A stretch of DNA of 64,000 nt from Fusobacterium ulcerans. GTDB taxonomy: Bacteria > Fusobacteriota > Fusobacteriia > Fusobacteriales > Fusobacteriaceae. The first letter of the stretch is position 1, and each line of letters begins with the position of its first letter. The stretch covers positions 186,001 to 250,000 of the forward strand of contig NZ_CP028105.1 in assembly GCF_003019675.1 (NCBI RefSeq), written 5' to 3'. The notes beneath the pieces were generated by a model. That model was not told the origin of the DNA, ran no database searches, and saw only the letters and a program-made list of their open reading frames with translations. Positions 1-64,000 of the stretch are shown piece after piece. The translations under genes were made by a program, and so were the position numbers.

Positions 1-367
1 CATTTAATACAGGGATACTAACAATAGCTACTTCTTTTCCTACAATCGGCATTACTAGAAAAACTGCAATACAAGTTATTACCATTCCTATGAAAGCCAT
101 TAAAACAGTTTTCCACTCTTCGATTAACTGTTTTACATTTACCATACTTCCCATATGGAATACAAGTATAGGACTTGCTAATGTTGCAACTTTATCTAAT
201 TGTGCTTTTGCAATTAGATCAGAAGGTATTACCCCAGTCATAAATAGGATAAGGAATCCCATCAATGCAATAAATACTGATGAAAGTTTAGCTTTAGTTG
301 CAACACCTAGAATATCCCCGATTGCAAATAAGCCGGCTACGATACTAAGCATCAAAAATTTTTCCAT
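1..367 (-). CDS. Multi-pass membrane protein, probable transporter (N-terminal part; gene runs off the left edge)
   Basis: Reading the minus strand from an ATG at 365-367 gives 122 codons, open to the window edge. The product begins MEKFLMLSIVAGLFAIGDI and is almost wholly hydrophobic, with about four membrane helices separated by short charged loops, as in a secondary transporter. An SD (GGGGGAAGT) lies just upstream. I do not recognise the family. Two copies of a TNGTATACAA operator lie about 125-155 bp upstream, matching those before the NhaC gene at 1965, so it is probably controlled by the FCD regulator at 604-1257. The C-terminal part is outside the window. Confidence 0.7.
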   Translation of the reverse strand, partial: MEKFLMLSIVAGLFAIGDILGVATKAKLSSVFIALMGFLILFMTGVIPSDLIAKAQLDKVATLASPILVFHMGSMVNVKQLIEEWKTVLMAFIGMVITCIAVFLVMPIVGKEVAIVSIPVLN

Positions 368-490
368 TTCTACTTCCCCCTTGTAGATTTATTAATACTT
401 TTATAAAAAAGTATTTACTAAGATATACCTTGAAAAATAGATTTTTACAAATATAATTTCTATATCGTAATAATACATCTCTTATATTTT

Positions 491-521
491 TCGTATACAA
501 TATATTATTTTTGGTATACAA
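491..521. promoter_or_regulatory. Pair of GntR/FCD-type operators upstream of the truncated membrane gene
   Basis: TCGTATACAA (491-500) and TGGTATACAA (512-521) are spaced 21 bp start to start, two helical turns. They match the two sites at 1883-1892 and 1912-1921. The YGT-ATAC core fits the GntR-family operator pattern with GT and AC half-sites. Assignment to the neighbouring FCD regulator is inference. Confidence 0.55.
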
Positions 522-568
522 TACTTGCATGTAATAAAAAATTGGTGTAAACTTTCTATAAAATAAAA

Positions 569-596
569 AAAGAACGGATCAATTTTTCCATTCTTT
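569..596 (-). terminator. Rho-independent terminator of the FCD regulator gene
   Basis: A 10-bp stem (569-578 with 587-596, one G-U pair when read on the minus strand) is followed on the minus strand by a U-rich tail (561-568). It sits directly after the stop of the regulator at 604. Confidence 0.75.
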
Positions 597-603
597 TTTT
601 ATT

Positions 604-1257
604 TTAAATAGATATTTTATCAAAAGTCTTTACAACATACTCTGCTGCATTATCTAAATGCTCTCCTAAAGCAGCATATATTTTATCATCATTTTTTTCT
701 TTTAGCGCCTCTATTATTTTTTCATGTTCATCTACTGTTTCCTGCATATTGGGGTTTGTTTTCTTAAATATATTCATATAGAAAGACAGTTCAGAAAGTA
801 TTTTTAAGGAAAGTTCTTTCTTAGAAAGAGAATAAAGATAATTATCAAATTCTTCCAATGTTTCTGAAAATTTTGCAAGATTGTTGCTGTTATTATATTT
901 TTGACTTTTTGCAACTATCTTTTCAACTTTTTTAATGTGTTTATCTGTCATTATCTCTTTTATTTCTTTATATATAATATATTCAAGTTCTAATCTTATT
1001 TCGTATATTTCTTTTACTTTTTCTGAGTCAAACTTCTTTAGAAATACACCTTTAAAAGGTATTCTCTCTATTATCCCCATCATTTCCAATTTGCTTAAAG
1101 CTTCTCTCAAAGGTGTTCTGCTTATATTATATCTGATGGAATATTCATTTTCATTTATTTTTTCCCCGAATTTTATATTACCATTTATAATATCATTTTT
1201 TAATGCTTCAAATACAAGTGTTCTCCTGTCCATAACTTCTATAGCGTTTTCTTTCAT
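604..1257 (-). CDS. GntR-family transcriptional regulator, FadR/FCD subfamily
   Basis: A 217-residue protein. Residues about 10-75 form the winged helix typical of GntR proteins (NISRTPLREALSKLEMMGII is the recognition segment, ending in the wing KGVFLKKF). Residues about 80-210 are helical, as in the FCD effector domain. FCD regulators usually repress genes for uptake or breakdown of small organic or amino acids, whose acid binds the FCD pocket. The start is ATG at 1255-1257 behind AGGAGTG. The gene lies between the genes it probably controls: a membrane protein on the left and the NhaC/M20 peptidase unit on the right, both preceded by TNGTATACAA sites. The effector is not readable from sequence. 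Confidence 0.9.
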   Translation of the reverse strand: MKENAIEVMDRRTLVFEALKNDIINGNIKFGEKINENEYSIRYNISRTPLREALSKLEMMGIIERIPFKGVFLKKFDSEKVKEIYEIRLELEYIIYKEIKEIMTDKHIKKVEKIVAKSQKYNNSNNLAKFSETLEEFDNYLYSLSKKELSLKILSELSFYMNIFKKTNPNMQETVDEHEKIIEALKEKNDDKIYAALGEHLDNAAEYVVKTFDKISI

Positions 1258-1702
1258 ATGTTACACTCCTTAATAAAAATTTACCAAAAAATTGATTACC
1301 CCATAATAATTTTATCACACTTTTTCTTTTTAATCTAGGATTTCAAATTAATTTCTACTAAAAAAATAGATAATAATAAAAAACTTTTATTCTTCTACAA
1401 TTTTTCTATATATTAATAATATAAATAATATATTTTACAAAAAAAATTATCTATTATATACTCAGGTCTACAATAAATAATTTTTTAGATAGAGGCGCAA
1501 AAGACATCAGTATAATCATTTACATCTGGCAGATATTAAAAATGATTTGAAAGGGGATTTTGCCGAAATAGAAATATAAATGCCAAAGTATTTTTATTGG
1601 GAGTATGGATAACATCTATACTACTGTCATTATTTTTCATTAATGGAGTGCTGTCTTTAGAAATTTTTTAATCAATATTATTTTGGTAAATAAAAAATTT
1701 TT

Positions 1703-1740
1703 AATCACAGTCTATAATTTTTAGCTGTGATTTTTTTATT
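1703..1740 (+). terminator. Strong plus-strand terminator without an intact upstream gene
   Basis: The perfect 8-bp stem AATCACAG (1703-1710) / CTGTGATT (1725-1732) is followed by a T run (1731-1737). No intact plus-strand gene precedes it, only the relic at about 1510-1671. Confidence 0.75.
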
Positions 1741-1841
1741 TCATTCTTCTGAAAAATAACTTTTTAGGTAATTTACCCGTTTTTTTAATATTGAAACAAA
1801 TCAAAAAAAATTAAAATAATACATTTGAATCAAAAAAAGTA

Positions 1842-1921
1842 TTGACAAATCAACAATTATACTTTAAACTTTGTTTAAGAAATCGTATACAATATTCTAA
1901 ATTTTAAAAAGTTGTATACAA
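1842..1921 (+). promoter_or_regulatory. Promoter and two downstream operators of the NhaC/M20 genes
   Basis: TTGACA (1842-1847), 17-bp spacer, TAAACT (1865-1870). Immediately downstream are TCGTATACAA (1883-1892) and the perfect palindrome TTGTATACAA (1912-1921). Operators at about +6 to +45 would block initiation or elongation, implying repression by the FCD regulator. Confidence 0.6.
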
Positions 1922-1964
1922 TCTTTAAAGGACGTATATTAAATTAAAATGGGGGGTTATCTTT

Positions 1965-3359
1965 ATGGAAAACCAAGCAAAAAAAGTTTCATCTGGTCAA
2001 GCTATGCTTATTCTCGTTATTTCTATACTTGTTATCATATTAGGAATAAAAGTAGTTAAAGCACCTACTGCTATTATCTTGTTATTTGGAGGAGTTATAA
2101 CTGTTATAATTTCTACTATCTTTGGGATCGAATATTCTAACATTCAAAGTGATATAGTGAAAACTATAACTACTATGGCTGTTCCTATCCTTATTGTACT
2201 ATCTGTTGGAGTTTTAGTTGGAGCATGGATGATTTCTGGAACTGTTCCTCTTATGATTTACTACGGAATGAAAGTGCTAAGCCCTAGTCTTTTCTTAGTA
2301 ATGGTATGTATAATCTGTACATTGATGTCTGTTATGGCAGGAACATCTTGGGGAACTATCAGTACTGTTGGTATTGCTTTTATGGGAGTTGCTGTTGGAC
2401 TTGGTATTTCTTTACCAATGACTGCTGGAGCTGTTGTAAGTGGAGCTATCTTTGGAGACAAACTTTCTCCTCTGTCTGACTCTACTGTATTATCAGCAGC
2501 AGTTTGTGAAGTTAATCTTCTAGAAGCAATAAAGCACTCTTTTAAAACAACTTTACCTGCATTTATAATTGCTTTGATCATGTACTTTGTTGTTGGTCTT
2601 CAATATAAAGATGGTGTTATTGGTGGAGAAAGTTATGATCTTATCATGGGAACTTTAGAAAAAACTTTCACACTTAATCCTTTATTATTGATTCCACCTG
2701 TATTAGTTCTAGTGCTTATCATTATGAAAAAGCCTACACTGCCTGTATTTACTATTGGAATTATTGCTGGATGTGTTCTGGCTATGGTATTCCAAGGAAC
2801 TACATTAAATCAAGTAGCTGGTGCTCTTTCTAGCGGATATACTAGTAAAACTGGTGTAGCTATTGTTGATAAAATGCTTGTTAGAGGTGGATTGAACAGT
2901 ATGCTTGGTACAGTTGCTCTTCTTATAGCTTCTGCAATATTCGGAGCTCCATTGAGAACAGCTGGAGTTGTAGATATTCTTCTTGAAAAAATAACTAATA
3001 TTGCTAAAACTGGTAAATCAATGATGGTTGGAGTATTTGTTTTACACTCTTTATTCTTCACAATTACTGGAAGCTACTATGTAACTTACTCAGTTCTTGG
3101 ACAAATGGTAAGAGGATTATTTGATTCTTATGGATTAAAAAGAAAGAACCTTGCTAGAATACTTTTAGATACAGGTACTGGATTTGCACCTATCGTTCCA
3201 TGGAGTGTTACAGGAGTATTCGTTGCAACTACTCTTGGAGTAAAAACAATGGATTTCATATTATATGCTCCAGTTACTTATCTAAGTATAATAATCTCTT
3301 TCATCTATATTATTACTGGATTTACTATTGAAAAAAGCGATGGTAAAAAAGAAATTTAA
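1965..3359 (+). CDS. NhaC-family Na+/H+ antiporter-type transporter
   Basis: A 464-residue integral membrane protein with about eleven to twelve hydrophobic segments. The central conserved block of the NhaC family is visible (GTSWGTISTVGIAFMGVAVG, then SGAIFGDKLSPLSDSTVLSA). Family members exchange Na+ for H+ or for organic solutes, and several act as amino- or hydroxy-acid exchangers. The start is set by GGGGGG eight bases before ATG. It is followed 154 bp later by an M20 peptidase and shares operators with the membrane gene at 1-367, so a role in taking up a peptide or acylated amino acid, rather than pH control, is my inference. Confidence 0.85.
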   Translation: MENQAKKVSSGQAMLILVISILVIILGIKVVKAPTAIILLFGGVITVIISTIFGIEYSNIQSDIVKTITTMAVPILIVLSVGVLVGAWMISGTVPLMIYYGMKVLSPSLFLVMVCIICTLMSVMAGTSWGTISTVGIAFMGVAVGLGISLPMTAGAVVSGAIFGDKLSPLSDSTVLSAAVCEVNLLEAIKHSFKTTLPAFIIALIMYFVVGLQYKDGVIGGESYDLIMGTLEKTFTLNPLLLIPPVLVLVLIIMKKPTLPVFTIGIIAGCVLAMVFQGTTLNQVAGALSSGYTSKTGVAIVDKMLVRGGLNSMLGTVALLIASAIFGAPLRTAGVVDILLEKITNIAKTGKSMMVGVFVLHSLFFTITGSYYVTYSVLGQMVRGLFDSYGLKRKNLARILLDTGTGFAPIVPWSVTGVFVATTLGVKTMDFILYAPVTYLSIIISFIYIITGFTIEKSDGKKEI

Positions 3360-3427
3360 GCCAAACTATATAACATCAGGGGAAAACATTGACAAGTGCT
3401 TATAAAATAAAAAATACTAAATTTTGA

Positions 3428-3514
3428 GGGGTTAATTTAATAAATTAACCTCCCAAATTATGAAACCTTAAAAAGATAAAAATTTAAAAATAAACTATAT
3501 CGGGGGTTAATTTA
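3428..3514 (+). promoter_or_regulatory. Possible translational switch: two mutually exclusive hairpins over the M20 peptidase SD
   Basis: The segment TAAATTAACC (3441-3450) plus following TCC can pair with GGTTAATTTA at 3430-3439, a compact hairpin. It can equally pair with the identical stretch at 3505-3514, which contains the SD and first start-codon base of the next gene. The second pairing (about 13 bp including one G-U) would hide the ribosome-binding site. Confidence 0.4.
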
Positions 3515-4659
3515 TGATAAATGAAAATTTAATCAAAGAGTATTGGTATGATATGATAAAAATCAGGAGTATTACAGGAGAAGAGGCAAAACTTGCTGAA
3601 TATGTTGCTGATAAATTAAAAGGATTCGGACTTGAACCTAAAATGAGCTATTACGAAGGAGACGAAGAAAAACAAAGTCCTTCTGTTTATGCAGTTTTAG
3701 ACAGTGGAAAACCTGGTCCTAAACTTATGCTCATTGGTCATATAGATACTGTAAAAGTAGCAAATGGATGGAATACTGATCCATTTACTCCAACTGAAGA
3801 TGGAGACAGGACATATGGTCTTGGAGCTATGGATATGAAAGGCGGACTTGCTGCTATTCTTGCTACTACAAAATATTATTCAGAAAATAAAGATAAATTC
3901 ACTGGAGAACTTGTCCTTGCATTTGTATCAGATGAAGAAAATCTTTCTAAAGGAACTTATCAGTTAGTAAACGAGGGATTAAGTGCTGACATGGCTATAA
4001 TGGCTGAATGCAGATTTGATAATATGGCTATTGGTTTCAGAGGAAGATATAGTATTGAAGTTACTGTATCTGGAAAAGCTGCTCATGCAAGCCATTATCC
4101 AAATGTTGGAGAAAACGCTCTTATCTCTGGAAGTAAATTAGCAATAGCTATTGAAGAGCTTCCTACTATTATCCATCCAACTCTTGGAGGAGGAACTTGG
4201 GTAGTAAGAAGTATAGAAGGTGGAGTTAAAAATGCTCTTATAGTTCCTGAAAAATGCGAACTATTCATAGACAGATATACTGTACCTGGAGAAACTTATG
4301 AAGTTTGTGAAAAACAAATATTAGAAGCTGCTGAAAAATTAGGATTAGCTGGTAAAGTAGATGTAAGACTAAAACCTAGAAAATCAGCATATATGGAACC
4401 ATTTGCATTAGAAGAATCTCATGTATTAGTTCAAACTGTAAAAGAAACATTCAAAGAAGTAACTGGTAATGAAATCAGAATAGAATTTGACAAATCAGTT
4501 TGCGACTCTAATATATTAGCTAACTCTTTAGATATTCCTACAGTAACTTTTGGACCATCTGGAGGAAATATGCATGGAGCTAATGAATATGGACATATCC
4601 ATCAAGTACTTGCTGCCACAGAAATTTATATAAAAACTGTTTCAAAACTTTCAAAATAA
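3514..4659 (+). CDS. M20-family zinc peptidase/deacylase (ArgE/DapE/YgeY type)
   Basis: A 381-residue cytosolic metallohydrolase. Visible metal ligands and catalytic residues: H76 and D78 in GHIDTV, D107 in GAMDMKG, E141-E142 in SDEEN, E165 in AECRFD, and the C-terminal His in GPSGGNMHGANEYGH. The insert at about residues 180-290 (RYSIEVTVSGKAAHASHYP) is the usual dimerisation domain. The family removes acyl or aminoacyl groups from amino acids or dipeptides. Placement behind an NhaC-type transporter, under common operators, suggests it hydrolyses the imported compound; the exact substrate cannot be read. SD GGGGG sits 7-11 bases before ATG. Confidence 0.85.
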   Translation: MINENLIKEYWYDMIKIRSITGEEAKLAEYVADKLKGFGLEPKMSYYEGDEEKQSPSVYAVLDSGKPGPKLMLIGHIDTVKVANGWNTDPFTPTEDGDRTYGLGAMDMKGGLAAILATTKYYSENKDKFTGELVLAFVSDEENLSKGTYQLVNEGLSADMAIMAECRFDNMAIGFRGRYSIEVTVSGKAAHASHYPNVGENALISGSKLAIAIEELPTIIHPTLGGGTWVVRSIEGGVKNALIVPEKCELFIDRYTVPGETYEVCEKQILEAAEKLGLAGKVDVRLKPRKSAYMEPFALEESHVLVQTVKETFKEVTGNEIRIEFDKSVCDSNILANSLDIPTVTFGPSGGNMHGANEYGHIHQVLAATEIYIKTVSKLSK

Positions 4660-4689
4660 CCATTAAGTATCCCTAAAACAAAGAACATG

Positions 4690-4769
4690 AAAAAAGCTGA
4701 CAAGAAGGAAATCTTCAAGTCAGCTTTTTTCTATAAAAAGAACTATCTGATTGGAACAGATAGTTCTTT
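4690..4769. terminator. Two consecutive hairpin terminators between convergent genes
   Basis: The first hairpin pairs 4690-4701 with 4719-4730 (12 bp, A-run before and T-run after, so bidirectional). The second pairs 4737-4749 with 4757-4769 (13 bp perfect). They separate the M20 gene (plus) from yccF (minus). Confidence 0.85.
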
Positions 4770-4843
4770 CTGAGGTTTTACCTTCTAAATTATAATTACC
4801 AACTTAAATTTACCAAAAATACAAGTAAGGATATTTATCCTTA

Positions 4844-5236
4844 TTATTTTCTGCCTGTAAATCTTCTGTCTACCAAAGTATATTTATATGGATTAAAAGC
4901 TATCTTAGCTAATTTAAAATTCTGTATTCCCATAGGTATTCCTATTATTGTTATACATTGTAATATTCCAGCTATGATATGTGATATTGCCAGCCATATT
5001 CCTAAAAGAATTATCCATAAAAATGCTGATATCGGTCTTGGCGGCTCTCCATACTCTGTTTTCAGTACTATATCTTTTCCAAAAGGCGTCAGACATGAAC
5101 CAGCCATTTCAAAACATCCCCTTGCAAATGGTATAGTCACTATAAGGATTGTACTTATTATTCCAGCTACAAACCATTCAAAAGCCAGAACCAGTCCTCC
5201 TAAAAATAACCATATAATATTTAATAATAAATTCAT
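4844..5236 (-). CDS. yccF: YccF-family inner membrane protein (DUF307)
   Basis: A 130-residue protein with three to four hydrophobic segments and the family's duplicated pattern (GGLVLAFEWFVAGIISTILI and later IAGILQCITIIGIPMGIQNF, then PYKYTLVD). Length is close to the usual 120-150. Function of the family is not established. SD GAGGAGG precedes the ATG. It lies 37 bp downstream of the TtcA-like gene with no terminator between them, so the three minus-strand genes are probably co-transcribed. Confidence 0.85.
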   Translation of the reverse strand: MNLLLNIIWLFLGGLVLAFEWFVAGIISTILIVTIPFARGCFEMAGSCLTPFGKDIVLKTEYGEPPRPISAFLWIILLGIWLAISHIIAGILQCITIIGIPMGIQNFKLAKIAFNPYKYTLVDRRFTGRK

Positions 5237-5273
5237 AATTCCTCCTCTATTCTGTATACAGTTGATGTATTAT

Positions 5274-6035
5274 TTAATCCAGTAATTCTTTGATACTGTT
5301 AAAGATCACGCTTCTCACATCTTTATTTTCTAAAGATATCTCTTTTATGAGGTTTTTAACTCTCAATCTTCTTGAATTTTCACTGACTTCATATGGACAG
5401 TCGGATTTTACCACAGGAAGCTCCAACTTATTCACATATCTTATTATATCTTTTTCTTCAACAAATGCAAGAGGTCTTATTACAGTGACTCCATATTCTT
5501 CTGAAAGATAGCACGGTTTCATCATCTTCATATTTCCCTGATAAAATACATTCATGAGAAAAGTTTCTATTATATCGTCTTTATGATGTCCTAAAGCAAG
5601 TTTATTTACTCCCTGCTCTTTCATCATTCTATAAAGAATCCCTCTTCTTATTCTTCCACACAGAAAACATGGATTTTTTACTTCTTTTTCTCCAAAAAGC
5701 ATATCACTTAGATTTGTATGCTCCACTTGAAGTTTTAATCCCAGTTTTTCACAATATTTTTCTATTACTTCAAATGAAGCTTTATCAATATTGGGGTGTA
5801 TATGAATAGGAATAATTTCAAAATCTATATTAGCTATCTTTTTTATTCTTACCAGAGCATTTAGAGTAGTCAGACTGTCTTTCCCTCCTGATACCCCCAC
5901 AGCTATTCTGTCTCCTGCCTCTATCATGTTATATTTGTGCATTGCACGTCCTACAGGGCTCCATATAGTTTTACTGAAATTCTTATTCTCTATAAAATTT
6001 AATATATTATTTTCTTTTTTTATTATCTCTTCCAT
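5274..6035 (-). CDS. TtcA-like PP-loop ATPase (tRNA thiolation type), copy 1
   Basis: A 253-residue N-type ATP pyrophosphatase. The PP-loop SGGKDS is at residues 49-54. Cysteines C123 and C126 (CFLC) and C213 (SDCP) match the three-Cys [4Fe-4S] pattern of TtcA, which makes 2-thiocytidine at tRNA position 32. GHHKDD near residue 150 is the second nucleotide-site motif. It begins 2 bp after the stop of a paralogue with the same architecture. Which copy, if either, is the true TtcA is not decidable here; one may thiolate another tRNA base or substrate. SD GAGG precedes ATG. Confidence 0.85.
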   Translation of the reverse strand: MEEIIKKENNILNFIENKNFSKTIWSPVGRAMHKYNMIEAGDRIAVGVSGGKDSLTTLNALVRIKKIANIDFEIIPIHIHPNIDKASFEVIEKYCEKLGLKLQVEHTNLSDMLFGEKEVKNPCFLCGRIRRGILYRMMKEQGVNKLALGHHKDDIIETFLMNVFYQGNMKMMKPCYLSEEYGVTVIRPLAFVEEKDIIRYVNKLELPVVKSDCPYEVSENSRRLRVKNLIKEISLENKDVRSVIFNSIKELLD

Positions 6036-6037
6036 TA

Positions 6038-6841
6038 TTATTCCTCTGTCTTATTAATATCGCTTTTATTTCCTCTTGTATATCCAATGACATAGTCAAG
6101 GTTGATGTTCTTCATAGAATTAAAAATACTTTGCTTTATATTTGGATTTTTTTCTTCAAGTTCATTCAAAAGAATTTTTATCTCTTTTCTTTTAGAATCA
6201 GTTTTACCAGATTCCACAGGACATCCACATCCCATAGCTTCTATCTCGTTTCTTTGAGTATAGGCTATTATATCCTTTTCTTTTATGTATACCATTGGTC
6301 TTATAAGCTCCATTTTTCCACTTGTTGATTTTACTTTTGGTATCATTGTTTTTACAGTTCCAGCATAAAACATATTTATCATAGTTGTTTCTACAACATC
6401 ATCAAAATGGTGTCCCAAAGCAAGCTTGTTATATCCTAGCTCCTCCACTTTATTATATAGCACCCCTCTTCTCATCTTGGCACATAAAAAACATGGGCTT
6501 TCTGGATTTTCTTTAAAGGCAATCTCCCAAACATTAGCTTCAAAGACTTCACATGGTATCTCAAGTTCTTCTAAATTAGACTTGAACTGCTCCATATCCA
6601 TAGCTCCAAATCCCGGATTCATTGAAATAAAAGCTACTTCAAAATTTTTGCTTCTGTCTTTTTTCATTTCCTGAAATAATTTACATAAAAGAAGGCTGTC
6701 CTTCCCTCCTGATACTCCTACTGCTATTCTATCTCCATCTTCTATAAGATTAAAGTCTTTTACGGCTTTTACAAACTTTGTCCATATTTTTTTTCTGTAT
6801 GTAGTTCTTAAACTTTCTAATGCTATTTCTCCTTTTCTCAT
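6038..6841 (-). CDS. TtcA-like PP-loop ATPase, copy 2
   Basis: A 267-residue protein, PP-loop SGGKDS at residues 44-49, CFLC at 117-120, a third cysteine site GCGCP at 204-208, and GHHFDD near 144. The reading frame stays open to a TTG at 6916. I choose ATG 6839-6841 because a strong SD (AGGAGG) lies directly before it and the predicted promoter (-10 at 6866-6871) starts transcription downstream of that TTG. It is first in the minus-strand run with copy 1 and yccF. Overall layout is that of TtcA-family sulfurtransferases; the substrate of each paralogue is unknown. Confidence 0.85.
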   Translation of the reverse strand: MRKGEIALESLRTTYRKKIWTKFVKAVKDFNLIEDGDRIAVGVSGGKDSLLLCKLFQEMKKDRSKNFEVAFISMNPGFGAMDMEQFKSNLEELEIPCEVFEANVWEIAFKENPESPCFLCAKMRRGVLYNKVEELGYNKLALGHHFDDVVETTMINMFYAGTVKTMIPKVKSTSGKMELIRPMVYIKEKDIIAYTQRNEIEAMGCGCPVESGKTDSKRKEIKILLNELEEKNPNIKQSIFNSMKNINLDYVIGYTRGNKSDINKTEE

Positions 6842-6865
6842 CTGTTCCTCCTTTTGTGATATGAT

Positions 6866-6908
6866 ATTATAATATTTTTTCCAATTTCTGTCTAGGATAT
6901 GATATAAT
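6866..6908. promoter_or_regulatory. Divergent promoters for the TtcA-like operon and the Cys-rich gene
   Basis: Minus strand: TAGACA (6889-6894), 17-bp spacer, TATAAT (6866-6871). Plus strand: an extended -10, TGA-TATAAT, with TATAAT at 6903-6908. The two overlap within about 45 bp, so they may compete. Confidence 0.55.
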
Positions 6909-6943
6909 TTATTCAAACATATCTTATTACGAAAGGAAAAATT

Positions 6944-7258
6944 ATGACTGATATTGAAATAAAGCTTATAAAATTTCTTCTTACTTCATCTGTCTACAGT
7001 GACAATGCTGTAATGAAAAATTTAGGAATAAATGAAGAGGAACTTGCCAAGGCTTATGAATCTCTTGAAAAAAATGGATACTTAGAATCATATAGTGAAT
7101 ATGAAGCTAGAAATCCCAAAACTGGATGTTCTTCCAACTGTTGCAGCGGCGAGGATTGCAGCAGCTGTAATAAATGCAGTATGGACAATACTTTTGATAC
7201 TTCAAAAGTAAAGGTAATCACAGTAAAAGCAATTCTTGAATTTGAAACAGAAATTTAA
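6944..7258 (+). CDS. Small Cys-rich protein with winged-helix-like N-terminus
   Basis: A 104-residue protein. Residues 1-55 look like a small winged helix (short helices, then NGYLESYSEY). Residues about 61-80 hold seven cysteines in a tight cluster (GCSSNCCSGEDCSSCNKC), suggesting a metal or Fe-S site, followed by a beta-like tail. Layout recalls small FeoC-like or ArsR-like metal-responsive proteins, but I cannot assign a family. It diverges from the TtcA-like Fe-S sulfurtransferase genes, so a link to sulfur or Fe-S status is possible. SD GAAAGGA. Confidence 0.65.
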   Translation: MTDIEIKLIKFLLTSSVYSDNAVMKNLGINEEELAKAYESLEKNGYLESYSEYEARNPKTGCSSNCCSGEDCSSCNKCSMDNTFDTSKVKVITVKAILEFETEI

Positions 7259-7278
7259 AAAATATTTTTCTTTAAATT

Positions 7279-7303
7279 GAGCTCTTTTTAGGGCTCTTTT
7301 TTT
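7279..7303 (+). terminator. Terminator of the Cys-rich gene
   Basis: Stem GAGCTC (7279-7284) / GGGCTC (7291-7296, one G-U pair), followed by seven Ts. Confidence 0.75.
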
Positions 7304-7603
7304 ATTTCAATGAAAAAATTTTCTTTTATAGAAAAAAACAAATTAGAATTTTTTTGAGGAATTGTGATAAAAATGATGAACTTTTAAAATTTAAAAAATA
7401 AAAAAAATTATTAAAAAAATACTTAAAAAAATATCTAAAGAATAAATTTGGTTAAGAGCAACATCGTGAACATTTATTATTCTTCTTATTCACACCTTTA
7501 ATTCAAATTTTAAAATAATTTATATACAAGAGTAGGATGTTATGATAATATAGATATTGTTAACATTAAAAAAATAAATTTAATAAAGAAAGAGGAGAGT
7601 AGA
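7304..7603. other. AT-rich leader of the replication-like gene block
   Basis: About 300 bp, very AT-rich with A and T runs, without a recognisable gene or RNA. The SD of the following gene (AGAGGAGAG) is at its end. No clear promoter boxes. Confidence 0.4.
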
Positions 7604-8473
7604 GTGGATAAGATTAAAATGCAGGGAGTATTTGAAAAAGGGTATGGATTTGTAGCAAAAAAAGTGATGAGGGATAAAACTTTAAATATTTTATCTAAAG
7701 CCGTCTATGCCTATATATGCAGTTATGCTGGAAAGGGAAAGGATGCCTTCCCATCACAGAATTTGATATGTGGAGATTTAGGAATAGGAAAAAGTACACT
7801 TTTAAAATATATCAAGGAATTAAAAGACAGAGGATATATAACAGTAATCCAGCATAAAGAAAAAGGGAAGTTTGCCCAAAATCTATATACTGTAAATGTT
7901 ATACCGTGTATAGTTTCATCGGATACGACGAGAACCGATACGAATCCTACCGCATGCGGTCAGGTGAACACTAATAATAACCAAAAGAATAATAATAACA
8001 TAAAAGATAAAAAGATAAATAATACACACACAGGGGTGGAAGAAAAAACTAGTGATAGTGTAGAACATAAAAATGAGCTTGAGAAAGAAAAATTAAGTGA
8101 TGCACCTATGGAGATACAGGATATATAAAAAAAATATAAAGATCTGGGACTGCCAGAGTATAGCTACAGACCAGATAACTATGTAATCTTGGGAGTATGG
8201 AGGGAATTAGGAGCTGTAAAGCTTTTTGAAGCACTGACACTGATGTCAGAGTCTAAGTTTGTAAAAAACAACATGAGCATCAACAGTATTTTCAAGATAG
8301 AAAATCTGAAGAAAGCCTTGAATGGCAACTTCAAGGATAAGAGAAAAGTGAAGAAAAATGAAGATGATGCTAAGAAAAAATTTGAAAGAACAGTATATGA
8401 AAATTCTACAGGAAGCCTGATAAAAGGCTTACTTGATGGAACTATTGGAAGGAATGGAAATGGAAAAATGTAA
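7604..8473 (+). pseudogene. Replication-organiser (wHTH plus DnaD-like) gene interrupted by an in-frame TAA
   Basis: From GTG 7604 (SD GAGGAG, spacing 6) the frame encodes 174 residues: a winged helix (about 1-110, KAVYAYICSYAGKGKDAFPS and GDLGIGKSTLLKYIKELKDR) and a polar Asn-rich linker. It then meets TAA at 8126-8128. The same frame continues without another stop to 8473, encoding KKYKDLGLPEYSYRPDNY and a helical DnaD-like C-terminal domain. The downstream part lacks an SD, and its first usable codon is a TTG at 8189, so it is unlikely to be made alone. One base change (TAA to AAA) would restore a 289-residue protein like phage or plasmid replisome organisers. The N-terminal half may still be produced. 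Confidence 0.75.
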
Positions 8474-9263
8474 ATATTGCGGGAAAGAATATGTGAAGAA
8501 TGAGAGCAGCTATCTTAAAAACCTTTCTAAAGTTTTTAGAAAAAGCTTAGAGTATCTTCCAGCCTGTGACTGTCTGGAAAAGGAAAAAGAAAGAGAACTG
8601 AAGGAATTGGAAAGAAAAAGAATCAAAGAAAGCATAGAGAAAAAAATGCAGAAATGCAAGGATATCTCTGTGGTAGACAAGAAATTCCTAAACAGCAGAT
8701 TTGAAAATGCTGATATGAACTGCGATCATATGCAGTTGGGAAAAAAATATGTAGAGAATTTCCTGAAGAAAGACAAGCAGATAGGACTGTTGTTTTATGG
8801 GGGAGTAGGAACAGGAAAGACATTTGCAACAGCCTGTATAGCAAACTATCTCATGGAGAAAGGAAAGACAGTATTGGTAATGAATCTGGGACTGTATTTT
8901 AACAAGCTGACAGAATGGGGAGATACAGAGAAAATTGTTTTGAAGCAGGCAGAGGATTGTGATTTGCTGATTATTGATGATTTTGGAGCTGAAAAAGGTC
9001 TGGATAAAAGCCAGACAGGGTGGAGAGGAGAAAAGATATATAATCTCATAGATGCAAGATACAGAAGTGAAAAGCCTTTGATAATTTCTACAAATTTAAA
9101 TTTCAGCGAAGATGAAATAAGATGTGAACTAAGTGAAAAATTTTCAACTCAGGGAAAGAACAGAATAAGAGACAGAATAGTTGATATGTGTTTTCCTGTG
9201 GAAGTAACTGGAAGAAGCAGAAGGGGAATGAAGCAAGAGGCGTTTATAGAATTTATGCTATAA
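8460..9263 (+). CDS. DnaC/IstB-like helicase-loader ATPase with N-terminal zinc-binding motif
   Basis: A 267-residue AAA+ protein. N-terminal CKYCGKEY (C4, C7) and CDC (C36, C38) resemble the zinc site of phage and bacterial DnaC-type loaders. Walker A is GGVGTGKT (114-121), Walker B LLIIDDFGAE (near 166), followed by the arginine-rich sensor region (NRIRDRI). It would load the replicative helicase. The frame is open from TTG 8433, but GGAAGG positions ATG at 8460, overlapping the preceding frame's end by 14 bp. Adjacency to a DnaD-like organiser is the classical initiator plus loader pair of phages and mobile elements. Confidence 0.85.
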   Translation: MEKCKYCGKEYVKNESSYLKNLSKVFRKSLEYLPACDCLEKEKERELKELERKRIKESIEKKMQKCKDISVVDKKFLNSRFENADMNCDHMQLGKKYVENFLKKDKQIGLLFYGGVGTGKTFATACIANYLMEKGKTVLVMNLGLYFNKLTEWGDTEKIVLKQAEDCDLLIIDDFGAEKGLDKSQTGWRGEKIYNLIDARYRSEKPLIISTNLNFSEDEIRCELSEKFSTQGKNRIRDRIVDMCFPVEVTGRSRRGMKQEAFIEFML

Positions 9264-9288
9264 AAAATACTAAAAGGGAGAACTACAC

Positions 9289-9528
9289 ATGGAGAGAGAG
9301 GAATATATTTTTAAAAAACTGGGAAATCTATCCCCAATGAATAAAACTTTAGCAGATGAAATAGTGAAAGAACTGGGAGAATGGGCAACAATAAATGAGG
9401 TGGCAAAATATTTTAAAAAACATAGAAATACTATTTACAACAAAGTGGAAGAGGGAGACATACTCCATAGAAAAATGGGAGCAAGTATTTTAATCTACAC
9501 TAGGAGCCTAATTTTTTTACTGGAATAA
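9289..9528 (+). CDS. Excisionase-like HTH DNA-binding protein
   Basis: A 79-residue protein. ATINEVAKYFKKHRNTIYNK is a MerR/excisionase-type helix-turn-helix, followed by a short wing (GDILHRKMGASILIYTRS). It starts 25 bp after the DnaC-like gene, so it is part of the same transcript. Proteins of this class regulate or direct recombination of mobile elements; no partner integrase is present in the window. Confidence 0.7.
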   Translation: MEREEYIFKKLGNLSPMNKTLADEIVKELGEWATINEVAKYFKKHRNTIYNKVEEGDILHRKMGASILIYTRSLIFLLE

Positions 9529-9591
9529 AATTTAAATGCACAAACCTGTACAAATCGACACACTGGTCCACTGGTTTATTTTTTCTCAAAA

Positions 9592-9606
9592 AGGTATCAT
9601 ATACCT
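9592..9606. repeat. Small inverted repeat and nearby direct repeat before the coiled-coil gene
   Basis: AGGTAT-CAT-ATACCT (9592-9606) is a 6-bp-arm palindrome placed about 30 bp before the next start. A little upstream CACTGGTC/CACTGGTT repeats in tandem (about 9561-9576). Possible operator; no direct support. Confidence 0.3.
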
Positions 9607-9636
9607 ATGGAAAAAACAAACACAGGAGGTAGCAAA

Positions 9637-9957
9637 ATGGCAACAGAAGACAATCAAGTAATATTAGCAGTGGTGCAAAAAGAAATTACAAAGGTGGAAA
9701 GTTCTATCAAAAGAGAAAAAGCTATATTGAAAAATATAGACGATATCACAGCAACTATCGAACACATAGCTGAACAGATAGAAGCAGGAACACCACTTCC
9801 AGAAAATTCAGCATATGAATCATATGGGGAATGGCAGACAAGTGCAGAAAAAGAGATCAAGTCTTATCACTCTTCACTGGAAACTATCGACAAGTACAGA
9901 AGCTTACTGGCAGCATATCACTTCTATGTGAAAAACAATACTCCAGATAATATTTAG
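9637..9957 (+). CDS. Small coiled-coil protein of unknown function
   Basis: A 106-residue, highly helical, charged protein (MATEDNQVILAVVQKEITKV onward) with heptad-like spacing over about residues 5-55. There is no membrane segment or known motif. The ORF is open from 9607, but AGGAGG at 9624-9629 places the start at ATG 9637. It ends the plus-strand block of replication-like genes and precedes a bidirectional terminator. I do not recognise the family. Confidence 0.65.
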   Translation: MATEDNQVILAVVQKEITKVESSIKREKAILKNIDDITATIEHIAEQIEAGTPLPENSAYESYGEWQTSAEKEIKSYHSSLETIDKYRSLLAAYHFYVKNNTPDNI

Positions 9958-10032
9958 AATTTTTTAGCAGAGAGGAATTAAAAAAGCGAGAAAATAAAAA
10001 AAATATTTCCACAAAAAAAGAATAGAATTAAA

Positions 10033-10066
10033 AAAAATCCTCAGTAGAAACCTGCTGAGGATTTTT
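10033..10066. terminator. Bidirectional terminator
   Basis: A perfect 12-bp stem (10033-10044 / 10055-10066) is flanked by an A run and a T run. It ends the 7604-9957 transcript and would also stop leftward transcription from the promoter at 10182-10210 after roughly 140 nt. Confidence 0.9.
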
Positions 10067-10093
10067 GTATTTAAGGTACATCTGAAATATTCA

Positions 10094-10278
10094 CATTTAT
10101 ACACAAACGCGAACACTTATATTTTGATTCACCTAAAAATTTCTTTAACTCACAAATTATCGCTGTATACTCACATGGTAGATGATACATTATTTTCAAA
10201 AAAAAGTCAATATTTTAAATTTAAATAATATTCTCTAAAATTAATAAATAAGGCAGTGTTCGCAAAAGTGTATAAATG
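10094..10278. repeat. 24-bp inverted repeats flanking a promoter: putative invertible phase switch
   Basis: The left repeat is CATTTATACAC-AAAC-GCGAACACT (10094-10117). The right repeat, read on the minus strand, is CATTTATACAC-TTTT-GCGAACACT (10255-10278). All 20 outer and inner arm bases match; only the 4-bp centre differs. The enclosed 137 bp carry TTGACT-N17-TATCAT on the minus strand (10182-10210), pointing away from the autotransporter, and a weaker TTTAAC-N16-TATACT on the plus strand (10144-10171). Inversion between the repeats would turn the strong promoter toward the autotransporter. The differing centres are a caution. Confidence 0.5.
10182..10210 (-). promoter_or_regulatory. Near-consensus promoter directed away from the autotransporter
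   Basis: TTGACT (10205-10210 on the complement), exactly 17 bp, TATCAT (10182-10187). No minus-strand gene lies downstream; transcription would run into the bidirectional terminator at 10033-10066. Confidence 0.6.
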
Positions 10279-10396
10279 CGTACAGTTTAAAAGTTGATTT
10301 AGTTTTAAAATTTTAGAATAACTAAAATATTGGATTTTGAGAATTTTATAAAATTGAATTTTTTAATATTAATTTTAAAATACATAGGGGGAAAAG

Positions 10397-13300
10397 ATGA
10401 TAGGAAAATTATTAAAAATGGTAAAAAGCAGCAACAAAAAAAGAGGGAGAAATATTACAATAGGAGCAGTAGTAGGAATGCTTCTGTCTTGCAGTTCTGT
10501 AATGAAAGCAGAAGAATTTCTATGGATAAGAGGCAACGGAGGAGGAATAGAATATAATACAGCAGTAACTAATGATAAGGATGGAACTGATGGTAATTGG
10601 AGTAATGCGAATCCATATTCTGAAAGAAACACAATGGAAAATGGAACTTACACAAATAATATAACACTATCAGGAACAGATAATGGGAATAGGATTGGTT
10701 ATGGACTAAGATTTAGTGGAGATATAAATGGATTAAATTTTGTAAATAATGGAAATATAAATGCTAATATTACTAACTCTGGGAATTCTTCTTATGGAAT
10801 ATATGTAGATTCAGCAGAAAATATGGGAGATATAGAAAATAATGGGAATATACAAGCTGTAGTATCTGGTGGTTATAGTGGTAGTGGAATATATATATCA
10901 AGTACTGGAAAGATAGGAAATATAATAAATTATGGAAATATAAGTACTTTTAGAAATGGGGAATTCCAAAGATATCACTATGGAATATATATAAAGTCTG
11001 AAGTTGGAGATGTAATAAATTATGGAAATATAAATTGTAATGATATTAGTACTAATATTAGTGATATTACTGGTATAAGTGTATATGATAATAAAAAAAA
11101 TATAATAAATTATGGAAATATATTAGCAGGTGCTCCTAATGATACTTATGGTGATGCTATTGGAGTGAGGAGTGCAGGTGGAGATGGAAATATAGTAAAT
11201 AATGGAGTTATAAGATCTTATTCTGGTGATGAGAGCTATGGAATAAATGTAAATAATATAGGAAATATAATAAATAATGGAAGTATAAGTGCTTTTGCTA
11301 GCGACTTTACTAATTATTCTAATATGATGAGGGATAAATTTGGAATAATTTTATCTGGGGGTTCAAAGGTAGGAAATGTAGTGAATACAGGGGTTATTTT
11401 TGGAGGAAAAGGAATAATAGAGATTCGTGAAAATGGGAATATAGATTTAGTAAGTAATTGCGGGATGTATATAGTGGGATTTGGAGCTTCAATTACTTCT
11501 GGTGTGGGTAATGCTACAACTACTAAAGATTATGGAATGCATATAACAAATATAAATAATAAAACCGATAATGGTGCAGTGAGTGAAGATCAGGATTTTG
11601 TTGTAACATTGGGAGATGAGGCAGAAGAGCTTGCTGGTGCTGGTGGTAAAACAACAGTAACAATGGGGTTTGATGGAAATAAAGAATTAGAAAGAGAGAT
11701 GACTATAAAGAATGCTACATTGAAAGGAGAGTCAGGAACAGCAATAGCAACTAACACTATTGAATTTTCAGGTTCAGAAAATTATAACAATCATATACTA
11801 AATGGAAAATATAATACAATAACTGTCAAAGATGATGGAGAAATAGAAGGTTCTGTAATAAATGCATTTGGTACAGCTGTTCTATTTGGTGATAATGGGA
11901 AAAAGCTTACTTTGTCAGGGTCAATAGTAAATGGCGGAGTTTCTAACATACTTCTTGAAAGGAAACCTACATTAGGGACTTCCATAGAGGGAAGTAATGA
12001 TGGAGATATACTGGTGCTTCAAGCTGGAACAATTACTTATGAAGAAGCTGGAACTAAAAAACTTCAAAATACTATTATAAATGGAAATATAGCATTAGGG
12101 AAAGGAAACGACACTCTTACACTAGGTAATGGAACTATTGTGAATGGAATTCTTGATGGTGGAAGTGAAGATGCTGGAGGAATTGAAAATGACATTCTTA
12201 ATCTAGGAATGGCATCAGATCCAAATACAGCTGAAAATATAAATATTCTACATGATATAACTAATTTTGAAACTATAAACATACTGACTAAAACTACTCT
12301 ATTTGAAAAGACACTGGAAAATAAAGCTTTAAGTATAACAGGGGCAAGTGAGATAAAAATAGGAAAAGCTGGAGAACTTCTTTTAAGACTGAATATAACT
12401 GATTTAGATAGTAATGGGAAAATAAAAGGTCATGCACTATATAAAAATGCTAGAACTATTTCTACTGAAGGAGGAAAGCTGGTATTAGTCCTTAATGGAG
12501 CAGGAAATAAAAGTATTGTCGATTTTAAAGATAATAGTTTAAATGATAGTTTAAAAACAGCTTTTGAAACAGAGAATGAAAATGAGGTAAATTTCGTTAC
12601 ATCATCACTGCTTCACCATGTAAAAAGATTATCAGGTAATGAGGTAGAAATTTTAGTTAGAGAAAAAGTTCCTGAAATTCTTAAATATAAAAAATTAAAT
12701 GAAATATATCAAGGAATTATATCTGTTGATGGAGTAGGAAATTTCAATGTAGGAGAAAATGATGAGGAAATTTCATTGTTTTTAGGATATTTGAATGATA
12801 TCTATGCTGGAAATCCATATTCATACTCTAGTGAACTTTCAAGAAAATCAACAGGAATGTTTAGAGATATTGTAACAGAGAATATCTTCAGACCAGAAAC
12901 AAATAAATGGATGATACATGGGGGATTAACTCATGTAGATGGTGGAACTAAAGATACTTACTATGGAAAAGGATATTATACTTATGACATAGGAAGCAAT
13001 GATATGGATGCAGATACTAAAATAACTGGAGCATATATGCTTGGAGAGTATGGAATATCTGACACATTGACTTCTGGTGTAGTAATCGGAGGAAACAAAC
13101 TTAAATCTGATCTGTCTAATGGTTCTAAAGTAGATGGAAGTGCAATGTATCTTGGAGCTTATGCTAAAAAATATGTAGGAAATCTAAAAGTAACAGCAGG
13201 ATTAGGATTCCAGTATGGAGATTATGACGCTGACAGAATGGCAGTAAATAAAGTAGCTTCTGATTCAGCAAAATCAGTAATGAGCTATTCATCAAGTTAC

Positions 13301-13819
13301 AATGATATAACTTATGATATTTATTTTAATGGAAGATATTCTAATCCTATAGGAGAAAACCTATTCCTAGAGCCATACACAACTTTATCATACACATATG
13401 TAGATCAAGATGGAGCTGATGAAGGAAGCAAAGATTTATCTCTAAAGACAGATTCTAAGTCATTTGACTACACAGTTGGAAAAGTGGGAGTAGACCTTAA
13501 AAAAGTTATTCCACATGAAAAGGGTAAAAGTACACTTTCAGCTGGTGTAAGCTATACAAGAATATTTAGTGGAGCAGATGAGGAATATATCACTGGAAAA
13601 TTCAAAGGAAAGTCAGCAAAGGATTTCGATATTCTAGTTGCTCATAAAAATGAACATAGTATAGGATTAAATGCTAAATATGCTCTTGAATTAGAAAATG
13701 GAATAATCTTTGATGTAAAAGGAACTTACTCTGTAGAGAGAGACTCGAACAACAATTCAGGAAAAAATAAGACTAAAGGTGAATGGATAGTTGGAGCAGG
13801 TTTAGGCTACAAGTTTTAA
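10397..13819 (+). CDS. Type V autotransporter, large outer-membrane surface protein
   Basis: A 1140-residue protein. The N-terminus has an extended signal sequence (basic first 18 residues, then ITIGAVVGMLLSCSSVMKA, cleavage near residue 38). Residues about 40-850 form a repetitive passenger with Gly/Asn-rich strands such as NIINYGNI, VINYGNI and NIVNNGVI, as in a beta-helix. Residues about 870-1140 form the autotransporter barrel, ending in the aromatic outer-membrane terminus GLGYKF. The gene starts behind GGGGG and has its own terminator at 13851-13875. The upstream inverted repeats suggest ON/OFF control. The ligand or adhesion target is unknown. The passenger carries three exact 20-bp repeats at DNA level. 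Confidence 0.9.
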   Translation: MIGKLLKMVKSSNKKRGRNITIGAVVGMLLSCSSVMKAEEFLWIRGNGGGIEYNTAVTNDKDGTDGNWSNANPYSERNTMENGTYTNNITLSGTDNGNRIGYGLRFSGDINGLNFVNNGNINANITNSGNSSYGIYVDSAENMGDIENNGNIQAVVSGGYSGSGIYISSTGKIGNIINYGNISTFRNGEFQRYHYGIYIKSEVGDVINYGNINCNDISTNISDITGISVYDNKKNIINYGNILAGAPNDTYGDAIGVRSAGGDGNIVNNGVIRSYSGDESYGINVNNIGNIINNGSISAFASDFTNYSNMMRDKFGIILSGGSKVGNVVNTGVIFGGKGIIEIRENGNIDLVSNCGMYIVGFGASITSGVGNATTTKDYGMHITNINNKTDNGAVSEDQDFVVTLGDEAEELAGAGGKTTVTMGFDGNKELEREMTIKNATLKGESGTAIATNTIEFSGSENYNNHILNGKYNTITVKDDGEIEGSVINAFGTAVLFGDNGKKLTLSGSIVNGGVSNILLERKPTLGTSIEGSNDGDILVLQAGTITYEEAGTKKLQNTIINGNIALGKGNDTLTLGNGTIVNGILDGGSEDAGGIENDILNLGMASDPNTAENINILHDITNFETINILTKTTLFEKTLENKALSITGASEIKIGKAGELLLRLNITDLDSNGKIKGHALYKNARTISTEGGKLVLVLNGAGNKSIVDFKDNSLNDSLKTAFETENENEVNFVTSSLLHHVKRLSGNEVEILVREKVPEILKYKKLNEIYQGIISVDGVGNFNVGENDEEISLFLGYLNDIYAGNPYSYSSELSRKSTGMFRDIVTENIFRPETNKWMIHGGLTHVDGGTKDTYYGKGYYTYDIGSNDMDADTKITGAYMLGEYGISDTLTSGVVIGGNKLKSDLSNGSKVDGSAMYLGAYAKKYVGNLKVTAGLGFQYGDYDADRMAVNKVASDSAKSVMSYSSSYNDITYDIYFNGRYSNPIGENLFLEPYTTLSYTYVDQDGADEGSKDLSLKTDSKSFDYTVGKVGVDLKKVIPHEKGKSTLSAGVSYTRIFSGADEEYITGKFKGKSAKDFDILVAHKNEHSIGLNAKYALELENGIIFDVKGTYSVERDSNNNSGKNKTKGEWIVGAGLGYKF
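10923..11122 (+). repeat. Three exact 20-bp repeats in the autotransporter passenger
   Basis: TAATAAATTATGGAAATATA occurs at 10923-10942, 11013-11032 and 11103-11122, 90 bp apart each time, encoding the INYGNI strand motif. The spacing is a multiple of three, so recombination between copies would remove or add 30 residues in frame. Confidence 0.75.
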
Positions 13820-13850
13820 TTAAATAGAAAGTATTAACTTAGCAGTGAAG

Positions 13851-13875
13851 GGCTGGCTGATATAGCCAGTCTTTT
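13851..13875 (+). terminator. Terminator of the autotransporter gene
   Basis: Stem GGCTGGCT (13851-13858) / AGCCAGTC (13864-13871, one G-U pair), then TTTT. Readthrough to the HU-like genes is possible because the tail is short. Confidence 0.6.
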
Positions 13876-13898
13876 ACTTAATATTAAAAGGGGAAGAT

Positions 13899-14189
13899 AT
13901 GACAGAAGGGGAGTTTATAAGATTCTATAAAAAAAGAAATAAAATCAAAAATCATAAAGCAGTAAAAGAAAAAATAGATTTATTCTGGGATGTACTGCTG
14001 AAAGCTTTAGATGAAGATAAAAAAGTAGCATTGCAAAACTGGGGAGTATTTGAAAAAAAAGAGAGAAAAGCTAGAAAAGTACTGATGCCTATGTGGGAGG
14101 AAGCAGGCTATACCGAACCTAAAGAGGCAGTAAAGTTCAAAGCAGGAAAAGCCCTTGTGAAAATAGCCAATGGTGATAAAGATGAATAA
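13899..14189 (+). CDS. Divergent HU/IHF-like DNA-binding protein
   Basis: A 96-residue protein with the HU fold pattern: a helical N-terminal half (MTEGEFIRFYKKRNKIKNHK to VLLKALDEDKKVAL), then the strand NWGVFEKKERKARK, and the C-terminal VKFKAGKALVKIANG. The DNA-intercalating arm usually holding an R/K-N-P tip is replaced by VLMPMWEEAGYTEPKEA, so the DNA-bending mode may differ. It starts behind AAAGGGG and overlaps the next HU-like gene by 8 bp, suggesting a heterodimer. It follows an autotransporter, which is unusual for a nucleoid protein. Confidence 0.75.
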   Translation: MTEGEFIRFYKKRNKIKNHKAVKEKIDLFWDVLLKALDEDKKVALQNWGVFEKKERKARKVLMPMWEEAGYTEPKEAVKFKAGKALVKIANGDKDE

Positions 14190-14448
14190 AAAAGAGATGG
14201 CAAAGCTATATCAAAAAATGACTTCAGAGAAAATTTCAATAATGGAAGCAAAAGAAGAGATAGAAGAATTTCTTGAAACAGTAAAGGAAGCTATCGCCTT
14301 AGATGGAGAGGTAAGATTTCCCAAAAGAGGGGCATTTGAAATACTCACAAGACAGCCTAGATTAGTAGCCAATCCTATAACCAAAGAACAGATGAAGATT
14401 TATCCAAAGAAAACAGTGAGGTTCAGAGCATCCAAAAAGATGAAATAA
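14182..14448 (+). CDS. HU/IHF-family DNA-binding protein
   Basis: An 88-residue protein close to canonical HU length (90). It has the amphipathic helices (EAKEEIEEFLETVKEAIALD), the strand signature FPKRGAFEIL, the arm tip ANP in VANPITKEQ, and the C-terminal VRFRASKKMK. The frame is open from ATG 14170; I place the start at ATG 14182 (MNKKEMAKLY), as in other HU proteins, with GGTGAT upstream. It overlaps the preceding divergent HU gene, so translation is probably coupled. Confidence 0.85.
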   Translation: MNKKEMAKLYQKMTSEKISIMEAKEEIEEFLETVKEAIALDGEVRFPKRGAFEILTRQPRLVANPITKEQMKIYPKKTVRFRASKKMK

Positions 14449-14457
14449 TTGATTGAA

Positions 14458-14483
14458 GGCAGAGAGAAATCTCTGTCTTTTTT
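14458..14483 (+). terminator. Terminator of the HU-like pair
   Basis: Stem GGCAGAGA (14458-14465) / TCTCTGTC (14470-14477, one G-U pair) with a GAAA loop, followed by a T run. Confidence 0.85.
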
Positions 14484-14522
14484 TCTTTGTAAAATTCTCA
14501 TAAATTTACTGAAAAGTGTACA

Positions 14523-14569
14523 TAAAAAAACAGCCCCTATGATATATTATATTACCATAGGAAGCTGTT
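14523..14569 (-). terminator. Terminator of the SPFH gene; sequence resembles the one at 29334
   Basis: AACAGC and CCTATG (14529-14541) pair with CATAGG and GCTGTT (14556-14569), with a U tail on the minus strand. Nearly the same stem recurs at 29334-29376 after the second autotransporter. Confidence 0.8.
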
Positions 14570-14577
14570 ATTATCTT

Positions 14578-15513
14578 TTACTTCTTAGCTATATCTTTCT
14601 CTTTAAATTCTCCAAATAAAGTACTGAATGTAGTTAGATTTTGAAGTTCTGATGGAATAATTATCTTAGTAGACTTACCATCTGCAACTTTACTGAATGT
14701 TTCCATTCCTTTTATCATAAGTACTTCTTTACTTGCATCTGCTTCTTTCAATAGTTTTATTGCTTCTGCTTCTGCTTTTTGTACAGATAATATAGCCTCT
14801 GCCTTACCTTGAGCTTCTTTTATAGCAACTTCTTTCTGTCCTTCTGCTCTCAGGATAGCTGATTGTTTTTCAGCTTCTGCTCTCAAGATTTGAGATTCCT
14901 TTTCTCCTTCTGCCACAAGAACTGCTGATTTTTTCTGTCCTTCTGCTCTCAGAATAGCTTCTCTTCTTTCTCTTTCAGCTTTCATCTGTCTTTCCATTGC
15001 ATCTTGAATTTCTCTAGGTGGAATGATGTTTTTCAATTCAACTCTGTTTATTTTCATTCCCCATGGATCTGTAGCTTCATCAAGAATAGCTCTCATTTCA
15101 GTATTGATAGTATCTCTAGAAGTAAGTGTTGCATCAAGCTCCATATCTCCTATTATATTTCTAAGAGTAGTAGCAGTAAGATTTTCTATAGCATTCATAG
15201 GATTTTCTACTCCATATGTGTATAGTTTAGGATCTGTAATTTGGAAATATATTACAGAGTCTATCTGCATAGTTACGTTATCCTTAGTTATAACAGGCTG
15301 TGGTTTAAAATCAATAACCTGCTCTTTCAAAGAAACTCTTTTAGCAACTCTGTCAATGAAAGGAACAAGAAAGTTTATTCCAACATTCCAAGTTTCCTTA
15401 TATCCCCCAAGTCTTTCTATTACATAAGCTCTTGATTGAGGCACTATTCTCACATGAAAAGCTATTAATACCACAATAAATACAAATAGTAAAAATACAA
15501 TAAATGAACTCAT
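14578..15513 (-). CDS. SPFH/stomatin-prohibitin family membrane protein (QmcA/HflK-like)
   Basis: A 311-residue protein with one N-terminal membrane helix (SSFIVFLLFVFIVVLIAF), an SPFH domain over about residues 30-190 (VPQSRAYVIERLGGYKETW, then AIENLTATTLRNIIGDMELD), and an Ala/Glu/Lys-rich coiled coil (repeats of RAEGQK and AEGEKES) at about 190-270. Such proteins oligomerise into membrane microdomain scaffolds and modulate membrane proteases. The frame extends to 15558, but AGGAGG sets the start at ATG 15513. No NfeD partner gene lies beside it. Confidence 0.9.
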   Translation of the reverse strand: MSSFIVFLLFVFIVVLIAFHVRIVPQSRAYVIERLGGYKETWNVGINFLVPFIDRVAKRVSLKEQVIDFKPQPVITKDNVTMQIDSVIYFQITDPKLYTYGVENPMNAIENLTATTLRNIIGDMELDATLTSRDTINTEMRAILDEATDPWGMKINRVELKNIIPPREIQDAMERQMKAERERREAILRAEGQKKSAVLVAEGEKESQILRAEAEKQSAILRAEGQKEVAIKEAQGKAEAILSVQKAEAEAIKLLKEADASKEVLMIKGMETFSKVADGKSTKIIIPSELQNLTTFSTLFGEFKEKDIAKK

Positions 15514-15656
15514 TTTTTTCCTCCTTAAATAAGTTAATAATACACTTAATGATACCATAAAACAGCTTGAATTAAAACAGATAATTTAAAATATAATTTT
15601 CTCAATTCCACATTTTATCTTAATTTCTAATTTTCTTTATATCCAAATATAAAAAA

Positions 15657-15679
15657 GAGACTGAAAAATTTTCAGTCTC
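15657..15679 (-). terminator. Terminator of ybaB
   Basis: A perfect 11-bp stem (15657-15667 / 15669-15679) with a U tail on the minus strand (15651-15656). Confidence 0.85.
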
Positions 15680-15692
15680 CGTACATTTTTTA

Positions 15693-16049
15693 TTAGAATA
15701 ATCCAGGGATATTAATTCCACCTGTTACTTTTCCCATTTCAGCTTCTGCTAATTCATCAGCTTGTCTCATAGCTTCTTTTACAGCTGAAAGAATAAGATC
15801 TTCAAGCATCTCTTTATCTTCAGCAGCTTCTTTAACTATTTCATCGCTTAATTTAACTTCTAATAGTTCTTTTTGTCCGTTAACTCTTACTGTAACAGCT
15901 CCTCCACCAACTGATGCTGTTAATTCTTTTTCTTTAAGCCCCTCTTGAACTACCATCATTTGTTGCTGCATAGATTGAGCTTGTTTTAATATATCCATTT
16001 GGTTTGAAGCTCCATTACCTGTTCTTCCACCCTTTAATTTTCTTACCAT
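15693..16049 (-). CDS. YbaB/EbfC-family nucleoid-associated protein
   Basis: A 118-residue protein with the family pattern: N-terminal helix rich in Met/Gln (DILKQAQSMQQQMMVVQEGL), the strands ELTASVGGGAVTVRVNGQKE, then a C-terminal helix (DLILSAVKEAMRQADELAEA). It binds DNA as a homodimer. Often it sits near dnaX and recR; here it is downstream of sppA. Its own promoter (TTGAAA-N18-TATAAT, 16087-16116) lies in the 68-bp gap. SD AGGAGG. Confidence 0.9.
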   Translation of the reverse strand: MVRKLKGGRTGNGASNQMDILKQAQSMQQQMMVVQEGLKEKELTASVGGGAVTVRVNGQKELLEVKLSDEIVKEAAEDKEMLEDLILSAVKEAMRQADELAEAEMGKVTGGINIPGLF

Positions 16050-16086
16050 TGTTTTTTCCTCCTAAAGTTTTTGTTCTTCACGATTG

Positions 16087-16116
16087 ATTATATCACAATA
16101 TCTCCTATTTTTTCAA
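16087..16116 (-). promoter_or_regulatory. ybaB promoter
   Basis: TTGAAA (16111-16116 complement), 18-bp spacer, TATAAT (16087-16092 complement), with TG one base before the -10. Confidence 0.6.
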
Positions 16117-16117
16117 C

Positions 16118-17872
16118 CTATAAGTTTATATCATAAGGAAAATAATATATAGGCTTAAAATAAAGCTCCTTATCTAAAATAAATGAATCATATTTTTCTA
16201 ACATTTTTACTGCTGGTACATATTTCTTTATAATAGAATCATAGTTTGGAGCATTTATTATCTCAACAGTATCATATTCTACTAATTTAAGATCATCTGC
16301 AAGCCCTTTTACAGTGTCTTCCAGTCCTCCTATTTCATCTACCAGTCCCAGCTCCAAAGCTTCTTCACCTAACCATACTTTACCTTGAGCTATTTTTTCT
16401 ACATGCTGTCTGTTAAGCTTTCTTCCAAAAGAAACAGTATCTATAAATTCATTATATACTTTTAAGTTTGAAGCATAAAGTTTATCTCTTTTATCTGCAT
16501 CAAAATCTTTTACCATAGAATAGATATCTGAGTATTCTCCTTTTTTTACTTCATCTACATTAATAGATACATTCCCAAGCATTTTCTTTATATTTGGAAT
16601 TATACTTACTACTCCTATTGAACCTGTAAGACTTTCTTTATCAGCATATATCTTTTCTCCAGAAGCTGCTAGGTAATATCCTCCAGAAGCTGCTACTCCT
16701 CCTATTGATACATATATAGGTTTTATTTTATTAGCTTCTATTATCTTATTGCTTATAATATTAGCTGACAGTGCTGATCCACCCGGTGAGTTTATTCTTA
16801 AAACTATTCCTTTTACACCATCATCTTTTAATGCTTTATTTATCTCTTCTATCAACACATTAGGAGTTGTATTTCCAGAAATTCCTCCTGAAGGGCTGTC
16901 CATATACATTGTTCCTTCTGCATATATTAAAGCTATCTTATCTTTTCTTTTATTAGTACTTGATCCTAATAGGCTGTTCTTTGATAAAAATGAATTATAG
17001 CTTTCAAAAGAAAGAAGTTTTCCCTCTCCAATTACTTGTTTAAGATTCTCATAATACATAAACTCATCTATTAGATTTAATTTTTTCATCTGATTTGGTT
17101 CTGATGCCATTAAATCACCATTCAGAATTTTTTCATTGATAAAATCATGATTAACTTTTCTTTCAACAGTTATATTATTTACAAAATTAGCATATTTCTT
17201 ATTATACATTCTTTCTATATTTTCTTTATATTCTTTTGATATATGCTCTTTTGTAAGATTCTCTCCATACGCTTTATAGTCTCCCACATGAATAACATTA
17301 AATTCTATTCCCATTCTGTCTGCCAGAAGTTTATAATACATAAGTTCTCCATAATACCCAGTTATATTTACAGGTGCACTCATTGCAGGTGGCATAAAGA
17401 TATGATCACTCTTTATAGCTAATGAATAATTTCTATTATCAGCCATTGTCATATAAGAATATACCTCTTTTTTATTTTTCTTTAAGCTGTCTAATTTTTT
17501 CCCTAGCTCTTCTACCTGAGCACTGTTAAGAGACAAATTATCAAGCTTCAATACTACACCTTTAATATTGCTGTCTCTTTCCAAATAATCAAAAGTTTTT
17601 AACATAGAAAAAAAGTTTGTATCCTGTCCTCTTAAGAACCCGGGTAAATTTTTTCCCTTTTCTTTGTATTCTTTTGATAAATCTACTTCTATATAACTTC
17701 CTTTTTCAATAACTACTTTATCTTTTTCCAATGTTGTTTTTGCAAAAAATGCCACGATTGAAAATATAACTACTAAAAATAAAAAAGCTTTTATGAAAAA
17801 AGAAAATATTTCTTTTATTACAAATAAAATCGTTCCCAAAATAAATTTCTTTAAAAAATTTAAAAATTTCAC
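16118..17872 (-). CDS. sppA: Signal peptide peptidase SppA, long (67K) type
   Basis: A 584-residue membrane serine protease that degrades cleaved signal peptides. It has an N-terminal membrane helix (about 10-45) and two tandem ClpP/crotonase-like domains. The catalytic serine lies in GGVAASGGYYLAAS of the C-terminal half, and the catalytic lysine is expected in the N-terminal half at VIHVGDYKAYGENL, the E. coli-type Lys/Ser dyad split between domains. Length agrees with the 67K class (about 590-620). A clear promoter is at 17913-17941. Confidence 0.92.
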   Translation of the reverse strand: MKFLNFLKKFILGTILFVIKEIFSFFIKAFLFLVVIFSIVAFFAKTTLEKDKVVIEKGSYIEVDLSKEYKEKGKNLPGFLRGQDTNFFSMLKTFDYLERDSNIKGVVLKLDNLSLNSAQVEELGKKLDSLKKNKKEVYSYMTMADNRNYSLAIKSDHIFMPPAMSAPVNITGYYGELMYYKLLADRMGIEFNVIHVGDYKAYGENLTKEHISKEYKENIERMYNKKYANFVNNITVERKVNHDFINEKILNGDLMASEPNQMKKLNLIDEFMYYENLKQVIGEGKLLSFESYNSFLSKNSLLGSSTNKRKDKIALIYAEGTMYMDSPSGGISGNTTPNVLIEEINKALKDDGVKGIVLRINSPGGSALSANIISNKIIEANKIKPIYVSIGGVAASGGYYLAASGEKIYADKESLTGSIGVVSIIPNIKKMLGNVSINVDEVKKGEYSDIYSMVKDFDADKRDKLYASNLKVYNEFIDTVSFGRKLNRQHVEKIAQGKVWLGEEALELGLVDEIGGLEDTVKGLADDLKLVEYDTVEIINAPNYDSIIKKYVPAVKMLEKYDSFILDKELYFKPIYYFPYDINL

Positions 17873-17912
17873 TATGCTGCACCTGCCTCTATAATTTATT
17901 CTTCATAGTTGT

Positions 17913-17941
17913 ATAATAACAGTTCCATACATTTGTGTCAA
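17913..17941 (-). promoter_or_regulatory. sppA promoter
   Basis: TTGACA (17936-17941 complement), 17-bp spacer, TATTAT (17913-17918 complement). Confidence 0.65.
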
Positions 17942-18357
17942 ACTTTATAATCTTTTTAAAATGATTTTTCATCAAATATAGAACTTTAAATTTTTTAAAA
18001 TAATATCTAAAAAATATAAAATTTAACTTTTTATTTCTTCTTATTAAAAACTATAAAATACCGCAATAAAAATTCAATTATTTTCACTGTTTAATAATTA
18101 AGCAGATTAATTTAAATATAAATGAAAAATATATATCCAAATAATTTTTTTTACTCTTATTTCTCATATTTATACCTATTAATATTAAGTTTTTTATTTT
18201 TTTATAAAATATTTTTAAAAATTTATTTTTCCCCTTTTTATTAATTTATACTATTTTTTTATTTCTTTAATATATTCTTTCCTATTAATTAAGTTCTTAT
18301 ATACTCCGTTTCTTTCAAGAATATATGAAATATATCATTTCCATAAGTAATATCAAA

Positions 18358-18386
18358 TTGATTTTAATATCATTTCCGTGTATAAT
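18358..18386 (+). promoter_or_regulatory. abgT promoter
   Basis: TTGATT (18358-18363), 17-bp spacer, TATAAT (18381-18386). Downstream lie two similar 15-mers, TGACTTTTGATTTCA (18399-18413) and TGATTTTTGATGTCA (18443-18457), possible operators or leader-RNA elements. Confidence 0.6.
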
Positions 18387-18490
18387 TTGTTCAGATAATG
18401 ACTTTTGATTTCAAATATACACAATTTGTTAAATATAAATAGTGATTTTTGATGTCATGACAGTCAAGAAAAAAGTTTAGGGAGGATTTT

Positions 18491-20044
18491 ATGAGTCAAA
18501 TGAAGCAAGAAAAAAAGGGCTTTTTCAATAAGTTCCTTGATTTCATTGAAGTTGGTGGAAATAAACTTCCACATCCAGTGACACTTTTCGTGTTATTCTG
18601 TTTAACTATTATCATAGTATCTGGAATTACTGAAAAAATGGGTGTGTCTGCTACTTACAATGCTTTAAACAAAAAAACAGGGAACTTTGAGCAAATAACA
18701 GTTACTGTTAAGTCTTTAACTAATGCTGCCGGTATAAGATATATTTTTAACTCTATGGTTAAAAACTTTACTGGGTTCGCTCCATTAGGTACAGTTCTTG
18801 TAGGTATTATAGGTATTGGAGTTTGTGAGGGAAGTGGACTTATGTCTTCTACTATCAAAAAAGTTGTTATGGGAACTCCAAGAAGAGCTATAACTGCTAT
18901 AGTTGTTTTTGCTGGAGTTATGTCTAATGTTGCATCTGATGCTGGATACGTTGTTCTTGTTCCATTGGGAGCAGTTATCTTCCTTTCATTCGGAAGACAT
19001 CCACTAGCTGGATTGGCTGCTGCATTTGCTGGAGTATCAGGAGGATTCTCTGCAAACCTTTTACTAGGAACTACTGACCCATTACTTGGTGGTATCACTA
19101 CAGAGGCTGCAAGACTTATCAGACCTGATTACTTTGTTGCTGCGACTGCTAACTACTACTTCATGTTTGTGTCTACATTTATCATCACTGCTTTAGGTAC
19201 TATTATTACTGAAAAAATAGTAGAGCCTAGACTTGGACCTTACCATGGTGATGTTGATCATGATATGAAAGAATTAACTGATCTTGAAAGAAAAGGATTA
19301 AGAGCTGCTGGGCTGGTTGTACTTGCTTATCTTGCAGTTATGTTATTCCTTACTTTACCAGCTAATGCTGTATTAAAAGTTGATGGAAGCTTAAAAGCTT
19401 GGACTTCTTCTGGACTTATTCCAGCAATGATGTTCTTCTTCTTACTTCCTGGATTAGCTTATGGATTTACTGCTAAAACTTTAAAAAGTGATAAAGATGT
19501 TGCTAAACTTATGGGTAAAGCTCTTGCTGGAATGGGTGGATACATGGCCCTTGCATTTACAGCTTCTCAGTTTATAGCATACTTTGGATATACAAATCTT
19601 GGAACTATCCTTGCTGTTAAAGGTGCTGACACTCTTAAATCAATAGGATTTACAGGATTGCCGTTAATTCTTGGTTTCGTTCTATTCACTGCATTTATCA
19701 ACCTATTTATGGGTTCTGCATCAGCTAAATGGGCAATCATGGCTCCAGTATTCGTTCCAATGCTTATGGAACTTAACTACTCGCCTGAATTTACTCAAGC
19801 TGCTTATAGAATTGGAGATTCATCTACAAATATCATTTCTCCATTGATGTCTTACTTTGCAATGATAGTTGCTTTCATGCAAAAATATGATAAAGATTCT
19901 GGTATGGGAACTCTTATTTCAATGATGCTTCCATTCTCAATCTGTTTCTTACTTGGATGGACTATACTTCTAGCTATCTGGTTTGCTTTCGGATTACCAA
20001 TTGGACCAGGAGTATTTATCGAATTCAGTAAAATGTTAGGATAA
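18491..20044 (+). CDS. AbgT-family transporter
   Basis: A 517-residue inner-membrane protein with about eleven to thirteen hydrophobic segments. Family hallmarks are visible: VGGNKLPHPVTLFVLFCLTI at the N-terminus, the reentrant-type segment VMSNVASDAGYVVLVPLGA, and the late block GSASAKWAIMAPVFVPMLME. E. coli AbgT imports p-aminobenzoyl-glutamate; homologues such as MtrF export antibiotics. SD GGGAGG. Single-gene unit with a strong terminator. Confidence 0.92.
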   Translation: MSQMKQEKKGFFNKFLDFIEVGGNKLPHPVTLFVLFCLTIIIVSGITEKMGVSATYNALNKKTGNFEQITVTVKSLTNAAGIRYIFNSMVKNFTGFAPLGTVLVGIIGIGVCEGSGLMSSTIKKVVMGTPRRAITAIVVFAGVMSNVASDAGYVVLVPLGAVIFLSFGRHPLAGLAAAFAGVSGGFSANLLLGTTDPLLGGITTEAARLIRPDYFVAATANYYFMFVSTFIITALGTIITEKIVEPRLGPYHGDVDHDMKELTDLERKGLRAAGLVVLAYLAVMLFLTLPANAVLKVDGSLKAWTSSGLIPAMMFFFLLPGLAYGFTAKTLKSDKDVAKLMGKALAGMGGYMALAFTASQFIAYFGYTNLGTILAVKGADTLKSIGFTGLPLILGFVLFTAFINLFMGSASAKWAIMAPVFVPMLMELNYSPEFTQAAYRIGDSSTNIISPLMSYFAMIVAFMQKYDKDSGMGTLISMMLPFSICFLLGWTILLAIWFAFGLPIGPGVFIEFSKMLG

Positions 20045-20057
20045 TCTAATAAAAACT

Positions 20058-20092
20058 AAAGAGCCTGATTTTAATTATCAGGTTCTTTTTTT
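20058..20092 (+). terminator. Terminator of the AbgT-type gene
   Basis: Stem AAAGAGCCTGA (20058-20068) / TCAGGTTCTTT (20078-20088, one G-U pair) with a T run. Confidence 0.85.
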
Positions 20093-20161
20093 ATTTCTCT
20101 TTTTATTTTAAAAAAAATATATTATAATGTATCTTAACAAATAAAAAAATAGGAGGAAAAA

Positions 20162-21046
20162 ATGAATTATCTTGGGGAACTCTATGCTTTAATAACGGCT
20201 TTTGGTTGGACATTCAGCTCTATATTTTTTGAAGCAGCTTCTAAAAAAGCTGACAGTATAACAGTTAATGTAATCAGACTTATTATGGGAATAATTATGT
20301 TGGGGTCAGCTACATTCCTCTCAAGAGGAGTATTTTTCCCTACTGATTCCACATTGCACAACTGGACTTTCCTGAGTATTTCTGGAATAATTGGATTGTT
20401 TCTTGGAGATATGTTTCTCTATGAATCTTATATTCTCATAGGAGCAAGAATATGTATGCTCTTTATGACTATGACTTCTCTTATTGTAGGTTTATTTGGA
20501 TTTTTATTTCTTGGTGAATCTCTTACACTTGTTCAGACAATAGCTATGTTTATCACATGCTCTGGAGTCCTTATGGTAGTCTTAAAACCCAAAAGTGAAA
20601 ATCCAGAGGATAAGAAGCTCTCTCCTAAAGGAATAGCCTTTATTACAACCGCAGTTATCTTAGAAGCTCTTGGTAATATTTTTACAAAGATAGGAGCAAA
20701 GGGATATGATCCAAGTTCATCTACACAGATCAGAATGATTTGTGCTATGGGGGTATTTCTGTTTTATCTTACATTTAAAAAGAAATGGGGAAAAATATTT
20801 ATCTCTTTTACTGACAAAAAACTTTTAGGACTTATTCTGCTTGGAACTGTTACTGCTACTGTTGGTATTACTTTTCTGATTTCTGCCTTTAATTTAATAA
20901 ATGCAGGAGTTGCTTCAACTTTTTCATCTATTAGTCCAATTATAGTAATTCCAATATCTATAATTGTTTTTAAGGAAAAAGTTAAGATTAGAGAGATAGC
21001 TGGTGCTTTTGTTTCTGTTATTGGTATTGCTTTATTTTTTCTATAA
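20162..21046 (+). CDS. DMT-family (EamA) transporter
   Basis: A 294-residue membrane protein with ten predicted helices in two EamA repeats (about 5-140 and 155-290). The second repeat ends in SPIIVIPISIIVFKEKVKIR and GAFVSVIGIALFFL, the typical EamA end. It is probably an exporter of metabolites or amino acids; the substrate is unknown. AGGAGG precedes the start. An ACT-domain gene follows after 9 bp, so the two are co-transcribed. Confidence 0.88.
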   Translation: MNYLGELYALITAFGWTFSSIFFEAASKKADSITVNVIRLIMGIIMLGSATFLSRGVFFPTDSTLHNWTFLSISGIIGLFLGDMFLYESYILIGARICMLFMTMTSLIVGLFGFLFLGESLTLVQTIAMFITCSGVLMVVLKPKSENPEDKKLSPKGIAFITTAVILEALGNIFTKIGAKGYDPSSSTQIRMICAMGVFLFYLTFKKKWGKIFISFTDKKLLGLILLGTVTATVGITFLISAFNLINAGVASTFSSISPIIVIPISIIVFKEKVKIREIAGAFVSVIGIALFFL

Positions 21047-21055
21047 GGAGGTTTT

Positions 21056-21421
21056 ATGAATTTAAGAATTTTATCTACTGACTTTTCTATCTGCAAAATA
21101 AAGAATCTTAAAGATGTAAACTTTGAAGATGAATTTGTTTTTATTGGAAAAACTGATGAGGAAATTTCATTAGTGTGTTCTGAAAAATATGTCCCACAGG
21201 AATATATTGAATGTGACAATGGATGGAAAGGATTTAGAATAGAAGGAGTTTTAGACTTTTCATTAGTTGGTATTCTTGCTAAGATATCTGGTATTCTTGC
21301 TGAAAACGAAATAAGTATATTTGCTGTTTCTACATATAATACAGATTATATCCTTTTAAAAGCTGATAAATTTGATAAAGCAGTGGAAATCCTAAAAAAA
21401 GCTGATTATATTTTTAAATAA
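21056..21421 (+). CDS. Small ACT-domain protein
   Basis: A 121-residue protein. The C-terminal part (about 60-121: FRIEGVLDFSLVGILAKISG to ISIFAVSTYNTDYILLKADK) is an ACT domain of the aspartate-kinase-like ACT_7 kind; the N-terminal half is a related beta-alpha unit. Such free-standing proteins are thought to sense amino acids. Coupling with the EamA exporter, 9 bp upstream, suggests it may sense the exported amino acid; that is inference. SD AAGGAGG. Confidence 0.8.
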   Translation: MNLRILSTDFSICKIKNLKDVNFEDEFVFIGKTDEEISLVCSEKYVPQEYIECDNGWKGFRIEGVLDFSLVGILAKISGILAENEISIFAVSTYNTDYILLKADKFDKAVEILKKADYIFK

Positions 21422-21438
21422 AATTTCATAAATATACT

Positions 21439-21467
21439 TTGACTTTTATTATTAAATTTGATAAAAT
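21439..21467 (+). promoter_or_regulatory. Promoter of the CNNM/CBS gene
   Basis: TTGACT (21439-21444), 17-bp spacer, TAAAAT (21462-21467). Confidence 0.6.
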
Positions 21468-21506
21468 CCTCTTAATTTAAATCAATTATTTTAGGAGGAT
21501 TTTTTT

Positions 21507-22820
21507 ATGGACGAAACACCCGGTACGACCAATGTCATATCACAATTATTATTTCTTTTAATTTTAACTATTGCAAATGCTTTTTTTGCTGGTGCAGAAA
21601 TGGCTACAGTTTCTGTGAATAAAAACAAAATCAAAATGCTTGCTGAAAATGGAAATAAAAATGCTCAGCTTCTTCAGGAACTTTTAAAAGAACCTACAAA
21701 ATTTTTATCAACTATACAAGTAGCTATTACTCTTTCTGGATTCTTAGCAAGTGCTTCTGCTGCTACCAGTTTCTCTGCTCCTTTAGATATTCTTATGACA
21801 AAGTTAGGAATACCCTATGGAGAAACCATTGCAATTATCATAGTTACTGTTGTTCTATCATTTTTTACTCTGGTTTTTGGTGAGCTTGTGCCTAAACGTA
21901 TTGCATTGCAAAAGGCTGAGGCAATCAGTTTATTTACTGTAAAACCTGTTCTGTTTATTTCAAGACTTACTTCACCTTTTATTAAGCTTCTGTCTTTTTC
22001 TACTGGTCTTGTTCTTCAAGTTCTAGGAATGAAAGCTGAAAATCTCGAAGAAAATATTTCAAAAGAGGAAATAAAATCCATGGTGGAAGCTGGTCAAGCA
22101 AATGGTGTATTTAATGAAACTGAAAAAGAAATGATAAATTCTATATTTGAATTTGATGATATATTGGCTTCAGAAATAATGATTCCACGAACAGATGTTT
22201 ACTCTATTGACATTGATGCTTCTATTGGTGAGTATTTAGATGAATTATTAGAAACAAAGCATTCCAGAATACCTGTATTTGAAGGAGATATAGATAATAT
22301 CATAGGTGTTCTTTATATAAAAGATCTTATTTTAGAAGCTAGAAATAAAGGCTTTGAAAATGTAGACATTCGTTCTATACTTCGTAAACCTTACCTTGTC
22401 CCTGAAAGTAAAAATATAGATACACTGTTTAAAGAAATGCAGAAATCTAAAAAATATATCGCCATACTTATAGATGAATATGGAGGCTTCTCTGGAATAG
22501 TAACCATGGAAGATCTTGTGGAAGAAGTAATGGGAAATATTGATGATGAATATGATGATAATGAACCTAAACTTGAAAAGATAGATAATCATATTTATTT
22601 AGTTGATGGACTTTATCCTGTTGATGAACTTATAGATATCCTGAATATTGATATTGTTTCTAAAAACCACAATACAATCTCAGGGTATTTGATAGACACT
22701 TTAGGAGAAATTCCTGATAATTCTTATCTTGACAAAGAAATAAAAATAAATAATACTATATTTAAAATAAAGAGTATTAAAGAAAATAGAATAGACAAAA
22801 TTGAGCTTATTCTAAAATAG
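21507..22820 (+). CDS. CNNM/CorC-type membrane protein with CBS pair (UPF0053, HlyC/CorC family)
   Basis: A 437-residue protein. An N-terminal DUF21/CNNM membrane domain (about 10-190) contains NAFFAGAEMATVSVNKNKIK and ALTLSGFLA-like segments. It is followed by two CBS motifs (about 210-345; MIPRTDVYSIDIDAS and VTMEDLVEEVMGNIDDEYDD) and a C-terminal CorC_HlyC transporter-associated domain. Related proteins are Mg2+/Na+ exchangers or cobalt/magnesium resistance factors. The older hemolysin name is probably misleading. SD AGGAGG. Confidence 0.9.
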   Translation: MDETPGTTNVISQLLFLLILTIANAFFAGAEMATVSVNKNKIKMLAENGNKNAQLLQELLKEPTKFLSTIQVAITLSGFLASASAATSFSAPLDILMTKLGIPYGETIAIIIVTVVLSFFTLVFGELVPKRIALQKAEAISLFTVKPVLFISRLTSPFIKLLSFSTGLVLQVLGMKAENLEENISKEEIKSMVEAGQANGVFNETEKEMINSIFEFDDILASEIMIPRTDVYSIDIDASIGEYLDELLETKHSRIPVFEGDIDNIIGVLYIKDLILEARNKGFENVDIRSILRKPYLVPESKNIDTLFKEMQKSKKYIAILIDEYGGFSGIVTMEDLVEEVMGNIDDEYDDNEPKLEKIDNHIYLVDGLYPVDELIDILNIDIVSKNHNTISGYLIDTLGEIPDNSYLDKEIKINNTIFKIKSIKENRIDKIELILK

Positions 22821-22839
22821 ATTTTTAATGGGAGAAAAA

Positions 22840-23763
22840 ATGAAAAAAGCACTTTTATTTGGTATTGGAGCATCTTTTTTCTTTTCCTTTACATTTGTTC
22901 TCAATAGACAGATGAATATTGGAGGAGGAAACTGGTATTGGAGTTCATCTTTAAGATATCTCTTTATGCTTCCTATTTTATTTTGTATAGTAGCAACAAA
23001 AAAACAATTATCCCCAGTTATTGAAGATATCAAAAAAAATCCTGTTTCATGGTTTATATGGAGCACTGTAGGTTTTGGATTCTTTTATGCTCCTTTAAGT
23101 TTTGCTTCAGCATATGGAGCTTCATGGCTGGTAGCAGGAACATGGCAGCTGACTATTATTGCTGGTGCTCTTATGTCTCCATTTTTTTACACAATAGTTG
23201 ACGGGGAAAAAATAAGAAGCCATATTCCAAAAAAGTTTCTGCTTGTTTCTCTTGTTATTTTGACTGGTATATTTCTTATGCTTTCTGAAGAAGCTAAAAA
23301 AATATCTATCATTGATAGTCTTTTTGTAGTTGTTCCTGTTCTTTTTGCAGCATTTTCTTATCCACTGGGAAACCGTAAAATGATGGAATTATGCAGCAGC
23401 AGATTAAATACTCTTCAAAGGGTATTTGGAATGACATTATGCAGTATTCCATTCTGGATAATCATTGTAATATTTGGTTTTGTGCAGACAGGACCTCCAG
23501 GCCATAATCAGCTTATTCAATCTTTTATTGTTGCTGTCTCATCTGGAGTTATTGCCACAATAATGTTTTTCAAAGCTACTGATATGGTTAAGGGTGATAC
23601 TCACAAACTTGCTGTTGTAGAATCTACACAGGTTGGAGAGCTTATATTCACTCTTTTAGGAGGAGTTCTTGTTTTTCATGATACTATTCCTACCACACTA
23701 GGAATAGTTGGGATAATTTTAGTAGCTGTTGGAATGATGGTTAATAGCTTTATTCAGGAATAA
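22840..23763 (+). CDS. DMT-superfamily exporter (EmrE-type multidrug efflux family)
   Basis: A 307-residue protein with about ten membrane helices, arranged as two EamA-like halves; the first is KALLFGIGASFFFSFTFVLN. Gly- and Trp-rich loops (GGGNWYWSSSLRYLF, GASWLVAGTWQLT) fit the multidrug-efflux EmrE family. The frame also opens at ATG 22828, but the SD GGGAG lies inside those first codons, so ATG 22840 is preferred. It follows the CNNM gene by 19 bp. Substrate unknown. Confidence 0.85.
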   Translation: MKKALLFGIGASFFFSFTFVLNRQMNIGGGNWYWSSSLRYLFMLPILFCIVATKKQLSPVIEDIKKNPVSWFIWSTVGFGFFYAPLSFASAYGASWLVAGTWQLTIIAGALMSPFFYTIVDGEKIRSHIPKKFLLVSLVILTGIFLMLSEEAKKISIIDSLFVVVPVLFAAFSYPLGNRKMMELCSSRLNTLQRVFGMTLCSIPFWIIIVIFGFVQTGPPGHNQLIQSFIVAVSSGVIATIMFFKATDMVKGDTHKLAVVESTQVGELIFTLLGGVLVFHDTIPTTLGIVGIILVAVGMMVNSFIQE

Positions 23764-23770
23764 ATAAAAT

Positions 23771-23826
23771 AAAAGAGTGCCTCTTAAACAGGATTTATAT
23801 CTAATCTTTGAGACACTCTTTTTTAT
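23771..23826. terminator. Bidirectional terminator between convergent genes
   Basis: AAAAGAGTGCCTC (23771-23783) pairs with GAGACACTCTTTT (23810-23822); the one unmatched pair becomes G-U on the minus strand. T runs on both sides. Confidence 0.8.
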
Positions 23827-23948
23827 TATTCATATTTCTTCTATGGAGCAGATTCTTATTTAATTGAGATATTAATGCCATTTTTAATATCAACATCAAA
23901 TATTATAACTTTTATTTCCTATTCTGCTTCCTGTTTTATTCCTAAATT

Positions 23949-25949
23949 TTACTTGTTGTTTTCTAATTTTTCAAGCTCAGATTCCAGTTGATCCAGCAGT
24001 CTATCAAATTCTTTTGCTACTGCATGGAAGCTCTCCTCTTTTTCCAAATCTACCCCAGCTTTTTTCAGCTGATTCATTGGATGATCGTTTCCACCTGATT
24101 TTAATAGTTCAAGATATGCAGAAGTTGCTGCTCCTCTCTCTTCCATTCCATATTTTTCATTAGTTATTCTGTCATAGAGATTTGCTGATGATGCAAAACT
24201 TGTTGCATATTGATATACATAATATGGTGAATTATAGAAATGTGGTATTCTTGCCCAAACTATTTTTTGAAGTTCATCCATAGTAAGAGTTTCTCCAAAA
24301 TATTGTTTAAACAGATTATCCATTATTCCACTTAATACATCTGGTGTTACTGCTTTTCCTTCTTCTACTAATTTATGAGCCTGATATTCATAGTTAGCAA
24401 ATAAAGTCTGAATATAGAAAGTACCTACTATATTTCCCAAAGCCTGCTCCAGTAATGCTATTTTTTCTTTTGGATCTTCACTATTTTTTATCATATAATC
24501 AAGCATAAGTCTTTCATTAAATGTAGAAGCTACCTCAGCTACAAATATTGTATAATTAGAAGAAGCATATGGTTGATTTTCATTAGAAAGTATTGTATGC
24601 ATTGTATGTCCAAGCTCATGTGCTAGTGTAAATACATCATCCATAGTAGATTGATAATTTAAAAGCATATATGGGTGAACATCATAAATTCCAATAGAAT
24701 AAGCTCCACTTCTCTTATTCTCAGTTTCATATACATCTATCCAACCTTCGCTGAGAGCTTTATTCATTTTTTCGCTGTAGTCTTGTCCTAATGGAGCTAC
24801 TGAATTTAGAACCATCTCTCTTGCTGTATCATATGAAAACTCTTTATTATAGTCAACAATATTTATACTGTTGTCATAATAATGGTATCCCTCTAAACCT
24901 AAAGCTTTTTGTCTAAGTTTTACATATCTTTGAAGTGGTGCATTATTATCTATTGCTGATTTTAAAAGTGTTTCAAATACTTCTGATGGTACATTTTTAG
25001 GCTCAAGAGCTTTATCCAATGTAGATTTATAATTTCTTGCTTTTGATGAAGCTGCATCTCTTTGAAGAAGAGATCTATATATTGCTGCATATGTATTTTT
25101 ATTTGCATCATATGATCCATACAGAGCTTCAAAAGCTTTCTTTCTATCTTCCTGATTTCTATTAGTAGCTAAAACTTTTGAATATATTCCATTTGTTACT
25201 GGTCCTTTATACCCATCAGAAAGTTCTACCTCATTCCATTTCATATCTGAAATAGAAAGTTCTCCATATATATCATCTGGAGCTCCCATATATTGCCCAT
25301 AATAAGATAAAAGTTTTTCTTTTCCTTCATCAAGTACATGTCCTTGCAGTCTGTATATTTCCATCAAACTAAATTTATGCTCTTTTAAAACAGGATTTTT
25401 TTCAATCCATTTTTCCATTGTCTCTTGTGGGATCTCCAATATTTCAGGAGTCATCCAAGAAGTTGCTACTGAATATTCTGTAAGAATAGACATTATCTCC
25501 TGCAATTTCACTGATGCTGTTTCATCTTTAGAATTGATATCCTTCAGCATATATGGATATATATACAGTTTTTCTATTGTTCTTCCAATTTTTTCTTCAA
25601 GCTGAATCATTTCTGTAAATTTCTCAGAGCTATATTTTATTTTTCCTTTATATTCTGGAACTTTTTTCATTAGTTCTCTTGTTTGAGCAAGTTCTCTATC
25701 CCATACCTCCCAGCTTGGATAATATTCCTCTAAATTCCATTTATATTTTTTATCTATATCCTCTCTTTTTAAAATCTTCTTTTCCATTTTTTCTCCTTTC
25801 ACTTCTTCTTGTTTTTCTATTTTTATATCTTCTTTATTATGATTTTCTTTCCCTTTTCCTTCATTTTGAAAATAAAACTTTGCACCTATGAGTGCAGCTA
25901 AAAATCCAATTACAAATATCTTTTTTATAGTCCTTACCCCCAGTATCAC
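23949..25949 (-). CDS. pepF: M3-family oligoendopeptidase F with N-terminal membrane anchor; start uncertain
   Basis: The zinc motif HELGHTMH is near residue 446, with the M3 N-terminal domain before it. The enzyme cleaves short peptides. The canonical part starts at ATG 25787 (MEKKILKREDIDKK; SD AAAGGAG, spacing 6), giving the usual 612 residues. Upstream the frame continues for 54 codons and encodes IKKIFVIGFLAALIGAKFYF plus a Lys/Glu-rich linker, a convincing signal anchor. Its only standard start is GTG 25949, about 12 bases after the likely transcription start. An ATA at 25926-25928 stands where ATG is expected, 8 bases after GGGGG. So a secreted or anchored form may have lost its start codon, leaving the cytosolic form. 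Confidence 0.85.
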   Translation of the reverse strand: MILGVRTIKKIFVIGFLAALIGAKFYFQNEGKGKENHNKEDIKIEKQEEVKGEKMEKKILKREDIDKKYKWNLEEYYPSWEVWDRELAQTRELMKKVPEYKGKIKYSSEKFTEMIQLEEKIGRTIEKLYIYPYMLKDINSKDETASVKLQEIMSILTEYSVATSWMTPEILEIPQETMEKWIEKNPVLKEHKFSLMEIYRLQGHVLDEGKEKLLSYYGQYMGAPDDIYGELSISDMKWNEVELSDGYKGPVTNGIYSKVLATNRNQEDRKKAFEALYGSYDANKNTYAAIYRSLLQRDAASSKARNYKSTLDKALEPKNVPSEVFETLLKSAIDNNAPLQRYVKLRQKALGLEGYHYYDNSINIVDYNKEFSYDTAREMVLNSVAPLGQDYSEKMNKALSEGWIDVYETENKRSGAYSIGIYDVHPYMLLNYQSTMDDVFTLAHELGHTMHTILSNENQPYASSNYTIFVAEVASTFNERLMLDYMIKNSEDPKEKIALLEQALGNIVGTFYIQTLFANYEYQAHKLVEEGKAVTPDVLSGIMDNLFKQYFGETLTMDELQKIVWARIPHFYNSPYYVYQYATSFASSANLYDRITNEKYGMEERGAATSAYLELLKSGGNDHPMNQLKKAGVDLEKEESFHAVAKEFDRLLDQLESELEKLENNK

Positions 25950-25966
25950 TAATTTTGCACTCTTTC

Positions 25967-25975
25967 ATTATAGCA
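25967..25975 (-). promoter_or_regulatory. Extended -10 promoter of pepF
   Basis: TGC-TATAAT on the minus strand (TATAAT complement of 25967-25972, TG at 25974-25975). The -35 is weak. Transcription would begin near 25960. Confidence 0.5.
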
Positions 25976-25993
25976 TACTTTTAGAAAAAAATC

Positions 25994-26037
25994 TTGACAA
26001 AAGTAACAACTTAGTTATAAAATAAAGTTGTTACTTT
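25994..26037 (+). promoter_or_regulatory. Glycine-betaine operon promoter overlapped by a 13-bp inverted-repeat operator
   Basis: TTGACA (25994-25999), 16-bp spacer, TATAAA (26016-26021). The perfect inverted repeat AAAGTAACAACTT (26000-26012) / AAGTTGTTACTTT (26025-26037) straddles the -10, with arms 25 bp apart centre to centre. A repressor bound there would occlude RNA polymerase and could also affect the divergent pepF promoter. Confidence 0.7.
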
Positions 26038-26111
26038 AAAAAAAAGAATTTTTTGTTTGCAGTCGAATAATATATTAACATAAATTTTGATTCATTAAGA
26101 GGAGGTTTTAT

Positions 26112-27071
26112 ATGAAGAAAAAAATATTTACTTTTATTATTACTGGTTTTCTTACTCTGGCATTTTTAGGCTGTGGAGGAAATGATAAAAAAGAAGTACG
26201 TTTCGCTGACGCAGGGTGGGACAGTAATAAAGTTCACAATGCTGTTGCAGGTTTTATCATAGAAAATGCATTTGGATATACATGGAGTGAAGTTCCTGGT
26301 TCTACACCTATTCTACACGAAGCAATTAAAAGTGGTGAGATAGATGTACATATGGAAGAATGGACTGACAATATTCCTAGTTACTATCCAGATCTAAAAG
26401 CTGGACTTTTTCAGGAATTAGGTACTAACTTTGATGATAACAGACAGGGAATATATGTTCCTAAATATGTGATAGAAACTATGGCTCCTGATCTTAAATC
26501 TGTAAAAGATCTGCCTAAATACAAAGAACTTTTCAAAGACAGTGAAAATCCTGAAAAAGGGCGTATTTATGGTGCTATTCCAGGTTGGGAAATAGACAAT
26601 ATCATGTATAAAAAATATGAAGCTTATGAATTGAATAAAGATTTCGTATATTTCAGACCAGGTTCAGATGCTGCATTATCTGCTGCTTTTACAGCTGCAT
26701 ATGAGAAAAAAGAACCAATCGTAGGTTACTATTGGGAACCAACTTGGCTGTTAGGTAAATATGATTTCGTTTTATTAGAAGATGAGCCATATGATGCTGA
26801 AAAATACTTTGAAGGAAAAACAGCTTGTCCATCTGTAAAAGTAACTATTGGTGCAAGCAACAAGTTTAAAGAAAAAGCTCCTGAAATTGCTGCTTTTCTT
26901 AGCAAATATCATACTTCAAGTAAATTGACATCTGAAGCTCTGGCACATATGCAGGAAACTGGAGATAACTACAATGCTACTGCTAAATGGCTTCTAAAAA
27001 ATAATGATAACTTAATAGATCAATGGCTGGATGCTGATAAAGCAGCAGCTGTAAGAAAAGCTTTAAATTAA
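26112..27071 (+). CDS. Glycine betaine/proline-type ABC transporter, substrate-binding lipoprotein (OpuAC/ProX-like)
   Basis: A 319-residue protein with a lipoprotein signal, lipobox FLGC at residues 18-21. The mature part is a two-lobed quaternary-amine binding protein of the OpuAC family: KEVRFADAGWDSNKVHNAV, then EVPGSTPILHEAIKSGEIDV, EEWTDN and YYWEPTW. The Trp residues in these segments fit a betaine-binding aromatic cage. It is the first gene of a three-gene operon with permease and ATPase. SD GAGGAGG. Import of glycine betaine or a related osmolyte is expected; choline or carnitine are possible. Confidence 0.92.
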   Translation: MKKKIFTFIITGFLTLAFLGCGGNDKKEVRFADAGWDSNKVHNAVAGFIIENAFGYTWSEVPGSTPILHEAIKSGEIDVHMEEWTDNIPSYYPDLKAGLFQELGTNFDDNRQGIYVPKYVIETMAPDLKSVKDLPKYKELFKDSENPEKGRIYGAIPGWEIDNIMYKKYEAYELNKDFVYFRPGSDAALSAAFTAAYEKKEPIVGYYWEPTWLLGKYDFVLLEDEPYDAEKYFEGKTACPSVKVTIGASNKFKEKAPEIAAFLSKYHTSSKLTSEALAHMQETGDNYNATAKWLLKNNDNLIDQWLDADKAAAVRKALN

Positions 27072-27087
27072 TAAACAGGAGGATATT

Positions 27088-27951
27088 ATGGATTGGATTT
27101 TTAATTTCCCCTTTAAATTGAATATTGATGTTGCTCTTATTGATAGAACTGTTAAAAACTTTAGTATTCAATTTAGTGGATTTTTTAACGTTATAAAAAA
27201 CATTTTAAATGGATTGATAGGTGGTATACTGACCATACTTAATTTTATTCCTTGGTGGGTGCTTGTTCTTCTTGTATTTTTTGCTGGATGGAAGCTTACA
27301 GGTAAATTAAGAAATGGAATACTTTACAGCTGCATGCTTTTTTTCATAGGAGTAATCGGACTTTGGGATTTAATGAATGATACTCTTTCTATTGTTCTTG
27401 CTGCTGTATTTATTTCTCTTCTGCTTGGATTCCCAATAGGTATCCTTATTTCTGGCAATGAAAGAATAAATAGTTTTGTAAGACCTATACTTGATACAAT
27501 GCAGACAATGCCTGTATTTGTTTATCTTATTCCAGCAGTTCTTTTCTTTGGACTGGGAAAAGCTCCAGCAGTTATTGCTACTACAATATATGCTATAGTT
27601 CCTGTTATCAGACTTACAAGTCATGGTATCAGACAGGTAGATAAGGAAGTAGTTGAAGCTGCAAGAGCATTTGGTTCTACAAAATTTCAAGCCCTATGGA
27701 AAGTACAGATACCTCAGGCTCTTCCCACTATCATGACTGGTGTCAACCAGACATTGATGATGGCTATGGCTATGGTTGTTACATGTTCAATGATTGGTGC
27801 CAGCGGTCTGGGTATGGAAGTCCTTATAGGAGTAAACCGTATTGAGATAGGCCGTGGTCTTGTTGCAGGTACTGCTGTTGTAATAGTAGCTATCTTAATG
27901 GACCGTATCACTCAGGCATGGATCAATAGAAGCGAGGTGAAGAAAAAATAA
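27088..27951 (+). CDS. Glycine betaine/proline-type ABC transporter permease (OpuAB/ProW-like)
   Basis: A 287-residue membrane protein. The binding-protein-dependent permease domain covers about residues 85-280, with about six helices and the EAA loop around VVEAARAFGSTKFQALWKVQ, which contacts the ATPase. The N-terminal tail resembles ProW proteins. It begins 16 bp after the binding-protein gene (AGGAGG) and its stop overlaps the ATPase start (ATGA-type junction near 27951). Confidence 0.93.
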   Translation: MDWIFNFPFKLNIDVALIDRTVKNFSIQFSGFFNVIKNILNGLIGGILTILNFIPWWVLVLLVFFAGWKLTGKLRNGILYSCMLFFIGVIGLWDLMNDTLSIVLAAVFISLLLGFPIGILISGNERINSFVRPILDTMQTMPVFVYLIPAVLFFGLGKAPAVIATTIYAIVPVIRLTSHGIRQVDKEVVEAARAFGSTKFQALWKVQIPQALPTIMTGVNQTLMMAMAMVVTCSMIGASGLGMEVLIGVNRIEIGRGLVAGTAVVIVAILMDRITQAWINRSEVKKK

Positions 27952-29153
27952 TGAGCAAAAATATAGAGAATGATGCACATGATGAAAAATATATTTTAAG
28001 TGTAAAAAATTTAACAAAACTTTATGGACTTAATAAAAATGAAGCTGTAAAAATGCTTAAAGCTGGAGCAGAGAAAAGTGAAGTTTTCAAAAAAACAGGG
28101 GTTACTTCTGCTATTTGGGATATGTCTTTTGATGTAAAACAAGGAGAAATCTTTGTTATTATTGGACTGTCTGGTTCAGGAAAATCTACAGTTATTCGTT
28201 GCCTTAACAGACTTCATAACCCTACATCAGGTAATATATTATTTGATGGTAAAGAAATCAGTAAATTTTCTCAAAAAGAGCTTATAGATTTTAGAAGAAA
28301 TAAAATTTCTATGGTTTTCCAAAATTTCGGATTGATGTCTCACAGAGACGTTATCAGCAATATTGAGTATGGACTTGAAATCAAAGGTATTTCAAAAGAA
28401 GAAAGAGAAAAAAAGGCTATGGAAGTATTAAAAATGGTAGGACTTGAAGGTCTGGAGCACGAAAGCATCAACAGCCTTTCTGGTGGAATGAAGCAGAGAG
28501 TTGGAATTGCCAGAGCTTTAGCTAATGATCCTGAAATACTTCTCATGGATGAGCCCTTCTCGGCTCTTGACCCATTAGTTCGTAGTGATATGCAGTTTGA
28601 GCTGCTTTCAATACAAAAAAAATTGAAGAAGACAATAATATTTATTACTCATGATATAAATGAAGCTTTTAAACTTGGTGATAAGGTTGCTATCATGAAA
28701 GATTCAAGACTTATTCAGCTGGATACACCTGAAAATATGTCTGCTAATCCTGCTGACGATTATGTTCGTCAATTCATTGATAGTGCTGATAAAACTAAAG
28801 TTATAAGTGTAAAACAGATAATGTTTAATCCTTCTTGTATTATTCGTTTAAAAGAAGGAGCAGGTATTGCTATTCGTGAAATGAAAAGCAACAGAGTTTC
28901 AAGTGCTTATGTTATAGACAACCACATGAAATTTTTAGGAATAATAACTATTGATAGTGCACTTAAATGCAGAAATGAAAATGGATTCCTTTCTGATTAT
29001 ATAATTGGAGAAATCCCAACTACATCTTCTGATACACTAATAAATGATATACTTCCTATTGCTGTAAATACTAAGTTCCCTATTGCAGTTATTGATGATG
29101 GAGAACTTATGGGAATAGTTTCTAAAGCATCTATTCTTTCAACACTAATATAG
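27951..29153 (+). CDS. Glycine betaine/proline-type ABC transporter ATPase with CBS domains (OpuAA/ProV-like)
   Basis: A 400-residue protein with Walker A GLSGSGKST (72-80), signature LSGGM (176-180), Walker B ILLMDEP (196-202) and switch His in FITHD. Residues about 275-400 hold a CBS pair, which in OpuA senses ionic strength or c-di-AMP. The long N-terminal segment (IENDAHDEKYILSVKNLTKL and EAVKMLKAGAEKSEV) is typical of ProV-class ATPases. Last gene of the operon; terminator follows. Confidence 0.93.
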   Translation: MSKNIENDAHDEKYILSVKNLTKLYGLNKNEAVKMLKAGAEKSEVFKKTGVTSAIWDMSFDVKQGEIFVIIGLSGSGKSTVIRCLNRLHNPTSGNILFDGKEISKFSQKELIDFRRNKISMVFQNFGLMSHRDVISNIEYGLEIKGISKEEREKKAMEVLKMVGLEGLEHESINSLSGGMKQRVGIARALANDPEILLMDEPFSALDPLVRSDMQFELLSIQKKLKKTIIFITHDINEAFKLGDKVAIMKDSRLIQLDTPENMSANPADDYVRQFIDSADKTKVISVKQIMFNPSCIIRLKEGAGIAIREMKSNRVSSAYVIDNHMKFLGIITIDSALKCRNENGFLSDYIIGEIPTTSSDTLINDILPIAVNTKFPIAVIDDGELMGIVSKASILSTLI

Positions 29154-29173
29154 AATATGAAAATATATAGTAT

Positions 29174-29203
29174 AAAGCATGGTTAAAATAACCATGCTTT
29201 TTT
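29174..29203 (+). terminator. Terminator of the glycine-betaine operon
   Basis: AAAGCATGGTTA (29174-29185) / TAACCATGCTTT (29189-29200), perfect 12-bp stem, T-run tail. Confidence 0.92.
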
Positions 29204-29333
29204 AGTTATTACTCTGCTGTTTCTATAATTTCAATTATAAAATAACATAAAGTTACTAAGATGTTCTAAATTTTTATTGTAAATACAATTTTAAATATAA
29301 TTAAGATTTCTTCTATTTTCTTCTACACATTAA

Positions 29334-29376
29334 AACAGCCTCCTATGAAATATTTACTTTATCATAGAAAGCTGTT
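29334..29376 (-). terminator. Terminator-like hairpin after autotransporter 2 (repeat of the 14523 element)
   Basis: AACAGC plus CTATGA (29334-29348) pair with TCATAG plus GCTGTT (29362-29376). Arms and flanks closely match the hairpin at 14529-14569. On the minus strand it is followed by TTTTAAT only, so termination may be moderate. Confidence 0.65.
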
Positions 29377-29419
29377 ATTATTTTTAATTTACAGAAATTA
29401 TTTCGCAAAACCTAAAAAT

Positions 29420-32002
29420 CTAAAAACTATATTTTATACCTATAGTAACTTTTGTATCTCTATATCCACTTCCGCCCCATTGATGAGAGACATTTCCCCA
29501 GACATTAAAACTAGGATTTAATTTTACTTCTGTCCCTACTTTTACTTCTCCAATATCTTTTGTTCCTTTTATCTTATTATTTATATCATCCATAGATACA
29601 TTTACATCTTTACTGTTATGAATCCAGTTTGCTTCAACAAAAGGTTGAATTTCTTTGCTGTTATCTCTGTCAGCAGGATTGAAATGATTTACATATACCC
29701 TTGCTCCTATACGAGTTTGAATATTTCCATCACCTTTAGTTTCAACTTTAGTTCCATTTGCTTCAGTATGATCATCAGTATCAACACCCATGTATATAAT
29801 TTGGGCTTTTGGCTGTATATAATATGTCTTTCTATCAGAGTCATCGCTTTTTATTTTAAAGCTGTATCCACTTTCTAATGAAGCTGTAATTCCTTGTGAC
29901 TTATATTTTTCTTTTTCTAATTCATCTCCACGAACTTCATTATCAAACCAGCTGTATGTCAGCCATGTATCAGCATAAAATCCAGACTTGTCATTTTCAT
30001 TAGCATAATATGTTCCATAGACTCCTAAATTAAATCCTTCTGTTTCTCCTTTAGAAGTATAAGAAGTTTTATTTGATTCAGTCTTACTATGATTAAAGCC
30101 ATACCCTGCCATGATTCCCAAATGGTAACGATTATTTTCATTACTGCTCCAGTCTGCTATATCTCCTCCTACCTGAATTACATTCTTTTTATTTCTTGTT
30201 TTCAATTGATTTGAACCATCTCTAAATGTCCCATATCCTCCAACATTTCTCACCCAGATACTAGATACCTGCTCTCCATTCTTAAGAGCATCTGTATACT
30301 GCGTTTCACCTAAACGATCATGAAGAGTGTGAACAAATAGAGAATTTACCGCTCTTGCATTTGCAAGATAACTTCCAGATTCAGGACGATAAATAGGTTC
30401 AATTACATTAGGCAATTCTGGTCCTAATGGTGGATCTAAAATTTCAGGATCTATCGGATCTTCTGTATCTGGTGGTGTAACTGGTGGTGGAATAATAGAA
30501 GGAATAGTACTTGTCAAATACCAGTTATTACTGTCTGTAGTAATTCCATCACCACGATTTAAAAAATATTCATAAGCTCCTGCTACAATTCTTCCATCTT
30601 TTACAAACTCACCATCTGAAATTCCAAGAATTGAAATAAGTTCGATTCCATTTTCTGTATGAGCTCCTTGTCCACCCATATTATTAACTCTAACCTTTGT
30701 TGTTCCAGAAGTATCTCCTTCTACTATCATTTTATCAGTAACAGAATTATCATCTTCAAGCTGAGTATTAAAAACTATTGTACCACCATTCCCATGATAA
30801 TTTTCAGTTATTGTGAGAGTTCTTCCAATAAAATTACTGTAATCAGGAGCAGCATTAAGATAAACTGTTGTTCCAGATAGAATATCCAGATTAGTCACTG
30901 TTGAATCTTCTGTCATTTTCCATTTACTTCCAGTCATTTTAATATCAACAGTACTCCCATTTCCTATATAAGAAGCTCCTTCCCAAAGAGAGCCGCTATT
31001 CATTGCTACTGTTATTTCAGAACTATTATTAGCATACATATTTCCCTTTAAATCCATAACAGAATCTACAGCAGTTATTCTCCCGCCATTTGTAGTATAG
31101 AAAACAGCCTGTATTCCTCCAGAATTACTTTGAACAGTCAAATCACCTGTTATATTTATAATTCCTTTATTAGCATATATTCCTATTTCATTTCCATTAG
31201 TGTAATTATCTCCAAATACTATTTTTCCACCAGCATTTAAATTAAGGATTCCATTAGCATTAGATACAGCTACTCCATAAGCAGTAGAAGTATTGTCACT
31301 GATAGAATTATTTTCTACAGTAACAAATCCATTAAAGTTTGTAGTAGATAAAGTATTAGTTGTATTGGAAATTATTCCTGTTGCCCCATTGGAATTAAGA
31401 GAAATATTTACATCTTGATTAAAATCTGTATTTCCCAGACTATAAATTCCTATTTTTCCAGCATATATATTTACGCTGCCATTTCCACTGTCATTTTTGC
31501 TAAAGCTGTTAGTAGTTCCTTCTCCTAGATATAACCCATACCCCTTTTCGAAATTGGCATTGATATTAGTATCTCCCTTAACATGAAGCTGTGAGTTCCC
31601 TCTAATAACTCCAATAGCATAATAATCATTATTACTATTCATTATATTAGCAGTAAGTCCTCCATTAAAATATGCCTTTCCTCCATCAGTTACTAATACT
31701 GCATCACCAGTAGTAGGTCCTAGTTGATTTACAATTACCATTCCATCAGCTGTAAGTTTCCCTCCTGTTTCTATACTTAACACGCCCGTGCCAGGTTTTC
31801 CAGACATATTTGATTCAAATATTACTTCATTTACATTTTGAATATGGACATCTCCACCATAATCCCAATTTCCTGAATTTACCCAAGTATGCCCCTTAGG
31901 TGTAGTAAAATCTGCATCTGTCCAAATCGTTTGAGAAAATGTTGTGTTTCCTATATATAGAAGAGCTGCAATCAGCTGTCCCCAGAATATTCTTTTCTTC
32001 AT
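29420..32002 (-). CDS. Type V autotransporter, pertactin-like passenger
   Basis: An 860-residue protein. Signal peptide MKKRIFWGQLIAALLYIGNT, cleaved near residue 24. Passenger at about 25-505, rich in strand-forming motifs with Asn/Gly/Thr (GGKLTADGMVIVNQ, NITGDLTVQS). A Pro-rich linker follows at about 508-545 (PSIIPPPVTPPDTEDP and DPPLGPELPNV). The C-terminal barrel is about 590-860, ending GIKYSF. The LDRLGE-like helix (VHTLHDRLGETQYTD) marks the autotransporter junction. SD AGGAGA. It resembles the 10397 protein only in architecture, not in passenger sequence. Target unknown. Confidence 0.9.
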   Translation of the reverse strand: MKKRIFWGQLIAALLYIGNTTFSQTIWTDADFTTPKGHTWVNSGNWDYGGDVHIQNVNEVIFESNMSGKPGTGVLSIETGGKLTADGMVIVNQLGPTTGDAVLVTDGGKAYFNGGLTANIMNSNNDYYAIGVIRGNSQLHVKGDTNINANFEKGYGLYLGEGTTNSFSKNDSGNGSVNIYAGKIGIYSLGNTDFNQDVNISLNSNGATGIISNTTNTLSTTNFNGFVTVENNSISDNTSTAYGVAVSNANGILNLNAGGKIVFGDNYTNGNEIGIYANKGIINITGDLTVQSNSGGIQAVFYTTNGGRITAVDSVMDLKGNMYANNSSEITVAMNSGSLWEGASYIGNGSTVDIKMTGSKWKMTEDSTVTNLDILSGTTVYLNAAPDYSNFIGRTLTITENYHGNGGTIVFNTQLEDDNSVTDKMIVEGDTSGTTKVRVNNMGGQGAHTENGIELISILGISDGEFVKDGRIVAGAYEYFLNRGDGITTDSNNWYLTSTIPSIIPPPVTPPDTEDPIDPEILDPPLGPELPNVIEPIYRPESGSYLANARAVNSLFVHTLHDRLGETQYTDALKNGEQVSSIWVRNVGGYGTFRDGSNQLKTRNKKNVIQVGGDIADWSSNENNRYHLGIMAGYGFNHSKTESNKTSYTSKGETEGFNLGVYGTYYANENDKSGFYADTWLTYSWFDNEVRGDELEKEKYKSQGITASLESGYSFKIKSDDSDRKTYYIQPKAQIIYMGVDTDDHTEANGTKVETKGDGNIQTRIGARVYVNHFNPADRDNSKEIQPFVEANWIHNSKDVNVSMDDINNKIKGTKDIGEVKVGTEVKLNPSFNVWGNVSHQWGGSGYRDTKVTIGIKYSF

Positions 32003-32508
32003 TTAGTTCTCCTAATTATATTAAAATAAAAAATAAAATTCTCCATTAAAGTACCCTTGAAATATCATGTATACTTTACATCAACAGCAATTATGCTTTC
32101 TACTAAATAATATTTATATTTTTATCCCTCCTAATTGTTATCACAGGAGTATTTTTCCCCAAAGAAATTTATCCATGACTATTCATATATACTTTCTATT
32201 GCTGCATTATCCAAAGATGTTTTTAATATCTGTGATTTTTTATTTTAAAAAATTTTAAGTATTATAATTTATAACTAATCTTTATTTTTCTTTTTAAAAT
32301 TCTTTTTTTAATGACATTTATTTTTTCTAAAACATTCTTAAAACAAAATATTTATTCGTGTAAATTCGACAATTAAATTAACATACATTAAATTTAATAT
32401 TTTTGTATGTTAAAAAAATGTGATAATTATGTTGAAAATTATAAAAAAATAATGAGAACATTATTAAAAATTTATTTATTCAATCAAAAAAATATATTTA
32501 AAGAATAC
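32003..32508. other. AT-rich intergenic DNA between autotransporter 2 and the CRISPR array
   Basis: The autotransporter's promoter must lie here (minus strand), but I see no confident -35/-10 pair. The remainder is A/T-rich with no gene, and no copy of the 24-bp inverted repeat found before autotransporter 1. Confidence 0.4.
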
Positions 32509-32864
32509 ATTTAAAAACTTATAAGTTAATATTCGACCTGGAAAACTTTGAATAAAGAGGAAATGAAAAGAAGATTTAAAAACTTTTTAATTAATATTCA
32601 AAAAATAAAAAAGAAGGTATATTTCAACCTTCTTTTCTTTTTAAAAAACTTATAAGTTACTAGTCAATCTTAAAATTTATAAAATACCATTAAATAAACC
32701 TGTATTTAAAAACTTATCAAGTTACTAGTCAATTTTGTATTAGCTAACAGATGGGGAAGAGCAGCATTTGATTTAAAAACTTATCAAGTTACTAGTCAAT
32801 TTATCTACTGCTTTTATCTTTTCAGCACCACTTAATTTAAAAACTTATCAAGTTACTAGTCAAT
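32509..32864 (-). CRISPR. Small orphan CRISPR array, three intact and three degenerate repeats
   Basis: Identical 30-bp repeats occur at 32704-32733, 32771-32800 and 32835-32864. Each starts ATTTAAAAACTTATCAAG and ends TTACTAGTCAAT, with a small AACTT/AAGTT palindrome inside. Degenerate copies sit at 32639-32668, about 32574-32602 and 32509-32537, keeping the 64-67 bp period. The spacers (34-37 bp) are unrelated to each other. Degeneration at the left and a promoter at the right (32914-32942) imply leftward transcription, so the crRNA-sense repeat begins ATTGACTAG and ends TTTTTAAAT, in the style of subtype I-B repeats. No cas genes are in the window. Confidence 0.85.
32611..32634. terminator. 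Bidirectional terminator inside the degenerate part of the CRISPR array
   Basis: AAGAAGGT (32611-32618) / ACCTTCTT (32627-32634), A run before and T-rich tail after. A leftward pre-crRNA would stop here after passing the three intact repeats and the first degenerate one. Confidence 0.75.
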
Positions 32865-33038
32865 ATTCAGCAATTCACAACTTCTTTTTTCCTTTAGCTT
32901 CTCCATTGCTCTAATTATACCACTTTATATTTATTTTTCCAACCTAAACAAAGATTTTTTTCATTTTTATTTTTCTCTTCTATTTATATCTTTATTTCTT
33001 AACTTAATTTCCATTGGTATCTTTTCCCTTGGAAAATA
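32865..33038. other. CRISPR leader and spacer DNA up to the uraA terminator
   Basis: Holds the leader promoter (32914-32942) and AT-rich sequence. No gene is seen between the last repeat and the uracil permease terminator. Confidence 0.5.
32914..32942 (-). promoter_or_regulatory. CRISPR leader promoter
   Basis: TTGGAA (32937-32942 complement), 17-bp spacer, TATAAT (32914-32919 complement). It directs transcription into the repeat at 32835-32864, about 50 bp away. Confidence 0.65.
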
Positions 33039-33039
33039 A

Positions 33040-33080
33040 AAAATCCATCAATCATAAATTTTGCATGATCAATGGATTTT
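33040..33080 (-). terminator. Terminator of the uracil permease gene
   Basis: AAAATCCAT (33040-33048) / ATGGATTTT (33072-33080), with inner ATCAT/ATGAT pairing; U-rich on the minus strand. Confidence 0.8.
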
Positions 33081-33084
33081 CAAA

Positions 33085-34347
33085 TTAATCTATTTTTTTA
33101 TTTATTGCTACTTCTCTATCTAAAGGAAGAACCTTATTTAAAACTACTCCTGCAAGAGCTGCAAGTGCAAGTCCAGAAAGAGAAACTGTTTTCCAGATAA
33201 CAATATTATCTACTGCTATTCCAAATACAAATATTAATGATGCTATGATAAGATTTCTTGAGTTAGAAAAATCCAATCCTGCATCTACTAATGTTCTTGC
33301 TCCTACTGATGAAATCATTCCAAACAATATTATTGAAACCCCTCCCATTACTGGAGCAGGTATAGTTTGAAGGATAACCCCAAATTTACCTAGAAGTCCT
33401 AAAACAATAGCATAACAAGCTGCTATTCTCAAAATTGATGGATCATAAACTTTAGTTACTGCTAGAACTCCTGTATTTTCTCCATAAGTAGTATTTGCAG
33501 GTCCACCTAAAAGTCCTGCCACTATTGTAGCAACTCCATCTCCCATAAGTGTTCTGTGTATTCCGGGATTTTTAAAGAAATCTTTTCCTACAACAGCACC
33601 ATTTGTTGTAATATCTCCAATATGCTCAATAAAAACTACTAAAGCTATAGGAGCTATTGCAAGTACTGCACTTACAGAAAAGTGAGGAAGTGTAAAAAGA
33701 TCATTTGCAGCTTCTGCTGAAAGGCCTATCCAATTTGCTTTTGCAATAGGCTCAAAGCTTACAAGCCCCATAAACATAGCCACCACATATCCCAATGTTA
33801 CAGATATTAAAATTGGAACTAGTCTAAAAAATGATTTTTTCATTATTGTAATACTTATCATAGAAATAATAACTACCAAAGCAATTATCAAGCTTTTAGG
33901 ATCAAACTTACCATTTGCATATCCTGCCATGCTCAAAGCTACTGGACTCATTCTAAGCCCTATTACCATTATAATTGGTCCTGTTACTACTGGCGGGAAA
34001 AAAGATTTAATCTTTTCTACACCAAAAACTTTTACCAAGTAAGCCATTAACAGATAAATAAATCCTGCTGCTATAACTCCGCCTTTTACAGCTCCTATCC
34101 CTTCATCTTTCAATACAAGAGATAAAGCTCCTATAAACGCAAAAGAAGATCCCAAAAATACTGGTACTATCCTCTTAGTACAAAAGTGAAATATCAGTGT
34201 TCCTGCTCCTGCTGCTATAAGTGCGATAGAAGGATTCAATCCAGTTAAAAAAGGAACTAAAACTGTTGCTCCAAACATTGCAAGCACGTGTTGTGCCCCT
34301 AACAGAAGCTTTGTCTTGCTTCCTATTTTTTCCATGCTATTATCCAT
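33085..34347 (-). CDS. uraA: Uracil/xanthine permease, NCS2 family
   Basis: A 420-residue protein with fourteen predicted helices. NCS2 signatures: LLLGAQHVLAMFGATVLVPF at the start, the QH motif, GDGVATIVAGLLGGPANTTYGENTGVLAVT in the middle, and PAPVMGGVSIILFGMISSVG. The conserved Glu in VVFIEHIGDI fits UraA's uracil-contacting residue. It imports uracil with protons. It has its own terminator downstream; the thioesterase gene upstream ends in a terminator too, so it is probably a single-gene unit. Confidence 0.9.
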   Translation of the reverse strand: MDNSMEKIGSKTKLLLGAQHVLAMFGATVLVPFLTGLNPSIALIAAGAGTLIFHFCTKRIVPVFLGSSFAFIGALSLVLKDEGIGAVKGGVIAAGFIYLLMAYLVKVFGVEKIKSFFPPVVTGPIIMVIGLRMSPVALSMAGYANGKFDPKSLIIALVVIISMISITIMKKSFFRLVPILISVTLGYVVAMFMGLVSFEPIAKANWIGLSAEAANDLFTLPHFSVSAVLAIAPIALVVFIEHIGDITTNGAVVGKDFFKNPGIHRTLMGDGVATIVAGLLGGPANTTYGENTGVLAVTKVYDPSILRIAACYAIVLGLLGKFGVILQTIPAPVMGGVSIILFGMISSVGARTLVDAGLDFSNSRNLIIASLIFVFGIAVDNIVIWKTVSLSGLALAALAGVVLNKVLPLDREVAINKKID

Positions 34348-34394
34348 TTTTCCCCCTTTTAAAATATATTATTAAAATTTATTTACTCCTTAAA

Positions 34395-34422
34395 AAAAGG
34401 ATAGTACTGGGACTACCCTTTT
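34395..34422 (-). terminator. Terminator of the thioesterase gene
   Basis: Stem 34395-34405 / 34412-34422 (11 bp with one G-U on the minus strand) and a U-rich tail. Confidence 0.75.
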
Positions 34423-34790
34423 AATTTACTTAAAAATTTCTCTTCGTTTACTATAAATCTTCCATGCTTTCCTTCTCCAACTAGAGTATCTCCATGATAC
34501 ACTTTTACAGAGAAATCAAGTTTTTTACCATCAATTTTTTCAAGAACAGATACACATTTAATTTTATCTCCTACAAGATTAGCTTTCAAATGCTTTATAT
34601 CTACTGATATTCCTACTGTTGTTTCTCCTGCTGGAAGTTCTTTCTGTACCAGTTCAAATGAGGCATTTTCCATAAATGCTATAAGTATTGGTGTTGCAAA
34701 AACATTTAAAGCTCCAGATGCGATCTTAGCTGCTGTTTCATTTTCATTTACTATTTTTTCAAGTGTTAAGCTCATTCCTTCTTTCAGCAT
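34413..34790 (-). CDS. Hotdog-fold thioesterase, fluoroacetyl-CoA thioesterase (FlK)-like
   Basis: A 125-residue single-domain hotdog protein. ALNVFATPILIAFMENASFE is the conserved helix region of FlK-like thioesterases and TTVGISVDIKHLKANLVGDK the central strands. FlK from Streptomyces hydrolyses fluoroacetyl-CoA; homologues in anaerobes act on unknown acyl-CoAs. SD AGGAGG. Last gene of the 36606-34413 minus-strand run. Confidence 0.8.
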   Translation of the reverse strand: MLKEGMSLTLEKIVNENETAAKIASGALNVFATPILIAFMENASFELVQKELPAGETTVGISVDIKHLKANLVGDKIKCVSVLEKIDGKKLDFSVKVYHGDTLVGEGKHGRFIVNEEKFLSKLKG

Positions 34791-34853
34791 TTTATCCTCC
34801 TGATATTAAATTCTCGAAAAATTATACTACAATAATGTGCTTCTGTCAATAGT

Positions 34854-35111
34854 TTACTTCATTGTATCTTTTTTCAGTTTAGGTTTTCTTCCATTCAAGA
34901 CCATATATCCTACCCATAGAATAGCATAAGAGAAATATACACCTAAATTATTTTTCTTTCTATTGAAGTATTCAAATACCTTATATCCTGTTTTTAATAT
35001 TCCCACAACATATTTATCATCTGATTCTTTTGTTGAACTCGCCAAAAGAATTCCGACATATGCTGCAATTATTAATAATGATATCCCTATAACTATCCAT
35101 ACCTTTAACAT
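34854..35111 (-). CDS. Small membrane protein of unknown function
   Basis: An 85-residue protein with an N-terminal membrane helix (VWIVIGISLLIIAAYVGILL) and a second hydrophobic stretch (YFSYAILWVGYMVL), ending in a basic tail (RKPKLKKDTMK). SD GGAGGGGG. It lies 22 bp after thiN and 63 bp before the thioesterase gene. No family recognised. Confidence 0.6.
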   Translation of the reverse strand: MLKVWIVIGISLLIIAAYVGILLASSTKESDDKYVVGILKTGYKVFEYFNRKKNNLGVYFSYAILWVGYMVLNGRKPKLKKDTMK

Positions 35112-35133
35112 ATGCTCCCCCTCCTACAGTAAT

Positions 35134-35766
35134 TTATCCATTTAATACTATCCCCATCAATTTCCCTGTATCAAAAGTTACTCTGCACCTGTCTTCTACA
35201 GCTACATTGCTCATACAGATGGAATCCCCCTGATGGAGTGTATATTTATTCAATGGATACTTGAATCCTTCTAATGTAAGCCCTTCAACTTTTTCAGAGA
35301 AAGGAACAAAAGAAATAGTTTTTCCATTTAATTCTGTTAATTCAGCTTTTTTCTCAATAGAAAATATTTTTTCTTTTTCTGTCACAAACATAAGATTCTT
35401 AAATTTAAATATGAGATTCAGGTTAGTCAATAAATGATCTATTCTTCCTCCCAGTCCTCCAATTATAGTAATCTTATCATAATCCATCTTGGAAATATGC
35501 TGTAATATCAACTCACCATCTGTATAATCTTTATCCTTAGGAAATTTTTTTATTGTTACTTTATTATTACGATATTTCTCTATGATTTCCTTTGTTACAG
35601 AATCAAGATCTCCCCATATTTCTAAGGGTAAAATCCCTAAAGTCTCTAAATGGTTAGCTCCACCATCAGCACAATAAATGTCTCCTTTTTCTTTAGCCAA
35701 TAATTTTATATAAAATTCTCTGCTCCCTTCAAGCTGTCCATTAAAAAATACATATGCTGTTTTCAT
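35134..35766 (-). CDS. thiN: Thiamine pyrophosphokinase
   Basis: A 210-residue cytosolic enzyme converting thiamine plus ATP to thiamine diphosphate and AMP. Motifs: CADGGANHL (near residue 34), GDLDSV (near 54), FPKDKDYTDGELIL (near 79) and GGLGGRIDHLLTNL (near 104), the Asp-rich catalytic and binding segments of TPK. The C-terminal part is the shorter thiamin-binding domain. It starts 16 bp after the EEP gene. The product serves pyruvate:ferredoxin-type enzymes. Confidence 0.93.
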   Translation of the reverse strand: MKTAYVFFNGQLEGSREFYIKLLAKEKGDIYCADGGANHLETLGILPLEIWGDLDSVTKEIIEKYRNNKVTIKKFPKDKDYTDGELILQHISKMDYDKITIIGGLGGRIDHLLTNLNLIFKFKNLMFVTEKEKIFSIEKKAELTELNGKTISFVPFSEKVEGLTLEGFKYPLNKYTLHQGDSICMSNVAVEDRCRVTFDTGKLMGIVLNG

Positions 35767-35781
35767 CGTTACCTCTATGTT

Positions 35782-36606
35782 TTAGTCATCATCCTCTGAT
35801 ATTTTTACTACTATGAATATAGGAAGATGATCTGATATTTTATCTTTCATAAGTCTATATTGTCCCTGAGTAAAATCCAAGGCTCCACTTTTCCCTGTAA
35901 ATTCTTTAGTATATATTGTAGAGAGAAACATATTATCATAAGAACTTGCCAAGCTTTTCTTTCCCAGTGTTGTTTTAATAACTGGGCTTAAAGCATATAT
36001 TATTTTATCAGGATGGGAAAGCAATTTCTCAAATGATTCATCAAATCCAGATAAATTAAAATCTCCAGCAATAATAACATCATTTTCTTTCAAATCCAGA
36101 TTTTGAAAATAATCGTATACTTCATTCATTTTAAAAGCTTCCGCTCTCCTTGCACTTTCATTTTTTCCAAATACTGAATGTACAAGAACAAATGTAAAAT
36201 CAAACTCTCCTATTTTAAAATCTGCTCCATATGGAGGTCTTGCAAATTTTTCTTCTGTATCTTTATAGAATCCTCTTTCTTTTAAAAATTCTACTTTATC
36301 TTTTTTCCACACATAAGCAAAATATTCCTTATAGCTATTTTTTCCTACTGGATATGGAGAAATGTGATAATCCCATTTTTCTCCTGACACCTTCTCCAGA
36401 GCATTGATAAGTTTTTCTACACCTTCTGCATCCATTACTTCTATAAGCCCTGCTATATCAAACATCTCAAGTGCCTGTGCTGTCAATATATAGTCTTTCT
36501 GACTTTTCCCCAGCCTTAGTGTATTAAAAGATGCTATATATCCCTCTTGAGCAAAAATTGTCATTGCTAACAGAAAATATATAAAAACTAGTTTTATTTT
36601 TTTCAT
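35782..36606 (-). CDS. Exported endonuclease/exonuclease/phosphatase-family hydrolase
   Basis: A 274-residue protein with a signal peptide (MKKIKLVFIYFLLAMTIFAQ, cut near 20). EEP-fold motifs: ASFNTLRLG, then the catalytic DxN in IIAGDFNLSG near residue 180, and the terminal SDHLPIFI near 264. It could be a DNase-like nuclease or a phosphodiesterase; substrate not decidable. First gene of the minus-strand run with thiN. Confidence 0.85.
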   Translation of the reverse strand: MKKIKLVFIYFLLAMTIFAQEGYIASFNTLRLGKSQKDYILTAQALEMFDIAGLIEVMDAEGVEKLINALEKVSGEKWDYHISPYPVGKNSYKEYFAYVWKKDKVEFLKERGFYKDTEEKFARPPYGADFKIGEFDFTFVLVHSVFGKNESARRAEAFKMNEVYDYFQNLDLKENDVIIAGDFNLSGFDESFEKLLSHPDKIIYALSPVIKTTLGKKSLASSYDNMFLSTIYTKEFTGKSGALDFTQGQYRLMKDKISDHLPIFIVVKISEDDD

Positions 36607-36682
36607 ATTTCACACACCTTTTTTGTAAAAAATACTATTATGTTAATTTTACCATATTTTAGTCAATAAACAATGAGAAAAA

Positions 36683-36711
36683 TTGACTTTTTTTCATTTT
36701 TGAACTATAAT
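36683..36711 (+). promoter_or_regulatory. Promoter of the HAD phosphatase gene
   Basis: TTGACT (36683-36688), 17-bp spacer, TATAAT (36706-36711). Confidence 0.7.
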
Positions 36712-36761
36712 TTCTTAACATGGAGAATTAATTTCATATAAAAAATGAGGGGATGATATAT

Positions 36762-37478
36762 ATGATTGCAGCATTTTTTGACATTGATGGGACAATTTAT
36801 AGAAATTCTCTTCTGACTGAGCATTTTAAGAAACTTATAAAATATGAATTGCTGGATTTTAGAGAATATGACACAAGAGTAAAAGAAGCTTTCAAGCTTT
36901 GGGATGAGAGAGTTGGAGACTATGATAAATATCTCCTTGGACTTACTCAAACTTATGTTGATGCTATAAAAGGGCTCTCTACAAAATATAATGATTTTGT
37001 AGCAGATCAGGTAGTCGAGTTAAAAGGAAACAGAGTTTATTCTTATACTAGAAGAATGATAAAATGGCATAAGGAACAGGGACATAAAGTTATTTTCATC
37101 TCTGGAAGTCCTGATTTTTTAGTGTCTAGAATGGCTAAAAAATGGAAAGCTGATGATTTCTGCGGTTCTGTATACCATATAAAAGATGGAGTTCTTTCTG
37201 GAAAAATTTCACCTATGTGGGATTCAGAAAATAAAATGAAATCTATACATATGTTCTGCCAGAAATATGGCATTGATTTGATGAAAAGTTATGCTTATGG
37301 AGATACTCATGGAGATTACAGTATGCTTCTCAGTGTCGGACACCCAAGAGCTATTAATCCCAGCCTTGAACTTCTAAACAGTATAAGGGAATCTGATTAT
37401 CTCAAAAAAAATACAGAAATAATCATAGAACGGAAAGATATTATTTATAAAGTTCACTCTGATGTAGAAACTTTATAA
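36762..37478 (+). CDS. HAD-superfamily phosphatase, SerB-like subfamily IB
   Basis: A 238-residue protein. Motif I FFDIDGTIY (D7, D9), motif II FISGSPDFL, and motif IV GDTHGDYSML. The helical cap follows motif I. Subfamily IB enzymes dephosphorylate phosphoserine or similar small phosphates. ATG 36753 is also in frame, but GAGGGG (36748-36752) better fits ATG 36762, giving MIAAFFDIDGTIY. A small unknown gene follows after 26 bp. Confidence 0.85.
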   Translation: MIAAFFDIDGTIYRNSLLTEHFKKLIKYELLDFREYDTRVKEAFKLWDERVGDYDKYLLGLTQTYVDAIKGLSTKYNDFVADQVVELKGNRVYSYTRRMIKWHKEQGHKVIFISGSPDFLVSRMAKKWKADDFCGSVYHIKDGVLSGKISPMWDSENKMKSIHMFCQKYGIDLMKSYAYGDTHGDYSMLLSVGHPRAINPSLELLNSIRESDYLKKNTEIIIERKDIIYKVHSDVETL

Positions 37479-37504
37479 TTTTTAGGTTTACAAAGGAGGC
37501 AAAT

Positions 37505-37843
37505 ATGACAGTGAGATTATTTTATTTTATAATTTCATTTATGTTTATGTTTTTTACTTCTAATTTTGATATTCAGGAAAAGCATTCTGCCTTTAAAGAT
37601 TTACCTCAAAACATTCTTCTTTTAGGTAAAATAGAGAGCAGTCGAGAATATAGCTTCATAAAAATAGACAAAATAGAACTTGCAGACAGGACAAATTTAA
37701 AAAATCCTATACCTGCATTTTTAGAAATGACAGAGATTGTTACAGAAGAGCCTTGCATAAATACTGTTATTTATCCACAAAAAGATAGTTTAACATTTTA
37801 TACAATCCTTGAACGGTATGGTTCCCGAATTCTTTTGATTTAA
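37505..37843 (+). CDS. Small protein with N-terminal hydrophobic segment, unknown
   Basis: A 112-residue protein. The first 20 residues (MTVRLFYFIISFMFMFFTSN) are a signal or membrane anchor; the rest is a small mixed domain with two cysteine-poor strands (FIKIDKIELADRTNL). SD AAGGAGG. No family recognised. Lies between the HAD gene and the giant activase. Confidence 0.55.
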   Translation: MTVRLFYFIISFMFMFFTSNFDIQEKHSAFKDLPQNILLLGKIESSREYSFIKIDKIELADRTNLKNPIPAFLEMTEIVTEEPCINTVIYPQKDSLTFYTILERYGSRILLI

Positions 37844-37901
37844 CAATCTCTCATAAAAATCACATTATATTTAAATGAAACAATAATAAGGAGATTAATT
37901 T

Positions 37902-40900
37902 ATGAGAGAATTTCATATAGGAATGGATGTTGGTTCTACTACTATAAAAATAGTCTGTCTTGATGAAAAGGATAATATTATTTACTCAATTTATCAAAGA
38001 CACCTTTCAAATGTTAGAGAAACAACAAAGAAAATGTTTGATGAATTTTTAGAACATATTAAAAGTAATTTTGGTGAAGATATAAGATACAGAATAAGTA
38101 TCACTGGTTCCAGTGGAATGGGAATATCTTCATGGATTGGAATAGATTTTGTTCAAGAAGTTATTGCCTGTATCAAATCTATCGAAACACTTATACCAGA
38201 AACTGATGTAGCTATAGAATTAGGTGGAGAAGATGCAAAAATAACTTTCCTTAAAAATGATATGGATCAAAGAATGAATGGAAGCTGTGCTGGTGGTACA
38301 GGAGCATTCATTGATCAAATAGCTACTCTTTTAGATACAGATGCTTCAGGTCTTAATGAACTTGCTAAGGGATTCGATTCTATCTATCCTATTGCTGCAA
38401 GATGTGGAGTATTTGCAAAAACTGACATACAGCCTCTTATCAATGAAGGGGTAAAAAAAGAAAATATAGCTGTATCTGTACTTCAGGCTGTAGTCAACCA
38501 AACTATAACAGGTCTTGCCTGTGGTAAAAAAATAACTGGAAAAGTAGCTTTTTTAGGAGGGCCTCTTTTCTTTTTAAGTGAGCTTAGAAATAGATTTATC
38601 GACACTTTGAAACTTACTCCTGAAGATGTCGTTTTCCCTGAAAATTCACAGCTTTTTGTTGCTCAGGGAGCTGCTTTCCTTGCTAAAGAAAATGAATCTG
38701 TATTTTCATATGATGAACTTAAAACAAAAATAGAACGTCTTAATGAAAAAGATACTTCTGATACTTCAAGGTTGCAGCCATTATTTGAAAACGAAGATGC
38801 ACTTAATGAATTTCTTGAAAGACATGAAAAAGAAAAAATAGAAACAAGAGATTTAAGTACTTATGAAGGAAATGCTTATTTAGGAATAGATGCAGGTTCT
38901 ACTACTATTAAAGTGGTTCTTATTTCAGAAGAAAAAGAGATATTATTCTCTCACTATTCTCATAATAAAGGAAATCCACTTGATAATATTATTGCTACAC
39001 TTAAGAATTTGTATTCAAAGATGTCTGAAAAAGTTATTATCAAAGGTTCATGTGTTACTGGATATGGAGAAAGCCTTATTAAAGCAGCACTGAGAGTTGA
39101 TATTGGTATAGTTGAAACTATGGCTCATTACAAAGGATCTCAATTCTTCCAGCCAAATGTTGATTTTATACTTGATATTGGTGGACAGGACATGAAATGT
39201 CTGAAAATACAGGATGGTATTATAACTTCCATTCTTTTAAATGAAGCTTGTTCTTCAGGGTGTGGATCATTCCTTGAAACATTTGCTCATTCACTTGGAA
39301 TGGATATTTTAGAATTTTCAAGATTGGGAATGGAATCTAAATCTCCTGCTGACCTTGGTACCAGATGTACTGTATTTATGAACTCAAAAGTTAAACAGGC
39401 TCAAAAAGATGGAGTAGAAGTCTCAGATATCTCTGCTGGACTTTCTTATTCTGTTGTAAAAAATACTCTTTTTAAAGTTATAAAAATAAAAAATAAAGAT
39501 GAATTAGGTAAAAATATAGTTGTACAAGGTGGAACTTTCCTTAACAATTCTGTACTAAGAGCTTTTGAATTAGTTTCAGAAAGAAATGTAATCAGACCTA
39601 ATGTTGCTGGACTTATGGGAGCTTTTGGAGCTGCCCTTATAGCCATGGAGCAAGCTGAAGAAAGTTCAACTATTATGACTCTTGATGAGCTTAATAATTT
39701 CAACTGTACTACAAATCTTACTAGATGTAAACTTTGTAATAATCATTGTCTGCTGACTATTCATAAGTTCAAAAATGGAGAAACTTTCATCTCTGGTAAC
39801 AGATGCGACAATCCACTTGGAAAAATGAAGAAAAATACAGCTCCTAATATGTTTGATTATAAGTACAACAGATTATTTAATTACACACCTTTAGAGCCTT
39901 CAAAAGCTACAAGAGGAGAAATTGGTGTTCCTAGAGTATTGAATTTTTACGATTCATATCCATTCTGGTTTACATTATTGACTCATCTTGGATTTAGGGT
40001 AATTATATCTGATGACTCATCTAAAAAATTATACGAAAAAGGAATAGACACAATATCTTCTGATTCTATATGCTATCCTGCAAAACTTGTTCATGGACAT
40101 ATTGTAGATCTTATAGAAAAAGGGGTAAAAAGAATATTCTATCCTTGTGTTATATTTGAGGAAAAAGAGGATATAAAATCTTCTAATCAGTTTAACTGTC
40201 CAATTGTTATGTCTTATCCAGAAGTTATTAATAACAACATGGATATCTTAAAAGAAAAACATATTGATTTGATATTACCTTTCTTCTCATTTGAAAGTAA
40301 GGAAGTACTTTACAAAACTGTATTTGAAGAATTTGAAAGATTTGGAATAACAAAATCCGAAGCTAAAATGGCTGTAGATGCAGCATGGGAAGAAAAATAT
40401 AATTTCAGAAAAGATATGAGAAACAAAGCTCTTGAAATAATTGCTGATTTAGAAAGAACTGGAAAAACTGGAGTAGTTCTTTGTGGAAGACCTTACCATT
40501 GTGATAAAGAGATTCATCATGGTATCCCAAATATAATAAATTCATTTGGAATAGCTGTTCTTACAGGAGATGCTGTTGCCAGTCTCGCTTCTTTAGATGA
40601 AGAGCTTAGAGTAATAGATCAGTGGACATATCATTCAAGATTGTACAGAGCTGCTGCCTATGTTGGAAAAAGCAGCTGTCTTGAACTTATTGAATTAAAT
40701 AGTTTCAGCTGTGGTATAGATGCTGTAACTACTGATCAGGTAGAAGAAATTTTAGCTAATCACGGAAAAGTTCATACTCTTCTGAAAATAGATGAAATAA
40801 GCAATCTTGGTTCTGTAAAAATAAGAATAAGAAGTCTTTTAGCTGCTCTTGATTACAAGAAAAATGCTCTTAGATCTTCTCTTAAAAAGAAAATAGAATA

Positions 40901-42131
40901 CAAAAAAGCCCAATTTACAAAGAAAATGAAAAAAGAATACACTATTTTAGCTCCACAAATGGCACCTATGCACTTTAAATTATTGAAAACTGCTTTCAAA
41001 GCTGAAGGATATAATCTTGAAGTTTTAGAAGAGACACAGGAAGCATTAGATTGTGGACTTCAATATGTCAACAATGATGCCTGCTATCCATCTATATTAG
41101 TTATTGGAGAACTTATTGCAGCACTTAAATCAGGAAAATACGACCTTGATAAAACTGCTGTTATGATCTCTCAAACTGGTGGAAGCTGTCGTGCTACCAA
41201 CTATGTTGGATTTTTGAAAAAAGCTATTAGAGACAGCGGCTTTGAAAAAATACCAATTTTATCTTTAAATGCAAGCGGTTTTGAAAAACAGGAAGGTTTC
41301 TCTATCACTCTTCCTTTTGCTCATAAATGTCTGATAGCTGTATCATATGGAGATATTCTTATGAAGCTTCTCTATCATGTACGTCCTTATGAAAAAATCA
41401 AAGGAAGTGCTTTGGAATTATATGAAAAATGGAATGAAAAAGTTAAAGAAAACATAGCAAATGGTAAATTTTCTCAATTTAAAAGTAATATAAATGCAAT
41501 AGTAGAAGATTTTTCTAAGATTGAAGTCTCTGATGAAAAGAAAATAAAAGTAGGAATAGTTGGAGAAATTCTTGTTAAGTTCAGTCCTTTTGCCAATAAT
41601 AATTTAGCTGACTTCATTGAAGCTGAAGGTGGAGAAGTATATACTTCAAGTCTTATGAGCTTTGTAAAATATTGTATATATAGTGATATATTTATTACAG
41701 AAAGATTCAAAGGTAAAATTGCAGCAATGAAACTTAAAGCTGCCCTTTGGGTAATAGACCAGTATACAAAAGTATTAAATAATGCTTTACAAAAGAATCC
41801 TAGATTTGGTCATGAAGATTCTATTCAAGACCTTGCTAAAAAAACTTCTCAATATATCTCAATAGGAAATCAATCTGGAGAAGGATGGTTTCTTATGGGA
41901 GAAATGATAGAATTCATTGAAAAAGATGTTCCTAATATAGTTTGTGTTCAACCTTTTGGATGTCTTCCAAATCATATAACAGGAAAAGGTATGATTAAGA
42001 AGTTGAGATCAGAATATTCTAATGTCAATATAGCTCCTATAGATTATGACCCTGCTTATTCTGAAGTTAATCAATTAAATAGGATAAAACTTATGCTGTC
42101 TGTTGCCAGAAAAAACCTAAAAAATTCTTAA
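37902..42131 (+). CDS. Giant acyl-CoA dehydratase activase-related protein (two BcrAD/BadFG ATPase domains)
   Basis: A 1409-residue protein. Two ASKHA ATPase domains like HgdC (activator of 2-hydroxyglutaryl-CoA dehydratase): GMDVGSTTIKIV near residue 6 and GIDAGSTTIKVV near 328. Each carries the Cys-Gly loop that in HgdC holds a bridging [4Fe-4S] (NGSCAGGTGAF, ACSSGCGSFLE). Next come a Cys motif (CKLCNNHCLL, near 607), a DUF2229-like region and a C-terminal HgdD-like region. Usual function: ATP-driven electron injection into a dehydratase or a related Fe-S enzyme. No dehydratase subunits are nearby, so the partner is unknown. SD AAGGAG. Long monocistronic unit. Confidence 0.85.
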   Translation: MREFHIGMDVGSTTIKIVCLDEKDNIIYSIYQRHLSNVRETTKKMFDEFLEHIKSNFGEDIRYRISITGSSGMGISSWIGIDFVQEVIACIKSIETLIPETDVAIELGGEDAKITFLKNDMDQRMNGSCAGGTGAFIDQIATLLDTDASGLNELAKGFDSIYPIAARCGVFAKTDIQPLINEGVKKENIAVSVLQAVVNQTITGLACGKKITGKVAFLGGPLFFLSELRNRFIDTLKLTPEDVVFPENSQLFVAQGAAFLAKENESVFSYDELKTKIERLNEKDTSDTSRLQPLFENEDALNEFLERHEKEKIETRDLSTYEGNAYLGIDAGSTTIKVVLISEEKEILFSHYSHNKGNPLDNIIATLKNLYSKMSEKVIIKGSCVTGYGESLIKAALRVDIGIVETMAHYKGSQFFQPNVDFILDIGGQDMKCLKIQDGIITSILLNEACSSGCGSFLETFAHSLGMDILEFSRLGMESKSPADLGTRCTVFMNSKVKQAQKDGVEVSDISAGLSYSVVKNTLFKVIKIKNKDELGKNIVVQGGTFLNNSVLRAFELVSERNVIRPNVAGLMGAFGAALIAMEQAEESSTIMTLDELNNFNCTTNLTRCKLCNNHCLLTIHKFKNGETFISGNRCDNPLGKMKKNTAPNMFDYKYNRLFNYTPLEPSKATRGEIGVPRVLNFYDSYPFWFTLLTHLGFRVIISDDSSKKLYEKGIDTISSDSICYPAKLVHGHIVDLIEKGVKRIFYPCVIFEEKEDIKSSNQFNCPIVMSYPEVINNNMDILKEKHIDLILPFFSFESKEVLYKTVFEEFERFGITKSEAKMAVDAAWEEKYNFRKDMRNKALEIIADLERTGKTGVVLCGRPYHCDKEIHHGIPNIINSFGIAVLTGDAVASLASLDEELRVIDQWTYHSRLYRAAAYVGKSSCLELIELNSFSCGIDAVTTDQVEEILANHGKVHTLLKIDEISNLGSVKIRIRSLLAALDYKKNALRSSLKKKIEYKKAQFTKKMKKEYTILAPQMAPMHFKLLKTAFKAEGYNLEVLEETQEALDCGLQYVNNDACYPSILVIGELIAALKSGKYDLDKTAVMISQTGGSCRATNYVGFLKKAIRDSGFEKIPILSLNASGFEKQEGFSITLPFAHKCLIAVSYGDILMKLLYHVRPYEKIKGSALELYEKWNEKVKENIANGKFSQFKSNINAIVEDFSKIEVSDEKKIKVGIVGEILVKFSPFANNNLADFIEAEGGEVYTSSLMSFVKYCIYSDIFITERFKGKIAAMKLKAALWVIDQYTKVLNNALQKNPRFGHEDSIQDLAKKTSQYISIGNQSGEGWFLMGEMIEFIEKDVPNIVCVQPFGCLPNHITGKGMIKKLRSEYSNVNIAPIDYDPAYSEVNQLNRIKLMLSVARKNLKNS

Positions 42132-42146
42132 AAAATATTTAATTTG

Positions 42147-42155
42147 TGATATAAT
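42147..42155 (+). promoter_or_regulatory. Extended -10 promoter of the aminotransferase gene
   Basis: TGA-TATAAT (TG at 42147-42148, TATAAT 42150-42155); -35 is poor. Confidence 0.45.
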
Positions 42156-42196
42156 TAAAGAAATAAAGAGGTTTTAATTTTTTGGAGGTGGATTGA

Positions 42197-43303
42197 TTGT
42201 ATAAAGCTAATTATCTTATGATGACTCCTGGACCTACAATGGTAAGAGAAAATGTGTTGAAAGCTAGATGCAGCTTTTTTGGAAATCCTGATCTAGACCC
42301 TAATTTTTTCGCTTTTTATGAAGAACTATGTAAAAAAACTGGAAAATTATTTGGTGCTAAAAAAGCTCAAACTATAATAATGAATGGGGAAGGTATGCTG
42401 GGGTTAGATACTGCATGTGCTTCACTTACTGAGCCTGGAGATAAAGTTTTAGTTATATCAAATGGTATTTTTGGAGAGGGATTTAAAGGACTTGTAGAAA
42501 CTTATGGTGGAGAAGTCACTCTTTTTGAAACTGATGTAAAAAAAGCTCTTGATATTGACAAATTAAGAATATTCCTTGAAAAAAACAAAGATTTTAAATA
42601 TGCTACTATGGTTCATTGTGATACTCCATCTGGAGTACTCAACAATGTGGAAGTTATTTGCAAAATCTTAAAATCTGAAGGAATTATGACAGTAGTTGAT
42701 AGTGTTGCTGCTGTAGGTGGAGTACAATTAGAAGTAGATGAATGGGGAATTGATATTGCCCTTGGAGGTTCTCAAAAAGTTTTCTCTGCTCCTTCTGGAA
42801 TTACAATTATGACAGTAAGCAATGATGCATGGGAAGCTATTGAAAATAGAAAAACTCCAATTGCTTCTTTCTATTGTAATTTATCTCTATGGAAAAATTC
42901 TGTAAAAGAACAGCTTTTCCCTTATACAATGCCTGCCAGTGATCTAATGGCGTTTGACGTTGCTATTGATAATATTTATAAAGAAGGAGTAGAAAAAGTC
43001 AGAGAAAGACACTATACTGCTGCTGAATATGTAAGAACAAGACTTATGGATATGGGAGTTGACCTTTATCTGAAAAATGGATACTCTCCAACAGTGACTG
43101 CTTTCTGTCTTCCAGAAGGATATAACTGTAAGGAAGTTTCTGATTATCTTCTGCATAATTTTGAAGTAATGATTGCTGATTCTTATTCTTACTTAAGCAA
43201 CAAAGTCCTTAGAATAGGACATATGGGTGAAAATGCTCGTTTTTACAGACTTGACTATACTTTAAAAGCTATTGAAAAAACTTTAAGAGTTCTAAAAAAA
43301 TAA
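42197..43303 (+). CDS. Class-V PLP-dependent aminotransferase (alanine-glyoxylate / serine-pyruvate type)
   Basis: A 368-residue protein starting at TTG 42197 (SD GGAGG, spacing 8). Features: the N-terminal MMTPGPTMV substrate loop, HCDTPSGVLN, the Asp in VVDSVAAVGG that holds the PLP ring nitrogen, and the Schiff-base lysine in GGSQKVFSAPSG. Class V enzymes transfer amino groups from alanine or serine to glyoxylate or similar acceptors. Other possibilities include phosphonate-type aminotransferases. It has a strong terminator. Confidence 0.88.
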   Translation: MYKANYLMMTPGPTMVRENVLKARCSFFGNPDLDPNFFAFYEELCKKTGKLFGAKKAQTIIMNGEGMLGLDTACASLTEPGDKVLVISNGIFGEGFKGLVETYGGEVTLFETDVKKALDIDKLRIFLEKNKDFKYATMVHCDTPSGVLNNVEVICKILKSEGIMTVVDSVAAVGGVQLEVDEWGIDIALGGSQKVFSAPSGITIMTVSNDAWEAIENRKTPIASFYCNLSLWKNSVKEQLFPYTMPASDLMAFDVAIDNIYKEGVEKVRERHYTAAEYVRTRLMDMGVDLYLKNGYSPTVTAFCLPEGYNCKEVSDYLLHNFEVMIADSYSYLSNKVLRIGHMGENARFYRLDYTLKAIEKTLRVLKK

Positions 43304-43314
43304 TGTTTTACATT

Positions 43315-43358
43315 AAAAGTCTCTTTTATGACACTTCAAGTCCTAAAAGAGACTTTTT
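43315..43358 (+). terminator. Terminator of the aminotransferase gene
   Basis: AAAAGTCTCTTTTA (43315-43328) / TAAAAGAGACTTTT (43344-43357), perfect 14-bp stem, T tail. Confidence 0.9.
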
Positions 43359-43448
43359 AAGTCCAAACTATTGTTTTTATTTTATTTTAGAGATATTATA
43401 TAATGCTACTATTATAAATAATTTCAAATTCAAGGGGAAGGAGAATTT

Positions 43449-44177
43449 ATGTGTGATTTTGATAAAAACAATAAGATGCCATTATATGGGCAATTGATGA
43501 ACTTTTTACTTTCAGAAATAGAATGTGACAAATTTAAGGAGCATGAAAAAATTCCTTCTGAAAGAGATCTATGCGATAAATTTAATTTAAGCCGTGATAC
43601 TGTAAGACAGGCTATTTTTCAGTTGGAAAAAATGGGTTATATCTATAAAAAACATGGAAAAGGAACTTTTGTAGCCCAAAAGCAATTAAAACCTGATCTA
43701 TACAAATTTTATGATTTTACAGAAGAAATGAAAAAACTTGGAAAGGAAGCTGTTTCTAAAGTTTTATCTTTTGAAATAATTCCTGCTGATAAATATATAT
43801 CGAAAGCTTTGAAGATAAAAGAAAACAGTAATGTTCACAGAATTACTCGTTTAAGACTTGTAGATTCTATTCCTCTTATTTTTGAAAAAGCATATCTGTC
43901 TACAGAAAAATTTGACTTCTTTTCTATAGATGAATTAAGCAATTCATCTCTTTGCAACATATTGAAAAATAGATTTTCTGTAAAGTTTTCTAAAGGAGAG
44001 GAAACTTTTTATCCTATTACTCCTGATGATGAAATAACAAGATATTTGAATTTAATGAAATTTCAGCCAGTTATAAAAATAGAGAGAACTACTTTTGAAG
44101 ATGAAATTCCTGTTATGTTTACTGAAAGAATAATTAGAGGAGATAAGTTTAAATATACAATTACTACTTCGTTCTAA
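43449..44177 (+). CDS. GntR-family regulator, HutC/UTRA subfamily
   Basis: A 242-residue regulator. Residues about 10-75 are the winged helix (IPSERDLCDKFNLSRDTVRQ, then KKHGKGTFVAQ). Residues about 95-240 are the UTRA effector domain, with IERTTFEDEIPVMFTERI near the end. UTRA regulators commonly bind sugar-amines, histidine-pathway intermediates or phosphonates. The target genes are not clear; the aminotransferase just upstream is the closest candidate. SD AAGGAG. Confidence 0.88.
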   Translation: MCDFDKNNKMPLYGQLMNFLLSEIECDKFKEHEKIPSERDLCDKFNLSRDTVRQAIFQLEKMGYIYKKHGKGTFVAQKQLKPDLYKFYDFTEEMKKLGKEAVSKVLSFEIIPADKYISKALKIKENSNVHRITRLRLVDSIPLIFEKAYLSTEKFDFFSIDELSNSSLCNILKNRFSVKFSKGEETFYPITPDDEITRYLNLMKFQPVIKIERTTFEDEIPVMFTERIIRGDKFKYTITTSF

Positions 44178-44303
44178 TTTTTAAAGAAAACTAAATTTAT
44201 AGAAATTCTTTATAATAAATAGATATAAATGTTTATCTGCTTGTTATAAAGGATTTCTTTTTTTCTTTCTAAAAAAACTATACTAAAAAACTATATTTTA
44301 TGA

Positions 44304-44309
44304 TATAAT
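44304..44309 (+). promoter_or_regulatory. Extended -10 of the Rrf2 gene
   Basis: TGA-TATAAT immediately precedes the Rrf2 leader (TATAAT 44304-44309); -35 is poor. Confidence 0.45.
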
Positions 44310-44345
44310 AGAATGTAACATATAAAAATGATAAAGGAGTTGAAA

Positions 44346-44780
44346 ATGAAAATAACTCAGGAAACAAATTGCGCTATAAAGACTATTTTATATCTATCTA
44401 CACTTCAAAAAGGTGAAATCTCTCCTGCAAAAACTATTGGAAAATCCATTGGTTTTTCTGATAAATTTGTACTTAAAGTTTTAAGACCTTTAACCAGTGC
44501 AAATATAGTTCTTCCTTTCAGAGGTGTTACTGGAGGTTATTGTTTAGGAAAAACTACTGATAAAATTACTCTTTTTGATGTTATAGTTGCAGTACAAAAT
44601 GATATTAATATCTTAACAGTTATGAAAAATATGTCTAAAAAAGATATAAAAAAAGATGAAATATTTTCTATATTTGATCAAATACAGGAATTAGAAAAAA
44701 AGATTTTGAAAAAAATTACTTTTGATATGATTATAAATAACAAAGTTAATCTAAAAAATATATTAGAAGATACTCTTTAA
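44346..44780 (+). CDS. Rrf2-family transcriptional regulator
   Basis: A 144-residue protein. The winged helix is about 1-75 (ISPAKTIGKSIGFSDKFVLK, then FRGVTGGYCLGKTTDKITL), followed by the dimerisation helix. The C-terminal three-cysteine motif that binds Fe-S in IscR and NsrR is absent; only two scattered cysteines occur. It is therefore probably not an Fe-S sensor. The frame opens at 44328, but AAGGAG sets ATG 44346. Targets unknown; a bidirectional terminator follows. Confidence 0.85.
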   Translation: MKITQETNCAIKTILYLSTLQKGEISPAKTIGKSIGFSDKFVLKVLRPLTSANIVLPFRGVTGGYCLGKTTDKITLFDVIVAVQNDINILTVMKNMSKKDIKKDEIFSIFDQIQELEKKILKKITFDMIINNKVNLKNILEDTL

Positions 44781-44789
44781 TAATATAAA

Positions 44790-44825
44790 AGCTGCCTGCA
44801 AGGATATCCTTATCTTCAGGCAGCT
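44790..44825. terminator. Bidirectional terminator
   Basis: AGCTGCCTG (44790-44798) / CAGGCAGCT (44817-44825), placed between the convergent Rrf2 and MORN-like genes. Confidence 0.8.
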
Positions 44826-44842
44826 GCTATTTTCTTTTCTGA

Positions 44843-45394
44843 TTATCTAAATTGTTCAGAACCATTAGAATAATGGCACTCTTTTACTAATTTACCTTCT
44901 GCGTCATACTCTTTGTAAACACCATCTAATTTTCCATTGTCTCCATAGTTGCATTCTATATATAAAACACCATTTGAAAAATACTCTTTGTAAGAACCAT
45001 ACATAGCTCCATTTTTAAAATTAACATCAAGTTTCACTTGTCCATTCGGGAAATACTTTACATTTTTTGTTGTTGTTGAGTTGCTGACATGTTCTGACGA
45101 TTTTTTTAATTTTCCATTTGGAAAAAATTCTTCATAAAGTCCAACTGTCTCTCCATTTACTAGAGTACGTCTAGAACTTAATTTTCCATCACTATAGAAA
45201 GTTTCATATACTCCATGGATATTTCCATCTTTATAGAATTTATGAGTTTCTACCTGACCATTCATATAATATGATTTATATTCTCCTTCTCTAATTCCAT
45301 TTACATAATTTTTTTCTTCTTGAATTCTCCCATTATCGTAAGTTTTTACCCATAGTCCTTCTTTTTTTCCATCTTTATTATACTGATTTGTCAT
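44843..45394 (-). CDS. MORN-like repeat protein (YwqK antitoxin family)
   Basis: A 183-residue protein made of about seven to eight degenerate repeats of 20-23 residues with Y..NG....G.Y..Y patterns (DGKKEGLWVKTYDNG, NGIREGEYKSYYMNG, DGNIHGVYETFYSDG). The repeats belong to the MORN_2/YwqK group. Bacterial members are annotated as toxin-antitoxin antitoxins in Bacillus, but no toxin gene adjoins. The frame opens at 45451; AGGGGGAATA sets ATG 45394. Confidence 0.8.
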   Translation of the reverse strand: MTNQYNKDGKKEGLWVKTYDNGRIQEEKNYVNGIREGEYKSYYMNGQVETHKFYKDGNIHGVYETFYSDGKLSSRRTLVNGETVGLYEEFFPNGKLKKSSEHVSNSTTTKNVKYFPNGQVKLDVNFKNGAMYGSYKEYFSNGVLYIECNYGDNGKLDGVYKEYDAEGKLVKECHYSNGSEQFR

Positions 45395-45488
45395 GATTAT
45401 TCCCCCTTTGAATAATGATAATGATGTATAGTTAATATTAGTATACCTCATAATCTTTAAGAAATAAAGAGATTAAATTAAATTTTTC

Positions 45489-46613
45489 CTATTTTAATAT
45501 ATTTTTTTCTGTTTTATAATGGAAAATATGAATATTTAACATATTAAAGTCAAAAAATAGTTTTTTACCAAATGAAATGTTTTTAATTACATCTGTTGAA
45601 GCCCTTGCTGTAAACTCCTTTTCTCCTATTTTGAAATATATATATACTTCATTTCCCATGTTTTCAACAACACTTACTACACCCTGGGCTCTATTTTTTT
45701 CCTGACTGTTTTCATCTGAAACTTTTATATTTTCTGGTCTTATTCCAAACCAGATTTTTTCTCCAATATTATTTTTTGCTTTTTCAGCTTTTTCTTTATC
45801 CAAAATTAAATAGGTATCAGTATCCAGCTTTACTAGAACTTCTCCATTTTTTTCCAGAAGTTCTCCTTCAACTATGTTCATAGCTGGTGACCCGATAAAC
45901 CCTGCTACAAATTTATTTACAGGAAAATTGTATATGTTCATAGGCGTATCTACCTGCATAACTTTTCCCTTATTGAGTACACATATTCTATCTCCCATAG
46001 TCATTGCTTCTACCTGATCATGAGTTACATATATCATCATAGTTTCTTTTCCTTCACTGAGAAGTTCCTTATGGAGCTGTGTTATCCTTACTCTCATAGA
46101 CACTCTTAACTTAGCATCCAGATTAGAAAGAGGTTCATCAAAAAGAAATACTTTAGGCTCTCTTACTATGGCTCTTCCTAAGGCCACTCTCTGCTTCTGT
46201 CCACCTGACATCTCTTTAGGCTTTCTATCTAAAATATCGCTTATTTCCAATCTTTCAGCAGTTTCCCTCACTCTTTTATCTATCTCTTTTTTAGGAAATT
46301 TTGCCATTTTCAATCCAAAGGCCATATTTTCATAAGTAGTCATATGAGGATAAAGAGCATAGTTTTGAAATACCATGGCTATACCTCTGTCTTTAGGAGG
46401 AAGCTTATTGGCTAGTTTTCCCTCTATCCATAATTCTCCCTCTGTTATTTCCTCCAGTCCAGCTATCATTCTAAGCATAGTTGACTTGGCACAGCCAGAA
46501 GGACCTACAAGCACCATAAATTCTCCCGGCTTTATCTCTAAATCTATTCCATGAACAGCCTTAAAGCCGTTTGGATATACTTTTTCAATATTTTTTAAAA
46601 TAACTCCGCTCAT
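45489..46613 (-). CDS. MalK/MsmX-type ABC sugar transporter ATPase, orphan
   Basis: A 374-residue ATPase. Walker A GPSGCAKST (37-45; Ala at the sixth position in place of the more usual Gly), signature LSGGQ-type at MSGGQKQRVALGRA, Walker B VFLFDEP, and the regulatory OB-fold tail (FVAGFIGSPAMNIVEGEL) typical of MalK/UgpC/MsmX. No permease or binding-protein genes are nearby, so it probably energises several sugar importers, as MsmX does in Bacillus. The frame opens at 46640; AGGAGC sets ATG 46613. Confidence 0.88.
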   Translation of the reverse strand: MSGVILKNIEKVYPNGFKAVHGIDLEIKPGEFMVLVGPSGCAKSTMLRMIAGLEEITEGELWIEGKLANKLPPKDRGIAMVFQNYALYPHMTTYENMAFGLKMAKFPKKEIDKRVRETAERLEISDILDRKPKEMSGGQKQRVALGRAIVREPKVFLFDEPLSNLDAKLRVSMRVRITQLHKELLSEGKETMMIYVTHDQVEAMTMGDRICVLNKGKVMQVDTPMNIYNFPVNKFVAGFIGSPAMNIVEGELLEKNGEVLVKLDTDTYLILDKEKAEKAKNNIGEKIWFGIRPENIKVSDENSQEKNRAQGVVSVVENMGNEVYIYFKIGEKEFTARASTDVIKNISFGKKLFFDFNMLNIHIFHYKTEKNILK

Positions 46614-46707
46614 ATCTGCTCCTTTTTCTGTATTCTTCAATAAGAATTATACCATATTTTTCCCCTATTGCATAAAGACAAAAGCTCAATCTTATATTTT
46701 TCCTCTA

Positions 46708-46736
46708 TTGACAATAATTTTTGAATATGATACAAT
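46708..46736 (+). promoter_or_regulatory. metF-metH promoter
   Basis: TTGACA (46708-46713), 17-bp spacer, TACAAT (46731-46736), just upstream of the SAM riboswitch. Confidence 0.75.
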
Positions 46737-46751
46737 TCATGAAATAATTAA

Positions 46752-46897
46752 GTCCATAGAGAGAGATGGAGGGACAGGCCCTTTGATATCTCAGCAACCT
46801 GCTTTAAATGTAAGCGTGGTGCTAATTCCTGATAGATGGTTTAGATTCTAGAAATTTTAAGCTTTTTTCATCTATCAGGTGGAAAAAGCTTTTTTTA
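46752..46897 (+). ncRNA. SAM-I (S-box) riboswitch controlling metF-metH
   Basis: S-box hallmarks: AGAGATGGAGGGACAGGCCC (about 46761-46781), TCTCAGCAACCTGC (about 46790-46803) and GTGGTGCTAATTCC (46816-46829). The terminator stem is AAGCTTTTTTC (46859-46869) / GAAAAAGCTT (46882-46891) with a T tail. The antiterminator alternative is CCTGATAGATG (46828-46838) with CATCTATCAGG (46869-46879), which shares bases with the terminator. High SAM should stop transcription before metF. Confidence 0.93.
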
Positions 46898-46922
46898 TTG
46901 GATTCAAACAGGAGATGAGCAG

Positions 46923-47804
46923 ATGAAAATTTCAGAATTATTTAAAAACAAAAAAACAGTTGTATCCTTTGAAGTATTTCCACCAAACACTATATATTCT
47001 TTAGAGGATGTTTATTCTTCCATTGATGAGCTGGCAAAATTACAGCCTGACTTCATGAGCGTCACATATGGAGCTGGGGGAGCAACTAGAGGAAGAACAG
47101 TAGAGATTGCATCAAAGATTAAGAATGATAATAAAATAGAAGCTCTGGCACACCTCACTTGTCTTGGAGCTAAGGCAAATGAAATTGATGATATATTAGA
47201 ACAGTTAAGAAAAAATAATATAGAAAATATTCTTGCTTTGAGGGGAGACAAGCCTAAAGATGGACTTCCTGTTGAAGAGGGGGATTTTAAATATGCACAG
47301 GATCTTATTTCTTATGTAAAGGGAAGAAAGGATTTTTCAATAGGAGGGGCATATTATCCTGAGGGGCATCAGGAGACAAATGATCTTCTGGATCTCTTTA
47401 ACTTAAAAACAAAAGTAGATTCTGGAACTGATTTTCTTATCTCTCAAATATTCTTTGATAACGAATCTTTCTATCGTTTCAGAGATAAAGTGGATAAGCT
47501 TCAAATAAATGTTCCATTAGTTGCTGGAATAATGCCTGTTGCTAATGCAAAGCAGATCAGAAAAATAACTTCAATGTGTGGATGCAGCATCCCTGAAAAA
47601 TTTCAAAAAATATTAAACAGATATGAGGATAATCCTAAAGCATTGAAAGAGGCTGGAACTGCATATGCAACAGAGCAGATTATAGATTTAATAACTTCCG
47701 ACATTGATGGAATACACCTGTATACTATGAATAAAGTAGATACAGCTAAAAAAATAATGGCAAATATAGCACATATAAGAGAAATTTCTGGAGGTAGCAG
47801 ATAA
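46923..47804 (+). CDS. metF: 5,10-Methylenetetrahydrofolate reductase
   Basis: A 293-residue TIM-barrel flavoprotein reducing methylene-THF to methyl-THF for MetH. Motifs: VVSFEVFPP near residue 15 (catalytic Glu), MSVTYGAGGA near 45, ALRGDKPKD, and ISQIFFDNESFYRFRDKV. Typical length is 290-300. SD near 46909 (AGGAGATGAGC). It ends at the metH start (4-bp-type overlap), under the SAM riboswitch. Confidence 0.94.
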   Translation: MKISELFKNKKTVVSFEVFPPNTIYSLEDVYSSIDELAKLQPDFMSVTYGAGGATRGRTVEIASKIKNDNKIEALAHLTCLGAKANEIDDILEQLRKNNIENILALRGDKPKDGLPVEEGDFKYAQDLISYVKGRKDFSIGGAYYPEGHQETNDLLDLFNLKTKVDSGTDFLISQIFFDNESFYRFRDKVDKLQINVPLVAGIMPVANAKQIRKITSMCGCSIPEKFQKILNRYEDNPKALKEAGTAYATEQIIDLITSDIDGIHLYTMNKVDTAKKIMANIAHIREISGGSR

Positions 47805-50800
47805 TGATAAATGAACTGAAAAAAAGAGTACTTGTATTAGATGGAGCTACTGGAACAGCTATCCAAAAATATAATCTTACTGATGAAGATTTTCAAGGTA
47901 AAAAAGGCTGCAATGAAATCCTGAATATAACAAGACCTGATGTAATAAAAGAGATACACACTAAGTATATTGAAGCTGGTGCTGACATTATAGAAACAAA
48001 CTCATTCAACTGCAACAGAATATCTCTGAAAGATTATGAAATAGAAGATATGTCTTACACTCTTTCAAAAAAAGGAGCTGAACTGGCTAGAGAAACAGCA
48101 GATAATTTTTATAAAACTTCTGGGAAGAAAATATATGTTGCTGGTTCTATTGGTCCTACAAGCAAAAGTCTTTCTCTTCCAATGGGAGATGTTCCCTATG
48201 AAAGAGAAATTAACTTTGATCAGATGAAAAAAATCTATTCTGAGCAGATAGAAGGGGTCATAGATGGCGGTGTAGATTGCCTCTTGATAGAGACTATATT
48301 TGATGGACTAAGTGCCAAGGCTGCCCTTGTAGCTGCCGAGGAACTTTTTGAAAAAAAGAATATACAGCTTCCAATTATGATATCTGCAACTGTAAACAGA
48401 CAGGGAAAAATTTTCTCAGGACAGAGCATAGAATCTTTAATTACAGCTTTGGACAGACCTTCAATTATTTCCTTTGGTCTTAACTGTTCTTTTGGAGCAA
48501 GGGATCTTATTCCAATGATAAAAAGAATAGCTTCTTTTACAGATAAATATATTTCTCTCTATCCTAATGCTGGACTTCCTAATGAAGAGGGAGAATATGA
48601 GGAGACTCCTGAGATAACTGCTGGATATTTAAAAGAATTAGTAGATGAAAAAAAGGTAAATATTCTTGGTGGATGCTGTGGAACACATTTTTCGCACATA
48701 AAAGCAATAGCTGATTTAGTAAAAGACAAAGAACCTAGACTTCCAGTTTCGAAAGAAAATAGATATTTTCTCTCTGGAAATGAAATATATGATTTCAGCA
48801 ATAAATTCACAATAGTTGGAGAAAGAAATAATGTAGCTGGTTCTAAAATTTTCAAAACATTGATTGAAGAAAAAAACTATATAAAAGCTTTAGAAATAGC
48901 TCGTTCACAAATAGAAAAAGGAGCTGCTGTACTGGATATCAACCTTGATGACGGGCTGTTGATACCTCATGAGGAAATGGAAAGATTTTTAAGAATAATT
49001 CAAAATGATCCCATAGTCTCAAAAATTTCTATAATGATAGATTCATCAGACTTTTTCACTATTGAAACTGCCTTAAAAAACATAGCTGGAAAATCAATAG
49101 TAAATTCCATCTCTCTAAAAGAGGGAGAAGAAGCTTTCAGAAAAAAAGCCAGAATAATAAAAAAATATGGTGCTGCTATGGTTGTTATGGCTTTTGATGA
49201 AAATGGGCAGGGAGTCTCTTATGAAAGAAAGGTAGAAATCTGCAATCGTTCATATAAAATATTGGCTGAAGAAGGAGTTCCCAGCTCAGATATAGCTTTT
49301 GATCCAAATATACTGACTATAGGTACTGGAAGTGAAGATGACAGATATAATGGGCTGAATTTTATAAAAACAGTTCAATGGATAAAAGAAAATCTTCCTC
49401 AATGCAGTATCACTGGAGGACTTAGCAATTTATCCTTTGCCTTCAGAGGAAACAATCCTTTGAGAGCAGCTATACACTCTTTGTTTATTGAAAATGCAAA
49501 AGAAAAAGGAATGAATTTTGCTATAATGAATCCTGGTGAGAAAGCTCCTCAGCTTACTTCAGAAGAAAAAAATACAATCCTATCCTTAATAAACGGAGAA
49601 GAGGATTCTCTTGATTCTATATTGGAACTTGCTGTAAAATTAAAAAATGCCTCTGATCTTCTTAAAAAGAACAGCTCCTCTGCTCCTAAAATAATAAAGA
49701 ATGATTTTGATTCTTTAAAGGACAGAATAGAAAATGCTCTTATTTACGGAGGCAGTACAACTTTTGATACAGATATAAATACTGCTATGGAAACTATGAC
49801 ACCTTTAGATATTATACAAAATATTCTGATGAAAGGTATGGATAAAATAGGTGTTCTTTTTGAAAAGGGAGAACTATACCTTCCACAGCTTATAAGATCA
49901 GCAAGTGTTATGAACAGAGCTGTTGATATTTTGAAACCTCATATGAAAATAGAAGCCAATATAGGAATAAAAGGCAAAGTTCTTATGGCTACTGTAGATG
50001 GAGATGTTCATGATATTGGTAAAAATATTGCTGGAACAGTTTTGAAATGCAATGGTTATGAAGTGATAGACTTAGGGGTAATGGTAAGCAAAGAAAAAAT
50101 ACTTGAAGAAGCTGTAAAAAACAATGTGGATATCATTACATTAAGCGGTCTTATCAGTCCTTCATTAAAAGAAATGAAAAAGATTCTTTCTCTTTTAGAC
50201 ATCAGCAAACTTTCTATCCCTGTATTAATTGCAGGAGCAGCTACTTCTAAATTGCATACTGCTGTAAAATTAGAGCCATTTTATCAAGGAAAAACTTTTC
50301 ATACTACAGATGCTTTAGATACTCTTACAATAATAAATAAGTTGATTTATGGTGACAGAGATTTATTTATAACTGAAAAAACAAAAGAACTCAGAGAGTT
50401 ATGCAAAGTATATTTGAATAATAAAAAAGACACTTCTAAAATATCAGTATCTCCTAAAGAAGATTTTACTTCAGAAGTTATAGCTCCTAAACAATTAGGA
50501 AAACAATATATAGAATTTCCTCTGCAAAAGATTGAAAAATATATTAACTGGAATTTTCTTCTTCATAATATGAAAGTAAAAAATACACCTTTAGAAGAAA
50601 ATACACTAAATGATGCTAAGTATATTTTAGAAAAAATGAAAGAAAATGATATAAAGGTCAAATGTGCTTTTGGAATTTTCCCTTGCACAAAAGATTCTGA
50701 TAATTTAACAATAAAAGATAGTGATAAAAATTGGTCTATCTCTTTTATAAGAGGGGAAGTAAAAAATAATGATATTGGAATAAGTGATTTTTTCAATGAA

Positions 50801-51145
50801 AATGACTTTATAGGGACTTTTATTATTTCAGTAAACAGCTCTCTATTTGATGAAGACAACTATATGAGCATAATGGAAAGCATTCTTCTTACAAGAATTG
50901 CTGAAGCTGCTTCTGAATTTATGGAAAATTATTTGAAAGAAGAAAATATCTGGCTGCCTAATATCAGACCTGCTATAGGTTATTCATCTATTCCAGATCA
51001 TTCTATCAAGAAAACTATTTTCGAAATCACTGAAGGTGAAAGAACAGGAGCATATCTTACTAATAATTTTGCTATGTCTCCACTGAGTACTGTATGTGGT
51101 ATTTATATTTCCAATCCAAAGAGTTTTTATTTTGATTTGAAATAA
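47804..51145 (+). CDS. metH: Cobalamin-dependent methionine synthase
   Basis: A 1113-residue multidomain enzyme. The homocysteine domain is about 1-310, with zinc ligands in LNCSFGA and GGCCGTH. The methyl-THF (pterin) domain is about 325-590. The B12 cap and Rossmann parts are about 640-870, with the lower-ligand motif DVHDIGKN near residue 739. The reactivation (SAM-binding) domain is about 900-1113, with RPAIGYSSIPDH. It is slightly shorter than E. coli MetH (1227). It transfers methyl from methyl-THF via cobalamin to homocysteine. It is cotranscribed with metF under the S-box, so methionine formation shuts down at high SAM. Confidence 0.95.
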   Translation: MINELKKRVLVLDGATGTAIQKYNLTDEDFQGKKGCNEILNITRPDVIKEIHTKYIEAGADIIETNSFNCNRISLKDYEIEDMSYTLSKKGAELARETADNFYKTSGKKIYVAGSIGPTSKSLSLPMGDVPYEREINFDQMKKIYSEQIEGVIDGGVDCLLIETIFDGLSAKAALVAAEELFEKKNIQLPIMISATVNRQGKIFSGQSIESLITALDRPSIISFGLNCSFGARDLIPMIKRIASFTDKYISLYPNAGLPNEEGEYEETPEITAGYLKELVDEKKVNILGGCCGTHFSHIKAIADLVKDKEPRLPVSKENRYFLSGNEIYDFSNKFTIVGERNNVAGSKIFKTLIEEKNYIKALEIARSQIEKGAAVLDINLDDGLLIPHEEMERFLRIIQNDPIVSKISIMIDSSDFFTIETALKNIAGKSIVNSISLKEGEEAFRKKARIIKKYGAAMVVMAFDENGQGVSYERKVEICNRSYKILAEEGVPSSDIAFDPNILTIGTGSEDDRYNGLNFIKTVQWIKENLPQCSITGGLSNLSFAFRGNNPLRAAIHSLFIENAKEKGMNFAIMNPGEKAPQLTSEEKNTILSLINGEEDSLDSILELAVKLKNASDLLKKNSSSAPKIIKNDFDSLKDRIENALIYGGSTTFDTDINTAMETMTPLDIIQNILMKGMDKIGVLFEKGELYLPQLIRSASVMNRAVDILKPHMKIEANIGIKGKVLMATVDGDVHDIGKNIAGTVLKCNGYEVIDLGVMVSKEKILEEAVKNNVDIITLSGLISPSLKEMKKILSLLDISKLSIPVLIAGAATSKLHTAVKLEPFYQGKTFHTTDALDTLTIINKLIYGDRDLFITEKTKELRELCKVYLNNKKDTSKISVSPKEDFTSEVIAPKQLGKQYIEFPLQKIEKYINWNFLLHNMKVKNTPLEENTLNDAKYILEKMKENDIKVKCAFGIFPCTKDSDNLTIKDSDKNWSISFIRGEVKNNDIGISDFFNENDFIGTFIISVNSSLFDEDNYMSIMESILLTRIAEAASEFMENYLKEENIWLPNIRPAIGYSSIPDHSIKKTIFEITEGERTGAYLTNNFAMSPLSTVCGIYISNPKSFYFDLK

Positions 51146-51199
51146 TTTTAAATACCTGATACAGTATATTTATACTAAGAAAATTAAGGAGGCAATATT

Positions 51200-51487
51200 A
51201 TGATAGTTGTATATGCAAAATCTATTGTACCTGAAAAAAATATTGATAAATATTTAGAGATAGCAAAAAAATTAGCAGAGGAAACAAGAAAAGAAAAAGG
51301 AAATATTTTTTATGAAATGGTACAGGACAAAAATAACAGAAGTGTTCTTGCTTTTATAGAGAAATGGGAAAATATGGAAGTTTTAGATAAACATATGAAA
51401 ACTCCACATTTCACTACATTTGTTCCTCAATTAAATGAATTAAGAGAAGGAGAATCTGAACTCGCTATACATGAAGTTCTATTCTAA
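51200..51487 (+). CDS. Antibiotic biosynthesis monooxygenase (ABM)-domain protein, YgiN-like
   Basis: A 95-residue ferredoxin-like alpha/beta protein. Pattern: MIVVYAKSIVPEKNIDKYLE at the start, then EKGNIFYEMVQDKNNRSVLA and WENMEVLDKHMKTPHF. Such proteins form dimers; some are quinol or heme monooxygenases. Function here unknown. SD AAGGAGG; terminator at 51496-51525. It may extend the metF-metH transcript. Confidence 0.8.
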   Translation: MIVVYAKSIVPEKNIDKYLEIAKKLAEETRKEKGNIFYEMVQDKNNRSVLAFIEKWENMEVLDKHMKTPHFTTFVPQLNELREGESELAIHEVLF

Positions 51488-51495
51488 AAAAAATT

Positions 51496-51525
51496 GGCAG
51501 CCTGTATAAAACAGACTGCCTTTTT
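51496..51525. terminator. Bidirectional terminator
   Basis: GGCAGCCTGT (51496-51505) / ACAGACTGCC (51511-51520), one central mismatch, with A-rich left and T-rich right flanks. It lies between convergent genes. Confidence 0.75.
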
Positions 51526-51530
51526 ATTTA

Positions 51531-52709
51531 TTAATCTCTGCATATTCCTTGTTCTTTTGCTACTTTTTCAACTGCTGCTGCTACTGCATCTGCAACTCTT
51601 TTATCAAAAGCATCTGGAATGATGTAATTTTCATTCATTTCTTCATCAGTAATAAGAGAAGCTAATCCTCTTGCTGCTGCAAGTTTCATTTCTTCAGTTA
51701 TTTTTCTAGATTTTGCTCTTAAAGCCCCTTTGAATAATCCTGGGAATACAAGAACGTTATTTATTTGGTTAGGATAGTCTGATCTTCCAGTTCCTACTAT
51801 TTTTGCTCCTCCTGCTAAAGCATCTTCTGGCATTATTTCAGGAGTAGGATTTGCCATTGCAAATATTACAGCATCTTTATTCATTGTTTTTACCATTTCA
51901 GTAGTAAGAATATTTCCTACAGATACTCCAACAAAAACGTCGGCTCCTTGTACTGCAAATGCTAAATCTCCAGCAAGATCATTAGGGTTAGTTATTTCAG
52001 CTAACTCTCTCTTAGAGAAGTCATAAGATTCTTTATCACTTTTTCTAAGGATTCCAGGTTTATCAAGAACTAATATTTCTTTTGCTCCTAAATCTCTTAT
52101 AAGTTTAGTTATAGAACTTCCTGCTGCCCCTGCTCCATTTACTACAACTTTAGCATCAGAGAATTTTTTACCTACAACTTTGAAAGCATTGATAAGTCCA
52201 GCAGCAACTACTATTGCAGTTCCGTGTTGGTCATCATGGAATACAGGAATATCTAATTCTTTCTTTAATCTAGTTTCTATTTCTATACATCTTGGTGCTG
52301 ATATATCTTCTAAGTTTACTCCTCCAAGTCCTGGAGCTAGTAATTTTACTGTTCTGATAATTTCTTCTGGATCTTTAGTATCTAAACAAATAGGAATTGC
52401 ATCTACCCCTGCAAATTCTTTGAATAGTACACATTTACCTTCCATTACTGGAAGAGCTGCTTCTGGACCGATATCTCCAAGTCCTAATACTGCTGTTCCA
52501 TCAGTAATAACTGCAACCATGTTTCCTTTTGCTGTATATTTATATACATCCTCTTTGTTAGCTGCTATTTTTCTGCAAGGTTCTGCAACACCTGGTGAAT
52601 AAGCAAGACTCAAATCATCTTTATTAGCTACTTTCACTTTTGAAACTATTGATATCTTTCCTTTATTTTTTTCATGCATTTCTAGTGCTCTTTCGAATAC
52701 TGTTGACAT
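51531..52709 (-). CDS. NAD(P)-dependent malic enzyme (decarboxylating), short bacterial type
   Basis: A 392-residue enzyme converting malate to pyruvate and CO2. Visible: SLAYSPGVAEPCRKI (substrate region), YTAKGNMVAVITDGTAVLGL, the DDQHGTAIV motif, and the NAD loop VVNGAGAAGSSITKLI. The length is that of the short family without a phosphotransacetylase domain. SD GGAGGGAG. It joins dicarboxylate and pyruvate metabolism, which also receives pyruvate from the citramalate pathway encoded on the right. Confidence 0.93.
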   Translation of the reverse strand: MSTVFERALEMHEKNKGKISIVSKVKVANKDDLSLAYSPGVAEPCRKIAANKEDVYKYTAKGNMVAVITDGTAVLGLGDIGPEAALPVMEGKCVLFKEFAGVDAIPICLDTKDPEEIIRTVKLLAPGLGGVNLEDISAPRCIEIETRLKKELDIPVFHDDQHGTAIVVAAGLINAFKVVGKKFSDAKVVVNGAGAAGSSITKLIRDLGAKEILVLDKPGILRKSDKESYDFSKRELAEITNPNDLAGDLAFAVQGADVFVGVSVGNILTTEMVKTMNKDAVIFAMANPTPEIMPEDALAGGAKIVGTGRSDYPNQINNVLVFPGLFKGALRAKSRKITEEMKLAAARGLASLITDEEMNENYIIPDAFDKRVADAVAAAVEKVAKEQGICRD

Positions 52710-53068
52710 AATATCTCCCTCCGTTTATTATAAAATATTTTTTGAAAATTTATTTTCATTTATTGTGACAGTGCAAACTATATTCAAATAATATATATTT
52801 GCCTTTAAAGCTTTATATGATGTATTATATCCCCTTTTTGTACAAAAGTAAAGTATTTTCTTTTTTTCTTGTCTTATTTACGTATTTAATATCTAATATT
52901 GATATAATAAACTTAAACTAGTACATATATTTTCTGAAAATAAATTTTTAAAATATTTTTTTCATCCGTGTACAATATATATTGTTTATTATCTATTTTT
53001 CCAACAAAAATTTAGGTGATTGAAAAATTTTTTTTACTTTTCAACCACCTCCATTTAAAGCAATGTTC
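52710..53068. other. 359-bp gene-free region upstream of malic enzyme
   Basis: AT-rich. It contains the palindrome ACAATATATATTGT at 52972-52985, which may be an operator, and a hairpin (53011-53048) ending the small gene at 53069. The malic-enzyme promoter must lie in 52710-52800, but I see no confident boxes. Confidence 0.45.
53011..53048 (-). terminator. Hairpin after the 69-residue protein gene
   Basis: AGGTG/CACCT and TTGAAAA/TTTTCAA pair around 53011-53048; the U-tail is interrupted, so termination may be partial. Confidence 0.5.
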
Positions 53069-53278
53069 TTATTTTAGTATTCCCAATTTCTTTAATTTCT
53101 CTTCATTTTCCTCTACAAATTCTTCAGTAATAGCATAAGCTACAGTTTTAGTAACTACTATTGCTGTTCCATCAAAAGATATTTCCACTTTCCTATCTTT
53201 TTCCAAAAATTCTTCTCCTCTTTCTACAGCTTTAGCTAAATTCTCTGCGTCTATTCTTTCTTTTAATATGCCTCTCAT
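53069..53278 (-). CDS. Small conserved-looking hypothetical protein
   Basis: A 69-residue protein with alternating helix and strand (GILKERIDAENLAKAVERGE, then VEISFDGTAIVVTKTVAYAI, then a charged helix EEFVEENEEKLKKL). No cysteine cluster or membrane segment. SD AAGGAGG gives good support for translation. No family recognised. Confidence 0.6.
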   Translation of the reverse strand: MRGILKERIDAENLAKAVERGEEFLEKDRKVEISFDGTAIVVTKTVAYAITEEFVEENEEKLKKLGILK

Positions 53279-53359
53279 AAAAATACCTCCTTCATTAGGT
53301 TTTCTTCTTCTTATATATTATACAAGATCAATTTTCCTTTCCTTTTTTTCAAATGAAAA

Positions 53360-53382
53360 AGAGGATGCAGTTCACATCCTCT
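53360..53382 (-). terminator. Terminator of the Gate-domain gene
   Basis: AGAGGATG (53360-53367) / CATCCTCT (53375-53382); U tail on the minus strand (53355-53359). Confidence 0.85.
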
Positions 53383-53389
53383 GTTTTAT

Positions 53390-54541
53390 CTATACAAATA
53401 ATGAATACAAGAAGTTTGCTGCCATTCCAGCTGCCAATCCTCCAATAGTATGACTGAATATTGCTTTTCCAGTTAATTCTCTATATTTCAAACTGTCCAT
53501 CATAGCTACATGAGTGCTTAAGTATCCGCTCCAGCACATTCCCATACTTGTAAAAACCGCTATCTCTCTTGGCCCTATTACGCCCTCTTTTATAAATTGA
53601 GGTACAAGTCCAATAGCAGCTCCCACTGCTCCAAGTGCTGTTATAGGAAAAGCTATTGCCTGTGGACTGGTAAATCCAAATAACGGCTTTAATATAAAAT
53701 TAAGTTTTGCTCCAATTATTGGAAGTATTCCTATTCCTTCATAAGCTGCTCCTGTATAGCCACCTTGAGGCATACCATTTGTAAGCATAAGAACTGTTGT
53801 ACATATGATAATTACTCCAGGAATTATCGCAATTCCCATATCTACTCCTACTTTTCCACCTTCCAGCATGGCTTCTAAAAATCTTCCAAAAATTGATCCT
53901 CTTCTTATTTCTCTTGTATCAAGAACAAATTTTTCTATTTCCTTTTCTTCTTCTGATTCTCCTATACTTTTAAAATATTTTTTACTATAATGCAGCATTA
54001 AATTTACACTTATTATACTTCCTACCACTGCTCCAAGATTTCCTATAAGGACTGCCTTAAAAAGATTTTCTTTCATAAGTCCACCTTGTGCCACCATAAA
54101 TGCTGATACTATGAATCCCATCCCAAAAGATGTTCCCAAGTTAGTAAGAGCTGTAAACTGATAGTTCTTAAAATATTTTCTAAATTCTTTATTTGCTGCT
54201 AAACTAAGTACAGCTGGATTATCTGATATATATGTTGTCACTATTGCTAATGCTGAAGCTCCTGGCAATCTATACAAAGGATAAATTACAAAATAAAGCA
54301 ATTTATTTATCAGGGATATCACTCCAAATTCAGATAATATTTCTGAAAGAGCTCCTGCTAATACTGCAACTCCCATTATAAAGAATACTGTGTTTATCAG
54401 AAGATCATGTGCCGTTCCCATTACAGTATTTATCATATTCACAGGTCCCATTATTTTAGCAGTTGTTATAAAAGATCCAGCTAATAATCCCAGACATATA
54501 AAAGCTTCTAAACTTATTGCTTTCTTTTTTAATTTTTCCAT
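53390..54541 (-). CDS. Gate-domain (nucleoside-recognition-like) membrane protein
   Basis: A 383-residue protein with about ten helices. LYRLPGASALAIVTTYISDN and TNLGTSFGMGFIVSAFMVAQG resemble the Gate domain of spore-maturation / nucleoside-recognition proteins. The C-terminal segment (GMCWSGYLSTHVAMMDSLKY) has the second half-gate pattern. The usual role is transport or permeation; the substrate is unknown. SD GGAG. Single gene with a terminator. Confidence 0.75.
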   Translation of the reverse strand: MEKLKKKAISLEAFICLGLLAGSFITTAKIMGPVNMINTVMGTAHDLLINTVFFIMGVAVLAGALSEILSEFGVISLINKLLYFVIYPLYRLPGASALAIVTTYISDNPAVLSLAANKEFRKYFKNYQFTALTNLGTSFGMGFIVSAFMVAQGGLMKENLFKAVLIGNLGAVVGSIISVNLMLHYSKKYFKSIGESEEEKEIEKFVLDTREIRRGSIFGRFLEAMLEGGKVGVDMGIAIIPGVIIICTTVLMLTNGMPQGGYTGAAYEGIGILPIIGAKLNFILKPLFGFTSPQAIAFPITALGAVGAAIGLVPQFIKEGVIGPREIAVFTSMGMCWSGYLSTHVAMMDSLKYRELTGKAIFSHTIGGLAAGMAANFLYSLFV

Positions 54542-54728
54542 TATTATCTCCTTAGTGTTTACTTATACCTTAAAAGTATAACATCAGACATAAAAAGTGT
54601 CAATATTTTTGCACCTTAAAAGCTTTTTTATAATAAAAAAAGTGTCTCTCTAAGTATTGATTTTTCAACATCTAAAGACATACTTATATTAATATCCAGC
54701 TTTATGTTATTTTATTTCTACAAAAAAA

Positions 54729-54765
54729 GATCAAAAATCTGAAACATAATTTCAAATTTTTGATC
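54729..54765 (-). terminator. Terminator of metK
   Basis: GATCAAAAAT (54729-54738) / ATTTTTGATC (54756-54765) plus inner TGAAA/TTTCA; long U run on the minus strand. Confidence 0.9.
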
Positions 54766-54778
54766 CCTCTCTTTTTTA

Positions 54779-55933
54779 CTATTTATTTAAAGCTTTTTTT
54801 AATTCTTCTACTTTATCAAGTTTTTCCCATGGAATATCTAAATCAGTTCTTCCTATATGTCCAAATGCTGCAAGATCTTGATATTTGAATTTTCCACTTC
54901 TCAATTCAAGTGCTCTTTCTATCCCTCTTGGTGTTAGATCAAATACTTTTTTAACAGCTTCTGCTAATTCAAATTCATCTACTTTTCCAGTTCCAAATGT
55001 ATCTACTTTTACTGATGTTGGTTCTACAACTCCTATTGCATATGATAATTGGATTTCACATTTATCTGCAAGGTCTGCTGCAACTATATTTTTTGCAACC
55101 CATCTTGCTGCATAAGCTGCTGATCTATCTACTTTTGAAGGGTCTTTTCCAGAGAAAGCTCCTCCACCATGTCTAAAGAATCCTCCATATGTATCTACTA
55201 TTATTTTTCTTCCAGTTACTCCTGTATCTCCGTGTGGTCCTCCAATTACAAATCTTCCTGTTGGATTGATATGGAAATGTTTTACTTGATCAGGATCAAG
55301 CCCATAAGATCTCAATACTGGTTTTACTACTTTTTCTATTACTTCTTCTTTTATTTGAGCTTGAGTTACATCTGGATTATGTTGTACAGACACTACTACT
55401 GTATCAACGTGATCTATCTTTCCATTTTCATCATAAGCTAAAGTTACTTGTGATTTTGCATCTGGTCTTGCCCATGGAAGTTCTTTTGCTCTAGTCATTT
55501 TAGTAAGTTTCACTAATATTTCTCTAGCTAATACAAGAGCTAACGGCATTAATTCTGGAGTTTCTTTTACAGCTCCTCCAAACATTATACCTTGGTCTCC
55601 TGCTCCTCCAATATCTACTCCCATAGCTATATCTGGTGATTGAGCATGGATAGCACTTAATACTCCACAGTTAGAATCGAATCCCATTCCTTCTTTATAT
55701 CCGATTTCATCAATTTTACTTCTTACAATGTCTTGGATATCTATATATGTAGTAGTTGTGATTTCTCCTCCTACAACAACCTGTCCTGTTGTACAAAATA
55801 CTTCACACGCTACTCTTGAATTTGGATCATCAGCAAGACATGCGTCTACTACTGCGTCTGAAATTTGATCTGATACCTTATCTGGGTGACCAGGTGATAC
55901 AAATTCTGATGTGAAATAAGTTAAATTTTTCAT
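54779..55933 (-). CDS. metK: S-adenosylmethionine synthetase
   Basis: A 384-residue enzyme making SAM from methionine and ATP. Signatures: [30 protein letters not shown] (near 117), [20 protein letters not shown] and [20 protein letters not shown]. All are intact and the length is canonical. SD AAGGAGG. It is expressed from its own strong promoter through a SAM-I riboswitch, giving feedback control by its product. Confidence 0.96.
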
Positions 55934-55971
55934 TTTTCCTCCTTAAAATATATTAATAATTTAATGTGTCA

Positions 55972-56114
55972 AGATAAAAAAATCCCTTTCACCAGACAGA
56001 TGAAAGGGATTAAGTGTTAAATCCAATATTCCATCTCTCAGGAGTTAGCACCACACTTAAAAAGCAGGTTGCTGAGATTTCAACGGGCCAGTCCCTCAAT
56101 CTCTCTTGATGGTA
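55972..56114 (-). ncRNA. SAM-I (S-box) riboswitch controlling metK
   Basis: On the minus strand: AGAGATTGAGGGACTGGCCC (about 56107-56088), the CTCAGCAACCTGC block (about 56077-56065), and GTGGTGCTAACTCC (about 56053-56040). The terminator is a perfect 11-bp stem (AATCCCTTTCA 55981-55991 / TGAAAGGGATT 56001-56011) with a U tail at 55975-55980. High SAM should terminate transcription before metK. Confidence 0.93.
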
Positions 56115-56140
56115 TTCTTTATATTTATCATTTACACCTT

Positions 56141-56169
56141 ATTATATATTTTTTTACTATTTGTGTCAA
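56141..56169 (-). promoter_or_regulatory. metK promoter (consensus)
   Basis: TTGACA (56164-56169 complement), 17-bp spacer, TATAAT (56141-56146 complement). Begins just beyond the citF stop, so metK can be transcribed separately from the glutamate operon. Confidence 0.8.
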
Positions 56170-56176
56170 TAATTAT

Positions 56177-57721
56177 TTAGTTATTTTTTACTTGTCTTAC
56201 AACATCCACTATAGATCCGTCTCTGTACTGCACTACAGCAACTACTTTATCCTCAAATTCTATTGCTTCTTCTTTTCCAGTCATAGCTTCTGCTATTTCT
56301 TTTAGCTCTTCTATTGTTTTGATTGGAAGATTAGAATTTTTGAATTTTTCTATTAGATCTTTTCTTAATGGATTAATTGCTATTCCTCTTTCTGTTACCA
56401 GTACATCTACTGTTTCTCCAGGAGTTGTTACAGTAGTTATTCTGTCTTTTACTACTGATATTCTTGCATTTACTAATTGAGAAACTATTATACATAGTTT
56501 TGATCCAGCTGCTGTATCACTGTGTCCTCCAGATCCTCCCATGATAACTCCATCTGATCCTGTAGTTACGTTTACGTTGAAGTTTGTATCCATTTCTGTT
56601 GCACCTAGGATAACTATATCAAGCATATTTACTACTGAACCTTTATTATTTGCATTTGCATACATTGTTGCTGACATTTTTATATGGTTTGGATTTTCTT
56701 TTGCTGATTTGATTGCATTAAGGTCAAAACATTGTACATCAAATAGAGCTTTGAAAAGTCCATCTTTATACATATCAACTATATATCCTGTTATTCCTCC
56801 AGCAGCAAAACTTCCTACTATATTTTTTGATTTCATAAGATTTCTAACTTCTGCTGCAACTGCAAGTGATATTCCTCCTGCACCTGTTTGGAAGCTCATT
56901 CCATCTTTTAAATATCCTGATTGCTCTATGAATTTAGCTGTAAGATCAGCAACTTTTAATCCTATTGGGTTTTTAGTGATCTGAGTAGTTCCAGATACTA
57001 TTCCTTTAGGATCTCCAATAGCATCTACTACTAATACATAGTCTATTAAAGTTTGATTGATTTCTATTGTTGTATTTGGATATGGAACTAAGTTATCAGT
57101 GATAGCTACTACTAATTTAGCATTTTCAACATCTGAGTGAGCATATCCTAAAGCTCCACATGCTGATTTTCCATCTACTCCATTTATATTTCCATATTCA
57201 TCTGAAGTTGGAGCTGCAACAAAAGCTATATCTACTTCAACCTCTCCTGTTTCCATTATTCTTGCTCTTCCACCATGAGTATGCATAACTGCTGGTTTTT
57301 GCATTTTACCTTGTGATATTGCCTGAGCAACTGGTCCTGACATGTATCCAGCATATATTTGTGTTACTATTCCTTTTTCAATCATTTCTACTACTGGTTT
57401 ATGGCATGGGAATATAGAACTTGCAACTAATGTTACATCTTTATATCCTCTTTTTGCTATTTCTGCCATTACTAAATTTAATACATAATCTCCATTTCTT
57501 AAATGGTGGTGGAAAGATACAACCATTCCATCTTTTAATGGAAGTTTATCCATTAATTTTTCAAAATCAGTATGAAGTTTTTTATCATTAGGAGTTACAG
57601 TTTTAAAGTTATAATTCTTTTTTACTACTCCAGTTGTATTTGCTAAATATCCATTATAATGATTGATTTTTCCGTATCCTTCTATAAAATCAGGAACTTC
57701 TCTTCCTAAAATATTTTTCAT
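56177..57721 (-). CDS. citF: Citrate/citramalate lyase alpha subunit (CoA-transferase)
   Basis: A 514-residue subunit of the CitF family. It swaps acetyl on the ACP for the substrate acyl group. Typical patterns: VVSFHHHLRNGDYVLNLVMA near residue 65, the THGGRAR region near 145, and the MGGSGGHSDTAAGSKL block near 400. In this operon it follows citD and citE, so the complex probably cleaves (S)-citramalate of the methylaspartate pathway rather than citrate. SD GAGGTG. No terminator is evident before the metK promoter. Confidence 0.92.
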   Translation of the reverse strand: MKNILGREVPDFIEGYGKINHYNGYLANTTGVVKKNYNFKTVTPNDKKLHTDFEKLMDKLPLKDGMVVSFHHHLRNGDYVLNLVMAEIAKRGYKDVTLVASSIFPCHKPVVEMIEKGIVTQIYAGYMSGPVAQAISQGKMQKPAVMHTHGGRARIMETGEVEVDIAFVAAPTSDEYGNINGVDGKSACGALGYAHSDVENAKLVVAITDNLVPYPNTTIEINQTLIDYVLVVDAIGDPKGIVSGTTQITKNPIGLKVADLTAKFIEQSGYLKDGMSFQTGAGGISLAVAAEVRNLMKSKNIVGSFAAGGITGYIVDMYKDGLFKALFDVQCFDLNAIKSAKENPNHIKMSATMYANANNKGSVVNMLDIVILGATEMDTNFNVNVTTGSDGVIMGGSGGHSDTAAGSKLCIIVSQLVNARISVVKDRITTVTTPGETVDVLVTERGIAINPLRKDLIEKFKNSNLPIKTIEELKEIAEAMTGKEEAIEFEDKVVAVVQYRDGSIVDVVRQVKNN

Positions 57722-57746
57722 CTATAAACACCTCACATATTATTGA

Positions 57747-58619
57747 TTAATCTATTAGACCAATAAGTCTTGCAACATCCAATGTATGAATAGCTCTATT
57801 TATAATTGGAAGGTCAACCATTTTTCCATCTAATGAGAATACTCCAAGACCTTCTTTAGCAGCTTCTTCTTTAGCAGCTATTACTCTTAAAGCATGATTG
57901 ATTTCAGCTTGTGATGGACAGTAAGCTGCATGGATTGTATCTATTTGTCTTGGGTTTATAGCAAGTTTTCCTGTAAATCCTAACATTTTTGCTTTTAATG
58001 AGTCAGCCATTAATCCTTCATAGTCATTTGTATCTGTAAATGGAGTATCTATTGCATCTACTTTACAAGCTTTACATGCATTTACTACTTTTGTTCTTGC
58101 ATAGAATAATTCGTCTGATGATTTAGTTCTTTTTACTCCCAAATCAACTGCAAGGTCTTCTCCACCTAACAAAACAGAAATTACTCTTGGACTTGATTTT
58201 ATAGTTTCATATACTGTTTCTACTCCATAAGTAGTTTCTACTAGTGGGTGTATTTTTATACTTCCTGCTTCAAATCCCATTTCTTTTTCTATTTCATTTA
58301 ATTTTTTATCTAATACAACTATATCTTCAGGACAAGCTTTTGGAAGAAGTATAGCATCTGGTTTCAATCTTGCTATTACATCTATATCTTTTTCTGCAAA
58401 TGGAGTAGATAAAGGATTAACTCTTACTACTACTTCTACATCATCATATTTATTTGTTCTTAAAGCTTCACTTATCAAATATCTTGCAGCATCTTTTTCT
58501 GTTAATGCAACAGCATCTTCCAAGTCAAATATAACAGCGTCTGAACCGAATACAGCTGCTGTTTGAAGCATTCCTGGGTTATTTCCAGGCATAAATAACA
58601 TAGTTCTTCTTAATTCCAC
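57747..58619 (-). CDS. citE: Citrate/citramalate lyase beta subunit
   Basis: A 290-residue TIM-barrel lyase subunit of the CitE family. It starts LRRTMLFMPGNNPGMLQTAA and has VIFDLEDAVALTEKDAAR (acid ligands), IHPLVETTYGVETV and LAINPRQIDTIHAAY. The frame opens at GTG 58628, but AGAGG lies only eight bases before GTG 58619, which gives MELRRTMLFMPG like other CitE proteins. It cleaves acyl-ACP to acetyl-ACP and pyruvate (from citramalate) or oxaloacetate (from citrate). Confidence 0.92.
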   Translation of the reverse strand: MELRRTMLFMPGNNPGMLQTAAVFGSDAVIFDLEDAVALTEKDAARYLISEALRTNKYDDVEVVVRVNPLSTPFAEKDIDVIARLKPDAILLPKACPEDIVVLDKKLNEIEKEMGFEAGSIKIHPLVETTYGVETVYETIKSSPRVISVLLGGEDLAVDLGVKRTKSSDELFYARTKVVNACKACKVDAIDTPFTDTNDYEGLMADSLKAKMLGFTGKLAINPRQIDTIHAAYCPSQAEINHALRVIAAKEEAAKEGLGVFSLDGKMVDLPIINRAIHTLDVARLIGLID

Positions 58620-58654
58620 GATAAACACCTCTCATATAAAAAATAATATAATTA

Positions 58655-58915
58655 TTATAATCCTCTAGCAACAGCAGCTTCTATTCTTGCTCTGACAGTA
58701 TAATCAAGAGCTCCCTTATCTTGAGCTTGAACTTTTACTCCATCAATCCCAAGTTCTACAAGTTTATTTTTTATAACTTCTCTTATATGAGCTCCAAATT
58801 GTTTTTCCACAGTACTTTCTAATTCAATTTCTATTCCGCTTTCAGCTGGAGTTAGAATCACAAATATATCATTTGATTCTAGAGTACCACATTTAGCAGC
58901 TTTCTTTATTGTCAT
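58655..58915 (-). CDS. citD: Citrate/citramalate lyase acyl carrier protein (gamma)
   Basis: An 86-residue ACP. It begins MTIKKAAKCGTLESNDIFV, with the conserved serine in GTLESND that receives the 2'-(5''-phosphoribosyl)-3'-dephospho-CoA group. The frame opens at GTG 58924; GAGGTG before ATG 58915 fixes the start. The enzymes that build and attach the prosthetic group (CitG, CitX) and the activating ligase (CitC) are not in this window. First of the three lyase genes; a terminator-like hairpin lies upstream. Confidence 0.9.
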   Translation of the reverse strand: MTIKKAAKCGTLESNDIFVILTPAESGIEIELESTVEKQFGAHIREVIKNKLVELGIDGVKVQAQDKGALDYTVRARIEAAVARGL

Positions 58916-58978
58916 TTGATTCACCTCATTATTAAATTCTAAATAAAATTCTCTATAAACATTAGGGCTAATTAAAGG

Positions 58979-59006
58979 AAAAAGGTAGTCATATAACTAC
59001 CTTTTT
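58979..59006 (-). terminator. Internal terminator/attenuator between mal and citD
   Basis: A perfect 11-bp stem AAAAAGGTAGT (58979-58989) / ACTACCTTTTT (58996-59006), with a U-tail partly encoded in the stem. It probably lowers lyase expression relative to the upstream mutase genes. Confidence 0.75.
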
Positions 59007-59046
59007 CAAAATCAAAATAAATTATAATTATACTCTTAAAAGAAAA

Positions 59047-60291
59047 CTATTTCTTTCTTCTGTTTACTAAAGCTTCAACTCTAGACATTTCGTTGAATAC
59101 GATCATGTATCCTTCGTCAACACCCATTCCTGGTTTAGCAAGAACTTGAAGAGCTCCACAAGCCATACCGATGTTAGTAGTAACTTCAGCAGATCTGTTA
59201 GTTTCGTTACAAGTTCCTCCACAGTATGATCCGATTCCTACTTTGTTACAGTAAAGAATTGCATCAGCTATGTTGTTTACTCCTCCAAGGTCTGGAGTTT
59301 TGATTTGAACTACATGTCCAGCTTTTTTGTCAGCGAACAATTTAATATCTTCTAATGTATTACACCATTCGTCAGCAACTAATTCAACTGCAATTCCTCT
59401 AGCGTCTACTTCAGCAGTTAAAGCAGCAAGAGCTTCGATTTGTTTATCTCTGTCTTCAACGTCCATAGGTCCTTCTATTCTTAATTTGAATGGTTTTGCA
59501 GCTTCTACTAATGTAGCAATGTAGTCAGCCATTTTTTTAGTGTCACAATCAAATGCAGCACCGATAGTTCCATAAACGTCTATGTGGAATATTGGAGAAT
59601 AGTCAGCATCAGTTCTTTGAGAAATGATTCTGTCTCTTAACCATTTTACATAGTCAAGTAAGATTTCCCCGTGTAATCCTAATTTTTCTTTTACATTGTT
59701 AATCAAAGCGTGAGGTAAAACGTCAGCTTCTTTGATTATCATTTTGTCAGCAGCAACATATCTGTCGTCTCCTGATTGAGTGAATATAGGTCTCTTAGTG
59801 ATTTCTAATCCTGTATTGTAGTCAGCTTTAATAACTTCAGCTAAAGTTACTTTTCTAGCTTTTGCAACACCATCAAGTAAAGCTTGAGTGATTCCATATC
59901 TTATTGCAGTATGTAATCTTTTTCCATTAACTTCTAATGCATCAAATTCTTCAGCAAGAGATTTGAAGTTATCAAGTTCTCTTCCTATTAATTTTGGAGC
60001 GATTTCTTTTTGGATTACTGGAATAAAGTCTTTTGCTAGGAATAAAGGATCTCTTCCTCCCGCACCTGAGTATTGAACAGCAGCACAGTCTCCATGAGCA
60101 ACTTGTCCATCTTCAAGAACTAGTAAAACAGAGATAGCTTCTCCTGCTTGTCTGATTGATTTGAATCCTGGTGTTACTGGAGTTCCTAGATAGAACATAC
60201 CATCATGTCCAGCTCCTGCTTTTATTGCTCTTTGGTCATCAAAATAGAATCCTGTTTTTCCTGCAGAACATACTACATCTACAATTTTCAT
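59047..60291 (-). CDS. mal: Methylaspartate ammonia-lyase
   Basis: A 414-residue enolase-superfamily enzyme that removes ammonia from (2S,3S)-3-methylaspartate, forming mesaconate. Visible: VDVVCSAGKTGFYFDDQRAI at the start, CDAAVQYSGAGGRDPLFLA-type substrate residues (CAAVQYSGAGGRDPL), the metal Asp in FHIDVYGT, LRIEGPMD, ELVADEWCNT, and the catalytic Lys in QIKTPDLGG. Length equals the Clostridium enzyme (413). SD GGAGGC. It follows glmE by 186 bp. Confidence 0.95.
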   Translation of the reverse strand: MKIVDVVCSAGKTGFYFDDQRAIKAGAGHDGMFYLGTPVTPGFKSIRQAGEAISVLLVLEDGQVAHGDCAAVQYSGAGGRDPLFLAKDFIPVIQKEIAPKLIGRELDNFKSLAEEFDALEVNGKRLHTAIRYGITQALLDGVAKARKVTLAEVIKADYNTGLEITKRPIFTQSGDDRYVAADKMIIKEADVLPHALINNVKEKLGLHGEILLDYVKWLRDRIISQRTDADYSPIFHIDVYGTIGAAFDCDTKKMADYIATLVEAAKPFKLRIEGPMDVEDRDKQIEALAALTAEVDARGIAVELVADEWCNTLEDIKLFADKKAGHVVQIKTPDLGGVNNIADAILYCNKVGIGSYCGGTCNETNRSAEVTTNIGMACGALQVLAKPGMGVDEGYMIVFNEMSRVEALVNRRKK

Positions 60292-60319
60292 AATTAAGCC
60301 TCCTAAGATTTTAAATTGT

Positions 60320-60341
60320 GTGGGAATTTTGCAATTCCCAC
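60320..60341 (-). other. Intercistronic hairpin between glmE and mal
   Basis: Perfect 9-bp stem GTGGGAATT (60320-60328) / AATTCCCAC (60333-60341) without a T-run. It may stabilise or process the mRNA, or cause pausing. The remaining 186-bp gap holds nothing else visible. Confidence 0.6.
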
Positions 60342-60477
60342 TTTCTTCCTAATTAAATATATAATCTATTTCCAACATAATTGCAACCAACATTTAAAAA
60401 TTGATTTTCTAAATTATTTTGCATTTATCATATCAATTTTATACTATGATTTCTACAAATTTTATTCGTTAATCGAA

Positions 60478-61950
60478 TTAATTGTTTTTCATATGTTCAG
60501 TTTCAGGTCTTCCAATAAGAGTTCCTTTTCCTACTGCGAATATATCATCAACAGTCATTTGGAATCCAACTGGTCTTCCTTCAAATTTAGCTCTTTCTTC
60601 TAATTGAGCTAGGTTAAAGTCTACTAATTCTTTGCTTAATGGTACGTTTCCAACAGCTAGGTATCTTACTTTACCTACGTTGTCTCTAGCTGGCATCATT
60701 TTACCTGCATTGTATTTAGATGGAGCGAATGGAACGTCTAGTACACCTTGTTCGAAAGCTTTAACTACACCAACAGCCCAGTCTCCTTCTCCTAATTCTA
60801 ATACTTTATTTAAGATACATTTAGTTTCAGCTTTAATAACATCTATTTCTTTTGCTAATTCTGGAGACATTGATAATTGTTGTCCTTTAAGAAGGTTAAG
60901 AACCATTTTTGTAGCTTTAATTCCCATTGCATTAGCTTCTTTTGTAGGAACTCCAATAGCTTCATGAGGAGTTTTAACAATAACTTTTGTAGCTCCAGCA
61001 AGAGCAGCAGCAGAAGCACCATTAGAAATAACTCCAAATGCTTTAGCTTCATCTTCTGGGAATCCTCCCATCCATTGGTGGAATACAGTTGTTAAATCAA
61101 TATCATTATATCCATACTCTTTGAAATACTCTTCTCCTTGCTCAGTTAATGCTCTAATAGCAGCAACGTCTTGGATTAAGTTTCCACATTGTCCATATCC
61201 TAAAGTAATATTTTTAACTCCTTGCTCAGCAGCTAGTAATCCTTCAAGGATTCCAACAGCATTTGACATTGATGGAGGAACTAATGTACCAGTTAATGGT
61301 CCAAATGGTTCTCTGTTGATTGATACTCCGTGCTCTTCATACCATCCAACTAGTCTGTCAACATATTGCCAGTCAATTAGTGTTCTTTCTAGAGAAACTG
61401 ATTTAGCGTAAGGAACGTTATAACTGATTCCTCCACCCTCATCAGAAGTATATCCAGCTGCGATCATGATTTCAGAAAGTAGTCTAGCATCTGGAGTTCC
61501 ATGTCTCATTTGTAGAGGTAGATCTATAGCTTCAACAACTTGTCTACATCCTGTAACTCCGTGGTTTACACCTGGGAATCCATTAAGAAGTGATCTTCCA
61601 GCTTTTTTAGATTCTTCTATTCCTTTTTCACAGTTTTCATATTTATTTTGTCTTGTATAAGAGTCGATAGTTGATGGAAGTAAGTCTGCTCCTCCAACTT
61701 TATCTAAGTAGTCTAATAATTCTATATGTTGTTCTATTAAAGCAACCCCTGCTCTAGGTTGTGCTAGAGTAATTCCTGCTTTTTTAGCATCTACTAATTT
61801 TTTAGAGAAGCTTTTTGATTCTGGTAATGCTTTATGGAAAGCTACAGCTTCTTCTAAGTTTACTTCTTTCCCTGTAGGCCACCCTTTTAAAACTTCTTCT
61901 CTCATTTCGAAGAACTCTTCTTCAGTCCATTTCTTAAATCTAAGTTTCAT
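60478..61950 (-). CDS. glmE: Glutamate mutase epsilon subunit
   Basis: A 490-residue TIM-barrel subunit of adenosylcobalamin-dependent glutamate mutase (about 483 in Clostridium). It begins [20 protein letters not shown]. Substrate region: [16 protein letters not shown] (with the Arg/Tyr pattern), [29 protein letters not shown], and the C-terminal half [17 protein letters not shown]. It provides the active site for converting glutamate to 3-methylaspartate, with the sigma subunit holding B12. SD GGAGG; 26 bp after glmL. Confidence 0.96.
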
Positions 61951-61976
61951 ATTTAAATATTCCTCCTTATAATTTC

Positions 61977-63383
61977 TTATACTTCGACTAGATATTTTTT
62001 CATTATTCTAACAGCTAAGTTTGGATAATCCTGGGCTAACAGTCCCATTGATGACAATATATATGTTTTGTCTACAAGGAATTTTGGAGACATAGGTTTC
62101 AAGTGAACAGGATCTTGTTCATTGAAATTTCCAGCTTTTAATATTCCTTGAGGATTTAAACTATGAATGATAACTCCTCCTGTACCAATAACATAAGGTG
62201 CATCAGTCAAGTCTTTTCCACTTTGATTAAACATTGTTCCCATTGGAGTATAAACACACTCTAGCACTCCACAGTGTCTTGTCATTGCAATTTCAGTAGC
62301 TGCCATTGCCATTGCCTCATCAAATCTGATCTCTTCTTCATTTTGAGGCACCATCTTGATATGATCATGTCTATACTGACATGCAGCTTTCACATCAATT
62401 TGCTTTAATGAATCATGTAAATAGTTTCTTATTTTTCTTGTTCCTGCTGCTTCTAAAAGAGCTACTGATGAGTATCTCATTCCAAGATCTCCTTCTACAG
62501 TTCTTTTAGCAAATGGTTCTTCCAAACCTTTTATCATGATAGAAGGTTTTGTAGGATCTCCTTTAGCTATTGAGTGAACATCTGTTGTTGCTCCTCCAAT
62601 ATCTACTACTATTAAATCTCCTATTCCATCTTCATCATCAGTACCCTCTGCAAGTACCTCAGCAGCTTTTAATACAGCTGCTGGTGTAGGCATCAGTATA
62701 CCTCTTATAAACTCTTCTGCGTTTTTCATTCCTTTAGCTTCTACTATTCTATTCATAAAAACTTTTCTGATTTCTTCACGAGAAGGTTCAACATTTAATT
62801 TATTTATTACAGGCATTACATTTTCTGTTACAAAATAATCTATTTCAGCTTCTTTGAAAATAGCTTCCACCTGGTCAATAGCTGCTTTATTTCCTGCAAC
62901 TACAACTGGCACATCAAGTTTATACTCTGCAATCATTTTAGCATTATGAATGATACAGTCTTTATTACCACCGTCTGTTCCACCAGCTAATAATATTATG
63001 TCCAGAGGAGTAGCCTTGATTTCTTCAAGTTCTCTGTGATTTAATTCGTAAGCATATGTCTTTATTACTCTTGCTCCAGCTCCTAGAGCAGCTTTTTTAG
63101 CAGCTTCAGCTGTAAGTTCAGGTACAAGGCCTATTGCTACCATTTTCAATCCACCAGCAGCAGATGAACAGGCAGTTTTACTTACAAACTCCACAGAATC
63201 AAAATCAACCTTCTCATTTATTGCAGCTTTTAATTTGTCATAAGCCTTATTAAATCCGATCATGATATCTTCTTCAACTGTAGTAATATCCTTTGCTGTC
63301 GCTAAAATAACTTCATTATCCATATCTATAGCAGTAAGTTTAGTGTAAGTACTCCCAAAATCTATGGCTAGATAAACTTTCAT
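61977..63383 (-). CDS. glmL: GlmL/MutL: reactivase-like ATPase of glutamate mutase
   Basis: A 468-residue ASKHA-fold protein. Phosphate-1 motif [20 protein letters not shown] at the start, [20 protein letters not shown] near 255 (second phosphate loop), and [13 protein letters not shown] near 390. MutL/GlmL proteins are thought to chaperone or reactivate the B12 enzyme by exchanging damaged cobalamin. The frame is open from GTG 63392; ATG 63383 gives the usual [10 protein letters not shown] start. It lies between the two mutase subunits, the normal order. Confidence 0.93.
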
Positions 63384-63438
63384 AACAACCACTCTCTTTT
63401 ATTGTAAAGTTTTTTTGAAAAATTTCAGTTGATTAAGA

Positions 63439-63858
63439 TTAAGCAATCCCTAAATCTTTCTTTAAATCTTCTGTTGTATCTTCGATAGGAGTTCCTGGTC
63501 TGTAAACTCTATCAAATCCCATAGCTTTAAATCTTTCTTCTACTTCACTCCAAACTTGTTTTCCAACAACAATGTTTCCACCTACATAAAGGATGATGTC
63601 ATTAAGTCCTGCTTCTTTACATTTTTCTCTCATTCCTTGACAATCTAGTTCCCCATGTCCATATAAAGAAGAAACTATTATAGCATCAGCACTCGTTTCA
63701 ACAGCTGCGTTGATGAAGTCAGCTTGTGGTGATAAAACTCCGATGTTTACTACTTCAAATCCATTAGACTCTAAAACGTGATGAATAATTTTGTTTCCAA
63801 CTGCGTGACAGTCTGATCCAATAACTCCAATTACAACTTTTTTTCCATTTTTTTCCAT
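63439..63858 (-). CDS. glmS: Glutamate mutase sigma (cobalamin-binding) subunit
   Basis: A 139-residue B12-binding Rossmann protein (137 in Clostridium). DCHAVGNK near residue 16 is the DxHxxG motif whose His replaces the dimethylbenzimidazole ligand. The [12 protein letters not shown] and GGNIVVGKQ segments line the nucleotide-loop pocket. The frame opens at 63933, but AGGAGG fixes ATG 63858. First gene of the operon; promoter at 63902-63929. Confidence 0.95.
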
Positions 63859-63901
63859 GAAAAATAGCCTCCTCTGTGTATGATATTTAAACTTTAATAA
63901 T

Positions 63902-63929
63902 AATATACCTCTTTTTTGTAAAAAATCAA
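63902..63929 (-). promoter_or_regulatory. Promoter of the glutamate-fermentation operon
   Basis: TTGATT (63924-63929 complement), 16-bp spacer, TATATT (63902-63907 complement), about 45 bp before the glmS start. The leader is too short for a cobalamin riboswitch downstream of this promoter. Confidence 0.6.
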
Positions 63930-64000
63930 GCATTATTAATAATATGAATGATAAAAATTTATTTTTTTAATCACATATATAAAACTCGCTATTTTATGCC

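Follow-up and report, generated by a model that had tools for sequence, protein, structure and literature searches.

A probable invertible promoter cassette, in the OFF orientation, ahead of an autotransporter and two HU/IHF-like genes in Fusobacterium ulcerans

Results

The region upstream of an autotransporter gene in Fusobacterium ulcerans is best read as a site-specific invertible promoter cassette (an inverton) in the OFF orientation, controlling a probable operon that encodes the autotransporter and two HU/IHF-like proteins; we place the probability of this reading at roughly 87%. The locus lies in the window, the whole 64,000-nucleotide stretch of DNA that was analysed, and five-digit positions given without a locus name refer to it. 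An earlier note on this DNA had proposed an invertible promoter that is OFF in the assembly, and that main proposal is supported by a family of recombination sites with matched cores and by homologous cassettes in both orientations. Besides these, we observed a clade-restricted co-occurrence of the sites with a 198-amino-acid tyrosine recombinase, and pairs of HU/IHF-like genes linked to the cassettes. That the window locus itself still switches is inferred.

Structure of the window cassette

The 24-bp inverted repeat reported previously was the best one in positions 9961–10396, with arms at 10094–10117 and 10255–10278 (20 of 24 bases identical) enclosing 137 bp, and none of 60 dinucleotide shuffles scored as well. 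The minus-strand sequence TTGACT-N17-TATCAT (10210..10182), which the note had singled out as a strong promoter, was likewise the top promoter-like site of the stretch examined; it points away from the autotransporter (OFF), and TTGACT-N17-TATNAT is kept in most paralogues. This arrangement shows one feature expected of an inverton, inverted repeats on either side of a segment whose promoter points outward and which lies ahead of a gene. A weaker inward promoter, which had been raised as an objection, is indeed present but scores below the outward one, so that the objection is eased. The hairpin described at about 10033–10066 can form on either strand (-21.2 and -16.0 kcal/mol; z -7.7 and -5.2) and has a comparable counterpart in the equivalent place of paralogous cassettes; its function as a bidirectional terminator is inferred.

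The functional unit at each end of the cassette is wider than the 24-bp repeat, being a 26-bp dyad site with the 6-bp core ATACAC, of the family GTTCKCWWWW-core-WWWWGMGAAC. The left site, ATTCACATTT-ATACAC-AAACGCGAAC, occupies 10089..10114 on the plus strand (core 10099–10104), and the right site, GTACGCATTT-ATACAC-TTTTGCGAAC, lies inverted at 10258..10283 on the minus strand (core 10268–10273), its core being the left core inverted. Between the cores lies the predicted invertible segment, 10105..10267. The centres of the 24-bp repeats do differ (AAAC and TTTT), as had been pointed out, but these bases are site positions 17–20, which belong to the arm, and other pairs differ there too. The mismatch was dropped as an argument against inversion because it falls outside the 6-bp core.

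Downstream, on the plus strand, the controlled gene encodes an autotransporter of 1140 amino acids (10397..13819; PF03797, E 2e-26). It is followed, probably in the same operon, by a tandem pair of genes for HU/IHF-like proteins, the first of 96 amino acids (13899..14189; PF00216, E 5e-14, with a match to the IHF-beta model below the cut-off) and the second, which overlaps the first, of up to 92 amino acids (14170..14448; IHF-alpha model, E 4e-11, below the cut-off; NP arm motif kept).

Inversion of the segment in silico gave the outcome foreseen in the note, with the promoter on the plus strand at 10162–10190, its -10 element at 10185–10190 and a start near 10197, approximately 200 nt before the autotransporter ATG. 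According to the mechanism that we propose, a tyrosine recombinase acting in trans would exchange strands within the 6-bp cores of the two 26-bp inverted sites, and this exchange would flip the ~163-bp segment. In the flipped state, transcripts from the strong promoter would begin near 10197 and proceed toward the autotransporter; in the OFF orientation of this assembly, the transcript is predicted to run into the hairpin at 10033–10066.

A family of recombination sites in four Fusobacteriota genomes

A search of the complete 3.54-Mb genome with the window region identified six more full-length copies at 76–77% identity (79–84% over the cassette alone), together with others that were partial or rearranged. 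The 26-bp dyad site derived from these copies, GTTCKCWWWW-RTATAY-WWWWGMGAAC, occurs 28 times in the genome with at most one mismatch, versus no occurrence of a reversed-pattern control. Paired sites 142–206 bp apart define at least 22 cassettes, so the earlier finding stands but is larger in scope than the single cassette it described. The genes downstream of cassettes encode autotransporters, an outer-membrane beta-barrel protein, two bacterial sugar transferases (PF02397), a duplicated MBOAT acyltransferase and an HU/IHF-type pair; the genome has 32 autotransporters in all. Acting together, the cassettes (22 or more) may phase-vary surface proteins, polysaccharide-synthesis genes and HU/IHF-like genes.

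Sites were present in four of 98 Fusobacteriota genomes (the window genome, G008, G009 and G010). Across ~85,000 species genomes, from which the genome itself and near relatives may have been left out, the site pattern gave only four stray single matches, in unrelated metagenome-assembled genomes, and viral contigs yielded one stray match. The window promoter was not found in viral contigs, nor the window cassette in plasmids.

Some members of the family have been rearranged. The autotransporter leaders near 2753751 (L017) and ~1661413 (L018) each carry a single hybrid site and lack the invertible segment, as if it had been deleted between two sites; these autotransporters would have lost their switchable promoter, and dead switches thus occur. 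Another locus (L015) contains three recombination sites (2933960, 2934130 and 2935006). An IS200/IS605-like transposase gene separates the third from the second, and the locus may be a double switch that the insertion disrupted.

Cores are matched within pairs of sites

In the core comparison, pairs were chosen on the outer 16 bases only, and the two sites were then compared base by base. The six central bases were identical within 46 of 50 pairs (46 distinct real pairs from four species), and the four that did not match were chance partners and not site-like. Random re-pairing gave at most 14 core matches of 50 in 2000 trials. Between pairs the core varied, the forms being ATACAT, ATATAC, ATATAA, ATACAC, ATAGAT, TTACAA and GTATAA, with a core and its reverse complement counted as one. 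A core that is identical within pairs and variable between them is a hallmark of site-specific recombination. Cassettes that are related cannot be counted as independent cases, and the matching is partly inherited among paralogues; yet several different cores are each matched.

These data bear on the alternative that the repeats are a fixed operator pair, bound by a looping repressor or by HU/IHF-like proteins around a divergent promoter that never inverts. The dyad form of each site is common among operators, HU/IHF-like genes are linked to the cassettes and, as described below, most autotransporter cassettes have one orientation, all of which such a pair would accommodate. However, a variable core that is matched within pairs is what strand exchange would be expected to produce, and not binding alone. 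We regard a fixed operator pair as very improbable, and it was rejected on the inverted interiors of homologous cassettes.

Homologous cassettes occur in both orientations

The cassettes at 287996 and 912838 have collinear flanks (75–78% identity), and the interior of one matches the other at 96% when inverted versus 42% when read directly; the break coincides with the core. Inverted interiors of this kind, starting at the core between the collinear flanks of homologous cassettes, are what argues against fixed operators. A second pair, 2279892 and 2099443, gave 86% identity inverted versus 58% direct, and a G009 locus (L073) agrees with the cassette at 2279892.

The window cassette itself has an inverted relative in a related species, as comparison with other genomes, suggested in the note, bore out. 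Window positions 10090–10249 match 958577–958737 of G008 on the minus strand (75% identity, E 3.8e-22), and the adjacent autotransporter leader in G008 matches the window on the plus strand; the interior is therefore flipped relative to the gene, and in G008 TTGACT-N17-TATTAT faces its gene. OFF paralogues have the same orientation as the window segment. Occurrence of the segment in both orientations is thus met for the family (287996/912838, 2279892/2099443 and the window with G008 L064) and was not seen at the window locus itself. With no reads, second strain or expression data, flipping at that locus is inferred from the family.

The loci at 287996 (L048) and 912838 (L049) are sugar-transferase loci (PF02397) bearing the same cassette, one OFF and one ON. 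Their opposite states suggest that surface polysaccharide is switched too.

Most autotransporter cassettes are OFF

A strong promoter was recognisable in every autotransporter cassette scored for orientation. Among those of the window genome with a clear strong promoter, 12 were OFF, including that of the window, and one was ON; the corresponding numbers in G008 were seven and one, and all autotransporter cassettes examined in G009 and G010 were OFF. Counts for G008–G010 are lower bounds, taken only from loci with one near-perfect site. The cassette that drives an HU/IHF-like pair alone (1388331) was ON in the window genome, and each of the other three site-bearing genomes has an ON cassette ahead of a gene similar to its target.

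The sole ON autotransporter cassette of the window genome (3448377; 3448378–3448547) directs TTGACA-N17-TAATAT toward its gene, and its interior matches the window family weakly, the inverted comparison being only slightly better. The leader or reading frame of the gene that it drives is interrupted by an IS110-family transposase gene (L036 3859–5127, equivalent to 3446858–3448126).

It could also be that the cassette was once invertible and that the window copy is now locked OFF, through degenerate sites or slow recombination, leaving the autotransporter effectively silent. The window sites are among the more degenerate, with two and three mismatches to the site pattern and 21 of 28 positions identical to each other, and switches do die, as at 2753751 and ~1661413, which have no interior and keep a single site. 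Against this, the core is identical in the two window sites, their arms can still be recognised and the reading frame downstream is intact; we consider a locked copy unlikely, though the chance of it is real.

HU/IHF-like pairs accompany the switched autotransporters

Matches to PF00216 numbered 55, 56, 48 and 58 in the four site-bearing genomes versus 4–15 in the other eight of the genus. Within the window genome, a tandem HU/IHF-like pair starts within ~600 bp after the beta-domain in 10 of 11 cassette-controlled autotransporters and in none of 17 without a cassette; the single exception among the 11 is the one broken by an insertion sequence. This count left out two MISNF-type loci and two autotransporters behind an empty site, and the loci are paralogues and not independent. 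The two members of the pair are of different sequence types; in one the NP arm motif is kept, and in the other the arm has diverged.

A role for these pairs in inversion is attractive, since fim inversion in Escherichia coli requires IHF (reviewed in PMC11868660). Linkage of the genes to the cassettes is not proof of function, because duplication of the whole unit could give the same linkage, and that the pairs assist or bias inversion is inferred without functional data. We offer only as a speculation, and a somewhat doubtful one, that every switchable operon encodes an IHF-like DNA-bending complex of two proteins, which would act on inversion of the operon's own or sister cassettes and provide both feedback and a display of a large autotransporter repertoire in which most members are OFF and few ON, and that the expansion of HU/IHF-like genes from ~4 to ~50 copies in the clade was driven by this coupling. 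In the literature searched we found no description of switched units carrying their own pair of DNA-bending proteins.

A 198-amino-acid tyrosine recombinase is the leading candidate invertase

The note had listed the lack of a recombinase gene in the window as a weak point, but tyrosine recombinases able to act in trans are encoded elsewhere, which eases it. The genome has nine PF00589 tyrosine recombinase genes; its only PF00239 match is a large serine recombinase of 497 amino acids. One of the nine encodes a protein of 198 amino acids (3280800–3281393), with a 75% paralogue at 2057860. Relatives at 73–98% identity were found only in the same four of 98 Fusobacteriota genomes as the sites, and the remaining genomes have homologues of at most 56% and no sites. 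The protein is 19% identical to FimB over 162 amino acids (E 1.6e-5) and aligns with FimB and FimE through the conserved arginine, histidine and tyrosine motifs. Its gene lies ~450 kb from the window cassette on the circular map, or further, and no cassette of this site type was found beside recombinase genes, homologues in other genera included.

This co-occurrence, confined to a single clade, is a lead and not proof; the protein is the leading but unproven invertase, its identification is inferred, and catalysis by any recombinase is supported only indirectly, by the matched cores. A different invertase, such as the genus-wide 189-amino-acid tyrosine recombinase, a XerC/XerD-type protein or an integrase, is a serious possibility, although not one that we would favour. 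There are nine genes to choose from, and the 189-amino-acid protein is likewise of small size, with an HU gene after it in this genome and in several other species. Xer sites in general have a 6-bp core between dyad arms, a plan that the cassette sites share. However, relatives of the 189-amino-acid protein occur genus-wide, including in species without sites, whereas the close 198-amino-acid protein occurs only where sites do.

Two further neighbourhoods were recorded. The gene for the 189-amino-acid recombinase (3006224–3006685; L031 1126–2085, equivalent to 3006125–3007084) precedes a canonical HU gene in an arrangement that recurs in several other Fusobacterium genomes. G010 consists of a 3.97-Mb chromosome and two smaller contigs, probably plasmids, which carry homologues of the 198-amino-acid recombinase (54–56% identity) and HU-like genes without invertible sites (L158 60356–60952 and 62617–63201; L159 39035–40003); no site pairs were found near these homologues.

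Discussion

If this reading is true, a gut Fusobacterium clade of the F. varium/F. ulcerans type uses a single family of recombination sites for phase variation of much of its autotransporter repertoire and of some polysaccharide genes, and the orientation of each cassette must be known before it can be stated which of its autotransporters a strain is expressing. The HU/IHF-like pairs linked to the cassettes would provide a convenient system in which to study how site-specific inversion is steered by DNA-bending proteins, and whether only a few surface proteins are displayed at a time.

No report of invertible promoters in Fusobacterium was found in the literature searched, although an entry in the tables of Jiang et al. 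2019 is not excluded. The 2017 paper on the genome and RNA-seq of F. varium Fv113-g1 (PMC5720691) describes 44 autotransporters, of which two were induced and six showed relatively high expression; inversion is not mentioned in it. Gut invertons have been catalogued by PhaseFinder (Jiang et al. 2019; PMC11892184), and the main groups given in the latter are Bacteroidota, Verrucomicrobiota and Firmicutes_A; the string 'fusobacteri' is absent from its text. The cassettes described here resemble those gut invertons (PMC11892184) in being invertible promoters that lie between genes, fall into groups by common repeat motifs and are often close to surface genes.

One close parallel is E. coli fimS, switched by FimB/FimE with IHF, in which short inverted repeats likewise flank a promoter, ahead of an operon for a surface structure. 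Both have a small tyrosine recombinase (~198–200 amino acids), here as a candidate, and IHF-type proteins, which are required in fim (PMC11868660) and only linked in the Fusobacterium cassettes. Unlike fimS, there are many cassettes and not one, the sites are 26-bp dyads with a variable core, the IHF-like genes lie inside the switched operon, and the candidate recombinase, which is not linked to the switch, shares only 19% identity with FimB over 162 amino acids. The fim-type feature of a FimB/FimE-like recombinase encoded beside the switch is not met at the window cassette.

The second parallel is the Mpi regulon of Bacteroides fragilis. Mpi is a small serine invertase, a feature not met in this genome, in which the 497-amino-acid protein was the only PF00239 match. 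As reported in PMC11892184, which cites Coyne et al. 2003, the regulon consists of invertible capsule promoters with related sites dispersed over many surface loci. One site family serving many dispersed surface loci is also met here, with 22 cassettes; unlike in the Mpi regulon, the switched genes are mostly autotransporters. In the way they work, the cassettes resemble both fimS and the multi-promoter regulon of B. fragilis, but they do not have the recombinase feature that defines either.
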